This document shows, piece by piece, positions 1-64,000 of a DNA stretch of 64,000 nt; within the stretch, counting starts at the first letter, position 1, and each line of letters starts with the position of its first letter. This DNA comes from Corallococcus macrosporus DSM 14697 (GTDB taxonomy: Bacteria > Myxococcota > Myxococcia > Myxococcales > Myxococcaceae): contig NZ_CP022203.1 of the NCBI RefSeq assembly GCF_002305895.1, forward strand, positions 5,310,501 through 5,374,500, in the 5' to 3' direction. The position numbers and the translations under genes are program-made. Below the pieces are notes generated by a model. That model had not been told where the DNA came from and did not search any database. It saw only the letters and a list, made by a program, of their open reading frames with translations.

Positions 1-2
1 CG

Positions 3-605
3 CTGGAGGACCTGGAGCACGTCGAGCGCGGCCTCGCCACGCCGGCCATCCGGGGCACGCTGAAGTGGGCCCACTCCACGCCGGAGCACGTCCTGCGCTC
101 GTACCGCCTCATCGCCACGGGCCTGCGCGCGAACGCGGAGACGCGGCTGGGCCGGCTGGACGCGGCCGCCCAGGCGCTGGAGCAACGGCGCGAGCTGTAC
201 CGGGAGCAGTTCGACCAACTGGGCCGCGACGAGGACCTCCGCGCGGTCACCCTGGGGGAGCTGCGGCTGGCGGAGAACGCCGCGGACCGGAAGGACCCGG
301 CGCGGGCGAGCCACTGGCTGGGCGAGGCGCTGAAGCACGCCGACGCCCTGGTCGAGCGCACCCACGCGGACGTCGATACAGGGCAACTGGACGTGCTCTG
401 GTTCGCGGCGCGGTTGCACGCCCAGGGAGCCGAAGGGCTGCCCTTCGACGTGCCACGGCGGGTGGGCGAGGCGCGGCGCTCCCTGGTGGAGCTGCGGGAC
501 CCCGCCTGGCGCGCCTACCTGGCGTGGTTCGAGATCTACTCGGCGTTGCAGGCGCCGTCCGACGAGGAAAGCGGCGGCGCCCTGGCTCGGCCCGCCGCGC
601 CCTGA
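3..605 (+). CDS. C-terminal part of a helical protein, 5' end outside the window
   Basis: The frame is already open at the left edge and runs for 200 codons to a TGA, so the start lies upstream of the window. The sequence is almost entirely charged amphipathic helix, rich in Ala, Leu, Arg and Glu. A stretch such as AETRLGRLDAAAQALEQR resembles tetratricopeptide-type repeats, but no clean TPR consensus can be followed. There is no signal peptide or membrane segment in the visible part. The product is not recognised. It could be the C-terminal helical tail of a regulatory or TPR protein. The coding call rests on the long open frame, the codon use (G/C at third positions) and the lack of a better frame on either strand. 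Confidence 0.65.
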   Translation: MEDLEHVERGLATPAIRGTLKWAHSTPEHVLRSYRLIATGLRANAETRLGRLDAAAQALEQRRELYREQFDQLGRDEDLRAVTLGELRLAENAADRKDPARASHWLGEALKHADALVERTHADVDTGQLDVLWFAARLHAQGAEGLPFDVPRRVGEARRSLVELRDPAWRAYLAWFEIYSALQAPSDEESGGALARPAAP

Positions 606-845
606 CGGCCTCGGGTGGAAGAGGCACCTGCGCGTGTCGACCGCGCTCGCCGCGCGGGTGGCCAGCCGTCCCCTCCCCGGCTGGCTCGCCGGGCCCGCGG
701 ACCCGTGCCTGCTCGCCTGGGTTGCGCCAGGCAAGCAGGTGCCCGCGGTGGCTGGAGGCCGCGGAGGCGCGGCGTTTTCAGCGTGGAGACGGGCCACCCG
801 AGCTCTCGCTGTCCATGTTCATGAGCACGCTCATGGGAGGACGCG

Positions 846-1388
846 ATGTTTTTCGATAGCTGGCACGACCTGGCCCGGGTGTTGATTGTAGGCGCGGCGG
901 CGTATGGGGCCCTGGTGCTGATGCTGCGCCTGTCGGGCCCGCGAACGCTCTCCAAGCTCAACGCCTTCGACCTGGTGGTCACGGTGGCGCTGGGCTCGAC
1001 GCTGGCCACGGTGCTGCTGTCCAAGGACGTGTCCCTGGCCGAGGGACTGCTCGCCTTCGCCGTGCTCATCGGCCTCCAGTTCCTCGTCACCTGGACGTCG
1101 GTGCGCTGGCCCGGGTTCAACACGGTGGTGAAGTCCGAGCCCGTCATGGTCATGCGGCAGGGCCGCTTCCTGCCCCAGGCCATGCGCCGGGCCCGGGTGA
1201 TGGAGGAGGAGGTGCGCTCGGTGCTGCGCGACCAGGGCGTGGCCCGGCTCGGGGCGGTGGAGGCGGTGGTGCTGGAGACCGATGGCTCCTTGTCCGTGAT
1301 TCGCCGGCAGGACGCTCCCCCCGAGACGCTGCCCCGCCCCAGGCAGGCGCGTCACGACCACGGCGGAGCCGCCGACCTCGATTCGTAG
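846..1388 (+). CDS. DUF421 / YetF-type membrane protein
   Basis: A 180-residue protein with two or three N-terminal hydrophobic segments (about residues 8-30, 40-58 and 62-80), followed by a small soluble domain. The layout and the motifs LMLRLSGPRTLSKLNAFDLV and VALGSTLATVLLS are those of the DUF421 (YetF/YcaP-like) family. These are small membrane proteins of unknown biochemical function, usually 160-240 residues. Residues after about 160 (PRPRQARHDHGG) are low in complexity and unlike the family core. The ATG has a strong GGGAGG ribosome site at ideal spacing. The gene ends 6 bp before the convergent SDR gene. A second DUF421 gene lies at 18905. The family call is firm, the role unknown. 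Confidence 0.85.
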   Translation: MFFDSWHDLARVLIVGAAAYGALVLMLRLSGPRTLSKLNAFDLVVTVALGSTLATVLLSKDVSLAEGLLAFAVLIGLQFLVTWTSVRWPGFNTVVKSEPVMVMRQGRFLPQAMRRARVMEEEVRSVLRDQGVARLGAVEAVVLETDGSLSVIRRQDAPPETLPRPRQARHDHGGAADLDS

Positions 1389-1394
1389 GAGGGC

Positions 1395-2402
1395 TCAAGG
1401 GCCACCACGACCGCCGGTGGCGCCGAAGATCTGTCCGGTGGAGTAGCTGGTCCCCTGGCTCGCCAGCTCCACGTAGATGCTCGCGAGCTCCGCGGGCTGG
1501 CCGGGGCGGCCCAGGGGCGTGTTCCCACCAAACGAGACGAGGTTCTCCTGGGTCTGCCCGCCCGACACCTGGAGCGGCGTCCAGAACGGTCCGGGCGCCA
1601 CCCCGTTCACCCGGATGCCCTGCTTCGCCAACTGCTTGGCGAGGCACTCGGTGAAGTTCCGGATGCCCGCCTTGGTCATCGAGTAGTCGAGCAGGTTCTC
1701 GGGCGGGTCATAAGCGACGACGGAGGTGGTGTTGATGATGGCCGAGCCCGGCTTGAGGTGCGGCACGGCCGCCTTGGTGAGCCAGAACATCGCGTAGAGG
1801 TTCGTCTTCAGGGTCCAGTCAAGCTGCTCGGTGGTGATGTCCAGGATGGAGGCGTGGCTCTGCTGGCGGGCGGCGTTGTTGACGAGGATGTCGAGCCCCC
1901 CGAGCCGGCTCACCGCGTCCGCGACGAGCTTCTTGCAGAACGCCTCGCTCCGGAGGTCACCGGGGAGCGCCACCGCCTTGCGGCCCGCGGCCTTGATGAG
2001 CGCCACCACCTCCCGGGCGTCGGGCTCCTCGGCGGGGAGGTAATTGATGGCCACGTCCGCGCCCTCGCGCGCATAGGCGATGGCGGCGGCGCGTCCGATG
2101 CCGGAGTCTCCGCCCGTGATGAGCGCCCTGCGCCCCGCGAGGCGGCCGCGGCCCTTGTAGCTCTTCTCGCCGTGGTCCGGCCGAGGCTGCATCTTGCTCG
2201 CGAGGCCGGGCCAGGGTTGCGACTGCTTCGGGAACGGAGGCTTGGGGTACAGCGTGACAGGGTTCTGGAGGGGCTCCGCGGCAGCGGACGCCGTGCCTCC
2301 GTCCTGGCCCAGCGCGGGTGTGGCGAACACCGCTGCGACTCCCGCGGCCAGCCCACCCATCACCCGACGGCGGGAAGGTGTGTCGTTCTCGTCCGAATCC
2401 AT
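1395..2402 (-). CDS. Tat-exported short-chain dehydrogenase/reductase (SDR)
   Basis: A 335-residue NAD(P)-dependent oxidoreductase of the classical SDR fold. It carries the nucleotide motif TGGDSGIG, NNAA, a TTS serine and the catalytic YSMTK. The stretch PFPKQSQPWPGL ahead of the fold resembles the extended SDRs of the YhdF/YhxC/YghA type. The N-terminus carries a twin-arginine signal (SRRRVMGGLAAGVAAVFA), so the enzyme is probably exported folded with its cofactor. The ATG at 2402 was chosen over longer frames because GGAGG sits just upstream and the Tat signal begins right after it. The substrate cannot be read from the sequence. An export signal on an SDR is unusual but is seen in this subgroup. 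Confidence 0.85.
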   Translation of the reverse strand: MDSDENDTPSRRRVMGGLAAGVAAVFATPALGQDGGTASAAAEPLQNPVTLYPKPPFPKQSQPWPGLASKMQPRPDHGEKSYKGRGRLAGRRALITGGDSGIGRAAAIAYAREGADVAINYLPAEEPDAREVVALIKAAGRKAVALPGDLRSEAFCKKLVADAVSRLGGLDILVNNAARQQSHASILDITTEQLDWTLKTNLYAMFWLTKAAVPHLKPGSAIINTTSVVAYDPPENLLDYSMTKAGIRNFTECLAKQLAKQGIRVNGVAPGPFWTPLQVSGGQTQENLVSFGGNTPLGRPGQPAELASIYVELASQGTSYSTGQIFGATGGRGGP

Positions 2403-2447
2403 GGTCTGCCTCCGTTTCGAAGCGCAGGACCTAGGCTGGAGGGCCGC

Positions 2448-2468
2448 GTGCGGGAACACCTCCCGCAC
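2448..2468. promoter_or_regulatory. Inverted repeat upstream of the SDR gene
   Basis: GTGCGGGA, five bases, TCCCGCAC: a perfect 8-bp dyad about 46 bp upstream of the SDR start codon. The position fits an operator or a leader hairpin. No known regulator was matched. Confidence 0.35.
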
Positions 2469-2600
2469 CAGCGCGCCTTCATGTGGCGGCGAGAGGACAG
2501 TCCGACGGCCGCGCCAGCCTCGGCGTGGCGAATGGCCAATCAGGCCATGCACTGAGGGGCACGAGCCACCGTCATGGCCTCCCGGCCTCTGTCCGGCGCG

Positions 2601-2632
2601 GTCCAGGCACCCTACCTTCCCGTCCAGGCACC
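2601..2632 (+). repeat. Two 11-bp direct repeats spaced by two helical turns
   Basis: GTCCAGGCACC occurs at 2601-2611 and exactly again at 2622-2632, a 21-bp period. Identical half-sites on the same DNA face are typical of an activator site. It lies about 160 bp upstream of the membrane-protein gene. Chance in GC-rich DNA cannot be excluded. Confidence 0.3.
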
Positions 2633-2792
2633 GGGTCGATGAGCCCGCGGCGGCGGCGCCTGAGGCAGGCAAGGAGTCCCTCGACCATGGCCAGCAAGCG
2701 GAGCGCTGCTGCGGCTCACGTATGGCACGACGCTCTGCGCGCGCTTCCCCTAGGACTCAATGAAGACGAACCGCATGACAGGAGCCCTTTCC

Positions 2793-3338
2793 ATGAAACG
2801 CTTCCACCCCGTCCACGAGAGGCAGGAGCGCGCCGCGAAGTGGAGCCTGCTGCGCGACGTGGTGCTGCCGGGCGCCGTGGTGGGGACGCTCGGCGCGCTC
2901 GCGATGACGGCGCTGGCGCTGCCGCTGGGCGCGCTCACGCGGGGGGACGTCTGGTACGCGGCCCGCCTGGCGGGGGGCGTCTTCTTCCGGGAGGCTCCCG
3001 CGGGCCCCTGGGCCGTGGTGCTGGGCCTGCTGGTGCACGTGAGCACGGCGGGAGGCTTGGCCACGCTCTTCGCCCTGCTGCTGCCACGCGGAGGCACCGC
3101 GACCGCCGCGCTGTTCCTGGGGCTGCTCATGGCGCTGGGGCTCCAGGCCGTGATGCCCGAGCTCGTGGCGCCCTGGGCCTCTCCGCCGCTGGACCGCGCG
3201 AGCCCCCGCGCGGCGCTGCTGCTGCTGCACCTGGCCTTCGGCGCCTCGCTCGGGCTCATGGTCCCGGTGCGGCGGGGGCTGGCCGCGGTGGACCGGGCTC
3301 GCCGCGCCGTCCAGGCCGTGCGCGCGCCCCTCGGCTGA
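2793..3338 (+). CDS. Small multi-pass membrane protein, function unknown
   Basis: A 181-residue protein with four hydrophobic stretches (roughly residues 22-47, 70-93, 97-118 and 140-158) separated by short loops, so a four-helix inner-membrane protein is likely. The start at 2793 is preferred over an in-frame ATG at 2760 because AGGAG precedes it at 8-nt spacing and nothing similar precedes the earlier one. No family motif was recognised. It faces the oxidase operon convergently and ends 9 bp from the subunit IV stop. The coding potential is good; the function is open. Confidence 0.7.
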   Translation: MKRFHPVHERQERAAKWSLLRDVVLPGAVVGTLGALAMTALALPLGALTRGDVWYAARLAGGVFFREAPAGPWAVVLGLLVHVSTAGGLATLFALLLPRGGTATAALFLGLLMALGLQAVMPELVAPWASPPLDRASPRAALLLLHLAFGASLGLMVPVRRGLAAVDRARRAVQAVRAPLG

Positions 3339-3351
3339 GGCGCGCCCTCAG
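3335..3351. terminator. Small hairpin between convergent genes
   Basis: CTGAGG, loop CGCGC, CCTCAG. It overlaps the stop codons of both the membrane-protein gene and oxidase subunit IV. Six GC-rich pairs and no T-run, so at best a weak bidirectional terminator. Confidence 0.35.
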
Positions 3352-3719
3352 GGCCCGCGCTCGCTGGCGCCCGCTCGCGGCGGCGCCACCTGTCGCGCGT
3401 CGTGCAGTCCTGGCAGCAGCAGCGGCGGGAAGGGCCCGGGCGGCATCGACGGGCGGGCCCGCGCAGCGGCCTCCAGCAGCACCAGCCCCACGAGGATGAC
3501 GACGAAGATGAACGCGGTGGCGAAGACCAGCCGGGGCCCGCCGGGCCGCTCCGCCAGGTGCATGTAGAAGAAGGCGAGGAGCCCCGCCTTCACGGCGGCG
3601 ATGCCCAGCGCCACCTCCAGCCCCCAGCGCCCCAGGTGAGCCCGGGACAGGAGGAACGACAGGGTGGTGAGGACCAGCAGCCCCACGCCCACCAGCAGCA
3701 CGCCCTTCGTCGGAGACAC
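3348..3719 (-). CDS. ctaF: Cytochrome c oxidase subunit IV (prokaryotic type)
   Basis: A 123-residue protein with three hydrophobic helices (about residues 5-25, 37-55 and 64-84), the layout of the small COX4_pro/CtaF subunit that packs against subunits I and III in aa3/caa3 oxidases. It starts with GTG behind a strong GGGAGG site 12 bp after the subunit III stop. It is the last gene of the respiratory operon. The C-terminal 40 residues are a Pro/Arg-rich tail not expected in the core family. The call rests mostly on position, size and the FFYMHL motif in the second helix. Confidence 0.8.
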   Translation of the reverse strand: MSPTKGVLLVGVGLLVLTTLSFLLSRAHLGRWGLEVALGIAAVKAGLLAFFYMHLAERPGGPRLVFATAFIFVVILVGLVLLEAAARARPSMPPGPFPPLLLPGLHDARQVAPPRAGASERGP

Positions 3720-3731
3720 GCGCGCCTCCCT

Positions 3732-4371
3732 TCACACCAGGTACAAGAGGGGCCAGAGGAACAGCCAGACGAGGTCCACCAGGTGCCAGTACATGCCCCC
3801 CAGCTCCAGGGGCGTGTGGTAGGCCGCGCTGAAGCGGCCCTCCAGCGTGCGGAAGGCGAGCACCGACAGCGCGCCCACGCCCACCGTCACGTGCACCGCG
3901 TGGACGCCCGTCATCACCCAGTAGAGCGTGAAGTAGAGGCTGGCCCCGGGGATGGCGAACTTCGCGTAGGCATAGTGCGCGCCGGGCAGCGCCCCGTCCC
4001 GCGCGTGGTGCGCGTACTCCAGGCCCTTGAGGGAGAGGAAGGCCACGCCCAGCACCGCCGCGCCCGCGAGCAGCCCACCCGCGGCCAGCTCCCGTCCGGC
4101 GCGGATGGAGGCGATCGCCAGCGCCACCAGGACGCTGCTGGTCACCAGGACATAGGTGTTGAGCGTGCCCAGGGTGACATCCATGTGATGGGGGCCCTGG
4201 TGGAACACCTGCGGGTAGGCCAGCCGGTAGAGCGCGTAGCTGGTGAACAGCGCGGTGAAGAGCATCACCTCCGACGCGAGGAAGACCCACATGCCCATGT
4301 GGGCCGCGCCCTGGCGCGCCGCCTCGTCCCCGAAGTGGCGGGCCTGCGCCACCACCGGCCGCGCGGCGCCG

Positions 4372-4382
<11 letters not shown>
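3732..4382 (-). CDS. ctaE: Cytochrome c oxidase subunit III
   Basis: A 216-residue integral membrane protein of the subunit III family. Visible features are MGMWVFLASEVMLF in the first helix with its conserved Glu, the segment YWVMTGVHAVHVTVG and the C-terminal YWHLVDLVWLFLWPLLYL. The short length (about 200 residues, five helices) fits the caa3/bo3-type subunit. The ATG at 4382 sits behind GGAGG and overlaps the subunit I stop by 11 nt, which indicates translational coupling. Subunit III carries no redox centre; it stabilises subunit I in the inner membrane. Confidence 0.93.
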
Positions 4383-5989
<1,607 letters not shown>

Positions 5990-6009
<20 letters not shown>

Positions 6010-7039
6010 ACCTGGGCTCCTGCGCGGCGGGAGGCACGGGGCGCTCCGGCCGCAGCGACTGGATGTATTCGACGAGCGCGGCCACGTCCGCCGCGCTCAA
6101 CCTCCCCTGGAAGGACGGCATCACCGGCTCGAAGCCCGCGACGAGCTTCGCCTGCGGGTCCATCATGGACTCGGTGAGGTAGGCCACGTCGGCGCGGATG
6201 TGCCCGCCCGACGCCAGCGGCTCGTCGCGCAGGTACAGCCCCCGCCAGGTGGGGCCGATGTGCGGCGTGCCGTCCACCGTGTGGCACTGGAAGCAGCCCA
6301 TCCGCGTCGCCACGACGCGCCCCTGCTCGGCCAGCGGCCCGCGCGCGCCCACCCCCATGGCGAGCTCCGGCACCTGACCGGGGCCCGGGGCCGGCTGCGT
6401 CTTGTGCCGGGCCCGCCAGGCCTCGAACGCCTCCGGCGCCAGCACCACCACCTCCGCGCGCATGCGCGAGTGGTCCACCCCGCAGTACTCCGCGCACAGC
6501 ACCGGGTAGCGCCCCGGCCGCACCGCCTCGAACCACGTCTCCGTGTAGCGCCCCGGCAGCGCGTCCATCTTCAGGCGGAACGCCGGCACGTAGAAGGAGT
6601 GGATGACGTCGCGCGAGGTGATGAGCACGCGCACCGGGCGGCCGGCCGGGACGTGCAGCACCCCCACCTCTCCGGGGCCGTCCGGGTACGCGAACTTCCA
6701 CATCCACTGCTTGCCCATGACGTAGACGTCCAGCGCGTCCGCGGGCGGGGTGCGCGCCCAGACATAGTCCCGGTAGCCCAGGGCGCCCCACAACAGGAAG
6801 AAGGCCAGCGGGACGCTGATGTAGAGGCCCTCCAGCCACGCCGGGGCCTCGATGTGCGGCGTGAGGGCGTGCGCCTGGCGCCGCCGGTAGCGGAGCAGGA
6901 AGACGAACCCGGTGAGGCCAATCCCCGCGCCCACGACGAAGGTGGTGAGGATGATGAAGAAGTGGATGTCATCCACGCGGGACGCCAGCGTGGACGCCTG
7001 CCTCGGCAGGAAGAGGAGGCGCCGCAGCAGCTCGCTCAT
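5990..7039 (-). CDS. ctaC: Cytochrome c oxidase subunit II with fused cytochrome c (caa3 type)
   Basis: A 349-residue protein with two N-terminal membrane helices (about 26-50 and 70-89) and a periplasmic cupredoxin domain. The CuA ligands are visible: His147, Cys182, Cys186, His190 and Met193. A C-terminal cytochrome c domain follows, with CFQCH (Cys249, Cys252, His253) and a probable distal Met307 in EPVMPSF. This fusion defines caa3 oxidases, where the attached haem receives electrons directly. There is no lipobox; the N-terminal helix acts as an anchor. The ATG overlaps the previous stop by 4 nt (ATGA). Confidence 0.96.
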
Positions 7040-7395
7040 GGCCCCCGCCCCTCCTCCGCCAGCACCCGCTCCACGGCGCGCTCCAGGGGCAGGTGGATGA
7101 CGCCCCCATCCCGGTCCACCCACCCATAGCCTTCCAGCCGGGCCTGCTGTGCCTCCCGCAGGCGCCGCGCCCGGTCGTCCAGGGCGAAGGGGCGCTGGTT
7201 GACGTCCGCCAGCTCCGCGCGGCCCATGACGGGGGACGGCCCCGCGGGCGCCCAGGGGCGGCTGTGGTCCTCCAGCCACCGGTTGGCCAGCAGGGAGACG
7301 ACGACGAGCGCCATCCAGGCGCCCGCCACCAGCGCGATGCGCCCGCCGGGGAGCTGCCCGGGGTCCGGCGGCGTCGGCGTGTAGTCCGCGCTCAT
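7036..7395 (-). CDS. Small membrane protein of the ACIII-oxidase operon
   Basis: A 119-residue protein with one hydrophobic helix (about residues 19-38) and a soluble C-terminal half. The end contains YGWVDRDGGVIHLPLERAV. From memory, similar YxWVDxxxGxxxxPxxRA segments occur in small proteins encoded beside ACIII and caa3 oxidase genes, so an accessory or assembly role is plausible but unproven. There is no haem motif or metal-binding Cys. It overlaps both neighbours by 4 nt, the tightest possible coupling, which argues that it is a real and stoichiometric member of the operon. Confidence 0.75.
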   Translation of the reverse strand: MSADYTPTPPDPGQLPGGRIALVAGAWMALVVVSLLANRWLEDHSRPWAPAGPSPVMGRAELADVNQRPFALDDRARRLREAQQARLEGYGWVDRDGGVIHLPLERAVERVLAEEGRGP

Positions 7396-8597
7396 GACTC
7401 GGGCACCTCCAGCGAATGGAGGAGGAACGGGTCCCTCACGGGCACCGTGTAGCTGCCGCGCGCGAGCGCCAGGCACGCCGCCACCGCGAGCCCCCCCACC
7501 CCCACCCAGGCCGTGAGCGCCGTCCAGTGGACGTCGAGCGCCCGCGGGTGGAGCGCGGGCACCACCAGCCAGTACAGGTCCACCGCGCGCATGAGCAGCA
7601 GCCACGCCGCCACCAGGCCCAGCGCGCGCGGGCGCTGCTTGACGCGCCGGACGAGCAGCAGGAAGAAGGGCACGGCGAAGTGCCCCACCGCGAGCAGCAC
7701 CGCCACCTGGCGCCAGCCGCCGTCCAGCCGGGCGCGGTACCACGGCACCTCCTCCGGCAGCGAGGCCACCCACATGAGCATGAACTGCGAGTAGCCGCAG
7801 TAGGCCCACAGGCACACGAAGGCCAGGAGCAGCGTGCCCAGCCGCTGGAAGTGGCGCGGCCCCATGAGCGCGCCGAACTGCCCCGGCCCCCGCCACGCGG
7901 CCGCCAGCACCGCCACGGCGGACAGCGCGGCCACCACCGCGCCGCAGCCCACGTAGAGCCCGTACACCGTGGACTTCCACAGGGGCTCCAGCGACATCAG
8001 CCAGTCCAGGCTGGCGAAGGACACGCACAGCACCACCACCGGCAGCGCGCCCGCGGACAGCCTGCGCTGCCACTGCGTGAGCCGCACGCTCCGGGCGCCG
8101 AGGTCCGCCTCCGTGTCCTGGCGCACCGACCAGCGGTACAGCAGCCCCCCGACGGCGCCCCACACCGCGAAGTAGAAGCACGCGCGGACCAGGAAGAAGG
8201 GGACGTTGAGGTACGGGCGCTTGTGCGCCAGCAGCTCCAGCCCGTGCGAGCCCAGGTCCGGCGGCGGGCGCACCCAGGGGAACAGGAGCGGCAGCGACAG
8301 CGCCACGGGGATGAAGAAGGCGGCGAAGAGCGGGCAGCACGTGGCCATCAGCTCCAGCGGCCGGCGCAGCACCGTGGGCCAGCGCGCCCTGGCGGCATGG
8401 AAGGCCGCGAGGATGAGCAGCGCCCCCAGGCCCAGCGAGAGCCAGTAGGCGAAGGCGAACAGGTACCCGTAGGCCGCCTCCCGGGGCGCCGCCAGGCCCC
8501 CCGCGCCCGTGGCCACCAGCCCCAGCACCCCCGCGGCCAGCGCGCCCAGCCGCACCCGCGGGCTCCCCTCCCACCGCGTGAGCACCTCCAGCCTCAT
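7392..8597 (-). CDS. actF: Alternative complex III subunit ActF (NrfD/PsrC-like quinol subunit)
   Basis: A 401-residue membrane protein with about ten hydrophobic helices. It corresponds to ActF, the second, shorter PsrC/NrfD-related subunit of alternative complex III (quinol:cytochrome c/oxidase oxidoreductase). Supporting segments are CVSFASLDWLMSLEPLWKST and WAYCGYSQFMLMW, both of which I associate with ActF. In known ACIII structures ActC and ActF form the two membrane bundles. It starts with ATG overlapping the actE stop by 4 nt. It binds no haem itself. The assignment rests on operon order plus these motifs. Confidence 0.87.
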   Translation of the reverse strand: MRLEVLTRWEGSPRVRLGALAAGVLGLVATGAGGLAAPREAAYGYLFAFAYWLSLGLGALLILAAFHAARARWPTVLRRPLELMATCCPLFAAFFIPVALSLPLLFPWVRPPPDLGSHGLELLAHKRPYLNVPFFLVRACFYFAVWGAVGGLLYRWSVRQDTEADLGARSVRLTQWQRRLSAGALPVVVLCVSFASLDWLMSLEPLWKSTVYGLYVGCGAVVAALSAVAVLAAAWRGPGQFGALMGPRHFQRLGTLLLAFVCLWAYCGYSQFMLMWVASLPEEVPWYRARLDGGWRQVAVLLAVGHFAVPFFLLLVRRVKQRPRALGLVAAWLLLMRAVDLYWLVVPALHPRALDVHWTALTAWVGVGGLAVAACLALARGSYTVPVRDPFLLHSLEVPES

Positions 8598-9295
8598 GGC
8601 GCACCTCCCGGCCCGGCCTGCCGCTGGAGCGACGACTGGACCTCCGTGGGCGCGGCGGACAGCGGCGCTCGCTGGCTGTAGGCCAGCACCCGCAGCCACG
8701 CCACCACCGCCCAGCGCTGCTCGGGCGGCAGCTCCGCCGCGTACGACGGCATCAGCCCGTACCCCTCGGTGATGACCTGGTAGTAGAAGCCCGGCGGGTG
8801 CGGCAGCGCGTCCCAGCCGGGCGCCAGCGGCCCGCCGCCCTCCCTGCCCGCGTCGGCGCGCGGGCCGTCCAGCGTCACCATCCCGGACGGCGGATGCGGC
8901 GCATGGAGCGACCCGTACAGCGCGGGCGGCGGGCGCAGTTGCATGTTCTCCGCCACGACGCTGTGCCCGTCCCCCAGGAGCCCGTGGCAGGGCGCGCACC
9001 AGGTCTCGAAGTGGCCCCGGCCGCGCGCGAGCAGCTCGCGCGTGAGCGGCACGGGGAAGCGCGCGGGGTCCGCCAGCCCCCCGTCCGGGGCGCGCTGGGG
9101 GATTGCGGGCGCCTGGCGGCGGTACCACTCCCGCGGCACGGTGCCCCGCACGGGCGTCCGCATGGCGCGCCCGTCCGCGAAGTTCGGGTCCGCGGTGTAC
9201 GCGTTGTCGCGCGCCTGGACCTGCAGGGGGTCCCTGTCCTCGCAGGCGGCCAGGGTGAGCGCGGCCACGGCGCGCGGCAGGAGGCGCGCGCTCAT
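8594..9295 (-). CDS. actE: Alternative complex III subunit ActE (monohaem cytochrome c lipoprotein)
   Basis: A 233-residue exported cytochrome c. The N-terminus is a short lipoprotein signal ending in LTLAAC (Cys18), so it is probably anchored by lipid on the periplasmic side. The single haem site is CAPCH (Cys100, Cys103, His104), with a likely distal Met182 in YGLMPSYA. In alternative complex III, ActE passes electrons from the ActA haems towards the oxidase or a soluble carrier. It overlaps both actD and actF by 4 nt. Confidence 0.9.
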   Translation of the reverse strand: MSARLLPRAVAALTLAACEDRDPLQVQARDNAYTADPNFADGRAMRTPVRGTVPREWYRRQAPAIPQRAPDGGLADPARFPVPLTRELLARGRGHFETWCAPCHGLLGDGHSVVAENMQLRPPPALYGSLHAPHPPSGMVTLDGPRADAGREGGGPLAPGWDALPHPPGFYYQVITEGYGLMPSYAAELPPEQRWAVVAWLRVLAYSQRAPLSAAPTEVQSSLQRQAGPGGAP

Positions 9296-9819
9296 CCGCC
9301 CTCCTCCACCCGCGACACCTTCACCGCCCCCAGCTCGCGCAGGGCCGCGTCCGCCGCGGCGCCGCCGGCGTCATCGTCCACGGCCACCGACACCCAGAAG
9401 CCGTCGATGCTGGCGCTGCGGAAGGGCTCGAGCCCCAGGAAGGGGTGCGTCACCCGCGGCAGCCCGCAGCCGATGAGCACCCCCAGGAAGATGGCGCTCG
9501 CGGCGGACAGCACCGCGGTCTCGAAGGCGATGGGGATGAAGACGGGGCCCGCGTGCAGCGGCCGGCCCCCCACGTCCAGCGGCCAGTCCACCGCCTGGGT
9601 GAACCACTGCACCAGGTAGGCCCCCGCCGCTCCGCCCACGCCCGCGACGAGCGCCAGCCGCGGCAGCCGCGAGGGCGGCAGCGCCAGCGCCTCGTCCATG
9701 CCCTCCACCGGGAAGGGCGTGAAGGCGTCCAGCCGCGTGAAGCCCCGCGCGCGCAGGCCCCGCGCCGCCTCCAGCAGCCGCTCCGGGGAGCGGAACTCAC
9801 CCAGCAGCCAGCCCCTCAC
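9292..9819 (-). CDS. actD: Alternative complex III subunit ActD (DUF3341)
   Basis: A 175-residue protein with a soluble N-terminal part, two hydrophobic helices (about residues 54-73 and 95-122) and a short soluble tail. This is the layout of ActD/DUF3341, which carries no cofactor and holds the periplasmic and membrane parts of the complex together. Start is GTG at 9819, overlapping the actC stop as GTGA. Frames running further upstream have no start signal and would lie inside actC. The C-terminal DGFWVSV...AVKVSRVEE pattern fits the family's end. Confidence 0.87.
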   Translation of the reverse strand: MRGWLLGEFRSPERLLEAARGLRARGFTRLDAFTPFPVEGMDEALALPPSRLPRLALVAGVGGAAGAYLVQWFTQAVDWPLDVGGRPLHAGPVFIPIAFETAVLSAASAIFLGVLIGCGLPRVTHPFLGLEPFRSASIDGFWVSVAVDDDAGGAAADAALRELGAVKVSRVEEGG

Positions 9820-11249
9820 CGCCCACCTCCCGGCGCGCCGGCCCGCGCCGCGACCTCGCGCGCGAACGCCTCGGACGCGTCCAGCTCGTGCTGGAGCTGC
9901 TTCACCTCGCTGACCGGCACCGGCGGCAGCAGCTTGAGGAACAGGAGGAAGCCCAGGCCGAAGAAGCCCAGCGTCCCGGCCAGCAGGGACAGGTCCACCC
10001 AGGTGGGCGCGTAGTGCCGCCAGCTGCTCGGCAGGAAGTCCTCGCTGAGGGGCGCCACGACAATCATGTAGCGCTCCAGCCACATGCCCAGGTTGACCAG
10101 CAACGCGGCCCCCCACAGCACCACCGGCGAGGTGCGCGGCCGGCCCCACCAGAACACCTGCGGCACCAGCACGTTGCAGGTGACGACGGTCCAGAACAGC
10201 GGCGCGTAGGGGCCGGTGCGCAGGATGCCCATCACGTGCATCTCGTAGGGGTTGCCGCTGTACCAGCCGAAGAAGTGCTCCTGCACATAGCCGTAGGCCA
10301 CGAACAGCCCGGCCACGAGCATCAGCCGCGCCAGCACGTCCAGGTGCGCCTGCGTCACCACGTGGTGCAGCCGCAGCACCCGGCGGGCGGGGAGCAGCAG
10401 GCACAGCACCATGGCCAGGCCGGAGAAGATGGCGCCCGCCACGAAGTACGGCGGGAAGACGGTGGTGTGCCAGCCGGGGAGCTGGGCCACCGCGAAGTCG
10501 AAGGAGACGATGGTGTGCACCGAGACCACCAGCGGCGTGGCGAGCCCCGCCAGCAGCAGGTAGCCGGTCCGCCAGCGCAGCCAGTGCCGCGCGCTGCCCC
10601 GCCAGCCCAGCGACAGGAGCCCCCACGCCCGGCGCTTCCACGTCTGCCGCGCGGTGTCCCGGGCCGTGGCCAGGTCCGGGAGCAGGCCCATGTACCAGAA
10701 CAGGACGGAGACGGTGAGGTACGTGAGGATGGCCACGATGTCCCACGTCAGCGGCGAGCGGAACTGCGGCCACATGCGCAGCGCGCTGGGGTACGGCACC
10801 AGCCAGTAGAACTTCCACGGCCGGCCCAGGTGCAGCAGGGGGAACAGGCCCGCGCAGGCCACGGCGAACAGCGTCATCGCCTCCGCCATGCGGTTGACCG
10901 AGCTGCGCCACTTCTCACCGAAGAGCAGCAGGATGGCGGAGATGAGCGTGCCGGCGTGGCCAATGCCAATCCACCACACGAAGTTGATGATGCCGAAGGC
11001 CCAGGCCACCGGGATGTTGTTGCCCCACGTGCCCACGCCCTTCCCCAGCGTCACGCCGATGGCCACCACCAGCAGCGCGGTGAGCGCCGAGCACAGGCCC
11101 ACCAGCGCCCACCAGCCCGGGCCGGGCGGGCCCAGCACGGGCCGCAGCAGCGACTCGCCCAGCGCCGCGTCGGCGTAGCGGCCCTCCAGGAGGGAGTGCC
11201 GCACCAGCGGGTCCGCCGTCACCGGCGCCTTGGGGGCGGGCTCGCTCAC
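9816..11249 (-). CDS. actC: Alternative complex III subunit ActC (NrfD/PsrC family)
   Basis: A 477-residue integral membrane protein with about ten helices, of the NrfD/PsrC quinol-interacting family. Visible family segments are [40 protein letters not shown] and [19 protein letters not shown]. In alternative complex III it is the main quinol-oxidising membrane subunit and docks to ActB. Start is GTG at 11249, overlapping the actB stop as GTGA. The last 40 residues form a charged helix ([20 protein letters not shown]) that may be a coiled tail. Confidence 0.92.
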
Positions 11250-14206
11250 GTCAGCGCCTTTGAGGGGTTCTTCAGCCGGATGAGGTGGACGCCGCGCGGG
11301 CGCGTGCCCAGCTCGTGCAGCAGCGCGTAGTGGCGCGCGTCCGCGTGCAGGCGGGAGACGGCCGCGTCCGGGTGGTTGAGGTCGCCGAAGACGAGCGCCT
11401 GCGTGGGGCACGCCTGCGCGCAGGCGGTGATGACTTCACCCGGCCGGATGGCGCGCCCCTCCACCCGGGCGGTGATGCGCGCCGCCTCGATGCGCTGCAC
11501 GCAGTACGTGCACTTCTCCATCACCCCGCGCGAGCGCACCGACACGTCCGGGTTCCGGTATGTCCGGGCCAGCGGCTCCCCCCCGGTGTAGCTCAGGTAG
11601 TTGAAGCGCCGGACCTTGTAGGGGCAGTTGTTGGAGCAGTACCGCGTGCCGATGCAGCGGTTGTAGACCATCTGGTTCAGCCCCTCGTCCGAGTGGACGG
11701 TGGCGGCCACCGGGCACACGTACTCGCAGGGCGCGTACTCGCAGTGCACGCACATCAGCGGCTGGGTGATGACGCCCGGGTCGTCGTCGCTGCCCAGGAA
11801 GTACCGGTCGATGCGCAGCCAGTGCATCTCCCGGCCGCGGAGGACCTGCTCCCGGCCCACCGAGGGGATGTTGTTCTCCGCCTGGCAGGCCACCACGCAC
11901 GCGCTGCAGCCGGTGCACCGGTGCAGGTCGATGGCCATGCCCCAGCGGTGCGGCGGCGCCACGGGCCGGGGCACCGGCGGATACAGGTGCGGCATCGGCT
12001 CCTGGAAAGCCTTCAGCATCGCGTCCTCGTGGGCCTCGAAGTTCTCCCGCGTCGTCTGGAGGGCCAGCGGCCGCTCCTCCATGCGCCAGTGCTCCTGGGT
12101 GAGGGCGAACGCGTGGTGTCCCTCCAGCCGGGTGAGGCGCGCGCCAGCCACGGCCCAGGGCGCGTCCTGGAGGCGCAGCGCGTAGGCGTTGAAGCCCACG
12201 CCGGCGGCCACCGGGCCCCCCCGGGCGCGCCCGTAGCCGAGCGGCAGCGTGACGGTGTCATCCGCCTGCCCGGGCACCACGAGCACTGGGGCCTCCAGCG
12301 CCCGGCCGCGCGCCTCCAGCCGCACGCGAGAGCCCCGCTCCAGCCCCAGCCGCGCGGCCGTGGCCGGGCTCACCTGCGCGGCGTTGTCCCAGGTCACCTT
12401 CGTGATGGGGTCTGGCAGCTCCTGCAGCCAGGGGTTGGCGCCGAACCGGCCGTCGAACACCTTGGCGTCCGGCACCAGGTGCAGCTCGAGCGGCGCTCCG
12501 TCCGGCGGCGGCAGGGCCCGCGCCGCGGCGAGCACCGCGGCGGTGTCCACGCGCGCCTCCAGCGTGGGGAGCCGCGTGTCCGGGATGACGCCGTCGGCGA
12601 GCCAGCCCTCCCACACCGCCTCGTGGGTCCCCGTGCGCTCGCGCCACTGGGCCCGCAGCCGCTCATAGGCGGTGGACTCCAGGTCGCCGGTGAAGGCCGC
12701 CAGCAGCTCCAGCGGCGCCACCGCGCCCTCCACCAACGGGGCGATGAGCGGCTGGAGGATGGTGACGGTGCCGTCGGGCGCGCGGCCGTCCTCCCAGGCC
12801 TCGTAGGGGTGCGTGGACGGGACGCTCCACGCGCAGGCGGCCGCCGTCTCGTCGTCGTGGAGCGCGCAGTACACCGCGTCGCGCACGCGGCCCAGCGCCT
12901 CGCCCAGCGGCACGTCCGCGGGGGCGCGGTAGACAGGGTTCCAGGCAGTGATGAGCAGCGTGTCCACCGCCCCCGCGCGCAGCTCCTCCACCAGCGCGGG
13001 CAGGGCCGCGAAGTCCGGCGCGGGCAGCAGCGTGTCCTCCACCAGCGCCACGGTGGTGCCCAGCGCGCCCAGGGCCTCGTTGACGCCGTGGGCCAGCGCG
13101 TGCACCGCAGCGGGCTGCCGCGCCCCGGCCACCACCAGCGCCCGGCGCCCCTGCCCCGCGAGGTCCCTGGCCGCCGCCGCGAGCCAGCGCCGCTCCACGT
13201 CGCTCAGGAGGGGGGCGCCCTCGGACAGCCCCGCCAGCTCCGCGCGGCCCAGCGCCCGCCCCACCTCGGCGGCGAGCGCGCGCGCCAGGTGGGGCACGCG
13301 GGACGGCCGGGCCCGGAGCCGCTCATCCGCGAAGGCCCCGGTGACGGAGAGGTGGCTCTCCACCACCCACAGCCGGTTCATGTCGGCGGGCGTGCGGGCG
13401 GAGATGAAGTCGCGCGCGGCGCGGGGACTGCCGGGCAGCGTGGCGAGGAAGTCCTCCTCCAGCGACACGACCGCGCGCGCGGCGCCGAAGCGGGGCAGCG
13501 CCACCAGCGGGCGACCGAAGGCGAGGCGCGCCCCCTCCCGCGAGGCCCCCGTGTCCGTGGCGCTGAAGGGCACCACGCGGGCCCGCGGGTAGCGCTCCAT
13601 CAGCCGGGCATGGGCCCGCGCCCACAGCGGCGAGGCGGAGGGCTCCACCAGCAAGCGCAGCCCGGCGCCGCCGTCCGTGCGGGCCGCGCGCTCGCGCAGC
13701 CGGGCGAAGACGGCGGCCCGCGTCGTGGGCACGCCCTGGTGGCGGACCACCCGCGCGCGGTGCGGGTCATAGAGCCCCAGCAGCGAGGCCTGCTCGTGCG
13801 CGCCAGCCGCCCCCAGGCTCTCCGGCTGCAAGGGGTTGCCCTCCACCTTGGTGGGCCGGCCCTCGTGGCTGCGCACCACCAGCCCCCGCACGTGCCCCTC
13901 CAGGGCCAGGCCCGTGGCGTAGTGGAGCGGCACACCCGGCGTCACCTCGGGGGGCTGGCGCGAGTACGGCATCACCTTCTCGGGCGGCGGGCGGAAGCAG
14001 CCGGACAGGTGCGCGGCCGCCGCGCCGAACGCGGCCAGCTCCAGCAGCGTCCGCCGGGAGAGCCCCTCGGGCGGGCGGGCGGCGCCGGGCGGGAACTCCC
14101 CCTCCGCCGGGGCGGGCGCGGCGGCGCGGCGCTCCTCCAGGCTCCGCCACGCCGGCGGCGCGTCCGCGAGCACCGGCAGCGGGTATCGGTCCTTCACCGG
14201 TGGCAT
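11246..14206 (-). CDS. actB: Alternative complex III subunit ActB (molybdopterin-type fold plus Fe-S domain)
   Basis: A 986-residue periplasmic protein. The N-terminus holds a twin-arginine signal ([20 protein letters not shown]), followed by a molybdopterin-oxidoreductase-like domain of about 700 residues that in this family carries no molybdenum. The C-terminal quarter is a ferredoxin-like domain with four cysteine groups: [29 protein letters not shown] with CTYC, and CAQACP. These fit three [4Fe-4S] clusters and one [3Fe-4S] cluster. It links quinol oxidation in ActC/ActF to the haems of ActA and ActE. The ATG at 14206 overlaps the actA stop by 13 nt. Confidence 0.93.
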
Positions 14207-14841
14207 GTATTGCACTCGACGCGAGGGTGGACGTTCAGGGCCCGCTGCACCTGGAGCCCCGCCTGGCGGGCATCCCCCGGCGGCCGCCACGTCATGTCGG
14301 CGACGTGCGCCACCGGCCGGAGGTGGGGCGCCGGGTCGCGGTGGCACGCCAGGCACCAGCCCATGGTGAGGGGGGCCACCTGCTCCACCAGCGGCATCTG
14401 GTCCACGCGGCCATGGCAGCTCACGCACCCCACGCCCTTGTGGACGTGGATGGCGTGGTTGAAGAAGACGAAGTCCGGCAGGCGGTGGACGCGGTTCCAG
14501 GGGATGGGCCGGTCCTCGAAGTAGCTCTGACGCACCGGGGCCAGCAGCGCGCTCTCGTTCCAGAGCTGCGCGTGGCAGCCCATGCAGCGGCTGGTGGGCG
14601 GCACCCCCGCGTAGGGGCCCTCCCAGGCGCCCTCGTGGCAGTAGCGACAGCCGATGCCGTCATCCCCCACGTGGTGGCGGTGGTCGAACTGCACCGGCTG
14701 CGGGACGGGCTCGAAGGCGGCGGTGCCCAGGGGGCTGCGCGCCAGCAGCAGGAGCGCCGCCATCCCCAGGACGGGGAGCGCGGCCGTCAGGCCGAGCACG
14801 CCGCGCAGAACGTGATCCGTTCCTGGAGGAAAGAGCCCCAT
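14194..14841 (-). CDS. actA: Alternative complex III subunit ActA (pentahaem cytochrome c)
   Basis: A 215-residue protein with one N-terminal membrane helix (about residues 13-34) and five CxxCH haem sites, starting at Cys65, Cys86, Cys139, Cys163 and Cys210. Several extra histidines (DHRHH, NHAIHVH) can serve as distal ligands. This is the pentahaem ActA subunit that opens alternative complex III operons. The last CxxCH is four residues from the end, so the short C-terminus is complete. It is the first gene of the eleven-gene operon; the promoter must lie in the 353-bp divergent gap upstream. Confidence 0.93.
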   Translation of the reverse strand: MGLFPPGTDHVLRGVLGLTAALPVLGMAALLLLARSPLGTAAFEPVPQPVQFDHRHHVGDDGIGCRYCHEGAWEGPYAGVPPTSRCMGCHAQLWNESALLAPVRQSYFEDRPIPWNRVHRLPDFVFFNHAIHVHKGVGCVSCHGRVDQMPLVEQVAPLTMGWCLACHRDPAPHLRPVAHVADMTWRPPGDARQAGLQVQRALNVHPRVECNTCHR

Positions 14842-15194
14842 ACCCCGCCGGTCCCGAGTCGAACCCCCGGCCTACAGGGGAGCCCGCGGGCGCGCATGGG
14901 TGAAGCCCGCGCCGCTGTCGGCCAGCCCACGGCCCCGGGCTGGCATGTACGCCCGCTCACAGGCGCGCCCGCGCCCGTGATGGGGGCTGTACACAGCCAT
15001 GCGACCAGACGCAGTGCTCGCCTCGCGCCGTCATGAACGCCACGGACGAGGGAGCCGAGGAGCCTCGTCATCACGGCGGGCCCAGATGCCCGGCCCTGGC
15101 GGAGGGCGTCGCGCCGGGCCCGCCCCTGCCCGCCTGGCCGCGACCCGCGCCCGCATGCCTTGTAGTGCCCTGGACACCACCCCAGCTTGAGGCC
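14842..15194. other. Divergent intergenic region between actA and the MscS-type gene
   Basis: 353 bp that must carry the promoter of the respiratory operon and of the channel gene. It contains a short dyad GGCTGT-AC-ACAGCC at 14985-14998. No clear -35/-10 pair stands out in the GC-rich sequence. An in-frame upstream extension of the channel gene to 15033 exists but has no ribosome site and codes for a Pro/Ala/Arg-rich leader, so it was not used. Confidence 0.5.
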
Positions 15195-16163
15195 ATGGAC
15201 CTGTTCGGCGTGCGCATCCTCGGCCTCAACGCCGAGACCTTGCACAAGGTGGCGCTGTCGCTCGTCGTGGTCGTGGCGGTGCTGGGCGTGCGCGCGCTGC
15301 TGACCGTGGTGGTGGGACTGGGCACGGGCGTGTCCCGCCGCACCATCTGGACGCGCAAGGGCATCCGGCTCGCCTTCGGGGCGGTGGGGACGCTGCTGCT
15401 GCTCTCCATCTGGTTCGACAACCCCAACCGCCTGGCCACCTTCCTGGGCCTGCTGGCCGGAGGGCTCGCCTTCGCCTCGCAGAACGCGGTGCTGTCCGTG
15501 GCGGGCTACTTCGTCATCGTCTTCGGCAAGACGTTCGACCTGGGCGACCGCATCCAGATTGGAGACGTCCGCGGAGACGTGCTGGACATCGGCCTGCTCA
15601 AGACGACGGTGATGGAGATGGGGGTGCCGGCGCTGCTGATGCCCGACCCGCACCACTGGGTGGCCTCGCGCCAGTACACCGGGCGCGTCGTCACCATCAC
15701 CAACGCGGAGGTCTTCAAGCAGCCAACGTACAACTACACGCGCAGCTTCAACTTCCTCTGGGAGGAGCTGCGGCTGCCCCTGCGGTACCAGGCCGACCTC
15801 CCGCGCGCCGAGGCCATCGTCCTGGCGGCCGTGCGCGAGGCCACCGCCGGCATCATCGAGGAGGGCCACCGCGACCTGGCGCAACTGCGCGAGCGCTTCC
15901 TCATCCACGCGAGCGAGCTGGAGCCCCGCGTCTACCTGCGCCTCACGGACAACTGGGTGGAGCTGAGCGCGCGGTTCCTCGTGAAGACCTATGGCGTGCG
16001 CGAGGTGAAGGACGCCATCTCCCGGCGCGTGCTCGCGCGCTTCCGCGAGGAGGGCATCGACCTGGCGTCCTCCACCCTGGAGGTGGTGCGGTTGCCTCGC
16101 GTCGAGCTGCGCGCCGCGGAGGACGCCGGTCCCGCCGACGCCTCCCTGCCCGCGGACTCCTGA
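15195..16163 (+). CDS. MscS-family mechanosensitive channel protein
   Basis: A 322-residue protein with three N-terminal hydrophobic helices (about residues 17-38, 55-72 and 80-108). The third is the Gly/Ala-rich pore helix of MscS (TFLGLLAGGLAFASQNAVLS), followed by the beta-domain motif FGKTFDLGDRIQIGDVRGDV and a mixed C-terminal domain. It should open under membrane tension and release solutes. The ATG at 15195 is just behind GAGG and directly precedes the first helix. An insert around GVPALLMPDPHHWVASRQYTG lengthens the beta domain relative to E. coli MscS. It ends 7 bp from the convergent TPP enzyme remnant. Confidence 0.9.
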   Translation: MDLFGVRILGLNAETLHKVALSLVVVVAVLGVRALLTVVVGLGTGVSRRTIWTRKGIRLAFGAVGTLLLLSIWFDNPNRLATFLGLLAGGLAFASQNAVLSVAGYFVIVFGKTFDLGDRIQIGDVRGDVLDIGLLKTTVMEMGVPALLMPDPHHWVASRQYTGRVVTITNAEVFKQPTYNYTRSFNFLWEELRLPLRYQADLPRAEAIVLAAVREATAGIIEEGHRDLAQLRERFLIHASELEPRVYLRLTDNWVELSARFLVKTYGVREVKDAISRRVLARFREEGIDLASSTLEVVRLPRVELRAAEDAGPADASLPADS

Positions 16164-16170
16164 CGCGCCC

Positions 16171-17724
16171 CTACGCCTTGTGCGGCAGGAGCTTGTCCAC
16201 CATGCCGCGGATGGACTGCCTGACGATGCCCGCCGTGTCCTCGTCCCCGGACAGGAGGGCCGAGGCGAAGTGACGGGCCTGCTCGAAGGTGATGTGCGGC
16301 GACAGCGGCGGCACGTTCGGGTCCGTGTAGGCCTCCAGCACCACGGGCCGGTTCGCGGAGAGCGCCTCGTCCCAGGCGCGGGCCAGTTGCTCCGGGCGGT
16401 CCACGCGCACGCCGCGCAGCCCCAGCGACTCCGCGTAGCGCGCATAGGGGAAGTCCGGCAGCGTCTGTGTGGCGGGCGTCTTCGGGTCTCCGGCCATGAC
16501 CCGCTGCTCCCACGTCACCTGGTTGAGGTCGCGGTTGTTGAGCACCAGCACGACGAAGCGTGGGTCCTTCCACTCCTTCCAGTACTTCGCCACCGTGATG
16601 AGCTCCGCGTTACCGTTCATCTGCATCGCGCCGTCCCCCACCATGGCCAGCACCGGCCTGTGTGGGAACGCGAACTTCGCCCCGATGGCGTACGGCATCC
16701 CGCAGCCCATGGTGGCGAGGTTGCCGGACAGAGACGCCATCATCCCCTTGCGAATCTTCACGTCCCGGGCGAACCAGTTCGTCCCCGAGCCCGAGTCCGC
16801 CGTCAGGATGACGCCGTCGGGCAGCCTGGGGCTCAGCTCCCAGAAGACGCGCTGGGGGTTGATGGGGTCGGCCGGGTTCATCGCCTGCGCCTCCAGCAGC
16901 TTCCACCACTGGCGGATGCCCTTCTCCAACTGCTCGCGCCAGCTCCGGTCCTGCTTGCGCTGGAGCAGGGGCAGCAGCGCGCGCAGCGTCTCCTTGCTGT
17001 CACCCGAGAGCGCCACCTCCATGGGGTAGCGGATGGCGAGCATGCGCCCGTCGAGGTCAATCTGCACGCCGCGCGCCTGGCCCTCGGGGGGGAGGAACTC
17101 CGCGTAGGGGAAGCTGGTGCCCACCATCAACAAGGTGTCGCAGCCCATCATCATGTCCCAGGAGGGCCGGGTCCCCAGCAAGCCGATGGCGCCCGTCACG
17201 AAGGGCAGCGCGTCCGGCAGCGCCGCCTTGCCCAGCAGCGCCTTGGCCACGCCAGCGCCCAGCAGGTCCGCCACCTCCACCACCTCGTCGGCGGCGTTCA
17301 TCGCGCCCGCGCCGATGAGGATGGACACCTTCTTGCCCGCGTTGAGCACGTCCGCGGCGCGGCGCAGGTCCTTCTCCTGGGGGATGACGTGCGGCGGGCT
17401 GAAGTCCACGCTGGAGTGGACGGTGCCGTGCTTCCGCGGCGGCGGCTGGTACGCCAGCTCCTGCACATCATTGGGGATGATGACGCACGTCACCGAGCGC
17501 TGGTGCAGGGCGATGCGCACCGCCCGGTCAATGGCGTGACGGACGGCGGAGGGCTTCGTCACCATGGTGACGTACTCGCTGGCCACGGCCTTGAAGAGCG
17601 TGGTGAGGTCCACCTCCTGCTGGTAGTGGCCGCCCAGGGCCGAGCGCGCCTGCTGGCCGACGATGGCCACCACGGGCTGGTGGTCCAGCTTGGCGTCATA
17701 GAGCCCGTTGAGCGTGCGCGTCAG
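16171..17724 (-). pseudogene. Thiamine-pyrophosphate enzyme (pyruvate oxidase/acetolactate synthase-like), 5' end missing
   Basis: 517 codons of a TPP-dependent enzyme of the POX/ALS family. The readable part begins in the middle of the N-terminal PYR domain at LNGLYDAKLDHQPVVAIVGQ, then has the central domain and the C-terminal TPP-binding domain with GDGAMQMNGNAEL and LNN. Relatives carry about 75-85 more residues before this point, including the catalytic Glu and the TSGPG motif. Here homology stops abruptly at the stop codon of the upstream enolase-type gene, which is in another frame. No plausible start codon or ribosome site exists at the junction. A deletion joining the two genes is the simplest reading; an assembly error is the alternative. 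A short product from an internal GTG would lack the active-site Glu. Confidence 0.8.
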
Positions 17725-18839
17725 GCCAGGGGACCGACCGCGTAGCGCGCCGCGTCCGCGCGCTTCAACTCCAGGCCCAGGCCCGGCCGCGTCAGGTCCG
17801 GAGCCAGCGCCCCCTGCCGGACAGGCGCCACGCCGTCGAAGAGCATCCGCTCCAGCCGGACATGGTCGTGAAAGTACTCGAGGTGCACCAATCGCCGCGC
17901 CGCGCACGCCACATGGACATGGAGCGCGGGGGCGCAATGGGCCGACAGCGGCACGCCGAACGCGTCACACAGCGCGTCCGCCTGGAGGAACCCGCTGATG
18001 CCCAGGCAGCGGGTGGCGTCCGCCTGGAGCACGTCCACCGCGCCCGCCTCCAGCATGCGCCGGAAATAGAGGCCACTGTCTCCATACTCTCCCGCGGCCA
18101 CGGCCATGCCGGCGGGGACGCGGGCGCGCAGGCGGTGGAGCCCGTCCAGGTCATCGCTGGAGACGGGCTCCTCGAACCAGGAGACGCCATGGGCCGCGAA
18201 GCGCTCCGCGAGCAACAGGGCCTGCGCCACCGTGTACGCGCCGTTGCCATCCACGAAGAGCGCCGCGCGCGGCCCGATGGCGCGCCGCGCGGCCTCCACC
18301 CGGGCCGGGTCCTCATCGGGGCGGCTGCCCACCTTCATCTTCACCCGGGGAATCCCCTGCTCCACCCAGCCGGCGAGCTGGGCCTGAAGCCGCGCGATGG
18401 GATACGAGGTGAAGCCCCCGCTGCCGTAGACAGGGGCCGCGGACCGCGCCGCGCCCAGCAGCCGCACCAGCGGCACCTCCAGCAGGCGCGCCTTGGTGTC
18501 CCACAGCGCCACGTCCACCGCGGAGAGCGCCATGGCCACCAGCCCCGGCCGCCCCTTGTTGCGGACCTGTCCCAGCAACGTGCGCATCCGCGCCGGGACG
18601 TCCATCACGTCGTGTCCCTGGAGCCCGCGGGCGAGCGAGCGACGGATGAGGTCCGCCGCCGAGGCGTCGGCATACGTGTAGCCGAGCCCGCGCGTGCCGC
18701 CCGCCGTCAGCTCCACCACCACGAGCGTCGTGCTGTTCCATTCGGCGGTGCCGTCCGCCTCCGGCGCATCCGTTGGTATCTCATACGCCTGGACGTCGCA
18801 GCGCTCGATGGGAACCGCCTCGCTGTGCTTCAGGACCAT
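17721..18839 (-). CDS. Enolase-superfamily enzyme (mandelate racemase/muconate lactonizing type)
   Basis: A 372-residue enzyme with the N-terminal capping domain and (beta/alpha)7 barrel of the superfamily. Active-site features are visible: the KMK lysine pair, metal ligands in LFVDGN (Asp), WFEEP (Glu) and AAGE (Glu), and His in SAHCAPALHVH. It abstracts a proton alpha to a carboxylate; the substrate (probably an acid sugar or related compound) is unknown. The ATG at 18839 is used because GGAGGAG precedes it directly; an ATG 15 bp upstream has no such site. Its 3' end looks complete (RPGLGLELKRADAARYAV) and abuts the truncated TPP enzyme gene. Confidence 0.88.
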   Translation of the reverse strand: MVLKHSEAVPIERCDVQAYEIPTDAPEADGTAEWNSTTLVVVELTAGGTRGLGYTYADASAADLIRRSLARGLQGHDVMDVPARMRTLLGQVRNKGRPGLVAMALSAVDVALWDTKARLLEVPLVRLLGAARSAAPVYGSGGFTSYPIARLQAQLAGWVEQGIPRVKMKVGSRPDEDPARVEAARRAIGPRAALFVDGNGAYTVAQALLLAERFAAHGVSWFEEPVSSDDLDGLHRLRARVPAGMAVAAGEYGDSGLYFRRMLEAGAVDVLQADATRCLGISGFLQADALCDAFGVPLSAHCAPALHVHVACAARRLVHLEYFHDHVRLERMLFDGVAPVRQGALAPDLTRPGLGLELKRADAARYAVGPLA

Positions 18840-18904
18840 GGCCTCTCCTCCCATGTCTGTCGCCCGCGCCAGCCAGCGCGCGCACGCGTGGGCAGCTTTC
18901 CTCC

Positions 18905-19414
18905 ATGAAGCCTATTGACTGGCACGGCCTCTGGGTTCCGGACCTCCACCCACTGGAGGTCATCATCCGCGTCTCGCTGGTGTTCCTCTTCGTGCAGTTC
19001 GTCCTGCGGCTGGTGGGACGCAAGGAGCTGAGCCGCTACGCCAGCTTCGACCTGGCCCTGCTCTTCCTCCTCACGGTCTGCATGCGGATGACCATCGTGG
19101 CCAACGACGACAGCCTCACCACGGGCTTCATCGCGCTGGCCACGATGGGCGCGTGGGACAGGCTCTTCTCCTGGCTCGCCTACCGCGACCACCGCGCGGC
19201 CCGGCTGCTGGAAGGCCGGTCGCTGGAGCTGATTCGCGCAGGCCGCCTGGTGCACGCCAACCTGCGCAGGTCGCGCATCTCCCAGAAGGAGCTCCTCAGC
19301 CAACTGCGCACGCACGGCCGCGACGACCTGGGCGCCGTCCACGCGGCGTTCCTCGAACCGAGCGGCCAGGTGACCTTCCTCTTCCGCGACGTGGAGCGTG
19401 CCCCGCTCAGGTGA
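18905..19414 (+). CDS. Second DUF421 / YetF-type membrane protein
   Basis: A 169-residue relative of the protein at 846. It has a membrane part with helices around residues 16-36, 45-62 and 66-84 and motifs FVLRLVGRKELSRYASFDLA and LLFLLTVCMRMTIV, followed by a small soluble domain with SRISQKELLSQLRTHG. The family's function is unknown. It is divergent from the enolase-type gene (65-bp gap) and its stop overlaps the convergent holin-like gene by 8 nt. The ATG at 18905 lacks a strong Shine-Dalgarno sequence, but it is the first start before the conserved region. Confidence 0.83.
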   Translation: MKPIDWHGLWVPDLHPLEVIIRVSLVFLFVQFVLRLVGRKELSRYASFDLALLFLLTVCMRMTIVANDDSLTTGFIALATMGAWDRLFSWLAYRDHRAARLLEGRSLELIRAGRLVHANLRRSRISQKELLSQLRTHGRDDLGAVHAAFLEPSGQVTFLFRDVERAPLR

Positions 19415-19793
19415 GCTGCTGGTCCAACTTGTCCAGATCTCGCCGCACCTGTGAGCCCACGGCGGCCAGCGGGTGCCGGGGGAGGCACCGCACCCCCACG
19501 AGCGCCAGACCGGCCGCGCCCCCCACCAGCCCCAGTCCCAACAAGGCCGCGCGCCCCGGATGCGCCAGCAGCACCTTGGCCAGGGAGAGCGTCAGGGCGG
19601 AGACCCCGCCGAGCGCCAACAGTCCCGCTCCGCCCCAAAACACAGCACCAGAGGAGATATCGCGCGCCTCGGCGTGCAGCGCCCGCCGTGTCCGGTCCGC
19701 CTCCCCTCGGAGCAGCTTCCGGCCGACGTCCAACGTCTTGTCCAGCAGCCCACCCGGTGCCTGCTCGCCCTGGTTCCCACCCGCCTGCGCCAT
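19407..19793 (-). CDS. Small membrane protein, YqjE / phage-holin-like
   Basis: A 128-residue protein: a polar N-terminus with a helix (LLDKTLDVGRKLLRGEADRT), two hydrophobic segments (about residues 50-72 and 78-98) and a charged tail. This is the layout of the holin-superfamily-III/YqjE group of small membrane proteins, which in chromosomal context are usually not lysis proteins. The ATG at 19793 is behind AAGGAG; longer frames upstream are Pro/Cys-rich and lack a site. The family call is tentative and rests on topology. Confidence 0.65.
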   Translation of the reverse strand: MAQAGGNQGEQAPGGLLDKTLDVGRKLLRGEADRTRRALHAEARDISSGAVFWGGAGLLALGGVSALTLSLAKVLLAHPGRAALLGLGLVGGAAGLALVGVRCLPRHPLAAVGSQVRRDLDKLDQQLT

Positions 19794-19991
19794 GTCCACT
19801 CCTTTCGCCCCAGCCTGCGAGGGGCACCCGCGGCCACGCACGAAAGCTATTGGCTCCCGGTGCGAAAATGCACCAGACGGGCAAACGGGCACGCGTGAGC
19901 GAGAGGCCTTTCAACGCCGAACGTGTGGCACCCTCGCCCCAGGCAAAGCAATTCTGGCCACTGCGAATAACAGCCCCCGTAGAATCGCTCA

Positions 19992-20621
19992 ATGACCTCC
20001 TACAACGTCCACAAGCTCTTCGAAGAGATCGAGCGCGTCGTGAAGTCGGACCTCTCCGTCGCGGCAGCGCTCCTGCACATCATCCAGTTCTGCGAGGCGG
20101 CACGCCCTCACCCTGACTGGGCTGCACTGCGAACACTGGAGGTGGAAGGCGATCTCCGGCAGCTCCAGCAATGGCTCGAAACCCTCATCCGGGAAACGCC
20201 GCCGCCAGCGGCCATCACCGGCCTGTGGTTCGGTCTCTTCAACCCCGTCGTGCAGGAGCGCGTGACAGCGGACATCCATCTCATCGGGGCGCCCTATGAC
20301 GCCACCCACCACGATTGGCTGTTCCGGGAGCGGTGGGGCTCGGACACGCCCGACTCGGGCTCCAGCGTCCTCGACGCCATCTACCAGATTGCCTATGGAC
20401 ACGAAGACGGACTCGGGAACGATGCCGAATACCCCTTGGCCCTGACGTACGCCGCGCTCGCGATCCGTCATCTCGCACAGCGCATGGGGCCGACGATCCT
20501 CGGAGAGGCCGCTCAGCGAGTCCTCCTCGTCGGCTTTGATTCCGGCGACTTCTTGTGCATCGGCGCGGTCCGGCAGGAGGGACTCGTCTTCTCTCGCAGC
20601 ACCGAGGTGATGGCCTCGTGA
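19992..20621 (+). CDS. Hypothetical protein in the toxin/immunity block
   Basis: A 209-residue soluble protein with no signal or membrane segment. It begins with a helical segment (LFEEIERVVKSDLSVAAALLH) and has a mixed alpha/beta C-terminal half (WFGLFNPV, LFRERWGSD). No family was recognised. Its base composition is visibly less GC-rich than the surrounding core genes. It converges on the immunity gene, with a hairpin between the stops. Small acidic orphans of this kind beside polymorphic toxins are often further immunity proteins, but nothing in the sequence proves it here. Confidence 0.65.
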   Translation: MTSYNVHKLFEEIERVVKSDLSVAAALLHIIQFCEAARPHPDWAALRTLEVEGDLRQLQQWLETLIRETPPPAAITGLWFGLFNPVVQERVTADIHLIGAPYDATHHDWLFRERWGSDTPDSGSSVLDAIYQIAYGHEDGLGNDAEYPLALTYAALAIRHLAQRMGPTILGEAAQRVLLVGFDSGDFLCIGAVRQEGLVFSRSTEVMAS

Positions 20622-20624
20622 GCG

Positions 20625-20645
20625 CCGACCTTCAATGAAGGTCGG
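20625..20645. terminator. Hairpin between two convergent genes
   Basis: CCGACCTTC, loop AAT, GAAGGTCGG: a perfect 9-bp stem lying exactly between the stop codons of the hypothetical and immunity genes. No T-run follows on either strand, but the position fits a bidirectional terminator. Confidence 0.45.
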
Positions 20646-21219
20646 GAGCCTCCGTCACGCGCTCGAATGACACGCCCAGGTTCCCGACGGCTTCGAGGGC
20701 GTTCTTGACGTCCTCCGACACAATGAACGCAGTCTTGAACTTCTTCAGCCGGAAGACCTGGGCGCCATCGGTTCTCAACGGGTCGATTCTAAGTCCGTAG
20801 ATCCAGTTGTATTCGCCTGGGTAATCAGGGGACGGATCGTCCTCATCATAGTGATGCACCTCCTGGCACCGTGCCTCGTCAATGGCATCAACCACCTTGG
20901 TTACATTGACGACGAAGTACCGCTCGGGCGCTCCCTCCACCGTCACTGGAAACAGTTGGACGTCACCCGAAGCCAATGTCCTGAAGACATCGGCAATGGC
21001 TTCGTTGACGATGGGGGCAGCCTCAATCACAGATAAGTCAAACGATCGCCTGGTCCCAGGATGTGCGATTCGTGCTGCGAGGGGGCCCAAGTCAGGAAGG
21101 ACGCGACCATCCGCGAACATCCAAGGCTCGTCAAACGCCTCACCAGAATCCCGTGTCGGCGTCTCAATCAGCCACCGTGGCACATCCCCCAGCTCCACCG
21201 AGTAATAATGACGCTCCAA
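20632..21219 (-). CDS. Imm11-family (DUF1629-like) immunity protein
   Basis: A 195-residue soluble protein whose layout (RHYYSVELGDVPRWLIETP near the start, YNWIYGLRIDPLRTDGAQVF and the VSEDVKNALEAVGNLGVSFE end) matches my memory of Imm11/DUF1629 proteins, which neutralise nuclease toxins and are common in myxobacteria. It starts with TTG, one base after the toxin stop, behind GGTGGAG inside the toxin's last codons. The two genes are therefore translationally coupled, as expected for an antidote made with its toxin. It probably acts in the cytoplasm by binding the AHH nuclease domain. The family call is from pattern memory. Confidence 0.75.
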   Translation of the reverse strand: MERHYYSVELGDVPRWLIETPTRDSGEAFDEPWMFADGRVLPDLGPLAARIAHPGTRRSFDLSVIEAAPIVNEAIADVFRTLASGDVQLFPVTVEGAPERYFVVNVTKVVDAIDEARCQEVHHYDEDDPSPDYPGEYNWIYGLRIDPLRTDGAQVFRLKKFKTAFIVSEDVKNALEAVGNLGVSFERVTEAPDLH

Positions 21220-21220
21220 C

Positions 21221-22522
21221 CTATTTCTCCACCTTCACAATGAAGCTCCGAAGCGGATTTCCCGGCGTCATAAGCTCATTCGCTATCTTCGCAAGCTCCT
21301 TCATCAGACTGGCCCGGCAGGTCTCCGTCGTTCGGCAGCGCGCAACAGAGCGTTCAAGGCGCCGCATCACTGCTCGGTGATACAGTTCAGGGTGAGGCCC
21401 CGCGTGTCCCTTGAGCCGCACCTTGTTGGCAGCGTCTTCGAGCGTCATCCCGGCCTTCGCGAATAGCTTCTGACACTGAGGAGTCCAAGGACCGCCAGTA
21501 GTGTCGGAGATGGTGTTCCTGGTCGTGCAGATGTGGTGAGTCGGGCCTTCGTCATCGCCGGGGATCCGACCGTCCCCGTACATCGCCAGGGCCGCGGCGG
21601 CGCCAGGCGCCAGCGCGACGTTCAGCACTCCGGCGGCGGGCATCGCGATGGAGGTCACGCCCCCATTCAGCGCCGCTCCAAGCGGGAATCCCGCCTCGGC
21701 CTGCGCTCGAAGCGCGGCTTGAGCAAAGCCCGGGAGCTTCGGCCCCTGGGCCGCCATCGCGCTCCTTCCGCCCAGCGCCGCCATGACGACGAGCACCAGG
21801 ACTCGTGTGCCGTTCGTCCCCAGCACCCGCCCGAACCGTTGCCCGATGGCCTGTAGCTCGCTGACGCTCATCGCCATCCCCGCATCATCCCACAACCGGA
21901 CGAAGCCGCGTCCTATCTCCCAGACGGGCACCACTCCGAGATAGGCCACCATCGCCGCCGTCAGCGCCACCGCGACGACCTTGGTGACGGGCTCGGGCAG
22001 CGCCATGGTGAGCAGCAGCGTCAGCGCTGCAGACGTCACCAGGGCCTTGAGCGCGACCGGATTCAGCACCTTGCCGACCTCGGCCTCGACGCTCTCCCAT
22101 ACGGTGTCCAACGCGAAGGACAGCGCCATCAACGTCCGGTCCTTCCGGGAGAACGTCAGCCCCGTTCCGCCCACCAGCGTCAAGCAGTCCTCCGCCTCGG
22201 GGCAGATGCGCGCGTACAAAGTCTCCAGCGAGCTGCCCGAGCCTGAATCGACGATGCCCGCAGCGGACGCCAGCAGCGATTTGGAGCGAGCCCACCCGCG
22301 CGCGTCCACCTCTTCAACCTCCTGGAATGCCATGTCCATCCGCATGGCCAGGATGAGGCGCGTGAGGGCGGACTTGAACGCGTCCTCACTCACCTCCACC
22401 GGCTCAACCTCCACCGACGCGTGGACGACCCGCCGCCCATTCCCGACATCGATATGGACCACGCGCGTGCTCGCGCAGCCCGCCGACAGCAGCAACGGCA
22501 AGATGACTGCAACCCATTTCAT
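21221..22522 (-). CDS. SitA-like lipoprotein polymorphic toxin with C-terminal AHH nuclease domain
   Basis: A 433-residue lipoprotein toxin. A lipoprotein signal ends in LLSAGC (Cys16). A long delivery-type region of about 300 residues follows, with a central hydrophobic stretch (ALVTSAALTLLLTMALPEPV, VALTAAMVAYLGV) and a segment VSELQAIGQRFGRVLGTNG. The last 106 residues are an AHH-type nuclease: THHICTTRN (His329, His330), GGPWTPQC, GHAGPHPELYH. This architecture matches the SitA toxins passed between myxobacterial cells by TraA/B outer-membrane exchange. The ATG at 22522 follows GGAGGG. The coupled Imm11-type gene is the likely antidote. Assignment to a specific SitA subfamily is from memory. 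Confidence 0.82.
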   Translation of the reverse strand: MKWVAVILPLLLSAGCASTRVVHIDVGNGRRVVHASVEVEPVEVSEDAFKSALTRLILAMRMDMAFQEVEEVDARGWARSKSLLASAAGIVDSGSGSSLETLYARICPEAEDCLTLVGGTGLTFSRKDRTLMALSFALDTVWESVEAEVGKVLNPVALKALVTSAALTLLLTMALPEPVTKVVAVALTAAMVAYLGVVPVWEIGRGFVRLWDDAGMAMSVSELQAIGQRFGRVLGTNGTRVLVLVVMAALGGRSAMAAQGPKLPGFAQAALRAQAEAGFPLGAALNGGVTSIAMPAAGVLNVALAPGAAAALAMYGDGRIPGDDEGPTHHICTTRNTISDTTGGPWTPQCQKLFAKAGMTLEDAANKVRLKGHAGPHPELYHRAVMRRLERSVARCRTTETCRASLMKELAKIANELMTPGNPLRSFIVKVEK

Positions 22523-22624
22523 GGAACCCTCCGCAGCGTCCTCCCTGGAGCCAGGGGGCACGGCATCCTGACTTTGGGCTCTGACAACTCCAGCGCGCTT
22601 GCGCGACAGCAGCCTACCTCACGG

Positions 22625-22652
22625 ATTATAAATATTTCCACATACCAATCAA
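22625..22652 (-). promoter_or_regulatory. Sigma-70-type promoter of the toxin/immunity operon
   Basis: On the minus strand: TTGATT (complement of 22647-22652), a 16-bp spacer, and a perfect TATAAT (complement of 22625-22630). It lies in a short AT-rich patch that stands out from the GC-rich surroundings. Transcription would start near 22618, giving a leader of about 95 nt before the toxin ATG. Confidence 0.65.
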
Positions 22653-22724
22653 GTTGCTTGCCCATCAGGCGACGTCGGGAGAAGCATGGATTGGCCGCTA
22701 CGCCCCTGGTAGGGTGCCCGCTCC

Positions 22725-23654
22725 ATGAGAGCCACCCAATTCGCGAGGTCTATTCTGACCTTCGCCGCGCTGATGACGCTGAGCGCCCAGGCCGACGACC
22801 GCAATCGGCGGTCCATCCTCCTTTCCGAGCATCCAGCAAACGGTCCACACTCCGTCTACGTGAAGGGGCAGGTCATCACGACGTTGCGCTTCGAGCAGCC
22901 CGTCAACCCAAGCAAGACGAAGGTGATTGGTTGGGAAGGTCGGCTCGAACCACTCACGGTGGTCCACAACAAGGTCATCCTGGAGCCCATCCGGGATCTC
23001 CATCGCGATGACGGCCTTCCGCTGGTCGTGACCCTGGCGGATGGCACGGAAGTCCCCTTCCTCGTGAGGCCGCCTTGGCTGAAAAAGGAAAACGACTGGG
23101 CGCCGCTCCTCGACCAGCAGATCGACGTGTTCAAGAACCAGGACAGCTACGCGTCAATGCATGCGGCGCTGGCTGATGCGCTCGCGAAGAACAATGCCCT
23201 GACCGAGGAAAACGATCGCTACCGCAAAGAGGAGACCTCGGAGGATCACGCCCTGGCCGCCCTGCTCGCGTCAGGAGCGATTGCGCAGACGCCGTTCAAT
23301 GTCGCGGACCGCTTCAACGGCAATGATGGCGACACCGAAATTTCCGCCCAGGTATACCGAGGAAAAGGCAAGGCGGCTGTCGTCCTCAGGGTGAAGAACC
23401 TCAATCCGGAGCACTCCTGGAGTGTTCAGCGGGTTCGGCTTGTGACCATGAATGGAGGGCGTGATCGGCCGGTCGCCGTTCGCGCGACGCTGCGTGAAAT
23501 CACCCCAGGCGGTTCCGGCGTGCTGGCCATTGTCGCGGACGGTGGCGCTTTCGTGGAAGAGGGCGCGTTGACCAGCCTGTGGCTGGAGGTCTACCGGCAT
23601 GATGGACTGCGACAGGCTTTCGTCGAGCTAGATCCATCCCTGATTGCGCGCTAA
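22725..23654 (+). CDS. DUF2381-type exported protein (myxobacterial paralogous family)
   Basis: A 309-residue protein with a signal peptide (ARSILTFAALMTLSAQA, cleaved near residue 23). The layout (SVYVKGQVITTLRFEQPV, then a coiled-coil-like helix around ALAKNNALTEENDRYRKEE, then a beta-rich C-terminal half) matches the myxobacterial DUF2381/TIGR02268 family as I remember it. Its function is unknown; members usually lie next to a Ser/Thr kinase and a small lipoprotein. Here the lipoprotein follows 11 bp downstream but no kinase is adjacent; the upstream neighbour is the divergent toxin. The ATG lacks a strong ribosome site. Confidence 0.72.
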   Translation: MRATQFARSILTFAALMTLSAQADDRNRRSILLSEHPANGPHSVYVKGQVITTLRFEQPVNPSKTKVIGWEGRLEPLTVVHNKVILEPIRDLHRDDGLPLVVTLADGTEVPFLVRPPWLKKENDWAPLLDQQIDVFKNQDSYASMHAALADALAKNNALTEENDRYRKEETSEDHALAALLASGAIAQTPFNVADRFNGNDGDTEISAQVYRGKGKAAVVLRVKNLNPEHSWSVQRVRLVTMNGGRDRPVAVRATLREITPGGSGVLAIVADGGAFVEEGALTSLWLEVYRHDGLRQAFVELDPSLIAR

Positions 23655-23665
23655 GAGCGGGCGGC

Positions 23666-24166
23666 ATGGGCTCCAATAAGTTCGCGCTCTTGGGATATGT
23701 CGTCCTACTCGTCGTGTCCTCGGGGTGCCCTGGTTCCGCGACGAGTGGCGTCGCCGTTCGTCCCGATGGCAGCCCAGGACCGCAGGAGTGCCCAGAAGAC
23801 GCACGAAAAGCGATGAATTACCTCCGGCTGTTCGTCGGTGAGTCTGCTTGGGTGCAACTCGACGCGAACCAGTCCCGCGCGCGTCCCATCACCCTGTACG
23901 AGGGGAACATCGAGAGCGTCCTGGAGGAAGATGTTGGGCTCCTTGAGGCACCAGCAAGGCTCTACGGGCGAGTCTGGACTGGCGGGCCACAAGTCGTCAT
24001 TCGGTACCACACCGCCCAGCCCTTGAGAGGTGGCGACCCGGTGCCCCTCTGTGCCGTTGCCCGCCTCGGCTTCGGGCAGCTCCGGAAACACCCAGACTCC
24101 AAGCCAGGGACCGCCATCCTCGATTCGCCAAGGGCGGGGGTCTACATCGTGGACGAGTTCCGGTGA
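23666..24166 (+). CDS. Small lipoprotein paired with the DUF2381-type gene
   Basis: A 166-residue lipoprotein. The signal LLGYVVLLVVSSGC places the lipidated Cys at residue 21. The mature part begins with a disordered SATSGVAVRPDGSPG and continues as a small beta-rich domain (WVQLDANQSRARPITLY, LYGRVWTGGPQVVIRYH). Proteins of this kind follow DUF2381-type genes in myxobacteria, probably in one operon (11-bp gap here). The function is unknown; a role in envelope sensing with the usual partner kinase is speculation. Confidence 0.72.
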   Translation: MGSNKFALLGYVVLLVVSSGCPGSATSGVAVRPDGSPGPQECPEDARKAMNYLRLFVGESAWVQLDANQSRARPITLYEGNIESVLEEDVGLLEAPARLYGRVWTGGPQVVIRYHTAQPLRGGDPVPLCAVARLGFGQLRKHPDSKPGTAILDSPRAGVYIVDEFR

Positions 24167-24238
24167 TGCAGCCGGGCGCGGGAGTCACCACCGCGCCCCG
24201 ACCTGGTCGGAACAACACCCAAGCGCCGACAGCGGCGG

Positions 24239-24277
24239 AAAAGAAAAAGGGCTGGCTGCCAGAAGCAACCAGCCCTT
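24239..24277 (-). terminator. Rho-independent terminator of the tRNA-Thr gene
   Basis: A perfect 9-bp stem AAGGGCTGG/CCAGCCCTT with a 13-nt loop, followed on the minus strand by a T-rich run (TTTCTTTT). It lies about 10 bp downstream of the tRNA 3' end and is a textbook terminator. Confidence 0.85.
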
Positions 24278-24286
24278 CTCTCTTCT

Positions 24287-24362
<76 letters not shown>

Positions 24363-24697
24363 GCGACAGGTGCGCGGGGAGTACCATGGCGGTTCATGTC
24401 CGGCAAGCAGAATTGATGTCGGGCGCTGATCATTCACTTTTCCGCCCCCATTCCGCGGGCCGGCATCGTTGGTTTTCCAACCATCCCCACGAGTCACCAC
24501 TCTGACACGGATGACACACCGCGTCTGTCGCCGGTGACACGTCGCGTTGTCATAAGTGCCCGTTATCTTTCCAGATTCTTGGGACAGGGCGGGCGCTTCG
24601 CGCGGTTGACCCCTTGTAGCGCCTATGCACATAAGGGCGCCGCTACCCCCACGTGCCTCGCCCACGAGCGGCGACGCGACAAGGAGCATCTTCCGTC
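24363..24697. other. Divergent intergenic region between tRNA-Thr and the dehydrogenase gene
   Basis: 335 bp. It holds the cluster of TGACAC motifs listed separately and the AAGGAG ribosome site of the dehydrogenase gene at 24681. A weak minus-strand TTGCCG-17-TACTCC pair ends about 18 bp before the mature tRNA and may be its promoter. No convincing gene was seen. Confidence 0.5.
24503..24552 (+). promoter_or_regulatory. Cluster of TGACA half-sites upstream of the dehydrogenase gene
   Basis: TGACAC occurs at 24503, 24512 and 24535, and the last is mirrored by TGTCA at 24548-24552, giving TGACA-N8-TGTCA. The first two are 9 bp apart. This looks like an operator for an unidentified dimeric regulator, about 145 bp upstream of the dehydrogenase start. 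Confidence 0.35.
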
Positions 24698-26248
24698 ATG
24701 GCCAGCGAAGAGAATTTCATGCGCGCCCCGGCCCCTACGCCCAAGCGCACCGTCTACACCGAGGCGATGGAGATCTTCCATCGTGCCGCGGACCTCATCG
24801 CGCTGGACAAGCGCGTCCGCCTCGAGCTGGAGGAGCCGGACTACGAGCACATCTTCTACGTCACGGCGAAGCTGAAGGACCGCCTCGTCCCGCTCTCCGA
24901 GGAGAAGGCGCGCACCTTCGCCAACCTCCCCGAGACGCAGGTGCGCAACAAGGAGGGGCTGGAGCTGCTGGCCAACGGCAACATCATCCTCAACGGCCGC
25001 GCCCTGCTGGGCTCGGACGTGGACATCCGCCAGGGCCACCTGCGCCTGCCGGACGGCAAGGTGTACCAGTTGGTCCCCGGTGAGTCGCAGCGCTTCAAGG
25101 CCTACCGCGTGCAGCACAACCAGGCGCGCGGCCCCTACAAGGGCGGCCTGCGCTACCACCGCGAGGTGTCGCTGGACCTCTTCAAGGCCCTGGCCGCGGA
25201 GATGACCTGGAAGACGGCCATCGCGGAGGTCCCCTTCGGCGGCGGCAAGGGCGGCATCCAGATTGACCCGCGCGAGTACGGCAAGGAGGAGCTCGAGGCC
25301 ATCACCCTGCGCTTCATGTACCGCCTCAAGAGCATGATTGGCCCGGACATCGACATCCCGGCGCCGGACGTGGGCACCAACCCCGGCATCATGGCCCTGC
25401 TGTACCGCCAGTACTCGGACGGTGAGCGCGAGCGCCACAACCTGCGCGGCATCGTCACCGGCAAGGACGTGCGCATCGGCGGCTCCGAGGGCCGCAACAA
25501 GGCCACCGGTCAGGGCGTGGCCTTCTGCATCGAGGACTACTACGCCGACCGCGGCGAGTCCGTGAAGGGCAAGACGTTCATCCTCCAGGGCTTCGGCAAC
25601 GTGGGCAGCCACGCCGCCAACATCCTGGCGCAGATGGGCGGCCGCCTCCTGGCGGTGAACGACGCCGACGGCACCATCTTCAACGGCGACGGCATCGACG
25701 TGGCCGCGCTCTCCGCCTACGTGCAGGACCCGAAGAACCTCAAGCGCAGCGTGCTCGGCTTCCCCGGCGCCCAGCGCATCGACAAGAAGGACCTCTGGGA
25801 GGTCCAGGCAGACATCCTCATCCCCGCGGCCCTGGGCGGCGAAATCACCGCCGAGGTCGCCGAGCGCCTCAAGGTCAAGCTGGTGGCCGAGGGCGCCAAC
25901 GGCCCCACCACCCCGGAGGCCGACCGCATCCTGGAGAAGCGCGGCATCGAGCTCATCCCGGACATCATCGCCAACGCCGGCGGCGTGACGGTGAGCTACT
26001 ACGAGTGGATCCAGAACAAGCGCATGGAGCGCTGGAGCGAGGCCGAGGTCGACCAGCGGCTCGAGCGCGCCATGAAGCGCAACTACCGCATCATCCGCGA
26101 CATCTCGCGCAACCAGCCGCGCAAGACGGAGATGCACGACAGCCGCCAGTACTGCATCGGTGAGAACGTGGACACCCGCTGCGCCGCCATGATCCTGGCG
26201 CTCAAGCGCATCGAGGCCCACTACCTCCTCGAGGGCTTCTCGCAGTAG
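24698..26248 (+). CDS. Glu/Leu/Phe/Val dehydrogenase family protein (probable glutamate dehydrogenase)
   Basis: A 516-residue NAD(P)-dependent amino-acid dehydrogenase. The dimerisation/substrate domain has YKGGLRYH, the catalytic lysine region VPFGGGKGGIQIDP and PAPDVGTN; the nucleotide domain has the glycine motif GFGNVGSHAA. It interconverts an amino acid (most likely glutamate) and the 2-oxo acid with ammonia. Typical members have about 420 residues; here roughly 60-70 extra residues lie between the N-terminal helix and the substrate domain (LLANGNIILNGRALLGSDVD). The ATG at 24698 follows AAGGAG at 11 nt. Coenzyme preference cannot be read with confidence. Confidence 0.9.
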   Translation: MASEENFMRAPAPTPKRTVYTEAMEIFHRAADLIALDKRVRLELEEPDYEHIFYVTAKLKDRLVPLSEEKARTFANLPETQVRNKEGLELLANGNIILNGRALLGSDVDIRQGHLRLPDGKVYQLVPGESQRFKAYRVQHNQARGPYKGGLRYHREVSLDLFKALAAEMTWKTAIAEVPFGGGKGGIQIDPREYGKEELEAITLRFMYRLKSMIGPDIDIPAPDVGTNPGIMALLYRQYSDGERERHNLRGIVTGKDVRIGGSEGRNKATGQGVAFCIEDYYADRGESVKGKTFILQGFGNVGSHAANILAQMGGRLLAVNDADGTIFNGDGIDVAALSAYVQDPKNLKRSVLGFPGAQRIDKKDLWEVQADILIPAALGGEITAEVAERLKVKLVAEGANGPTTPEADRILEKRGIELIPDIIANAGGVTVSYYEWIQNKRMERWSEAEVDQRLERAMKRNYRIIRDISRNQPRKTEMHDSRQYCIGENVDTRCAAMILALKRIEAHYLLEGFSQ

Positions 26249-26269
26249 CCCCGCCGCCGCGCGGAAACA

Positions 26270-26313
26270 CGAAGGGCACGGTCCTCCTTCTGGAAGGCCG
26301 TGCCCTTTCGTAT
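26270..26313 (+). terminator. Terminator hairpin after the dehydrogenase gene
   Basis: A 10-bp stem AAGGGCACGG/CCGTGCCCTT with a loop of about 16 nt, followed by TTCGTATT. It lies 24 bp after the stop codon. The T-run is short, but the position and stem strength support a factor-independent terminator. Confidence 0.65.
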
Positions 26314-26403
26314 TCGCCGGGCCCGGATGGTGGCTTGGGCGGCCCGGATCGCCGTTCCGGGAAGCGCCAGGCCGCGAAGCCCCTCACGGGCCCCGGGACA
26401 TGC

Positions 26404-26763
26404 TCAGTGCATCACCCGCTCGCGGTCCACCAGGAGGAGGGGCGCGTCATCCTGCGTCTCGTAGGCCACGATGCGCAGCCCCACGCCGCGGCTGCTGCCC
26501 TCGCGCCCGTCCTTGCGCCCGAAGGCCAGGGCCACCTGGTAGCGGACCTCGCACAGGCACGTCATCTCCGTCCCGTCCTCGCCCGCGAACGTGACTTTCA
26601 GCTTCTCCCCCAGGCCCACCTGATCCCGCACCTCCACGAACATGCCCCGGGCGCTGATGTTGCGGCCCACCCCACGCAGCATCCCATCCTGGGTGGTGAG
26701 GTACACGGTGAAGACCTTGTCGAAACGGAGGTGGGAACGGCGCTCGTGGGGACGCTCGAACAT
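26404..26763 (-). CDS. PilZ-domain protein (putative c-di-GMP receptor)
   Basis: A 119-residue single-domain protein. It starts with ERPHERRSHLRFDKVF, which contains the RxxxR arginine motif expected for c-di-GMP contact, followed by NISARGMFVE, which matches the second PilZ motif (D/NxSxxG). It has no partner domain, so it probably acts by binding another protein. In myxobacteria PilZ proteins affect motility and exopolysaccharide. The ATG at 26763 follows GGGAG; a longer frame upstream is Cys-rich and lacks a site. It is divergent from the secreted-protein gene. Confidence 0.85.
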   Translation of the reverse strand: MFERPHERRSHLRFDKVFTVYLTTQDGMLRGVGRNISARGMFVEVRDQVGLGEKLKVTFAGEDGTEMTCLCEVRYQVALAFGRKDGREGSSRGVGLRIVAYETQDDAPLLLVDRERVMH

Positions 26764-26799
26764 GGGGGTTGCTCCCGGAACAGGTGGTGACAGGCGCAA

Positions 26800-26851
26800 C
26801 CTACACGGTAGACACATGTAGGCAACTTCTTCACCTACATCCACCCCTACA
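26800..26851. repeat. Four CCTACA motifs in a divergent promoter region
   Basis: CCTACA occurs at 26800, 26834 and 26846, and inverted (TGTAGG) at 26817-26822. All lie in the 167-bp gap between the PilZ gene and the secreted-protein gene, in DNA visibly richer in A and T. An operator array for an unidentified regulator is the likeliest reading. Confidence 0.35.
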
Positions 26852-26930
26852 CACCCATGTAACAAGTGCCGGATGCCTTCCGAAATGGCACGATTCCAGG
26901 CTGAACCCCTGTTCCCCGGAGACCCCGCCC

Positions 26931-27563
26931 GTGAATCGCATCCTGCTCGCCGCCGCCCTCCTCCTGCCCGTGCTCGCCCTGGCGGACGCGGACCCTCGCT
27001 TCGCGAAGCTGCGCGACGAAGCCGAGCCGCTGGGAGGGCTGGGGACCTTCCTGGAGAAGTACATTGGCGCGTGTGACGGCCCCTTCGTGGACGCGCAGTG
27101 CAAGGCCAACGCGGAGGCGTTCCGGAAGAAGTACCAGGGCAAGCGGCTGTACATGATCGTCACCGAGGACGACGCCACCATGCTCAGCGCGGGGCCCTAC
27201 TCGCCGGGCACGGGGATGTACACCATCAACATCACCCCGTTCTTCCCCGGCGGCGGCTCGGCGCTCACCCACGGCGCGCCCAGGAAGACGGACGCCAGCG
27301 GCAACCCCATCCTCCCCTACCTCACCGTCACGGGGGAGCTGCCGGAGGGGTGGAACCTGCAGATGTTCACCCGGCTGTTCTCCACGCGCGCGGTGCGGGC
27401 GCAGGTCGTCTTCACGCCGCAGAGCGTGTGGAGCCTCCCGAAGAAGGGCGGCGGGAAGAACCACGGCGTGACGGCCCGCATCGAGGCCATCCTCCTCACC
27501 GAGGGCCGCAGCGGCCACCCCATGGGCCTGTGGCTCAAGGGCAAGGACGCCAACAAGCGCTAG
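26931..27563 (+). CDS. Secreted protein of unknown function
   Basis: A 210-residue protein with a clear signal peptide (NRILLAAALLLPVLALADA, cut near residue 19). The mature part has two Cys (CDGPFVDAQC) that may form a disulfide, a helix with AEAFRKKYQGKRLYMIV, and a beta-rich rest (MYTINITPFFPGGGS, LTVTGELPEGWNLQMF). No enzyme motif was recognised. Start is GTG at 26931 behind GGAG at 9 nt, directly before the signal peptide. It converges on the HtrA gene (7-bp gap). Confidence 0.8.
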   Translation: MNRILLAAALLLPVLALADADPRFAKLRDEAEPLGGLGTFLEKYIGACDGPFVDAQCKANAEAFRKKYQGKRLYMIVTEDDATMLSAGPYSPGTGMYTINITPFFPGGGSALTHGAPRKTDASGNPILPYLTVTGELPEGWNLQMFTRLFSTRAVRAQVVFTPQSVWSLPKKGGGKNHGVTARIEAILLTEGRSGHPMGLWLKGKDANKR

Positions 27564-27570
27564 CCGCGCG

Positions 27571-29031
27571 TCACCGGGCGATGGCGATGTACTGGAGCGC
27601 CTCGCCCCGCTTCACCCGCAGGAGGATGCTGGCCCCGGCGCTGCCCTTCCCCAGCGCCGCGCGCACCCCGGCGGCGTCCTTCACCCGGCGGCGGTTCACC
27701 TCCGTCACCACGTCCCCCGCCCGCAGCCCGGCCGAGTCCGCCGGGCCGCGCGGCGTGACGCCCGACACCAGCACCCCGGACCAGGCCGCCTCGCCCAGGG
27801 GCGCGGCCACCTCGGGCGTGAGGTCGCGCAGCACCAGCCCCATCTCCTCCTCGCTGGCCGTGCGCTGGATGAGCCCCTCGGTGGCCTCCTGCGCCGGACG
27901 CGCCACCAGCCGCACCGTCACCTCCTGCGTGTCGGCGCCGCGCGTGAGGGACAGCCGCGCCTCAGTGCCCGGGGCCAGCAGCGCCACCTTGCGCAAGAGC
28001 TGCAGGTACGAGCCGATGGGCCGCCCGTTCACCGCCACCAGCCTGTCTCCCGGGCGGATGCCCGCGGCCGCGGCGGGGCTCCCCTTGTAGACGTCCTTCA
28101 CCAGCGGCGCCCGGCGCTCACCGCCGCTGCCCCCGCCGTCGTCGTTGATGATGACGCCCAGCCACCCGCGCTCCAGCTTGCCGTTCTCCCGGAGGTTGGG
28201 CAGCAGCTCCTTCACCAGGTTGCTGGGCACCGCGAAGCCAATGCCCTGCCCCTGGCTGATGATGGCGGTGTTCACCCCCACGACCTCGCCCTTCATGTTG
28301 AAGAGCGGCCCGCCGGAGTTGCCGGGGTTGATGAGCGCGTCCGTCTGGATGAAGTCGTCGAACTGGCCCACGCCCAGCACGCGCTCCTTGGCGGAGATCA
28401 TCCCGTGCGACACCGAGTGGTCCAGGCCGAAGGGGTTGCCGATGGCCACCACCCAGTCCCCCACCGCCATCCGGTCCGAGTCCCCCAGGTAGAGCGCGGG
28501 CAGCGTCCCCAGGTCCGCGCCGCTCAGCCGCAGCAGCGCCACGTCCGTGGAGGCGTCACGGCCCACCACCGAGGCGGCGAACTCGCGGCCGTCCGCCAGC
28601 CGCACGGCGATCTGCTGCGCGCTCGCCACCACGTGGTTGTTGGTGACGACGAGCCCGTCCGGCGTCAGAACGAAGCCGGAGCCGGTGGACTTCTTCATCC
28701 CCTCCAGGCCGCTGGCCCGGGGCCCCACGGTGGTGATGTTGACGACCCCCGCCTCCACCGCGCGGATGAGCGGCGCCAGCGAGGACGGGGGCACGAAGTC
28801 GGGGATGCCGGGGTCGCCCTCGGCGCGCTCACGCCACAGGCCCATCCCCACGCCCTGCCCGTCCGCGCCGGCGGCCTGCGCCGCGAACCAGGCGGCGTGC
28901 TCCCGGACCCGCGCGGGGAGCCACGCGTCGAGAGGACCCTCGGCGGCCGCCACGAACGGGACGAGCGCCAACATCAGACCTGCGGAGACGAATCGGGAGA
29001 GCACGGGCTGGCAGCTTACACGGCGGGCCAT
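27571..29031 (-). CDS. HtrA/Do-type trypsin-like serine protease with two PDZ domains
   Basis: A 486-residue periplasmic protease. It has an N-terminal signal peptide, a linker of about 60 residues, and a trypsin-like domain with the full triad: His in TNNHVV (near 133), Asp in DASTDVALL (near 163) and Ser in NPGNSGGP (near 242). Two PDZ domains follow (GWLGVIINDD...GIRPGDRLVAVNGRPI and GLRAGDVVTEVNRRRV). This is the DegP/DegQ layout for degrading misfolded envelope proteins. It lies downstream of grpE on the same strand, a proteostasis neighbourhood with the FtsH paralogue. Confidence 0.93.
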   Translation of the reverse strand: MARRVSCQPVLSRFVSAGLMLALVPFVAAAEGPLDAWLPARVREHAAWFAAQAAGADGQGVGMGLWRERAEGDPGIPDFVPPSSLAPLIRAVEAGVVNITTVGPRASGLEGMKKSTGSGFVLTPDGLVVTNNHVVASAQQIAVRLADGREFAASVVGRDASTDVALLRLSGADLGTLPALYLGDSDRMAVGDWVVAIGNPFGLDHSVSHGMISAKERVLGVGQFDDFIQTDALINPGNSGGPLFNMKGEVVGVNTAIISQGQGIGFAVPSNLVKELLPNLRENGKLERGWLGVIINDDGGGSGGERRAPLVKDVYKGSPAAAAGIRPGDRLVAVNGRPIGSYLQLLRKVALLAPGTEARLSLTRGADTQEVTVRLVARPAQEATEGLIQRTASEEEMGLVLRDLTPEVAAPLGEAAWSGVLVSGVTPRGPADSAGLRAGDVVTEVNRRRVKDAAGVRAALGKGSAGASILLRVKRGEALQYIAIAR

Positions 29032-29058
29032 GGTCGGGCGGACTCAACACCTGGGCCC

Positions 29059-29086
29059 GGCGCCCCCTTCCCGTGGCGGGGGCGCC
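29059..29086 (-). terminator. GC-rich hairpin between grpE and the HtrA gene
   Basis: GGCGCCCCC, ten bases, GGGGGCGCC: a perfect 9-bp stem in the 74-bp gap downstream of grpE. There is no T-run, so attenuation or mRNA 3'-end protection is as likely as full termination. Confidence 0.4.
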
Positions 29087-29105
29087 CTGCTGGGACGGCG
29101 GCGCG

Positions 29106-29729
29106 TCAGGCCTGGGCGGGGGCGATGTACTTCGCCACCTTCACCCGGGCCGGGCGGATGATGCGGTCCTTCAGCCGGTAGCCCGCGCGCAGTTCGGCGA
29201 CGATGCGCTGGTCCTCGTCCGGAGAGGCGGTGAGCTCCATGTCCGTCGCCTCGGCCAGGTTGGGGTCGAAGGGCTGCCCCACGAGGCTGAGCCGCTCGAT
29301 GCCGGTGGTCTGCACCTTGCGCAGCAGCCCGTCGCGGATCATCCGGACGCCCTCCGCCAGGGGCGAGGTGTCCTGGGCGCTGACGGACAGGCACCGGTCC
29401 AGTTCGTCAATGGCCTCCAGGAGCGTGACGGCCACGTTGCCGCGCTCCACGTCCAGCATGCGCTCGCGCTCACGCGTCACGCGCTGCTTGAACTCCTCGC
29501 GGTCCTTCTCGGCGGCCTGCACCGCGCGGACGGCGGTGTCGAACTTCTTGCGGAGCGTCTCCAGCTCCGCCACCAACCGCTCCCGCTCCGGGTCCTGCAC
29601 GGGCGCCGCGGGCTCCTCTGAGACCTGCGCCCCCGGCGCCTCGGCGGCGGAGACAGGGCCCTCGCCGGTGGCGGAAGGCGGCTGCTGGGGAGCTTCGGGG
29701 GCTGCGTCAGTGCGGGTGTTACCGGCCAT
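29106..29729 (-). CDS. grpE: GrpE nucleotide-exchange factor
   Basis: A 207-residue GrpE: a disordered Ala/Pro/Glu-rich N-terminus (residues 1-45), a long coiled coil (about 48-110, ERLVAELETLRKKFDTAVRA) and the C-terminal beta domain (VGQPFDPNLAEATDMELT, GYRLKDRIIRPARVKVAK). It releases ADP from DnaK. dnaK and dnaJ are not in the window. The common HPxxHEA motif of the family appears as DPNLAEA, slightly divergent. It starts with ATG about 105 bp after the stop of the small region 1.1-like gene on the same strand. Confidence 0.93.
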   Translation of the reverse strand: MAGNTRTDAAPEAPQQPPSATGEGPVSAAEAPGAQVSEEPAAPVQDPERERLVAELETLRKKFDTAVRAVQAAEKDREEFKQRVTRERERMLDVERGNVAVTLLEAIDELDRCLSVSAQDTSPLAEGVRMIRDGLLRKVQTTGIERLSLVGQPFDPNLAEATDMELTASPDEDQRIVAELRAGYRLKDRIIRPARVKVAKYIAPAQA

Positions 29730-29834
29730 GTCGAACCTGAGGCGATGGTGGGTGCGCGAGCTCGCGCGAGAGGGAGGCAGTCACTGCTGCCCGGAACCTA
29801 ACCGCGAGACGGCCCCTGTCAACGCGGGAGCGAG

Positions 29835-30080
29835 CTAGTGCTCCTGCGGCGCGGCGGGCGACTCGGCCATGAAGCCGTGGTCCACCTGCCCCGTCACCTC
29901 GTCGACGATTTCCACCTGCGCGGCCCGCAGGGAGTAGTAGAGCAGCCACCGCTCCGCCGCCGTCAGCGTTCCCGCGGGCAGGGCCTCTTCAATCTCCTGC
30001 ACCGTGAGCCGCCCCTCCTTGAGCCCCTTCGCGAAGAGGGCCTTGCGGGCCACGTAGCTCTTGCCGATCCTGTTCTCCAC
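29835..30080 (-). CDS. Stand-alone sigma-70 region 1.1-like protein
   Basis: An 81-residue protein. Residues from about 12 to 65 (ARKALFAKGLKEGRLTVQEI, EEALP, then VEIVDE) follow the pattern of region 1.1 of primary sigma factors, the acidic autoinhibitory domain, where E. coli RpoD has GKEQGYLTYAEVNDHLP. No other sigma region is attached. A free copy might bind core polymerase or a sigma factor, mimic DNA, or regulate chaperone genes; none of this is shown. Start is GTG behind a strong AAAGGAGG. It lies between the FtsH paralogue and grpE on the same strand. Confidence 0.78.
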   Translation of the reverse strand: MENRIGKSYVARKALFAKGLKEGRLTVQEIEEALPAGTLTAAERWLLYYSLRAAQVEIVDEVTGQVDHGFMAESPAAPQEH

Positions 30081-30112
30081 GGCGACGCCTCCTTTCTTCT
30101 GAAGATAATTTC

Positions 30113-30151
30113 GCCCACCGGCCACCGCAGGACGTCGCGGTGGCGGTGGGC
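30113..30151 (-). terminator. Strong hairpin downstream of the FtsH paralogue
   Basis: GCCCACCGGCCACCGC pairs with GCGGTGGCGGTGGGC (one bulged base) around an 8-nt loop. It lies in the 112-bp gap between the FtsH-like stop and the region 1.1-like gene. On the minus strand it is followed by GAAATTATCTTC, only moderately T-rich. Confidence 0.55.
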
Positions 30152-30192
30152 TTCGGGACGGCTGGAGGGCAGGCACCCGACCAGCCGGCGCC

Positions 30193-32253
<2,061 letters not shown>

Positions 32254-32392
32254 GCTCGACCCTCCCCCTCCCCCGCACACGCGGACACCGTGACCGCGAG
32301 GCGTCTTCCCTGGCGGGCCAAAGATGTTCACCGTTGCCATACCGTCAACCCGCCAGGCGGGCTTCACGGCATGTGCGAGGCCTTGCGCCGGA

Positions 32393-33319
32393 TCACCGAC
32401 ATCCCATCAACCACAAGGGTTGACCGGTGAACTCCGTCCCCAACAAATAGCCGTTGCCGTCTTGCACGTAGCTGATGGCCTCTGCCTGGGCCTGGCTCCC
32501 GCTCGGAACCTCGACGAGCTGTCCTCGCAGCAGGTCCTCCAGCCGCGCGGCGCCGGGGCGGCGCAGCTCATACGCGCGCGAGTAGGTGCGCAGCAGCAGC
32601 CGCTCACCGGAGGCGTGGAGGGAGGCCGCGGTGGTGGCGCGGTCCATCCCGAGCGGCGCCGTCAGCGTGCCCAGCTTCTTCGCCTGGATGGCCGTGCCGA
32701 CGCTCAAGCCGTCCAGCGCGAAGACGTCACCCAGGGAGTCCAGCGACTTGGTGATGACCGCCAACCGCCCGGAGCGGGCGTCGATGATGACGGACTCCGC
32801 GTCCCGGGGGCCGTCCGGATAGAGGAAGGGCAGCACCTCCACCGCCGCCGTGGCGTCCTCCAGCGCTTCGGGCTCGGGCAGCCGGTAGAGCCGCACCTGT
32901 TCGCGGCGCGCGAAGTTGTCGCCGATGTCCGCCAGGAAGATGCAGGTGCGCGGCGCCCCGGGCGCGCAGGGCCCCACGGTGACGTCCTCGAGGTCGCGGG
33001 GCTCGGCGCCGGTGAGCTTCAGCCGGGCGAGGATGACGCCCTGGGCGTCCATCGCGAACAGGGCGAAGCCGTTGCCGGAGTCGTTGTGCGCCCAGAAGGC
33101 GCCCGGGTGGCGCTGACTGGCGGCCAGGCCGGACAGCTCGGGCAGCACGTCGGGGACGGCGCCGGCTTGCCGTGGCTCACTGTAGAGCGTGCACCCCGGC
33201 ACGCCCTGGGCGGGGACCTGGTTCGTCGGCTCGGGCGGAGGTGGCGCGGGCGGCGGCTTGGAGCGGGAGCACGCGCCCAGCACTCCGGCCAGCAGCGCCA
33301 GGAGGAGGCGGCGCGGCAC
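32393..33319 (-). CDS. Lipoprotein of probable beta-propeller fold, function unknown
   Basis: A 308-residue lipoprotein: signal [13 protein letters not shown] (Cys17), a Pro-rich spacer ([13 protein letters not shown]), then a repeated beta pattern with [44 protein letters not shown] and [17 protein letters not shown]. Such strands with Asp turns suggest a propeller, similar to secreted esterase-like or phytase-like proteins, but no active site is identifiable. Start is GTG, one base after the Nudix stop, so the two are coupled. The gene ends ahead of the FtsH-like gene (139-bp gap). Confidence 0.78.
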
Positions 33320-33320
33320 G

Positions 33321-33728
33321 TCAATTGTCCAGGTCGAGCAGCTTCGCCAGCGTCTTCGCGTCCGCGTCCGGGAAGCGGTAGGCGGACATCTCCTCCAGCG
33401 TCACCCAGCGGTGGTCATGCACGCGCAGGTGCTGGATTTCATCTCCAGGATGCGCGAGCCGGCAGTGGAAGACGCGGAAGTCGATGTCGTAGTTGGGGTA
33501 CTCGTGGTGGGTGTGCATGGCCTGACCCAGCACGTCCACGTCCACGCCCATCTCTTCCAGGATTTCCCGGGCAAGGGCCTCGGCGTCCTCTTCACCCTCC
33601 TCCACGCGCCCGCCGGGGAACTCCCACAGCAGGGGCAGTGACGCGGTGGGGGGACGCTGGGTGATGAGGTAGCGCCCCTGCTCGTTCTGGAGCATCGCAC
33701 CGACGACACGGACCTGACGGCGGGCCAT
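33321..33728 (-). CDS. Nudix hydrolase, MutT-like
   Basis: A 135-residue single-domain Nudix protein. The Nudix box begins at GGRVEEGEED and ends REILEEMG, with all catalytic Glu present. N-terminal ARRQVRVVGAMLQNEQGRYL and LPLLWEFPGG are as in MutT and (d)CTP/8-oxo-dGTP pyrophosphohydrolases, which remove damaged nucleotides from the pool. ATG at 33728 follows GAGGAG; longer frames lack a site. The substrate is not certain. Confidence 0.9.
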   Translation of the reverse strand: MARRQVRVVGAMLQNEQGRYLITQRPPTASLPLLWEFPGGRVEEGEEDAEALAREILEEMGVDVDVLGQAMHTHHEYPNYDIDFRVFHCRLAHPGDEIQHLRVHDHRWVTLEEMSAYRFPDADAKTLAKLLDLDN

Positions 33729-33995
33729 TCGCTTCTCCTCTTTCTGGCGGGACACCGGGGGGAGGGGCGAACTAACACAGCCCCCGCCCGGCGCCAATGC
33801 CACAACCCCTGGCGCCCAGCCTGCGCACGTCGGGGGCCCCCGGCCACCCTCCCCCTGGGCCGCACAGTCGCCGCGCACGCCCGGGAGGCTTGCCCTGGCG
33901 GCCCGCCCCCCGGCCAGTGTTCGGGGGCGTGCGACAGCACACGGGCATGTGGTGAATTGGATGACGGGAACGCGAGAAGGCGTCATGCTCGGGCC

Positions 33996-34232
33996 ATGAC
34001 GACGAGTCGTAGGGAAAGGGCCGAGGTGCTCGGAGCGGCACTGAAAGCCGCCCGCCAGCAGGCGGGGCTCGGCATGGAGGAGGTCGCCGAGCAACTGGAA
34101 ATCCCCGTGGAGGTGCTCGCCCGGGTGGAGCGGGGGGTGATGGTGCCGACCATTCCCACCCTGACGCGCCTGTGTGTGATTCTGAAGCTGGACCCGGATG
34201 TGCTTCCCGAGCTGCCGGAGATGAGTGACTGA
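33996..34232 (+). CDS. XRE-type helix-turn-helix protein
   Basis: A 78-residue protein made of a single Cro/CI-type HTH: GAALKAARQQAGLGMEEVAE, then QLEIPVEVLARVERGVMVPT with the recognition helix, then TLTRLCVILKL. It is probably a small DNA-binding regulator. ATG at 33996 fits the domain start but has only a distant GAAGG; an upstream in-frame TTG is possible. It lies 47 bp before the large kinase gene on the same strand, so the two may be co-transcribed. Confidence 0.78.
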   Translation: MTTSRRERAEVLGAALKAARQQAGLGMEEVAEQLEIPVEVLARVERGVMVPTIPTLTRLCVILKLDPDVLPELPEMSD

Positions 34233-34279
34233 CGTCCGGGCGTGGCCGTCCAAGCTCCCGGCCCCGAGCTTCCACGCCC

Positions 34280-37200
34280 GTGCGCTGCCCCACCTGCCAT
34301 CGCCGTATGGCCGAGCGCTGTCCCGTCCACTCGACGGTCGACGCGCGCGCCCCCGCCCCCCCGCCGGCGCCTCCGGACGTGCGCGGGTACGTCCTGGGTG
34401 AGCCCCTGGGCCGCGGCGGCTTCGGGCGCGTCTTCTCCGCCCGTCGCCAGGTGGATGGCCAGGAGGTGGCGCTGAAGGTCCTGGAGCCGCTGGCCGGCGA
34501 GCGTCTGGAGCGGGAGCTGGAGGCCCTGCGCCGAGTAGGCCCCCCCACCGTCCCCCGGCTGCTGGGCGAGGCTTTGACGCGCGCGGGTGAGCGGGTGGTC
34601 GTCATGGAGCGCATCGACGGGCCCACCCTGGCCCGGAGGCTCGCGGGGCTGCCCGGGGCCGGTGCCCTGCCGTGGACCGAGGGCCTCCCGCTGATGTGCG
34701 CGCTGGCGGAGGCGCTGGCCCGCGTCCATGCCGCGGACGTGGTGCACCGGGACCTCAAGCCGGAGAACGTCATCCTGGCCGAGGGGCGGCTCGTGCTGCT
34801 GGATTTCGGGCTCGCGCGGTTGACGGCGCGGGATGACCAGGAAGCGCCCACGCCGGGCGTCACGCGCACGGGGCAGCGGCTGGGGACCCATGAATACATG
34901 GCCCCCGAGCAGTGCCGGGACGCGCGCTACATCGACGCGCGGGCGGACCTGTATGCGCTTGGTGTCATGTTCTTCGAGCTGCTGTGTGCACGGCCGCCCT
35001 TCGTGGGCGAGGCGTCCGCGGTGCTCCAGGCGCATGTCTCGCGGCGGCCTCCGGCGCTGAGTGCGCTCGCGCCGTGGCCCGTGCCCGGGGCGGTGGAGGC
35101 GCTGGTTCAGCGGCTGTTGGCCAAGGCGCCCGAGGACCGGGGCAGCGGCGCACGAGCGGTGGCGGATGCGCTGCGAGGGCTTCAGGGCGCTGGCCCCACC
35201 GCGCATGGCGACGACGCGCGCCACGCCGCGTCCCCGGCGGCGCGGCCAGCCCCGGCCCCACCGGCCGCGCCCCCTCCCGACACGCGTCGCGCCACACACG
35301 AGGTGGCGCTGCTCGGGGTGAAGTCAGCGCAAGACGCGCCGGCCTTGCTGGCCCAGCTCGCGGGCTGCGGCGCCATGCTCGCGCGGGTGGAGCCAGGGCT
35401 CGCCCTGTTCGCGTTCCCGCACGAGCGCTCCGTGGAGGCCGGCCTGCGCGCCGCGCATCGCGCCGCGGAGCTGTTGAAGAACGTCGTCCCGTCAGAGGTG
35501 GCGATGGCGCTCCACTGCGCGCCGGTGCGCCTCCGTGAGCGCGCGGGACGCCTGACCCTGGGCGGCCTCGCGGTGGAGCGCCCCGAGCGCTGGTGGCCCG
35601 CCCCCGCCCCCGCCAACACCGCCGAGCCCCTCACGCTGACAGTCAATGCCCGGGCGCACCTGGGCGACGCCCCCACGAGCACCGCGTCCGCTTCCACAGC
35701 GCCCGCGTCCGACGTCCTCCTGGGCCGGGACGCCGAGCGGTCCTGGCTGCGCGAGGCGTTGACGCGCGTCCAGGCGCGGCGGTCGCCCATTCTCCGCACC
35801 CTCCTGGCGGAGGAAGGCCTGGGCATGACGCGCCTGCTCACGGCGTGGCGAAGGGAGTTGGAGGGGATGTCCGGCGTGTCCGTCCGCTTCGTCGAGGCGC
35901 TTCCCGACGAAGGCAGCGCGAGCGAGAGCGGCCTTCGAAGCCTCATCAACACCGTGCTCGACCTGCCCGCGCACACGCCCGCGGACGAGGCGCTGCGGCG
36001 GCTGCTCGCGGACGCGCGCCCGCCGGTGGAGGTGACCACCGTGCATCCAGCAGCGCGCCGGCAGCTCGTCGCCCGCGCCATCGCCGCGCGCGTGTGGCGA
36101 CTGGCGGCCTCGCGGCCCCTGGTCCTGCTCGTCGATGACGCGCACACGCTGGACCCCACGGCGCTCGACGCGCTGGAGCTGGCCACCCTCTCCGGCGAGG
36201 GCGCCCCGCTGTGCGTCGTGCTCGCGGGCCGGCACCGGCTGATGGGCCTGAGGCCCTATCTGGGAGAGCGCGCGCGGGACTTCGACCAGCGGGAGCTCGC
36301 GCCCCTGGGAGAACAGGACGCGCGCGAGCTGCTCCGGCGGCTCCTGCGCCCCGTGGACCTGATTGCCGAGGGCGTCCTGCGCGAGCTGGTGGAGCGGTGT
36401 GGTGGCTCGCCCCTGCGCATGCAGGAGACGGTCCGCGCCCTCCGCGGCGCGGGCGCCATCCGCGCCCGTCCGGACGGAGGCGGCTACCTCGCGGCGGATG
36501 CGCTGAACGGACTGGCGGCGGACCGGCCGGGCGTGGATGAGCGGCTCGCGGAGCGGAGCCTCGGGACTCTGCCACCCGGGCTGCGCGACCTGCTCCAGGT
36601 GGCGGCGCTCCTGGGGGACGACGTGCGCCTGGAGGAGCTCTCCGCCACCCTGGCGCACCTGGACTCAGACGCGGGCCTGGACCTGTCCCTGGACCCGGGC
36701 GTGGCGCTGGAGCGGCTGGCGCGCCTGGGCATGCTGGAGCCCCGAGGGCCCCGGCGTTGGCGCTTCGAACACACCACCCTGCGCGAAGCGTTCAGCGCCC
36801 TGCTGTCTCCGCCCTTGAAGCGGAGAATCTGCGCCGCGGCCCTGCGGGCCCTGCCCGGCACGCCCACCGCGCGACGGGCGCGGCTGGCCGAGGCCGCCGG
36901 GGACATCCTCCAGGCCACCTCCGTCCACTGGAGCCTGGCCGAGGCCGCGCGCCGCGCGCACCGGCTCCTGGAGGCGGAGCGGCACTACTCGGCCGCCCTG
37001 GCCTTGGTATCCCGCGAGGACGAGGCCGTCCGGCTGGAGCTCCTGTCGGGCCGGGGCCGGGTGCGCTACCGCCTCCAGCGCATGGATGACGCCTTGGAGG
37101 ACCTGCGCGCCGCCCGGGTGCTCGCGTCGTCCCACCGGGACGTGGTGCGCGAAGCGGACCTGTTGCTGGAGGAAGCCACCGCGCTGGACTGGCAGGACGA

Positions 37201-38149
37201 CGCGGCGGGCTCCACCGCGCTGCTGGAGCAGGCCCTGCGCTGCTTGGGGGACGCGGTCCCCCCCGAGCTGGCCGCGCGCCATGCCCTGGCCCAGGCCCGC
37301 GTCTACGTGCGGCAGGAGGACATCCATGGCGCCGTGCCCGCGCTGGAGCGCGCCGTGGCGGCGGCCAGGTCCGGAGCGGACGCGGAGACCGAGGCCATTG
37401 CCCTGGCCATGCTGGGCGCGATGCTCGCGTGGACGGACCGGCTGAACGAAGCCGCCAGCCGCTTCGACGAGGCCATCACCTTGTGCGAGGCCACCGGCGA
37501 CACCCTGCATCTGGGCGTGGCCCTCAACAACCGGATGGTGCTGCACGTCCAGCGCCGGGACGTCGCGGGCGCTCGCGCGGACCTGGAGCGCGCGGTGTCA
37601 CTGGGACGCGAGCTGGGCAACGTGCAGATTGAACGGACGTCCGCGTTCAACCTCGCGTTGCTGCTCGGCTACCAGGGCCGCGCGGTGGAGGCGCTCCCCC
37701 TGGCGCGGCGGGCCGGCGTGCTCAGCCAGCGCTTCTTCCCCAGGTCCATGGCCCAGGACGCGCTGTTGGTGGCCCGCCTGTGCTGCGAGCTGGGCGACCT
37801 GCCCGAAGCGGCCCGGCAGCTCGACTGGCTCGAGGAGCCGGACACGCGGGCGAGGTTGTCGCCGCCAGACGCGCTGATGCTGGCCGTGGTCCGCCGCGTC
37901 GTGAGCGAGGCCCGGGACGCCCTCCCCTACGCCGCGGAGGCCTGGGCCCACCTGGTGGACGAATCACGGCGGGTGGCCACGCCCGACGAGCGGCTGGAGA
38001 TTCTCGTCTGGGCGGCGCGCGCGGCCCGCGAGGCCGGAGACACGGCGACGCTGCGAGCCCGGGTGACGGAGGTCGAGGAGACCGCCCGTGAAGCCCCCCT
38101 GTGGACGGACCGCGTGCGCGCGCTGGTGGCCCCGGGCGACAACCGGTGA
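34280..38149 (+). CDS. Large Ser/Thr protein kinase with degenerate ATPase and TPR region
   Basis: A 1289-residue multidomain protein. It opens with a zinc-finger-like CPTCH...CPVH (Cys3, Cys6, Cys14, His17). A complete Hanks kinase follows (about 36-310): GRGGFG, Lys66, HRDLKPEN with Asp158, DFG Asp175, APE. After a Pro/Ala linker comes a cyclase-like domain (about 335-435), then a STAND-type ATPase (about 475-850) whose Walker A reads AEEGLGMT, with Met516 in place of Lys, while Walker B (LVLLVDDAH) is intact. The C-terminal 400 residues are TPR-like helices. It starts with GTG and a weak ribosome site. The architecture is typical of myxobacterial signalling; the substrate is unknown. Confidence 0.88.
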   Translation: MRCPTCHRRMAERCPVHSTVDARAPAPPPAPPDVRGYVLGEPLGRGGFGRVFSARRQVDGQEVALKVLEPLAGERLERELEALRRVGPPTVPRLLGEALTRAGERVVVMERIDGPTLARRLAGLPGAGALPWTEGLPLMCALAEALARVHAADVVHRDLKPENVILAEGRLVLLDFGLARLTARDDQEAPTPGVTRTGQRLGTHEYMAPEQCRDARYIDARADLYALGVMFFELLCARPPFVGEASAVLQAHVSRRPPALSALAPWPVPGAVEALVQRLLAKAPEDRGSGARAVADALRGLQGAGPTAHGDDARHAASPAARPAPAPPAAPPPDTRRATHEVALLGVKSAQDAPALLAQLAGCGAMLARVEPGLALFAFPHERSVEAGLRAAHRAAELLKNVVPSEVAMALHCAPVRLRERAGRLTLGGLAVERPERWWPAPAPANTAEPLTLTVNARAHLGDAPTSTASASTAPASDVLLGRDAERSWLREALTRVQARRSPILRTLLAEEGLGMTRLLTAWRRELEGMSGVSVRFVEALPDEGSASESGLRSLINTVLDLPAHTPADEALRRLLADARPPVEVTTVHPAARRQLVARAIAARVWRLAASRPLVLLVDDAHTLDPTALDALELATLSGEGAPLCVVLAGRHRLMGLRPYLGERARDFDQRELAPLGEQDARELLRRLLRPVDLIAEGVLRELVERCGGSPLRMQETVRALRGAGAIRARPDGGGYLAADALNGLAADRPGVDERLAERSLGTLPPGLRDLLQVAALLGDDVRLEELSATLAHLDSDAGLDLSLDPGVALERLARLGMLEPRGPRRWRFEHTTLREAFSALLSPPLKRRICAAALRALPGTPTARRARLAEAAGDILQATSVHWSLAEAARRAHRLLEAERHYSAALALVSREDEAVRLELLSGRGRVRYRLQRMDDALEDLRAARVLASSHRDVVREADLLLEEATALDWQDDAAGSTALLEQALRCLGDAVPPELAARHALAQARVYVRQEDIHGAVPALERAVAAARSGADAETEAIALAMLGAMLAWTDRLNEAASRFDEAITLCEATGDTLHLGVALNNRMVLHVQRRDVAGARADLERAVSLGRELGNVQIERTSAFNLALLLGYQGRAVEALPLARRAGVLSQRFFPRSMAQDALLVARLCCELGDLPEAARQLDWLEEPDTRARLSPPDALMLAVVRRVVSEARDALPYAAEAWAHLVDESRRVATPDERLEILVWAARAAREAGDTATLRARVTEVEETAREAPLWTDRVRALVAPGDNR

Positions 38150-38232
38150 CAGCACGGCGCCACCCCCGTTTCCGTGGCCAGGAGCCGTGTTAGCTGGAGG
38201 CGCCGCACGTCGCGGGCACGAAGGGAGAACCC

Positions 38233-39564
38233 ATGGCCGGTGGGCCCCCAGATATTGACGCCGTTTCCCTCTATGAGGACGCGCTGGAGCCTGGAGCGCT
38301 GGTGGGTGACTGGGTCATCGAGTCGCGCGTCCATGCGGGCGTGACGGCCTGGCTCTATCGCGCGTCACACCTGTCCACGCGCGCCCCCGCCGCGGTCAAG
38401 GTGGTGCGCGCCGAGTTCAACCACGTCCCCAGCGTGCTTCGCCGGTTCCAGCAGGAAGCGGACACGCTGCGGGCCCTGCGCCATCCCCACATCGTGGAGG
38501 TGCTGGACCAGGGCGACCTGCGCGACGGGCGCCCCTGGTTGGCCATGGAGTGGCTGGAGGGCGAAAGCGTGGACCGGTGGCTCGCGCGCCGGGGGCCCTT
38601 CTCCCTGGCGGAGGCCCTCACGGTGATGCAGGAGCTGGGCGCCGCGCTGCACTTCGCCCATGGCCACGGCGTCCTGCACCGGGACCTCAAGGCCCAGAAC
38701 GTGATGCTCCGCCCCCGGGGGGACGGCTTCACGGTGAAGCTGGTGGACTTCGGCATCGCCCGGGTGGAGCCCCCAGAGGGGCTCACCGGCTTGACGACGG
38801 GCGGCGCGGTGCTCGGCACGCCCGTGTCCATGGCCCCCGAGCAGATTCGCGGCCAGGCCGTGGACGCGCGCACCGACCTATACGCGCTGGGCGTGCTCCT
38901 CTACCAGGTCCTCGCGGGCGCGCTGCCCTTCGAGGGCGCCAGCGCCGTGGAGGTCGAAGAGCAGCACCTGCACGCGCCGCCGCCCCGCCTGGGGGAGCGG
39001 GTGCAGGTACCGCCCGCGCTGGACGCCGTGGTCCAGCGGTGCCTCGCCAAGGCCCCCGAGGACCGCTGGCCGGATGTGCCCACCTTCCTCGGCGCCCTGC
39101 GCTCGGCGCTGGCGCCCATCCCGGAAGGAGCGTGGGCCGCGGCCCTCTACGTGGACCTGCGCTTCCCGGACGGCCTGGACGAGCCGTCCGACGCGGAGCT
39201 CGATGCCCGGGACGCCGCCGTGGACGCGGCGCTCACCGAATTGGCGGCCCAGGGTTGGACGCTCGGCCTGGAAGGTGGAAACGCCGTGCTCGCGTGGCGG
39301 CAACTGCCTCCGGCCTCCGAGGCCCGCGGTTCAGCCCTGGAGGACGCGCGCCGCCTGGCGGACGCGCTGCTGAGCCGTGCGTCCGAGGCCGCGGGCGCGG
39401 GCGTCGAAGTCCGCGTCTACGCCCACGCGGCCCCGAGCGAGTGGGAGCCGGGCGCCCAGGGCCGGCCGCGGTTGTCGGGTGGCCCGCTGCTGCGCCTGAC
39501 GGACTGGGCCACCGGCGGTGAAGCGGGCGCGGTCCACCTCACGGACGCCTTCGCGCGCCGCTGA
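38233..39564 (+). CDS. Ser/Thr protein kinase with cyclase-like C-terminal domain
   Basis: A 443-residue protein: a kinase domain (about 25-295) with Lys in APAAVKVV, HRDLKAQN, DFGIA and APEQ. The glycine loop is degenerate (ESRVHAGVTAWLYRAS instead of GxGxxG). The C-terminal 150 residues (AAALYVDLRFPDG, ALTELAAQGWTLGLEGGNAV, VEVRVYAHAAPSEWEPG) look like a class III cyclase fold without metal-binding Asp, similar to the domain after the kinase in the preceding gene. No membrane segment. GGGAG precedes the ATG. It ends directly against the convergent sigma-54 activator gene, with which it may form a signalling pair. Confidence 0.87.
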   Translation: MAGGPPDIDAVSLYEDALEPGALVGDWVIESRVHAGVTAWLYRASHLSTRAPAAVKVVRAEFNHVPSVLRRFQQEADTLRALRHPHIVEVLDQGDLRDGRPWLAMEWLEGESVDRWLARRGPFSLAEALTVMQELGAALHFAHGHGVLHRDLKAQNVMLRPRGDGFTVKLVDFGIARVEPPEGLTGLTTGGAVLGTPVSMAPEQIRGQAVDARTDLYALGVLLYQVLAGALPFEGASAVEVEEQHLHAPPPRLGERVQVPPALDAVVQRCLAKAPEDRWPDVPTFLGALRSALAPIPEGAWAAALYVDLRFPDGLDEPSDAELDARDAAVDAALTELAAQGWTLGLEGGNAVLAWRQLPPASEARGSALEDARRLADALLSRASEAAGAGVEVRVYAHAAPSEWEPGAQGRPRLSGGPLLRLTDWATGGEAGAVHLTDAFARR

Positions 39565-40944
39565 CTACGTCCGCAGCCGGTGCCGGCGCAGCAGGCGGTA
39601 CAGGTACACGCGGTCCATGTCCGCGGCGGCGGCGGCCTGGGACACCTTGCCCCCGTGCAGCAGGAGGAGCGCGTCCAGGTATTCGCGCTCGAAGACCTCC
39701 AGCGCGCGGCGCCGGGCCTCCGCGTAGGGCTGCTTCGGGTCCACCAGGCTGCGCAGCACCGCCTGCGAGCTCACCTCCCCCGCATCCGGCGGCATGGCGT
39801 CCTGGAAGACGAGGCAGCGCTCCAGGTGGTTGCGCAGCTCGCGCACGTTCCCCGGCCACGCGGCGTGCTGGAGCTGCGCGATGAACTCCGGCGTGCTCAG
39901 CGCGGCGAGCTGCTCGGGCCCCGCCCCGAAGGCGGAGAGGATGCGCTCCGCGATGAGGGGCAGGTCCTCGGGCCGCTCCCGGAGCGCGGGGATGATGATG
40001 CGCACCACCGCGAGGCGGAAGAACAGGTCCGGGCGGAAGCGGCCCGCGTTCACCTCGGCGCGCAGGTCGCGGTGCGTGGCGGCGATGACGCGCACGTTGA
40101 CGGGCTGGTACCCGTTGGCGCCCAGCCGGCGGAACTCCTTGTTCTCCAGGACGCGCAAGAGCTTCGGTTGCAGCTCCGCGGGCAGCTCGCCAATCTCATC
40201 CAGGAAGATGGTGCCGCCGTCGGCCTCCTCGAAGGCACCGACGCGGCGCTGGAAGGCGCCGGTGAAGGAGCCCTTCTCGTGACCGAACAGCTCGCTCTCC
40301 AGCAGGTTGCCGGGGATGGCGCCGCAGTCCACGGTGAGGAAGGGCCCCGAGGCCCGGGCGCTGGCCTGATGGATGGCGTAGGCCGCGCGGCTCTTTCCCG
40401 TCCCTGTCTCACCCTCCAGCAACACCGTCGCGTCGCTGGCGGCGGCGCGCTCCATGAGGGCGAAGCTGGCGCGCGTCACCGGGGAGGTGCCCACCAGGTC
40501 GCCGAAGGTCGTCCGGTCCGAGATGAGCAGCCGGTTCGTCTCCGGGCTGAAGTCGAACCGGACGCTCACCCGGCCCAGGCGGAGGATGCTGCCGCCGCGC
40601 AGGTACGCGTCGCGCACGTGCACGCCGTCCAGCACGGTGCCGTTGCGGCTGTCCAAGTCCCGCAGGCGGGCCCCGTCGTGCTCCACCTTCACCTCGCAGT
40701 GGAAGCGCGAGACGGTGGGCTCCTCGATGACGAAGTCATTGAGCCCGTGCGAGCCGATGGAGAACGTGTCCGCGTTGGACTCCTTGGCCTGCCCGGGCTG
40801 CGGCCCCTCCAGGACGGTGAGCCGGAACCGGCGGACGGCGCCAGGCGTCCCAGGCCGTCCCGTCCCCGTGGGCCGCGTCTGCTGAATGGAATCAGGTCCC
40901 TCGGACGGACGGCCCGCCCCCAGGGGTCGCTCGGTGTCACGCAT
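39565..40944 (-). CDS. Sigma-54-dependent transcription activator with N-terminal FHA domain
   Basis: A 459-residue enhancer-binding protein. The FHA domain (about 40-135) has GSHGLNDFVI, SRFHCEV and RDLDSRNGT and should bind phospho-Thr. The AAA domain has GETGTGKS (Lys184), the sigma-54 contact loop as GSFTGA (usual GAFTGA), IFLDEIGEL and an arginine-finger region. A Fis-type HTH follows (KVSQAAAAADMDRVYLYRLL). FHA activators in myxobacteria are switched on by Ser/Thr kinases, and one lies tail-to-tail with zero spacing. The ATG follows GGGGTGAT. Confidence 0.95.
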   Translation of the reverse strand: MRDTERPLGAGRPSEGPDSIQQTRPTGTGRPGTPGAVRRFRLTVLEGPQPGQAKESNADTFSIGSHGLNDFVIEEPTVSRFHCEVKVEHDGARLRDLDSRNGTVLDGVHVRDAYLRGGSILRLGRVSVRFDFSPETNRLLISDRTTFGDLVGTSPVTRASFALMERAAASDATVLLEGETGTGKSRAAYAIHQASARASGPFLTVDCGAIPGNLLESELFGHEKGSFTGAFQRRVGAFEEADGGTIFLDEIGELPAELQPKLLRVLENKEFRRLGANGYQPVNVRVIAATHRDLRAEVNAGRFRPDLFFRLAVVRIIIPALRERPEDLPLIAERILSAFGAGPEQLAALSTPEFIAQLQHAAWPGNVRELRNHLERCLVFQDAMPPDAGEVSSQAVLRSLVDPKQPYAEARRRALEVFEREYLDALLLLHGGKVSQAAAAADMDRVYLYRLLRRHRLRT

Positions 40945-41000
40945 ATCACCCCAACGCTATCACCGTGGGCGGCGCGCCCGGGGGGACGTGGCCACTTGAC

Positions 41001-43316
41001 CTACCGGAGCCCCCACTCGACGACGAAGTCCGGCCCTGCCTCCGCGCTGGACTGCCAGGCGAGCGCTTCAGGCCGCTCATCGCCCGTCCAGAGCCCGACC
41101 ACGTCCGCCAGCAACCAGTGGGCCAGCGGCCTCGCCACGCGCTGCACGCCGTCGCGCGGAACGCCGGACAGCGAGCGCTGGGACTCCATCAACGCGCGCA
41201 CCGTGCGCGACGGCACCACCCAGCACTCGGCCCGGGGGAACGGGGGCGCCAGGAACAGGCAGAACGCGGCGTCGGTCCGAAGCAACTGCGCGTCCAGGTG
41301 CTCGCGCCCCAGCCGGAACGCGGGAAGCCACTGGCCCTCGCCGCGCTGTTCGAGCTTCACCACCTGCACGGACACCACGCGCCGCGTGTGCAGGAAGTCC
41401 CCCACCGCCACGTCGAGCACGAAGGCCACCTCCACCCCGGTGCGGGCGGCGGGCGCGCGCGGCGCCGCTTCCGGCGGCGCCTCCCCTTCCGCCAGGACGG
41501 GCACGGCCCCGTGCGCCGGCTCGCGGCGCTGGACGGACATCGCCAGCGACAGCGGCGTCGCCTGCCCCTGGGACAGCAGCGCGGCCACGTCCGCCCTCAC
41601 CCGCTCCAGCTCGGCGCGCAGCGCTTCGAGCAGGTCCGCCACCAGCCCCTGGGTGTCGTCGCGGAAGCGCTCCGGATACCGCGCGCAGAACGCCGCTTCC
41701 ACGCGGCCGAAGGCGCCCAGGAGCAGCTCCTCCAGGTCCCGGTCGCGCAGCCACGTCCGGCCGCCGAGCGGCACCGCGCGCGTCGCGTGCAGGTGACGGA
41801 GCGCCTCTGTCACCGTCGCGGGCCCAGACGTCCGGGGAGGCTCCGCGGGGGCGCCCGGCTTGCCCTTGCCCGGAGGCCCCTGGAACCAGGACTGGAGCGT
41901 CCGGACGCGCATGCGGACCCGCGCCGACGGGTGCTCCTTCAACCGCTTCACCTGCCGCCGGTCGGTGGCGGTGCGGACCAGCGCCAGCACCGTGAGCTCG
42001 GCCTCCGACGAGGCGGCGTCTGGCGCGCACCAGAGGAAGAACTCGATGGCCGCCTTGCGCAGCACGGGCTTGCGCCCCACGCGCTCGGCGACTTCGTGCC
42101 GCCACGCCGCCAGCGCATCCAAGCCGGGCCGCACGCCGCCGGGCAGGAAGCGCGGCCACAGCTCAGCGCACTCCTCCGCCAGCCAGTGGAGGTGGTCGAA
42201 CCCCGGCGCTCCCGGCCTGAGCTTCGACAGCACCCGCTTGCGGCGCTCGAAGGCGTCCGGCACGCCCTTGCGCACGGACGCGCGGAACAGCCGCTCCTCC
42301 AGCCACAGCAACGTGAGCACCAGGCCCGGCTCACCCTTGCGCAGCGTGGCCTGACAGTGGTCGAGCACGAAGCGCACGGGCCCCAGGTCCGCCGCGGCCT
42401 CGAAGTCGCCGTTCACCAGCGCGCCCAGCGCCCCGCGCAGGCCATCCACCGGCGGCGCATCGAAGCGCGCCAGCAGCTCGCACAGGTTCTCCACCACCTC
42501 GGGCGGGCCACCTGCCTCCAGCGTCCGGGACAGCAGCAGCCCCGCCCGCGCGCACCAGTCCGGCTCCTTGCGCCCGCCGGGGTAGCACGCCAGGAAGCCG
42601 CTCATCCCGCCGCGGCCCTCCGGGGAGGTCGCCAGGGCGAAGAGGCGCTCGGCCAGCACCTCGGACGCCTCGCGCCACGGCAAACGCGCGGCTCGCGTCC
42701 GGATGAACTCCGCCAGCCGGTCTCTCCCCTCCGCCGCCGTCGCTGGCAGCAGCGCGCGAAGCTGCTCCAGCAGCGCGACGGACTTCGCGCCCGTGCCCAG
42801 CACCTGCCGCAGGTCCACCTCCACCGCGCCGTGGAAGCGCAGGGCGCGGCCGTCGAAGGTGCACGGCGCGTCGCCGACCAGCGACTGGAGCGCGTCCGGG
42901 TGCCGCTTCAGGATGCGCGTCAGCACCGTGGTGACGGTGGCCTCCGTCTCGCGCCGCACGCGCGCGGCCGTGTCCGCGTCACCGGCTTCGCCCAACGCGG
43001 CCAGCAGCGCCTCCTGCCGCGCCATCAAGCGCGGGAGCAGGCCCGGGGTCGAACCGGCGTAGGGCCACAGCAGCTCGCTGCATGAAGAGAGCAGGAACAG
43101 CGCCTCCGCGGGCGTCCGCTCGCCTTCGTCCAGGTGGCTCCACGCCGCGGCTTGCGCCAGGGTGCGCTCGTCCAGCGAGGCGTTGCGGACCCAGCGCGAG
43201 AAGTCCTCGCGCCACCGGGTGGACGCGGCCACGGCCTCCGCCACGGGCGTCCCCGTCACCGACTCATAGAGGGGCCGGAGCGACTCCGGCCACCGGGCGT
43301 CATGGACGGCGTGCAT
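41001..43316 (-). CDS. Large protein of unknown function, possible nuclease-like C-terminal domain
   Basis: A 771-residue soluble protein, not recognised. The first 560 residues are alpha-helical (LLEQLRALLPATAAEGRDRL, RRQVKRLKEHPSARVRMRVR), possibly HEAT-like. A Pro-rich hinge and a second helical part follow, ending with a small alpha/beta domain around residues 625-771 (VEVAFVLDVAVGDF, RRVVSVQVVKLEQ, DAAFCLFLAPP, CWVVPSRTVRALM). The D...QVVKLE spacing is reminiscent of PD-(D/E)xK nucleases, but this is weak. It starts 15 bp after the molybdopterin enzyme stop and ends 56 bp before the sigma-54 activator, so it may be co-transcribed with both. Confidence 0.75.
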   Translation of the reverse strand: MHAVHDARWPESLRPLYESVTGTPVAEAVAASTRWREDFSRWVRNASLDERTLAQAAAWSHLDEGERTPAEALFLLSSCSELLWPYAGSTPGLLPRLMARQEALLAALGEAGDADTAARVRRETEATVTTVLTRILKRHPDALQSLVGDAPCTFDGRALRFHGAVEVDLRQVLGTGAKSVALLEQLRALLPATAAEGRDRLAEFIRTRAARLPWREASEVLAERLFALATSPEGRGGMSGFLACYPGGRKEPDWCARAGLLLSRTLEAGGPPEVVENLCELLARFDAPPVDGLRGALGALVNGDFEAAADLGPVRFVLDHCQATLRKGEPGLVLTLLWLEERLFRASVRKGVPDAFERRKRVLSKLRPGAPGFDHLHWLAEECAELWPRFLPGGVRPGLDALAAWRHEVAERVGRKPVLRKAAIEFFLWCAPDAASSEAELTVLALVRTATDRRQVKRLKEHPSARVRMRVRTLQSWFQGPPGKGKPGAPAEPPRTSGPATVTEALRHLHATRAVPLGGRTWLRDRDLEELLLGAFGRVEAAFCARYPERFRDDTQGLVADLLEALRAELERVRADVAALLSQGQATPLSLAMSVQRREPAHGAVPVLAEGEAPPEAAPRAPAARTGVEVAFVLDVAVGDFLHTRRVVSVQVVKLEQRGEGQWLPAFRLGREHLDAQLLRTDAAFCLFLAPPFPRAECWVVPSRTVRALMESQRSLSGVPRDGVQRVARPLAHWLLADVVGLWTGDERPEALAWQSSAEAGPDFVVEWGLR

Positions 43317-43331
43317 GTTCTCTCACGCGCC

Positions 43332-45710
43332 TCATGCCACCGCGCCCGCGGGCAGCGCCCGCGACTCGCCCGCCGGAGTGAGGCTGATGACCACCGACTT
43401 GGACGTGGGCGTGCGGCTCTTCTCCGCGAAGCTGTTCACGGGGACCAGCACGTTGGCCTCCGGGAAGTAGGTGGCCGCGCACCCGCGCGGGATGTTGTAC
43501 GGCACCACGCGAAAGGCTCGCGCCAGCCGCGTCTCGCCCTCGAAGTGGCTGCTCAGGTCCACGAGCTGGTCCGCGGACAGCCCCAGCGCCTTCATGTCGC
43601 CCGGGTGCAGGAGCACCACGCGCCGGCCGTTGCGGATGCCCCGGTACCGGTCGTCCAGCCCATACACGGTGGTGTTGAACTGGTCGTGCGTGCGAATGGT
43701 CATCATCAGGAGCTGCCCGGGCTCCAGCTTGATTCGCGGCAGCGCGTGCACCGTGAAGTGCGCCTTGCCACTCTTCGTGGTGAAGCGCCCCTCGCGGGGC
43801 CCGTTCGGCAGGGCGAACCCACCGGGCTCGCGCACGCGGCGGTTGAAGTCGTCGAAGCCCGGGATGACGCGGGCGATGAGTTCCCGGATGCCGTCGTAGT
43901 CCTCCACCAGCGACAGCCAGGGCACGCGCGAGCGCGCCCCCAGCACCGCCGACGCCAGCCGGGCGACGATGACGGGCTCGCTGAGCAGGTGCTCCGACGC
44001 GGGCGCCACCGAGCCTCGCGACGCGGACACCACGCCCATGGAGTTCTCCACGGTGACGAACTGGGGCCCGCGCGCCTGCACGTCGCGCTCGGTGCGGCCC
44101 AGGCACGGGAGGATGAGCGCGCGCCTGCCGTGGACCAGGTGGGCCCGGTTCAGCTTGGTGGAGACGTGCACGGTGAGGCGCGTGCGGCGCAGCGCCTCGG
44201 CGGTGAACTCCGTGTCCGGCGTGGCGGACAGGAAGTTGCCTCCCAGCGCGAAGAACACCTTCACCCGGCCGTCGTGCATGGCGTGCAGCGTCTCCACCAC
44301 GTCCATGCCGTGGTGCCGGGGCGGCTCGAAGCCGAACTCACGCGTGAGCGCCGACAGGAGCCATTCGGGCGGCTTCTCCCAGATGCCCATGGTCCGGTCG
44401 CCCTGCACGTTGCTGTGGCCGCGCACCGGGCACAGGCCCGCGCCCGGCTTGCCGATGCCGCCCCGCAGCAGCGCCAGGTTGACGATCTCCTGGATGCACG
44501 CCACGGAGTTGCGGTGCTGCGTCAGCCCCATGGCCCAGCAGTAGATGGTGCGCTCGGAGCGGGCCAGTATCTCCGCCGCCGCGATGACCTGCGCGCGGGG
44601 CACGCCGCTGCCCTGCTCCACGTCCTCCCACGTCACCGCGCGCATGTGGGCCGCGTAGGCGTCGAAGCCCAGCGTCTGGTCGTCGATGAAGGACCTGGCC
44701 ACCACCGTGCCGGGCCTCGCGTCCTCCAGCTCGAACAGCGCCTTGGCCAGGCCCTGTAGCAGCGCGGCGTCGCCGTTGATGCGCACCTGGAGGAACAGCG
44801 TGTTGAGCGCCGTCCCGGGGCCGATGAGGTGCAGCACGTCCTGCGGGTGCTTGAAGCGGTTGAGCCCCGTCTCCGGCAGCGGGTTGATGCTGACAATCTG
44901 GCAGCCCCGGCGCGCGGCGGCCTCCAGCGAGGACAGCATGCGCGGGTGGTTCGTCCCCGGGTTCTGCCCGATGACGAAGATGGCGTCCGCCCGGTCGAAG
45001 TCTTCCAGCGTGACGGTGCCCTTGCCAATGCCCACCGTCTCGTTGAGCGCCGAGCCGCTCGACTCGTGGCACATGTTCGAGCAGTCCGGCAGGTTGTTGG
45101 TGCCGAACTGCCGCACGAAGAGCTGGTAGAGGAACGCCGCCTCATTGCTGGTGCGGCCGGACGTGTAGAAGCTCGCGGCATCCGGCGTGTCGAGCGCGCG
45201 CAGCTCCTCCGCCACCAGCGCGAAGGCCTCGTCCCAGGACAGGGGCTCGTAGTGGGTGGCGCCCTCGCGGAGCACCATCGGGTGGGTGAGCCGGCCCTGC
45301 TTGCCCAGCCAGTGGTCCGTCTGGAGGGACAGGTCCGCCACGCTCCACTGGCGGAAGAACGCCGGCGTCACCCGCGCGGACATGGCCTCCTCCGCCACCG
45401 CCTTGGCGCCGTTCTCACAGAACTCCGCCATGGAGCGGTGGCCCGGGTCGGGCCACGCACACCCCGGGCAGTCGAAGCCCTCCTTCTGGTTCACCTTGAG
45501 CAGCAGCTTCGTGCCGCGCACCACGTCCATCTCGCCGTAGACGTGGCGCAGCGCGGAGATGACCGCGGGGACGCCGCCCGCCACCGTCGCGATGGGGCCC
45601 ACCGAGGGGCCACGCGCCTCCTCGGGAGGCTGGGCGCGGGGAGGCGTCCTGGCGAGCGCGGACGTGCGCTCCGCGGCAGGTCCCCCTGCGTTCCGGCTCC
45701 CGTCGTCCAT
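43332..45710 (-). CDS. YdeP/FdhF-type molybdopterin oxidoreductase
   Basis: A 792-residue molybdopterin-dependent oxidoreductase of the FdhF-like alpha-subunit group that includes E. coli YdeP. The marker motif CPGCAWPDPG (Cys81, Cys84) is followed by Cys98 in EFCENG; pterin-binding segments are SGRTSNEAAFLYQLFVRQFG, NNLPDCSNMCHESSG and GQNPGTNHPRML; the C-terminal domain has MMTIRTHDQFNTTVYGL. No Tat or Sec signal, so it is cytoplasmic. The substrate is unknown; YdeP is linked to acid resistance in E. coli. ATG at 45710 follows GGAGGGAGC. It is divergent from the BON gene. Confidence 0.9.
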   Translation of the reverse strand: MDDGSRNAGGPAAERTSALARTPPRAQPPEEARGPSVGPIATVAGGVPAVISALRHVYGEMDVVRGTKLLLKVNQKEGFDCPGCAWPDPGHRSMAEFCENGAKAVAEEAMSARVTPAFFRQWSVADLSLQTDHWLGKQGRLTHPMVLREGATHYEPLSWDEAFALVAEELRALDTPDAASFYTSGRTSNEAAFLYQLFVRQFGTNNLPDCSNMCHESSGSALNETVGIGKGTVTLEDFDRADAIFVIGQNPGTNHPRMLSSLEAAARRGCQIVSINPLPETGLNRFKHPQDVLHLIGPGTALNTLFLQVRINGDAALLQGLAKALFELEDARPGTVVARSFIDDQTLGFDAYAAHMRAVTWEDVEQGSGVPRAQVIAAAEILARSERTIYCWAMGLTQHRNSVACIQEIVNLALLRGGIGKPGAGLCPVRGHSNVQGDRTMGIWEKPPEWLLSALTREFGFEPPRHHGMDVVETLHAMHDGRVKVFFALGGNFLSATPDTEFTAEALRRTRLTVHVSTKLNRAHLVHGRRALILPCLGRTERDVQARGPQFVTVENSMGVVSASRGSVAPASEHLLSEPVIVARLASAVLGARSRVPWLSLVEDYDGIRELIARVIPGFDDFNRRVREPGGFALPNGPREGRFTTKSGKAHFTVHALPRIKLEPGQLLMMTIRTHDQFNTTVYGLDDRYRGIRNGRRVVLLHPGDMKALGLSADQLVDLSSHFEGETRLARAFRVVPYNIPRGCAATYFPEANVLVPVNSFAEKSRTPTSKSVVISLTPAGESRALPAGAVA

Positions 45711-45957
45711 GGCGCTCCCTCCGGGCATCCCGCGGCCGGCTGGCTGGCCGGCTGCGTCGTGGTGGACTCTACCGCGCTCTCGCCGCGCGGGAACGCTCAT
45801 GCGGCGCCCGGCCCCACGCGTGGCACGGCGGCCATGCCGGGGGCCCCATGGCCGGCCGTTCCCTAGCCGGGGGCTGGCCGCGTTGCCGAGAGCGCTCGCG
45901 GTCCAGAACGTCAAGGGACGCGTCCCGGGTGAATGCACGACGCGAGGAGGCCATCCG

Positions 45958-47298
45958 ATGAACGGCAGGCGCGAAGACGACCGGCGATGGGGAGACAGGG
46001 ACTGGGAGGTCGAACGCCCACGTCCCAGGGACGCCTGGGCCCAGGACCCCGACTGGGAGGCGCGTGGCCACGAGCGGCGGGGCGGCCCGGACCGGGACAC
46101 CGGCCCAGAGCGACGGGGAGACTTCGACTGGGAGGCGCGTGGCCCCGAGCGGCGGGGCGGCCCGGACCGGGATGCCGGCCGGGAGCGACGGGGAGACGTC
46201 GACTGGGAGGCGCGCGGCCCCGAGCGGCGGGGCGACCTCGACCGGGACACTGGCGCCGAGCGGCGGGGCGGCCCCCACCGGGGCCACCCCCGGCGTGGAG
46301 GCTGGGCCTCGGAGGAGGACGCCTTCCCGCGCACCTTCGACAGCGAGCGCCACTTCCGGGACGCCGCCAGGGACCGGGACACGCGCGACTACCAACAAGA
46401 CGTGGACTTCGGGCGCGCCGCGCGCGCCATGGACCGGGCCCGCGAGTACGGCCGTGACTTCCACCTGGACCAGGAGCTGGACCGCCGTGCCCGGGAGTTC
46501 GACCCGGAGCGCATCGCCAGGCGCCCCGGCTACAGCCCGAGCGGCACCTTCCGCGAGGTCGAGGAGGACTGGCGCCTGGAGCCGACCTTCCTCGGCGTCC
46601 TGGAGGACGAGGGGCCCGGGCCTGGCAGACCCGAACGGCCGGGGCGACACGAGCCGCCGGAGCGTCGGCGGCACGGGCCTGGAGGCCGGCCCCCCGGGCA
46701 CCACCGGGGCGCCGACGAGGGCCACGAGCGCCGGCATCGGGGGGGTGGCGGCATGGACCGGGGCCGGCCCTGGCGCGCCGCGGGCCGCATGGCGGAGACG
46801 GACGTCCGCTACGGCGGCACGCAGCCGGCGGGCCATGGGCCAGGTGTGGAGAACATGGCGCCACCGTGGGATGGCTACGGCACCAGCCCCTCGCGGCCGG
46901 ACGACCACGGGATGGGGCACGGCGGCTACGCGGGTGGACGCGCCCGCCCCGAAGGCCCCACGCGAGGGCCGCCCCGGGGCCGCGCGCCCAGGGGCTACCA
47001 GCGCTCCAGTGAGCGAATCCTGACGGACCTCTGCGACCGGCTGATGCAGAGCTGGGTGGACGCCGAGGACGTGGACATCCGCGTGCGGGACGGGGTGGTG
47101 CTGCTGGCCGGGGTCGTGCGCAGCCATGACGAACGGCATGCCACGGAAGCGCTCGCCCGGGACGTGCTGGGGGTGAAGGAGGTCATGAACGACATTCGCG
47201 TCTACCGCGACGAGGGGGTCCTGGACCGTCCCACGCTCCGGCGGCCAGTGCAGGTGCCCGGCGTGGAGTCCCCCGACGACGACACGCTGCATTCGTGA
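45958..47298 (+). CDS. BON-domain protein with 25-residue tandem repeats
   Basis: A 446-residue, extremely Arg/Gly/Asp/Glu-rich protein. Residues 32-106 are three tandem 25-residue repeats of the type DWEARGPERRGGPDRD. The middle (about 110-345) is low complexity, with Gly/Pro/Arg runs and helical patches (FGRAARAMDRAREYGRDFH). The last 90 residues are a BON domain (SERILTDLCDRLMQSWVDAE, VRDGVVLLAGVVRSHDERHA, VKEVMNDIRV), usually a lipid- or surface-binding module. There is no signal peptide. The ATG follows AGGAGG. The repeat-rich part is probably disordered; a nucleic-acid or envelope role is open. Confidence 0.8.
   Translation: MNGRREDDRRWGDRDWEVERPRPRDAWAQDPDWEARGHERRGGPDRDTGPERRGDFDWEARGPERRGGPDRDAGRERRGDVDWEARGPERRGDLDRDTGAERRGGPHRGHPRRGGWASEEDAFPRTFDSERHFRDAARDRDTRDYQQDVDFGRAARAMDRAREYGRDFHLDQELDRRAREFDPERIARRPGYSPSGTFREVEEDWRLEPTFLGVLEDEGPGPGRPERPGRHEPPERRRHGPGGRPPGHHRGADEGHERRHRGGGGMDRGRPWRAAGRMAETDVRYGGTQPAGHGPGVENMAPPWDGYGTSPSRPDDHGMGHGGYAGGRARPEGPTRGPPRGRAPRGYQRSSERILTDLCDRLMQSWVDAEDVDIRVRDGVVLLAGVVRSHDERHATEALARDVLGVKEVMNDIRVYRDEGVLDRPTLRRPVQVPGVESPDDDTLHS
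46051..46275 (+). repeat. Three tandem 75-bp repeats in the BON-protein gene
   Basis: Units at 46051-46125, 46126-46200 and 46201-46275, each starting GACTGGGAGGCGCG. The first two are nearly identical; the third differs mainly in its second half. All stay in frame, each encoding 25 residues. Confidence 0.93.
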
Positions 47299-47396
47299 GG
47301 AGGCGGACGCGACGCGGACTTCCTGGTGGCCCGGAAGCACGCCGGTTCGGGTAGTGTGCCGGGCCTTTCCGTCCGCCACACCCTAGGAGTCCGTTC

Positions 47397-49052
47397 ATGT
47401 CCCGCGTCATCCGCGCCCCCCATGGCTCCACCCTGTCCTGCAAGGGCTGGGTCCAGGAGGCCGCGCTCCGGATGTTGATGAACAACCTCGACCCGGACGT
47501 CGCCGAGCGCCCCGAGGACCTCGTCGTCTACGGCGGCACCGGCAAGGCCGCCCGTGACTGGCCCTCCTTCGACCGCATCGTGTCGAGCCTCCAGAGCCTG
47601 AGCGACGAGGAGACGCTGCTGGTCCAGTCCGGCAAGCCCGTGGGCGTCTTCCGCACCCACCCGGACGCGCCGCGCGTGCTCATCGCCAACTCCAACCTCG
47701 TGGGCCGCTGGGCCAACTGGGAGCACTTCCACGAGCTGGAGAAGAAGGGCCTGATGATGTACGGCCAGATGACCGCGGGCTCGTGGATCTACATCGGCAC
47801 GCAGGGCATCCTCCAGGGCACCTACGAGACGTTCGCCGCCGCCGGCCGCTTCCACTACGGCAGCGACGACCTGGCCGGCCGGCTCGTCCTCTCCGGCGGG
47901 CTGGGCGGCATGGGCGGCGCGCAGCCGCTGGCCGCCACCATGAACAACGCGGTGTTCCTCGGCGTGGAGATTGACCCCACCCGCGCCCGCCGCCGCGTGG
48001 AGACGCGCTACCTGGACGTCGTCGCCAAGGACCTGGACGAGGCGCTGGCGCTGGTGAAGGAGGCGCAGGAGAAGCGCGTGGGCCGCTCCATCGCCGTCAT
48101 CGGCAACGCGGCCTCGGTGTTCCGCGAGCTGTACCGCCGCGGCATCAAGCCGGACCTCGTCACGGACCAGACGAGCGCGCATGACCCGCTCAACGGCTAC
48201 ATCCCCACGGACCTGTCGCTGGAGGCCGCCGCCGAGCTGCGCCAGCGCGACCCGGAGACCTACGTCCGCCGCGCGCGCGAGTCGATGATGATGCACGTGC
48301 AGGCCATGAACGACTTCCAGGCCGCCGGCAGCCACGTCTTCGACTACGGCAACAACCTGCGCGGCCAGGCGCAGCTCGGCGGCATGGAGAACGCCTTCGA
48401 GTTCCCCGGCTTCGTCCCCGCCTACATCCGCCCCCTCTTCTGCGAGGGCATGGGGCCCTTCCGCTGGGTGGCGCTCTCTGGAGACCCGGAGGACATCCGC
48501 GTCACGGACCGCGTGGTGCGCGAGCTGTTCCCGCAGAAGGCCTCGCTCCAGCGCTGGCTCAACATGGCGGAGGAGCGCGTGGCCTTCCAGGGCCTGCCCT
48601 CGCGCATCTGCTGGCTGGGCTACGGCGAGCGCGCCAAGGCGGGGCTCGCCTTCAACGAGCTGGTGCGCAAGGGCGCGGTGAAGGCGCCCATCGTCATCGG
48701 CCGGGACCACCTGGACTGCGGCTCGGTGGCGTCCCCCAACCGCGAGACGGAGGCGATGAAGGACGGCACGGACGCGGTGGCGGACTGGCCCATCCTCAAC
48801 GCGCTGGTGAACGCGGTGAACGGCGCCTCGTGGGTGTCCTTCCACCACGGCGGCGGCGTGGGCATGGGCTACTCGCTGCACGCGGGCCAGGTCATCGTCG
48901 CGGACGGCACGCCGGAGGCCGCGCGCCGCATCGAGCGCGTGCTCACCAGCGACCCTGGCATGGGCGTGCTGCGCCACGCGGACGCGGGCTACCCCGAGGC
49001 CATCGAGGTCGCGAAAGAGCGCGGCGTGAAGATTCCGGGCATCACCACCTGA
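47397..49052 (+). CDS. hutU: Urocanate hydratase
   Basis: A 551-residue enzyme of full length (family about 550-560). It converts urocanate to imidazolonepropionate in histidine degradation, using tightly bound NAD as electrophile. Typical segments are [81 protein letters not shown] and [18 protein letters not shown]. The ATG follows AGGAG. A lipoprotein gene and hutI follow on the same strand; hutH (histidine ammonia-lyase) is not in the window. Confidence 0.97.
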
Positions 49053-49066
49053 AGCGGGAGGTCGCC

Positions 49067-49804
49067 GTGAAGCGCTTGGGCGCGGCAGTGGTCGGGCTGT
49101 GGGGCGCCGCCGTCATGGGACTGGCGGGGTGCGCCCCCACGGCGATGGGCCCCATGGTGATGCGCCTGGGGCCCGGGGCGCCTGACCGCAACATCCTCCA
49201 GTTGGGCATGCGCTCCGGCCCCCGGCTGAGCGCGCCCATCGCGGGGACGCAGCCCGACCTGGGCACGGGCGGCCGGTTCCAGGGGAACGAGTCGAGCTTC
49301 TCCACACAGCAGTGGGGCATGGCGTTCGACGGCGCCCTGACGGTGCCGCTGTCGGAGCGGCTGCACCTGCACACGGGGGTCCAGGGTGAGATGTTCCTGC
49401 CCGTGCCACTGCCGGCCTACGGGGTGTACGCCGGGGCGTCGTACTACGTGGGCTCGCGGCACCTGGGCCTGGCCCCCGCGCTGTCGTTGCGGGGCGCCAC
49501 GGACTTCGGCCTGATGACGTCGCGCGGCGGGCCAGGCAGCCTCTTCGGCGCGGAGGTGTCCTGCGCGTTCACGATGCAGCCGGAGAAGAACGTCTCCATC
49601 GGCCTGGTGCCCTTCGCGTCGTGGCACACGGTGTCGTCGGTGGGGCAGAACGCGCAGGCGCTCTATTACGGCGGCGTGGTGGCGGCGCGCATCTCCTGGG
49701 GCGGATTGAATGACTTGGAGCTGTCAGGCGGCTTTGGCCGGGCGAAGGTCGGCAAAGGCGTGAGCTGGAACGTGCCCATCATGGGCGCACGCGGAGGACG
49801 GTGA
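49067..49804 (+). CDS. Lipoprotein between hutU and hutI
   Basis: A 245-residue lipoprotein: signal VVGLWGAAVMGLAGC (Cys22). The mature part has alternating beta strands with Gly and aromatic residues (VPLSERLHLHTGVQGEMF, GVYAGASYYVGSRHLGL, LYYGGVVAARISWGG), which suggests a small outer-membrane beta structure. No family was recognised. Start is GTG behind GGGAGG at ideal spacing, 14 bp after hutU; hutI follows 3 bp later, so the three genes form one transcription unit. Confidence 0.8.
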   Translation: MKRLGAAVVGLWGAAVMGLAGCAPTAMGPMVMRLGPGAPDRNILQLGMRSGPRLSAPIAGTQPDLGTGGRFQGNESSFSTQQWGMAFDGALTVPLSERLHLHTGVQGEMFLPVPLPAYGVYAGASYYVGSRHLGLAPALSLRGATDFGLMTSRGGPGSLFGAEVSCAFTMQPEKNVSIGLVPFASWHTVSSVGQNAQALYYGGVVAARISWGGLNDLELSGGFGRAKVGKGVSWNVPIMGARGGR

Positions 49805-49807
49805 GAC

Positions 49808-51073
49808 ATGGACGGACTGGACCTGCTGGTGCGAAACACCTCCGAAGTGCTCACGGTGGAAGGCACGCACCGAGAGCGCGCGGAGGACGCCCTCACGCCG
49901 CGCCCGGGCGCCGTGGTGGGCGTGCGAGGAGGCCGCATCGCCTATGTGGGGCCCGAAGCCGGGCTGCCCGCGGGCGCGGTGGGCCCTGACACGGAGGTGG
50001 TGGACGCCCTGGGCGGCTTCGTGGGCCCCGGCTTCGTGGACCCGCACACGCACCTCGTGTTCGCGGGGGAGCGCTCCGCGGAGTTCGACCTGCGCAATCA
50101 GGGCGCGACCTACCTGGAGCTCGCCAAGGCGGGCGGGGGCATCGCCGGCACGGTGCGGGCCACGCGGGCCGCGAGCGAGGACGAGCTGGTGCGGCTCGCC
50201 CTGCCCCGCGCGAAGCGCCTGCTGGAGCAGGGCGTGACGACGGCGGAGGTGAAGAGCGGCTATGGGCTCAACCTGGAGACGGAGCTGAAGATGCTGCGCG
50301 CGGTGCGGCGCCTGGGCACGCGGACGCCGCTGGAGCTGGTGCCCACGCTGCTGTGCGCGCACGCCGTGCCCGAGGAGTACCGGGGCAATCGCGAGGCGTA
50401 CGTCCGGCTGTGCATCGAGGAGATCCTCCCCGCCGTCGCCAAGGAGGACCTGGCGCGCTTCTGTGACGTCTTCGTGGAGGACAGCGCCTTCACCGTGGAC
50501 GAAGCGCGCCGCATCCTGAGCGCGGCGAAGTCGCTGGGGATGACGCCGCGGCTGCACGCGGACCAGCTCACCGCGTGCGGCGCCTCCGAGCTCGCCGCGG
50601 AGCTGGACGCCGCCACCGCCGACCATCTGGAGCAGGTGACGGACGCGGGCCTCAAGGCCCTGGCGGACGCCAATGTCACGGCGGTGCTGGTGCCCACCTC
50701 CACGCTGTTCCTGCGCATGCGGCCCTACGCGCCCGGGCGCCGCATCCGCGATGCGGGGCTCAACATCGCCTTGGGCACCAATGTGAACCCCGGTTCCGCC
50801 ATGAGTGAAAACACCGCGCTGGCGCTAGGCCTTGCATGTCTGGAAAACGGGCTTACCGCCGCGGAGGCGTACTGGGGAGCCACCCGAGGCGCGGCGGTGT
50901 CCTTGGGAATGCAACGGCACGGCAGGCTGTCCGAGGGTGACCCGGCCGACCTGGTGGTCTTCGGCTGTGCTTCTTACCGGCACCTGCCCTACCATCTGGG
51001 CGTAGCGCACGCGCGAGTGGTCGTGAAGGCCGGACGCATCGTTGTCCGGCAGCCAATGGATGGCTGCGTGTGA
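49808..51073 (+). CDS. hutI: Imidazolonepropionase
   Basis: A 421-residue metal-dependent amidohydrolase. It opens the imidazolone ring to give N-formimino-glutamate, the step after HutU. Motifs: metal-binding DPHTHLVFAG, EVKSGYGLNLETELKMLR, RLHADQLTA and the Asn/Asp region NIALGTNVNPGSA. Length matches the family (about 405-420). The ATG follows GGAGG. No gene for the last hut step lies in the window. Confidence 0.96.
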   Translation: MDGLDLLVRNTSEVLTVEGTHRERAEDALTPRPGAVVGVRGGRIAYVGPEAGLPAGAVGPDTEVVDALGGFVGPGFVDPHTHLVFAGERSAEFDLRNQGATYLELAKAGGGIAGTVRATRAASEDELVRLALPRAKRLLEQGVTTAEVKSGYGLNLETELKMLRAVRRLGTRTPLELVPTLLCAHAVPEEYRGNREAYVRLCIEEILPAVAKEDLARFCDVFVEDSAFTVDEARRILSAAKSLGMTPRLHADQLTACGASELAAELDAATADHLEQVTDAGLKALADANVTAVLVPTSTLFLRMRPYAPGRRIRDAGLNIALGTNVNPGSAMSENTALALGLACLENGLTAAEAYWGATRGAAVSLGMQRHGRLSEGDPADLVVFGCASYRHLPYHLGVAHARVVVKAGRIVVRQPMDGCV

Positions 51074-51162
51074 ACCGGCGTCGCAGCGACACGGCGGCGC
51101 CGGCCAGGTAAAGACGGGACACATCCGCCGGGGCCGGACGTTAAGAATCTTCGTTGCTAGCC

Positions 51163-52026
51163 ATGTGCCGACTCTTTGGATTTCGATCAGCGATTCCCGC
51201 GGCCGTCCACCCTTCATTGGTGACGGAGAAGAACTCGCTCCTCATCCAGTCGCGCGAGCACAAGGACGGCTGGGGAATCGCCGCCTACGGGGCCGAGCCC
51301 GTGCCCGTGGTGGCCCACGGGGTGGGGCCCGCGCACAGCGACCCGGACTTCGAGCGGGTGAGCAGCCGCGTCTCCTCCCACACGGTGGTGGCGCACATCC
51401 GCCTGGCGTCGGTGGGCGCGGTGGAGCTGCGCAACGCGCACCCCTTCCTGCATGGCCGCTGGGCCTTCGTGCACAACGGCACGCTGCGGGAGTTCGCGCA
51501 GCACCGGCCGGCCGTGGAGGCGCTCATCTGCCCGAGCCTGCGTGGGAATATCAAGGGCACCACGGACAGCGAGCGCTGCTTCTACCTCTTCCTCACCCGC
51601 CTGGCGGCCCGGCACCCGATTGACCGGCAGGTCCCCGTGGAGGCCGTGGCGCGGGCGCTGGCGGAGACGATGACGCTGGTGGCGACCATCACGGATGCCG
51701 CCGGGCAGGACGGCCGCTCGGCGATGAACTTCCTTGTCTCGGATGGCGAGCTGATGGTCGCCACCCGTCGCAACCGCACGCTGTTCGTGTCTCTCGGCGG
51801 CGCGGGCACCCAGGCGTCGACGCTGCCGGCGCCGGGGACGAAGCTGGAGCAGATTGTCGTCGCCAGCGAGTCGCTGTGCGGCGGGCCGTACTGGGCGCCG
51901 GTGGCCGAGGAGGACGTCATCGGCGTGGACGCGAACCTGGTGTTCCACCACTGGCGCGTGCCGGAGCTGGCCGGCTCCGACGTGCCCTCCTCGGTGAAGC
52001 CCAACGGGTCGCGCGGCGTGGCGTGA
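51163..52026 (+). CDS. Class II glutamine amidotransferase (EgtC/YafJ-like)
   Basis: A 287-residue N-terminal nucleophile hydrolase. The start at 51163 is fixed by chemistry: Met is followed directly by Cys2, the nucleophile freed by Met removal (MCRLFGFRS). Further family features are HKDGWGIAAY, VVAHIRLASVG, NAHPFLHGRWAFVHNGT and STTDSERCF-like TDSERCFYLFL. There is no synthetase domain, so the acceptor of the released ammonia is unknown, or it is a plain amidase as in ergothioneine biosynthesis. It lies 89 bp after hutI and converges on tsaE. Confidence 0.9.
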   Translation: MCRLFGFRSAIPAAVHPSLVTEKNSLLIQSREHKDGWGIAAYGAEPVPVVAHGVGPAHSDPDFERVSSRVSSHTVVAHIRLASVGAVELRNAHPFLHGRWAFVHNGTLREFAQHRPAVEALICPSLRGNIKGTTDSERCFYLFLTRLAARHPIDRQVPVEAVARALAETMTLVATITDAAGQDGRSAMNFLVSDGELMVATRRNRTLFVSLGGAGTQASTLPAPGTKLEQIVVASESLCGGPYWAPVAEEDVIGVDANLVFHHWRVPELAGSDVPSSVKPNGSRGVA

Positions 52027-52053
52027 AGTCCGCTGGGCCTGGGGCGCCGGGCC

Positions 52054-52533
52054 TCAGCCCATCCACGCGTCGAGCAACGCGGCGGGACGTGCGCCGAACG
52101 CCTCCGCCGTGAGCTCCCGGGCCTCCCCGCCCGCGTGCTTCAGCGTGACGCGCAGGTAGTCGCGGGGCGCGGCCTGGGGAATCTTGTCCAGCCACTCCAC
52201 CAGCATCGCGCTCTCGGTGCCTTCCAGGTCCAGGAAGCCCGTGGCGTACAGGTCGTCGTAGTCCGTCAGCCGGTACAGGTCCGCGTGGTACAGCGGGATG
52301 CGCCCTGAATACGGGTACACGATGGCAAACGTCGGGCTCGCCACCTCGGAGCGAGGCACCTGCGCCCCATCCGCCACGCCGCGCACCAGGTGCGTCTTGC
52401 CCGCGCCCAGGTCGCCAATCAGCCCCACGAAGTCGCCGGGCTCGAGCAGCTCGCCCAGCCGGACGCCCAGCCGGTGCGTCTCCTCGGGCGACGCCAGCCG
52501 CACCGTCCGGACCCGCGACGCTTCCGTGCTCAT
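52054..52533 (-). CDS. tsaE: TsaE, ATPase of tRNA t6A biosynthesis
   Basis: A 159-residue P-loop protein: GDLGAGKTHLVRG (Walker A), ASPTFAIVYPY, HADLYRLTDYDDL and LVEWLDKIP. TsaE drives the TsaB-TsaD complex that makes N6-threonylcarbamoyladenosine at position 37 of ANN-decoding tRNAs such as the tRNA-Thr in this window. It overlaps nnr by 4 nt (ATGA); the nnr-tsaE order is widespread. Confidence 0.95.
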   Translation of the reverse strand: MSTEASRVRTVRLASPEETHRLGVRLGELLEPGDFVGLIGDLGAGKTHLVRGVADGAQVPRSEVASPTFAIVYPYSGRIPLYHADLYRLTDYDDLYATGFLDLEGTESAMLVEWLDKIPQAAPRDYLRVTLKHAGGEARELTAEAFGARPAALLDAWMG

Positions 52534-54065
52534 CGTTCCCACCGCAGCCACACCTCGCACAGCCCTTGCTCCACGATGTCTCCCGCCACCAGTCCCAGGT
52601 GTCCGCGCTTCCGGGCCGCCAGGTCGCCCGCGAGCCCGTGCGCGTACACCGCCGTCCAGATGGCCTCGGGCACCGGAAACGACTGAGCCAGGAACGCGCC
52701 ACAAATCCCGGACAGCACGTCCCCCGAGCCGCCCGTGGCCATGCCCGGGTTGCCCGGGGTGTTGAGGTACACGCGCCCATCCGCGTCGCTCGTGAGCGTC
52801 CGGTCCCCCTTCAGCACGAGCGTCACCTTCAGCCCGGAAGAGAGCTGGCGCGCCACGTCCAGCCGGTGCGCCTGGACCTCCTTCGTGGACCTGCCCGTCA
52901 GCCGCGCCATCTCTCCCGGGTGCGGCGTCATCACCACCGGCGCCTTCGCCCGGCGCAGCACCGACAGGTCCGTGGCCACCGCGTTGAGCGCGTCCGCGTC
53001 CAGCACCGCGGGCACCTCCACGCGCGCCAGCAGCTCGCCAAGCAGCGCGCCTGTCTCGTCGCCCCGAGGAATCCCCGGCCCGATGACCAGCGCGTCCTTG
53101 CCCTCGGCCGCCGCCACCAGCGCGTCCAAATCACCGAGCCCCAGCGGCCCCGTGGCCTCCAGCGGGATGCCCATGATTTCGACCGAGTGCGCCTGGATGG
53201 TGTCCAGGGCATCCGCCCGCGCGGCCACCGTGACGAGCCCCGCGCCGGAGCGCAGCGCCGCCTTGGCCACCAGCGCCGCGGCCCCCGTCTTCCCCCGGCT
53301 GCCCGCGACCACCAGGACGTGCCCGAAGGTCCCCTTGTGGGAATCCGCCTTGCGCACCGGCAGCGTGCGCCGCGCGTCCGCCTCCTCCACCACGAAGAGC
53401 CCGGGGCCGGAGACCTCCTTCGCGGCCTCCCCGCCCATGCCGATGTCCACCCGGTGCACCTGGCCGCACAGCGAGGCCCCCGGCTCCAGCACCTGCCCCG
53501 GCTTGAGGAAGCCAAAGGCCACCGTGGCGTCCGCCTCCACGCACGGCGAGAAGGGCGCACCCGTGTCGCTCTGGAGCCCGGACGGCACATCCGCCGCCAC
53601 CACCTTGGCTCCCAAGGCCCGCCAGCCGCGCATCGCCGCCACGGCGTCCGCGAAGGCCCCCCCGGGCGCGCGGCTCAAGCCCGTGCCGAAGAGCGCGTCC
53701 ACCACCACGTCACCACGCCGGGCCGGCTCCACGCTCTCCAAGGTACGCGGCGTCACCCCGAAGCCCTTCAGCGCCTCCACGTTCCGCCGCGCCTCGGGCG
53801 CCCGCTTCGCGGCGTCACCCACCAGCACCACCGACACGCAGGCGCCGCCCTCCCGGAGGAAGCGCGCGGCCACCAGCCCGTCGCCGCCATTGTTCCCCGG
53901 CCCGCACACCACCACGAAGCGCCCGCCCGGGCCGAGCAGCCCGCGCGCCACCTCCGCCAGCCCGCGCCCGGCGTTCTCCATCAGCAGCGCGGAGGGCATG
54001 CCGTGGCGGGCCTCGGCGGCCTCCTCGGCCTGACGCATCTGGGCGGCGGTGAGCACGCGCAACAT
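52530..54065 (-). CDS. nnr: Bifunctional NAD(P)H-hydrate epimerase/dehydratase
   Basis: A 511-residue fusion that repairs hydrated NAD(P)H. The N-terminal YjeF_N epimerase (about 1-215) has ALMENAGRGLAEV, CGPGNNGGDGLVAARFL and DALFGTGLSR. The C-terminal ribokinase-like dehydratase (about 225-505) has KGTFGHVLVVAGSRGKTGAA, VMTPHPGEMARLTG and the ADP/ATP-binding NPGMATGGSGDVLSG. ATG at 54065 follows AAGGGGA; the next upstream gene, acpS, ends 4 bp away. The family is essentially universal. Confidence 0.95.
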   Translation of the reverse strand: MLRVLTAAQMRQAEEAAEARHGMPSALLMENAGRGLAEVARGLLGPGGRFVVVCGPGNNGGDGLVAARFLREGGACVSVVLVGDAAKRAPEARRNVEALKGFGVTPRTLESVEPARRGDVVVDALFGTGLSRAPGGAFADAVAAMRGWRALGAKVVAADVPSGLQSDTGAPFSPCVEADATVAFGFLKPGQVLEPGASLCGQVHRVDIGMGGEAAKEVSGPGLFVVEEADARRTLPVRKADSHKGTFGHVLVVAGSRGKTGAAALVAKAALRSGAGLVTVAARADALDTIQAHSVEIMGIPLEATGPLGLGDLDALVAAAEGKDALVIGPGIPRGDETGALLGELLARVEVPAVLDADALNAVATDLSVLRRAKAPVVMTPHPGEMARLTGRSTKEVQAHRLDVARQLSSGLKVTLVLKGDRTLTSDADGRVYLNTPGNPGMATGGSGDVLSGICGAFLAQSFPVPEAIWTAVYAHGLAGDLAARKRGHLGLVAGDIVEQGLCEVWLRWER

Positions 54066-54069
54066 GGCT

Positions 54070-54450
54070 TCAATCCCCTTTCGACTGGAGCACCACCGTG
54101 GCGGCGGCGACGTCCGCATCGTGGGTCAGCGCGAGGAAGGCCTCCAGCCCTCGCGCCTCCATGACCTCCAATGCCACGCCGGACAGTGCGAAATAAGGCG
54201 CTCCGCCCTGCCGCCGGACCTCCATGTCCTTCCACCGGATGCCCGGCGGCGCGCCCAGCGCCTTCACCAGGGCCTCCTTGGCGGCGAAGCGGGCCGCGTA
54301 GGCGCTGGCGGCGTCACTCCGCCGGCCGCACAGCGCCCGCTCCGCCTCGGTGTAGACGCGGTTCAGGAAGGGCTCCGCGCGAGGCCCGTCCAGGATGCGC
54401 TGGATGCGGGAGATGGAGCAGATGTCCAGGCCCAGGCCGCGGATTCCCAT
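54070..54450 (-). CDS. acpS: Holo-[acyl-carrier-protein] synthase
   Basis: A 126-residue phosphopantetheinyl transferase of the AcpS type. It transfers 4'-phosphopantetheine from CoA to apo-ACP. Motifs: GLGLDICSISRI (metal-binding Asp) and RFAAKEALVKALG (catalytic Glu/Lys), with the usual C-terminal LTHDADVAAATVVL. It starts 6 bp after pdxJ, in the conserved pdxJ-acpS-nnr order. Confidence 0.95.
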   Translation of the reverse strand: MGIRGLGLDICSISRIQRILDGPRAEPFLNRVYTEAERALCGRRSDAASAYAARFAAKEALVKALGAPPGIRWKDMEVRRQGGAPYFALSGVALEVMEARGLEAFLALTHDADVAAATVVLQSKGD

Positions 54451-54456
54451 GGCGCC

Positions 54457-55182
54457 CTACCCCGGGTTGCGCATGAGCTCGAGCATCTCACGCACCGCGC
54501 GCTCGAAGCCCACCAGCACCGCGCGCCCGACGATGGCGTGCCCGATGTTCAGCTCGTCGATTTCGTGGATGCGGGCAATGGGCTGCACGTTGTCGTAGTT
54601 GAGCCCGTGGCCGGCGGCCACGCCCATGCCCAGCTTGGTGCCCGCCTTGGCCGCGTCGACGATGCGCGCCAGCTCCCGCGCCCGCTCCTTCTCGTTGCGC
54701 GCCTCGCAGTAGCGGCCGGTATGCAGCTCGATGCGGTCCGCGTTCACCTTGTGCGCCGCCCGCACCTGGTCCAGGTCCGGGTCGATGAAGAGCGACACGG
54801 CGATCTCGCCGTCCTTCAGGTTCTTGATGATCTTCGCGATGTGCTCGCGCTGGTTGGCGACCTCCAGGCCGCCCTCCGTGGTGAGCTCCTCGCGGCGCTC
54901 GGGCACCAGCGTCACCACGTCCGGCTTGTGCTCGTAGGCGATCTTCACCATCTCCGCGGTGGCGGCCATCTCCAGGTTCAGGAGCGTCTGCACCGTCTCA
55001 CGGAGGATGCGCAAATCCCGGTCCTGGATGTGACGCCGGTCCTCGCGCAGGTGGATGGTGATCTGCTGCGCGCCGGCGAGCTCCGCCAGCGCCGCGGCCG
55101 TCACCGGATCCGGATACGGGGTGCGCCGCGCCTGACGCAGCGTCGCCACATGGTCCACGTTGACACCCAGTCGCTGTCCCAT
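54457..55182 (-). CDS. pdxJ: Pyridoxine 5'-phosphate synthase
   Basis: A 241-residue TIM-barrel enzyme that condenses 3-amino-2-oxopropyl phosphate with deoxyxylulose 5-phosphate to give vitamin B6 phosphate. Motifs: [52 protein letters not shown] and [12 protein letters not shown] at 55182 follows GAGGTG at 6 nt; a GTG 9 bp upstream lacks a site. The 111-bp gap to glmM is the largest inside this part of the cluster. Confidence 0.96.
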
Positions 55183-55293
55183 CGACCGCACCTCGCTCGT
55201 GCGCGGCCGTGGGATTGTCGAAGGGCCCCGGTGCGCGCTGGCCCTTCATCACGCCGCCAGCGTCCGGAAGTCAACCGCCGAGCGCGGCGGCCC

Positions 55294-56688
55294 TCAGACG
55301 CTGAGGGCCTTGGACAGCGCCTCCGCGATCTCCTTCGCGTAGGCCTGGTTCTTCGCGGCGTCCTCGCCCTCGATGAGGACGCGGGCCTTGGGCTCGGTGC
55401 CGGAGAAGCGCACCAGCACCCGGCCGGAGCTGCCCAGCCGCTGCTCCACGCTCTTGATGACCTTCATCACCGTCGGCAGCTCGCCCAGCTCCTTCTTCTG
55501 CTTCACCACGACGTTGACCAGCGTCTGGGGCACGGGCTCGAAGATGGAGGCCAGCTCGCTCAGGGGCTTGCCCGCCCGGCACATCACCGCCAGGAGCTGG
55601 AGCGCCGCCAGGGTGCCGTCACCCGTGGTGGTGTGGTCCAGGAAGATGAGGTGGCCGCTCTGCTCGCCGCCCAGGTTGTAGCCGTTGCGGCGCATCTCAT
55701 CGACGACGTAGCGGTCCCCCACGCGCGTGCGCGCCACCTTCACGCCCCAGCGCGCCACCGCGCGCTCCAGGCCGATGTTGCTCATCACCGTGGAGACCAG
55801 CATCTTCTTCTTGAGCTGCTTGCGGGCCACCAGCTCGCCCGTGCAGATGGCCATGATGGCGTCGCCATCCACGACCTTGCCCTTCTCGTCCACGACGATG
55901 AGGCGGTCGGCGTCACCGTCCAGGGCGATGCCCAGGTGCGCGCCGTGCTTCACCACCGTCTTGGCCAGGTTCTCCGGGTAGAGCGCGCCGCACTTGTGGT
56001 TGATGTTCTTGCCGTCCGGCGAGACGCCCAGGGCAATCACCTTGGCGCCCAGCTCCTCCAGCACGGCGGGCGCCGTCTTGTAGGCCGCGCCGTTGGCGCA
56101 GTCGACGACGATGGTCATCCCCTCCAGCGTCAGCTCGCGCGGGAAGGTGGCCTTCAGGAAGACGATGTAGCGGCCCCGCGCGTCCTCCATGCGGAAGGCG
56201 CGGCCGATCTTCGTGGCGGTGGGGCGGATGGAGTCGATGGAGCCGCTGGACACCAGCTCCTCAATCTTGCCCTCCGTCTCGTCCGGCAGCTTGAAGCCGT
56301 CCCGCCAGAAGAACTTGATGCCGTTGTCCTCGTAGGGGTTGTGGGACGCGGAGATGACGGCGCCGGCGTCCGCCCGCATGGAGGTGGTGATGTTGGAGAT
56401 GCCCGGCGTCGGCAGCGGCCCGACGAGCTCCACGTCCACGCCCATGGAGGTGAGGCCGGCGGCCAGCGCCTGCTCCAGCATGTAGCCGGACAGTCGCGTG
56501 TCCTTGCCAACGATGACGCGGTGGCGGTGTGGCCCGTTGCGGATGAGGAACGCGAGCGCCCGCCCGAGCTGCATCGCGACCTCGGCAGTCATGGGATAGA
56601 CGTTCGCCTTGCCGCGAACCCCATCCGTGCCGAACAGCTTCTGGGAAGCCTGTGCCTCCTTCGGAGGCATGTTCATCCTGTACGCCAT
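55294..56688 (-). CDS. glmM: Phosphoglucosamine mutase
   Basis: A 464-residue phosphohexomutase that makes glucosamine 1-phosphate for peptidoglycan and LPS. Active-site elements: [13 protein letters not shown], the phosphoserine loop [16 protein letters not shown], the metal site DGDADR, the sugar loop [10 protein letters not shown] and the phosphate loop [15 protein letters not shown] at 56688 follows GGAG at 8 nt, ahead of the conserved start. Confidence 0.96.
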
Positions 56689-56826
56689 GTGTGCCGCTCC
56701 GCCTTTCCCACGCCGGGCCTGCGCCGGCCTCTCGACGTCGGGGCTTATACCCCGCTCACCACGCGGGCTCGAAGTTAGGAACCCACTGCTCCCTGGGCAA
56801 CCACCCTGGCATGCGGGCCGACGCAG

Positions 56827-56855
56827 ACTAAAAGAGGTTGCGAAATCAGTACCAA
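56827..56855 (-). promoter_or_regulatory. Candidate promoter of glmM
   Basis: On the minus strand TTGGTA, 17 bp, TTTAGT (4 of 6 matches to each sigma-70 box), in an A/T-rich patch of the 261-bp gap between folP and glmM, about 140 bp before the glmM ATG. The rest of that gap shows nothing recognisable. Confidence 0.35.
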
Positions 56856-56949
56856 CCGAAACGCCGCCGTCCATACACGCCGGCACGGAGGGCGGCCAGC
56901 GGAAGGTGAAGATTCCAGCCACGCGCCGAGGCCTGTAAGCCACACCTTG

Positions 56950-58182
56950 TTACCGGGCGTAGAGCGCCCCGCCGTCCTCGCTCCGCCGGATGGCGTCCGC
57001 GACGGCCAGCGCGTCCCGGGCCTCGGCCACGTCATGGACCCGGACCACGTCGGCCCCACCCAGCGCGGCCATGGAGGCCACCGAGCCCAGCGTCGCCGCC
57101 AGCCGCTCGGAGGCTGGCTTGCCGCCCGCCAGCCGGCCGAGGAAGCCCTTGCGGCTGGTCCCGACGAGCAGCGGCAGCCCCAGGACGCGCAGCTCGTTGA
57201 GGCGGCGCAGCAGGAAGAGGTTGTGCTCGAACGTCTTGCCGAAGCCGATCCCCGGGTCCAGGAGGATGCGCTCCCGGGGAACGCCCGCCGCCTCGGCGCG
57301 CGCGACGGCGGCCTCCAGGAAGCCCAGCACGTCCTCGATGACGTCGTCATAGCGCGGCGCCTGCTGCATGGTGGCCGGGGTGCCCTGGATGTGCATCAGG
57401 CAGCAGGCGGCGCCGGCCTCGGCCACCACGCGGGGCAGGTCGGCGTCGGCGCCGAAGCCGGTGACGTCGTTGATGAGGTGCGCGCCGGCCCGCAGCGCCT
57501 CACGCGCCACCGCGGCCTTGGTGGTGTCCACCGAGAGCGGCACGGACGTCCGCGCGCGCAGGCCCTCGATGACGGGGACGACGCGGGCCACCTCGGCCTC
57601 GGCGCTGACGGGCAACGCGCCTGGCCGGGTGGACTCACCGCCCACGTCGAGCAGGTCGGCCCCCGCTTCCGCCAGGGCGAGCCCATGGGCGATGGCGGCC
57701 TCCGGGTCGAAGAAGCGCCCACCGTCCGAGAAGCTGTCCGGCGTCACGTTCACCACGCCCATGACGTAGGTGCTCGCGCCCCACTCGAAGCGCTTGTCCC
57801 CCAGCACCAGCGCCGGTGGCGCGGTGCCCGAGGCCAGCGCGGCAGCCACGGCCTTGGACAAGGCCGGCAGCTCGTCGCGGCCTCCGCGAGCCAGGTCCAC
57901 CAACAGCCTGAACTGTTCGGCGTGCCCCGACAGCATGCCCGTTCCAGGCCGCCCCCCGGCCTCCCCCGCGAGCCAGGCGGGCAACGCCGCCGGAGCGTCG
58001 GACAGGGCCTGCAACCTCTGGAGGAAGTGCAGCGCCTGCGTCCCCAGCCCCGTGAGGAGCAGCCGCGTGTGGGGGAGCGACTCCCGGAGCGCCGCCAGCG
58101 AGCTGGGGGCCAGCCCCATCCGCCGGAAGGCGAGGACCAGGTCTTCGGGGTGCTCGGCGGTGACGACGCGGGCGCGAATCAT
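56950..58182 (-). CDS. folP: Dihydropteroate synthase with N-terminal extension
   Basis: A 410-residue protein. The DHPS barrel occupies about residues 130-405, with MGVVNVTPDSFSDGG, DVGGESTRPG, SVDTTKAAVAREAL, NDVTGFG, DPGIGFGKTFEHN and GTSRKGFLG. It joins p-aminobenzoate to the pterin pyrophosphate in folate synthesis. The first 130 residues form an extra alpha/beta domain (VTAEHPEDLVLAFRRMGLAP, SGHAEQFRLLVDLARG) absent from E. coli FolP; from memory similar extensions occur in some other bacteria. The start is the ATG at 58182. Confidence 0.94.
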   Translation of the reverse strand: MIRARVVTAEHPEDLVLAFRRMGLAPSSLAALRESLPHTRLLLTGLGTQALHFLQRLQALSDAPAALPAWLAGEAGGRPGTGMLSGHAEQFRLLVDLARGGRDELPALSKAVAAALASGTAPPALVLGDKRFEWGASTYVMGVVNVTPDSFSDGGRFFDPEAAIAHGLALAEAGADLLDVGGESTRPGALPVSAEAEVARVVPVIEGLRARTSVPLSVDTTKAAVAREALRAGAHLINDVTGFGADADLPRVVAEAGAACCLMHIQGTPATMQQAPRYDDVIEDVLGFLEAAVARAEAAGVPRERILLDPGIGFGKTFEHNLFLLRRLNELRVLGLPLLVGTSRKGFLGRLAGGKPASERLAATLGSVASMAALGGADVVRVHDVAEARDALAVADAIRRSEDGGALYAR

Positions 58183-58267
58183 CGGGGACTCCAGGGAGGG
58201 GGCCGCGCACCGCCGCCAGGACGGGGCGCGCCTGCCTACCCTACCGCTCCCGAGCGCGCCCGGGGGC

Positions 58268-58672
58268 TCAGGCTTCGAGCGGCCCGGTGACGATGTCCAC
58301 CGTGGACGTCGTCATCAGCTTGTGGATGGGGCACTGCGCGACGGCGTTGTACAGCCGCTGCTTGTCCTCCGGGGACAGCGCCCCGTGGAAGGCCAGCTTC
58401 ACCTTCAACGTGTAGGTGCCCTGCCGCTCCTTCGAGTCATCCCGTTCGACGTGCGTCTCCACCCGCTCCAGGGCCAGGCCGTGCCGCTTCGCGTACCAGT
58501 GGGCCGTCAGCGCCTTGCAGGCCGCCAGCGCGGCGTCGAAGTAGTCGTGCGGGCCGGGCGCGGAGTCCGCTCCGCCCAGCGCGGGGGCCACGTCCGCGTG
58601 CAGGGTATGAGCGCCGGTCTGAAGGACCTGGCGAAATGCTCCGGGCTTCTCGGTCTGGCTGTGGGTCGTCAT
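58268..58672 (-). CDS. OsmC-family peroxidase-like protein
   Basis: A 134-residue OsmC/Ohr-fold protein with the two reactive cysteines in place: AALAACKAL and VAQCPIHKLM. Such proteins reduce organic peroxides through a Cys pair. HDYFDAALAACKALTAHWYA is typical of the YhfA-like OsmC subgroup. It lies 70 bp after yceI on the same strand and is probably co-transcribed, in a module with oxidative-stress flavour. Confidence 0.9.
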   Translation of the reverse strand: MTTHSQTEKPGAFRQVLQTGAHTLHADVAPALGGADSAPGPHDYFDAALAACKALTAHWYAKRHGLALERVETHVERDDSKERQGTYTLKVKLAFHGALSPEDKQRLYNAVAQCPIHKLMTTSTVDIVTGPLEA

Positions 58673-58742
58673 GGGGGGCTCCGGGAGGAAGCGGTGGACC
58701 GGAGGCCCGTGAAGGGCCTCCGGAGCGGTCCAATCAGGTGAA

Positions 58743-59291
58743 TCAGGCGGCCTGCTCGGACTGCGCCTTCACGGCCTGGACCTCGATGGCGATCTCAATC
58801 TTCTCGCCCACCAGCACGCCGCCCGTCTCCAGGGCCTGGTTCCACGTCAGGCCGAAGTCGCGGCGGTCCACCGACGTCTTCGCCTCGAACGCGGCCTTCA
58901 CGTTGCCCCACGGGTCCTTGCCCACGCCGAGCTGCTCGGCGTCCAGCACCACCTCGCGGGTGATGTCGCGGATGGTCAGGTTGCCCGTCACCTTCAGCCC
59001 GTCGCCAGAGCCCTTCTCCACCTTGGTGCTCTTGAACGAGATGCTGGGGAACTTCTCCACGTCGAAGAAGTCCGGCGAGCGCAGGTGGTTGTCGCGCTGC
59101 TCCACGCCCGTGTCGATGCTGCCCGTCTCGATGGTGACGGCCACGGAGGACTTCGTGACGTCCTGCTCGTCCAGCGACACCGCGCCGCTGTACTTGCGGA
59201 AGCTGCCGCGAACCTTCGCGATGACCATGTGACGGACGGAGAAGTGGATGCCGGAGTGGGTGGTGTCGATGTTCCAGGTCGTGGTGGCCAT
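58743..59291 (-). CDS. YceI-family lipid-binding protein (cytoplasmic form)
   Basis: A 182-residue beta-barrel of the YceI family, which binds polyisoprenoid-like lipids. Motifs: TWNIDTTHSGIHFSVRHMVI, KVRGSFRKYSG, DNHLRSPDFFDVEKFPSISF and GNLTIRDITREVVLD. No signal peptide, unlike E. coli YceI, so it should be cytoplasmic. ATG at 59291 follows AAGGAAGG. It is divergent from lysR, with a palindrome in the shared region. Confidence 0.93.
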   Translation of the reverse strand: MATTTWNIDTTHSGIHFSVRHMVIAKVRGSFRKYSGAVSLDEQDVTKSSVAVTIETGSIDTGVEQRDNHLRSPDFFDVEKFPSISFKSTKVEKGSGDGLKVTGNLTIRDITREVVLDAEQLGVGKDPWGNVKAAFEAKTSVDRRDFGLTWNQALETGGVLVGEKIEIAIEVQAVKAQSEQAA

Positions 59292-59386
59292 GAGGTGCCT
59301 TCCTTTTTGGGTGAAGCGGTGTGTTCGACGAGGAGGAAGGTAGCGGTGGCCCCCCGTCTTGATTAGATGGGCCAGACTGGAAGAAC

Positions 59387-59404
59387 TGTTCCACCCACGG
59401 AACA
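59387..59404. promoter_or_regulatory. Palindromic operator at the lysR/yceI divergent region
   Basis: TGTTCC-ACCCAC-GGAACA, a perfect 6-6-6 dyad ending 6 bp before the lysR ATG. An almost identical copy lies at 60302-60319. The position at the start codon fits autorepression; control of divergent yceI is plausible. Confidence 0.7.
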
Positions 59405-59410
59405 AACGCC

Positions 59411-60292
59411 ATGGACCTCAACGAACTCCTCATCTTCGCGCGCGTGGTACAGGCAGGCAGCTTCACGGCGGCGGCCAAGGGCCTGCGGATGCCCAAGTCC
59501 ACCGTGAGCCGGAAGGTGTCGGAGCTGGAGACGCGCGTGGGCGCGCAGCTCCTGCAACGCACCACGCGCAAGCTGCGCCTCACCGAGGTGGGCCGGACGT
59601 ACTACGAGCACTGCGCGCGCATCGTCCTGGAGGCGGAGCAGGCCGAACAGGCGGTGACGCGGATGCAGGCGGCGCCCCACGGCCTGCTGCGCGTGACGAC
59701 ACCGCTGACCTTCAGCTTCATCGGGCCGCTCATCTCCCGGTTCCTCCAGGCGTACCCGGAGGTGCAGCTCGAGCTGGTGTGCAGCGACCGCAACGTGGAC
59801 CTGATGGCGGAGGGCTTCGACGTGGCGGTGCGCGCCGGGCGGCTGGCGGACTCCTCCCTCACGGCCCGGCGGCTGGGCAGCGTGGAGCGCGTCGTCATCG
59901 CCTCACCTGGCTACCTCAAGGCGCGGGGGACGCCCAGGACGCCCAGGGATTTGGAGAAGCACGACTGCCTCCTCTTCGGCACCGGGCTGGAGAGCAACGT
60001 CTGGACGCTCATGTCCGGCAACCGCTCCGTGGACGTCAAGGTGCCCGCGCGGCTGGTGGTGAACGAGCCCGACATGGTCTTCGCGGTGGCGCGGGCGGGC
60101 GCCGGCATCGCCCTGCTGCCCAACCTCCACTTCTCCTCGGAGCTGACCGCCGGGCGCCTGCAGCGCATCCTGCCGGACTGGCACTCCACGGAGACGCCCG
60201 TGCACGCCGTCTACCCGAGCACGCGCCACCACTCCCCCAAGGTGGTGGCCTTCGTGGAGTGCCTGCGCGAGCACTGGCCCCGGCTCGGCTGA
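59411..60292 (+). CDS. LysR-family transcription regulator
   Basis: A 293-residue LTTR. Residues 1-60 are the winged HTH (DLNELLIFARVVQAGSFTAA, MPKSTVSRKVSELETRVGAQ, LLQRTTRKLRLTEVG), followed by the linker helix and the periplasmic-binding-like sensor domain (RVTTPLTFSFIGPLISRFLQ, VDLMAEGFDVAVRAG). It resembles the large AaeR/DhcR-like group. It sits between yceI/osmC (divergent) and two pirin genes (downstream); the same palindrome lies at its own start and before the pirins, so it is their likely regulator. Confidence 0.95.
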   Translation: MDLNELLIFARVVQAGSFTAAAKGLRMPKSTVSRKVSELETRVGAQLLQRTTRKLRLTEVGRTYYEHCARIVLEAEQAEQAVTRMQAAPHGLLRVTTPLTFSFIGPLISRFLQAYPEVQLELVCSDRNVDLMAEGFDVAVRAGRLADSSLTARRLGSVERVVIASPGYLKARGTPRTPRDLEKHDCLLFGTGLESNVWTLMSGNRSVDVKVPARLVVNEPDMVFAVARAGAGIALLPNLHFSSELTAGRLQRILPDWHSTETPVHAVYPSTRHHSPKVVAFVECLREHWPRLG

Positions 60293-60301
60293 CAGCGGAG
60301 C

Positions 60302-60319
60302 TGTTCCACCCATGGAACG
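60302..60319. promoter_or_regulatory. Second copy of the palindromic operator, upstream of the pirin genes
   Basis: TGTTCC-ACCCAT-GGAACG: identical to the lysR site except for two bases. It lies 10 bp after the lysR stop and about 100 bp before the first pirin ATG, a normal activator or repressor position. Confidence 0.7.
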
Positions 60320-60420
60320 ATGCTTCCCATTGTCCACATCTAGTCCCGGAGGGCCCTGAAGCACATCATGCCTCTCGAAACAGCGGCCGCCATCCAGGCG
60401 CCGCCGCGGAAAGGAACGTC

Positions 60421-61116
60421 ATGATTGCCATTCGCCCCTCGGAAGCGCGCGGTCACGCCAACCACGGCTGGCTGGACTCCCACCACACCTTCTCCTTCGC
60501 TGGCTACTACGACCCGGGCTTCATGGGCTTCCGCGCCCTGCGCGTCATCAACGAGGACCGCGTCGCGCCGAACGAGGGCTTTGGCACCCACCCGCACCGG
60601 GACATGGAGATCATCACCTACCCGCTCAGCGGCGCCATTGCCCACCGCGACAGCACGGGCGGCGAGGGCCTGCTGCGCGCCGGTGAGGTCCAGCGGATGA
60701 CGGCTGGCACCGGGGTGCTGCACAGCGAGATGAACGGCGCGGATGAGGACCTCCACTTCCTGCAGATCTGGATCATCCCGGACCGCAAGGGCCTGACGCC
60801 TGGCTACGAGCAGAAGGCCTTCCCGGAGTCCGAGCGCCAGGGCCGCTGGCGGGTGGTGGCCAGCCCGGACGCCCGCGACGGCAGCCTCACGGTGCACCAG
60901 GACGTGGTGCTTCACGCCACGCTGCTGGGCAAGGGCGAGCAGGCGGCGTACACGCTGGCGCCGGGCCGCCACGCCTGGCTGCAGGTGGCGCGCGGCAAGG
61001 GCACGCTCAACGGCGTGGAGCTGAAGGCCGGAGACGGCGTCGCGGTGGCGGACGAGTCGCGGCTCGTCCTCTCCGCCACCGAGCCGATGGAAGCGCTGCT
61101 GTTCGACCTGGCCTGA
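60421..61116 (+). CDS. Pirin-family protein, YhaK-like
   Basis: A 231-residue bicupin. The N-terminal cupin has the metal-binding pattern GFGTHPHRDMEIITYPLSG and GTGVLHSEMN; HAWLQVARGKGTLNGVELKA belongs to the C-terminal cupin. Pirins of this type can have quercetinase activity or act as redox-sensitive proteins. The ATG follows AAAGGAA. The second pirin gene starts 33 bp after its stop; the palindrome lies upstream. Confidence 0.92.
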   Translation: MIAIRPSEARGHANHGWLDSHHTFSFAGYYDPGFMGFRALRVINEDRVAPNEGFGTHPHRDMEIITYPLSGAIAHRDSTGGEGLLRAGEVQRMTAGTGVLHSEMNGADEDLHFLQIWIIPDRKGLTPGYEQKAFPESERQGRWRVVASPDARDGSLTVHQDVVLHATLLGKGEQAAYTLAPGRHAWLQVARGKGTLNGVELKAGDGVAVADESRLVLSATEPMEALLFDLA

Positions 61117-61149
61117 GGCCACTTCGCTGAACGAAAGAGAGAGCACGAC

Positions 61150-62076
61150 ATGAGCCGGGATGACTTGAACGCGGAGCAGCTCCCCCCTTCGATGGAGACA
61201 CTCATCGTCGCGCCCTCTCGCGACCTGGGCGACGGGTTCGAGGTGCGGCGCGCGCTGCCCTCGGCCCGCCGCCGGATGGTGGGGCCCTTCATCTTTCTGG
61301 ACCAGATGGGCCCCGCCGGCTTCCAGCCCGGCCATGGCCTGGATGTGCGGCCCCATCCGCACATCGGGCTGGCCACCGTCACCTACCTCTTTGACGGAGA
61401 GATCATGCACCGGGACAGCCTGGGCACCGTGCAGCCCATCCGCCCCGGCGCGGTGAACTGGATGACGGCGGGCAACGGCATCGTCCACTCGGAGCGCACC
61501 GGCCCCGGGCCTCGCGCCGCGGGCAGCAAGATCTTCGGCATGCAGGCGTGGGTGGCGCTGCCCAGGCGTCACGAGGAGACGGCCCCGGCCTTCGTCCACC
61601 ACCCCGAGGACACCATGCCCTTCCATGAGGGTGAGGGCGCGAGGATGCGCGTCATCACCGGCACGGTGCACGGCCAGCGCTCGCCGGTGCAGACGCTGTC
61701 GGACATGTTCTACGCGGACGTGGAGCTGGCGGCCGGCGCGCGCTTCGTGGTGCCGGCCGAGCACGAGGAGCGGGCCATGTACCTGGTCCAGGGCGCCGTC
61801 GAAGTGGACGGCATGGCCTTCCAGCCGGGCGAGCTGCTCGTCTTCAAGCCCGGCAAGTCCGTCACGCTCCACGCCACGGCGGCGGCGCGGCTGCTGGTGC
61901 TCGGCGGAGAGAGCATGGACGGGCCGCGCTACATCTTCTGGAACTTCGTCTCCAGCTCGAAGGAGCGGCTGGAGCAGGCGAAGGAGGACTGGAAGGCCCA
62001 GCGCTTCGCCGCCGTGCCGGAGGAGACGGAGTTCATCCCCCTGCCCGAGGCGCCCCTCCCGGTGCGCTACCCGTAG
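61150..62076 (+). CDS. Pirin-family protein, full-length type
   Basis: A 308-residue pirin. The first cupin has [58 protein letters not shown] and [10 protein letters not shown], giving the three-His/one-Glu iron site. The C-terminal part has [20 protein letters not shown] and the typical end [20 protein letters not shown]. Quercetin dioxygenase or regulatory roles are known in the family. It is the last gene before a strong bidirectional terminator. Confidence 0.94.
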
Positions 62077-62108
62077 TCACGCCGGCTTCGCCCGAAGCCC
62101 GCAAGGCA

Positions 62109-62150
62109 GAAGGCCCTTCCCAGCAGCGTGGGAAGGGCCTTCTTCATTTC
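62109..62150. terminator. Bidirectional terminator between pirin and ftsH
   Basis: A perfect 14-bp stem GAAGGCCCTTCCCA/TGGGAAGGGCCTTC with a 6-nt loop, followed by TTCATTTC on the plus strand. It lies between the convergent stops at 62076 and 62179 and can serve both. Confidence 0.85.
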
Positions 62151-62178
62151 AGCTCGAGCCGCTTTGAGCCCGTGGGGC

Positions 62179-63999
<1,821 letters not shown>

Positions 64000-64000
64000 G

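Follow-up and report, generated by a model that had tools for sequence, protein, structure and literature searches.

A 3.7-kb deletion has very probably made a pseudogene of a TPP-dependent enzyme gene in Myxococcus macrosporus DSM 14697

In the stretch of 64,000 nucleotides analysed here (the window; Corallococcus macrosporus DSM 14697, hereafter M. macrosporus DSM 14697, contig NZ_CP022203.1), the frame of a TPP-dependent enzyme begins without its N-terminal part, practically at the stop codon of an enolase-type gene. This arrangement could mean that the enzyme is dead, that a new partial protein is made, or that the assembly is at fault. The original prediction left the three readings open, and the evidence collected here favours the dead enzyme. 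The TPP gene very probably became a pseudogene through a real deletion of about 3.7 kb, which took place fairly recently and is one of several losses of the same gene unit.

The open frame 17724-16171(-) reads LTRTLNGLYDAKLDHQ..., and the sequence encoded by the TPP gene starts within it, from 17712, with LNGLYDAKLDHQ.... By its matches, the frame is a PRK08273-type TPP enzyme of the pyruvate-oxidase/acetolactate-synthase superfamily. The NCBIfam model PRK08273, which has 598 positions, matched it from position 83 to position 594; the score of 897.9 bits passes the equivalog cut-off of 724 bits and excludes a chance homology over 512 residues, and model positions 1-82 were left unmatched. The central (PF00205, 86.6 bits) and C-terminal (PF02775, 110.5 bits) TPP domains are complete and the GDG motif is retained. 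From Pfam TPP_enzyme_N (PF02776), the last 41 positions alone were found (77-117 of 119), at 23.7 bits and below the cut-off of 26.8, and a complete PYR TPP-binding domain with its catalytic Glu is absent from the remnant. Among solved structures, the best match is the pyruvate dehydrogenase (cytochrome) PoxB of E. coli (PDB 3ey9; E 4e-67, query 4-491 on PoxB 81-551), the N-terminal domain of which is complete, whereas the remnant aligns only from PoxB residue 81. The intact orthologue in the related genome G007 has 594 amino acids, with RHEE at 48-51, TSGPG at 73-77 and LNGLYD from residue 82, and therefore 81 residues are missing from the frame in the window. Members of the PRK08273 family (NCBIfam NF006129) from the same genus share 77-93% identity with the remnant over residues 82-594, but the remnant lacks their residues 1-81, including the catalytic Glu within RHEE and the TSGPG motif. 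What is left is 513 codons plus the stop, and the gene's own start codon and promoter region are gone. Thus, full homology to this superfamily without the Glu/TSGPG part, and a loss of about 80 codons, had both been predicted correctly. Of the predicted bounds the end at 16171 stands, and the beginning is moved from 17724 to 17712. The features of the locus are listed in Table 1.

Table 1. Coordinates of the features around the junction, numbered from the first letter of the window
Feature	Position	Strand	Remark
MscS-type channel gene	15033..16163	+	converges on the TPP remnant
TPP-dependent enzyme remnant, PRK08273 family	16171..17712	-	residues 82-594 of the intact protein
Deletion junction	17712..17713	.	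about 1 bp (G) of microhomology; comparison with G007
Former 3' flank of the enolase-type gene, 8 bases, fused to the TPP frame	17713..17720	-	
Enolase-superfamily gene, complete, 377 aa	17721..18854	-	mandelate racemase/muconate lactonizing type, sugar-acid-dehydratase-like

The intact arrangement was found in the two closest relatives among the genomes compared, G007 and G019, of which the TPP enzymes are 92-93% and the enolase-type proteins 88-90% identical to those of the window. The order there is enolase-type(+), FAD/Fe-S oxidoreductase(-), TPP(+), with the enolase-type and TPP genes on one strand and the two points joined in the window lying 3.7 kb apart. An opposite-strand gene of 1067 amino acids fills this space, and the TPP start and the first 81 codons then follow. 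Its product has FAD-binding, FAD-oxidase, Fe-S and cysteine-rich domains and is most like the D-2-hydroxyglutarate dehydrogenase YdiJ and GlcD, well below their equivalog cut-offs. The same three-gene order with longer spacing occurs in G002, G008 and G011, and therefore the deleted state in the window is derived. Among 104 TPP-enzyme loci examined, from myxobacteria to Chloroflexi and Bacteroidetes and some of them from the same genomes, all 104 keep the N-terminal 82 residues, so that no homologue starting at LNGLY, as a truncation common to the relatives would predict, was encountered. A search of 26 further genomes of the genus did not find the joined sequence either. An ancestral order of enolase-type gene followed by TPP gene was also rejected, since distant bacteria mostly have TPP and then enolase, and the Myxococcus relatives have the oxidoreductase gene between the two.

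At the junction, the TGA of the enolase-type gene (17723-17721) is overlapped by the TPP frame, which runs in another register. That this upstream gene is complete and in a different frame, and that the TPP homology starts within a few bases of its stop codon, agrees with the original prediction; the gap to the TPP sequence is 8 bp. These 8 bases align to the 3' flank of the enolase-type gene of G007 if a gap of 2 bases is allowed, and the switch into TPP sequence takes place at 17713/17712, with one shared G. Because the flank is short and diverged, the left end of the deletion is uncertain by a few bases. Relative to G007, the part lost is L124 5543-9251, about 3,709 bp. The predicted sharp deletion junction is borne out by the distance between its two ends in the closest relatives. 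The predicted loss of the TPP start was correct as far as it went, and the deletion was found to contain, in addition, the whole oxidoreductase gene together with the TPP promoter/upstream region and codons 1-81. The MscS-type gene on the other side of the remnant is a boundary of the local block and lies outside the event.

The locus is best explained as follows. A deletion in the lineage of M. macrosporus DSM 14697 fused the DNA behind the enolase-type gene to TPP codon 82, and the comparison shows that the same deletion took out the oxidoreductase gene, the upstream region of the TPP gene, its start codon and its first 81 codons. No repeat was found at the junction ends, leaving nothing to explain homologous recombination, which was ruled out, or a collapse by the assembler, and the near-blunt junction points to illegitimate end joining instead of repeat recombination. 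A search of the genome for a Ku gene found none, in a test in which one of 14 control genomes gave a match; Ku-based joining was set aside, and another end-joining route is needed because of this result. The copies of the window and of G007 occupy different positions on the chromosome, and for this reason the deletion may have accompanied a relocation of the locus. Enzymes of this superfamily bind TPP at a subunit interface, with the PYR domain on one side and the PP domain of a second subunit on the other, and the glutamate that activates the cofactor belongs to the PYR domain. Since most of the PYR domain is gone, including the catalytic Glu and the cofactor-contacting loops, the product is predicted to be unable to bind or activate TPP, and the gene is most readily read as a pseudogene. 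If transcripts of the enolase-type gene read through into the remnant and a protein is made at all, no activity is expected of it. The TPP enzyme was almost certainly killed by the deletion.

The lost parts were also looked for in the rest of the genome. The N-terminal 90 residues of the TPP enzyme gave only paralogues that were 38% identical or matches that were short and insignificant, and the 1067-aa oxidoreductase gave only weak paralogues of about 30% identity or less over partial length, so that a move of either piece to another place was rejected. The truncation is derived and the lost part is present nowhere else in the genome, as is found for a deletion pseudogene. The sole other relative of the remnant in this genome is a TPP-enzyme homologue with 28% identity, while each of G001, G006, G007, G019 and G023 has a paralogue, 77-79% identical, at another place. 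As far as the assembled sequence tells, M. macrosporus DSM 14697 is without an intact PRK08273-family member.

Selection on the remnant was analysed with a codon model for six taxa. The omega of the window branch was 0.047, against 0.045 elsewhere (2dL 0.02), with an upper bound of about 0.09; values of 0.10 or more were rejected at the 5% level. If the deletion left the remnant neutral, no more than about 5% of the window branch can be younger than the event. A parsimony count gave a different picture, with 26:21 amino-acid to silent changes on the window branch vs 12:32 on the sister branch (Fisher p 0.010), and this contrast between branches was absent from the enolase-type gene (p 0.80). 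In addition, the window branch carries two changes at positions that are the same in at least 95% of 98 homologues, whereas the five closest orthologues have none. The likelihood result is more reliable than the cruder parsimony count, and therefore these data do not demonstrate a relaxed selection; they are read most simply as the trace of a deletion that is probably recent. A retained open frame with a low omega agrees with a recent event, though a fragment still in use could look the same.

The last point bears directly on the proposal that the remnant still yields a useful partial protein, which might serve for example as a structural partner or regulator. Ribosomes would re-initiate once they had passed the enolase-type gene, or would begin at an internal start. 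In favour of such a use, the frame follows immediately behind an intact gene of the same strand, it overlaps the TGA of that gene, and its 513 codons remain open under low omega. We nevertheless regard it as very unlikely, because the PYR domain is mostly lost, the junction offers no ATG, GTG or TTG, no relative uses the shortened form, and the branch carries both the two changes at conserved residues and more amino-acid changes than its sister in the parsimony count. An assembly fault, by which 3.7 kb went missing from the assembly although the strain itself retains the complete unit, would also leave the retained frame intact and looking constrained. This possibility is equally slight. The genome (CP022203, 8,973,512 bp) was assembled from PacBio reads with HGAP into one contig at 83-fold coverage (PMC5629066), the deletion ends have no repeat to collapse, no other part of the assembly contains the missing pieces, and the same unit has been lost with different ends in other genomes. 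M. fulvus HW-1 is named in the genome paper as the nearest strain with a sequence. A variant of the deletion reading places the event in laboratory or culture-collection passage and not in the natural lineage. The restriction of the junction to one genome and the nearly unchanged remnant are in keeping with it, but the losses in other Myxococcus genomes show a natural erosion of the unit, and nothing specific favours passage, so that we consider this origin improbable.

These other losses were found in G023, G006 and G001, in which different deletions of the three-gene unit lie at the site that is intact in G007 and G019, between flanks of 94-98% identity. In G023 (L149 2271-6990), the enolase-type and oxidoreductase genes are kept and roughly the first 20 TPP codons are joined to the TPP end. 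Only a 150-bp stretch of the oxidoreductase gene and roughly the last 58 TPP codons are left in G006 (L151 6290-6620), and G001 (L156 4092-4210) retains only about the last 13 TPP codons. The cases differ in their right-hand ends, and the copy in the window occupies another position on the chromosome than these three; the comparison therefore calls for a minimum of two separate losses, with three or four being probable. The left limit is nearly the same in G006 and G001, and these two deletions could share part of their history. The window locus resembles an ordinary bacterial pseudogene made by illegitimate deletion: the ends are sharp, the microhomology amounts to about 1 bp, and a whole neighbour gene has been lost along with the 5' end and the upstream region. 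Nothing differs in kind, and the event is ordinary gene decay; what is unusual is that the same gene unit is hit repeatedly, in several relatives. It seems to us rather unlikely that within the Myxococcus clade the unit has become redundant or a cost, so that selection acts repeatedly against it and the enolase-type gene with its TPP remnant is an intermediate kept for a changed role.

Some further differences were observed around the locus. In G006 (L152 9104-9678), a 3' fragment of the MscS-type gene stands directly beside the counterpart of window 20650-21236, and about 4.6 kb with the TPP remnant and the enolase-type gene is absent there (compare window 15970-20650), for which reason this place looks variable in the genomes compared. 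The DUF421/YetF-type gene beside the enolase-type gene (18773-19414 in the window) is longer than its G007 counterpart (L124 3940-4326), which is missing about 185 bp in the middle of the gene. The window gene at 21221-22561 has counterparts at G007:C3:750817-752118 and G019:C5:451753-453051, both with one in-frame TAG inside the matched stretch, and these are possibly a decayed copy.

The association of the three genes was counted at those 70 TPP loci of the collection scan in which the sequence extends for 1.3 kb or more on the downstream side. The enolase-type gene was present at 34 of them, in 25 cases directly downstream on the same strand, and both partners, the enolase-type gene and the oxidoreductase gene, were present at 20. 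These gene neighbourhoods support a functional link among the TPP enzyme, the enolase-type protein and the oxidoreductase. They come from many distant phyla (L044-L123, e.g. L055, L063, L072, L081, L085 and L113). A literature search on PRK08273 found no paper on it and no description of such a pathway. We infer a pathway with dehydration of a sugar acid or related acid, oxidation of a 2-hydroxy acid and decarboxylation of a 2-oxo acid.

For M. macrosporus DSM 14697, these results mean that the "TPP-requiring protein" readable in the genome is almost surely no working enzyme. Together, the relatives show different stages in the loss of one accessory metabolic unit, and a pathway is suggested by the finding of its three genes together in different phyla. 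It is this recurrent loss and the conserved three-gene unit that give the locus its wider interest.
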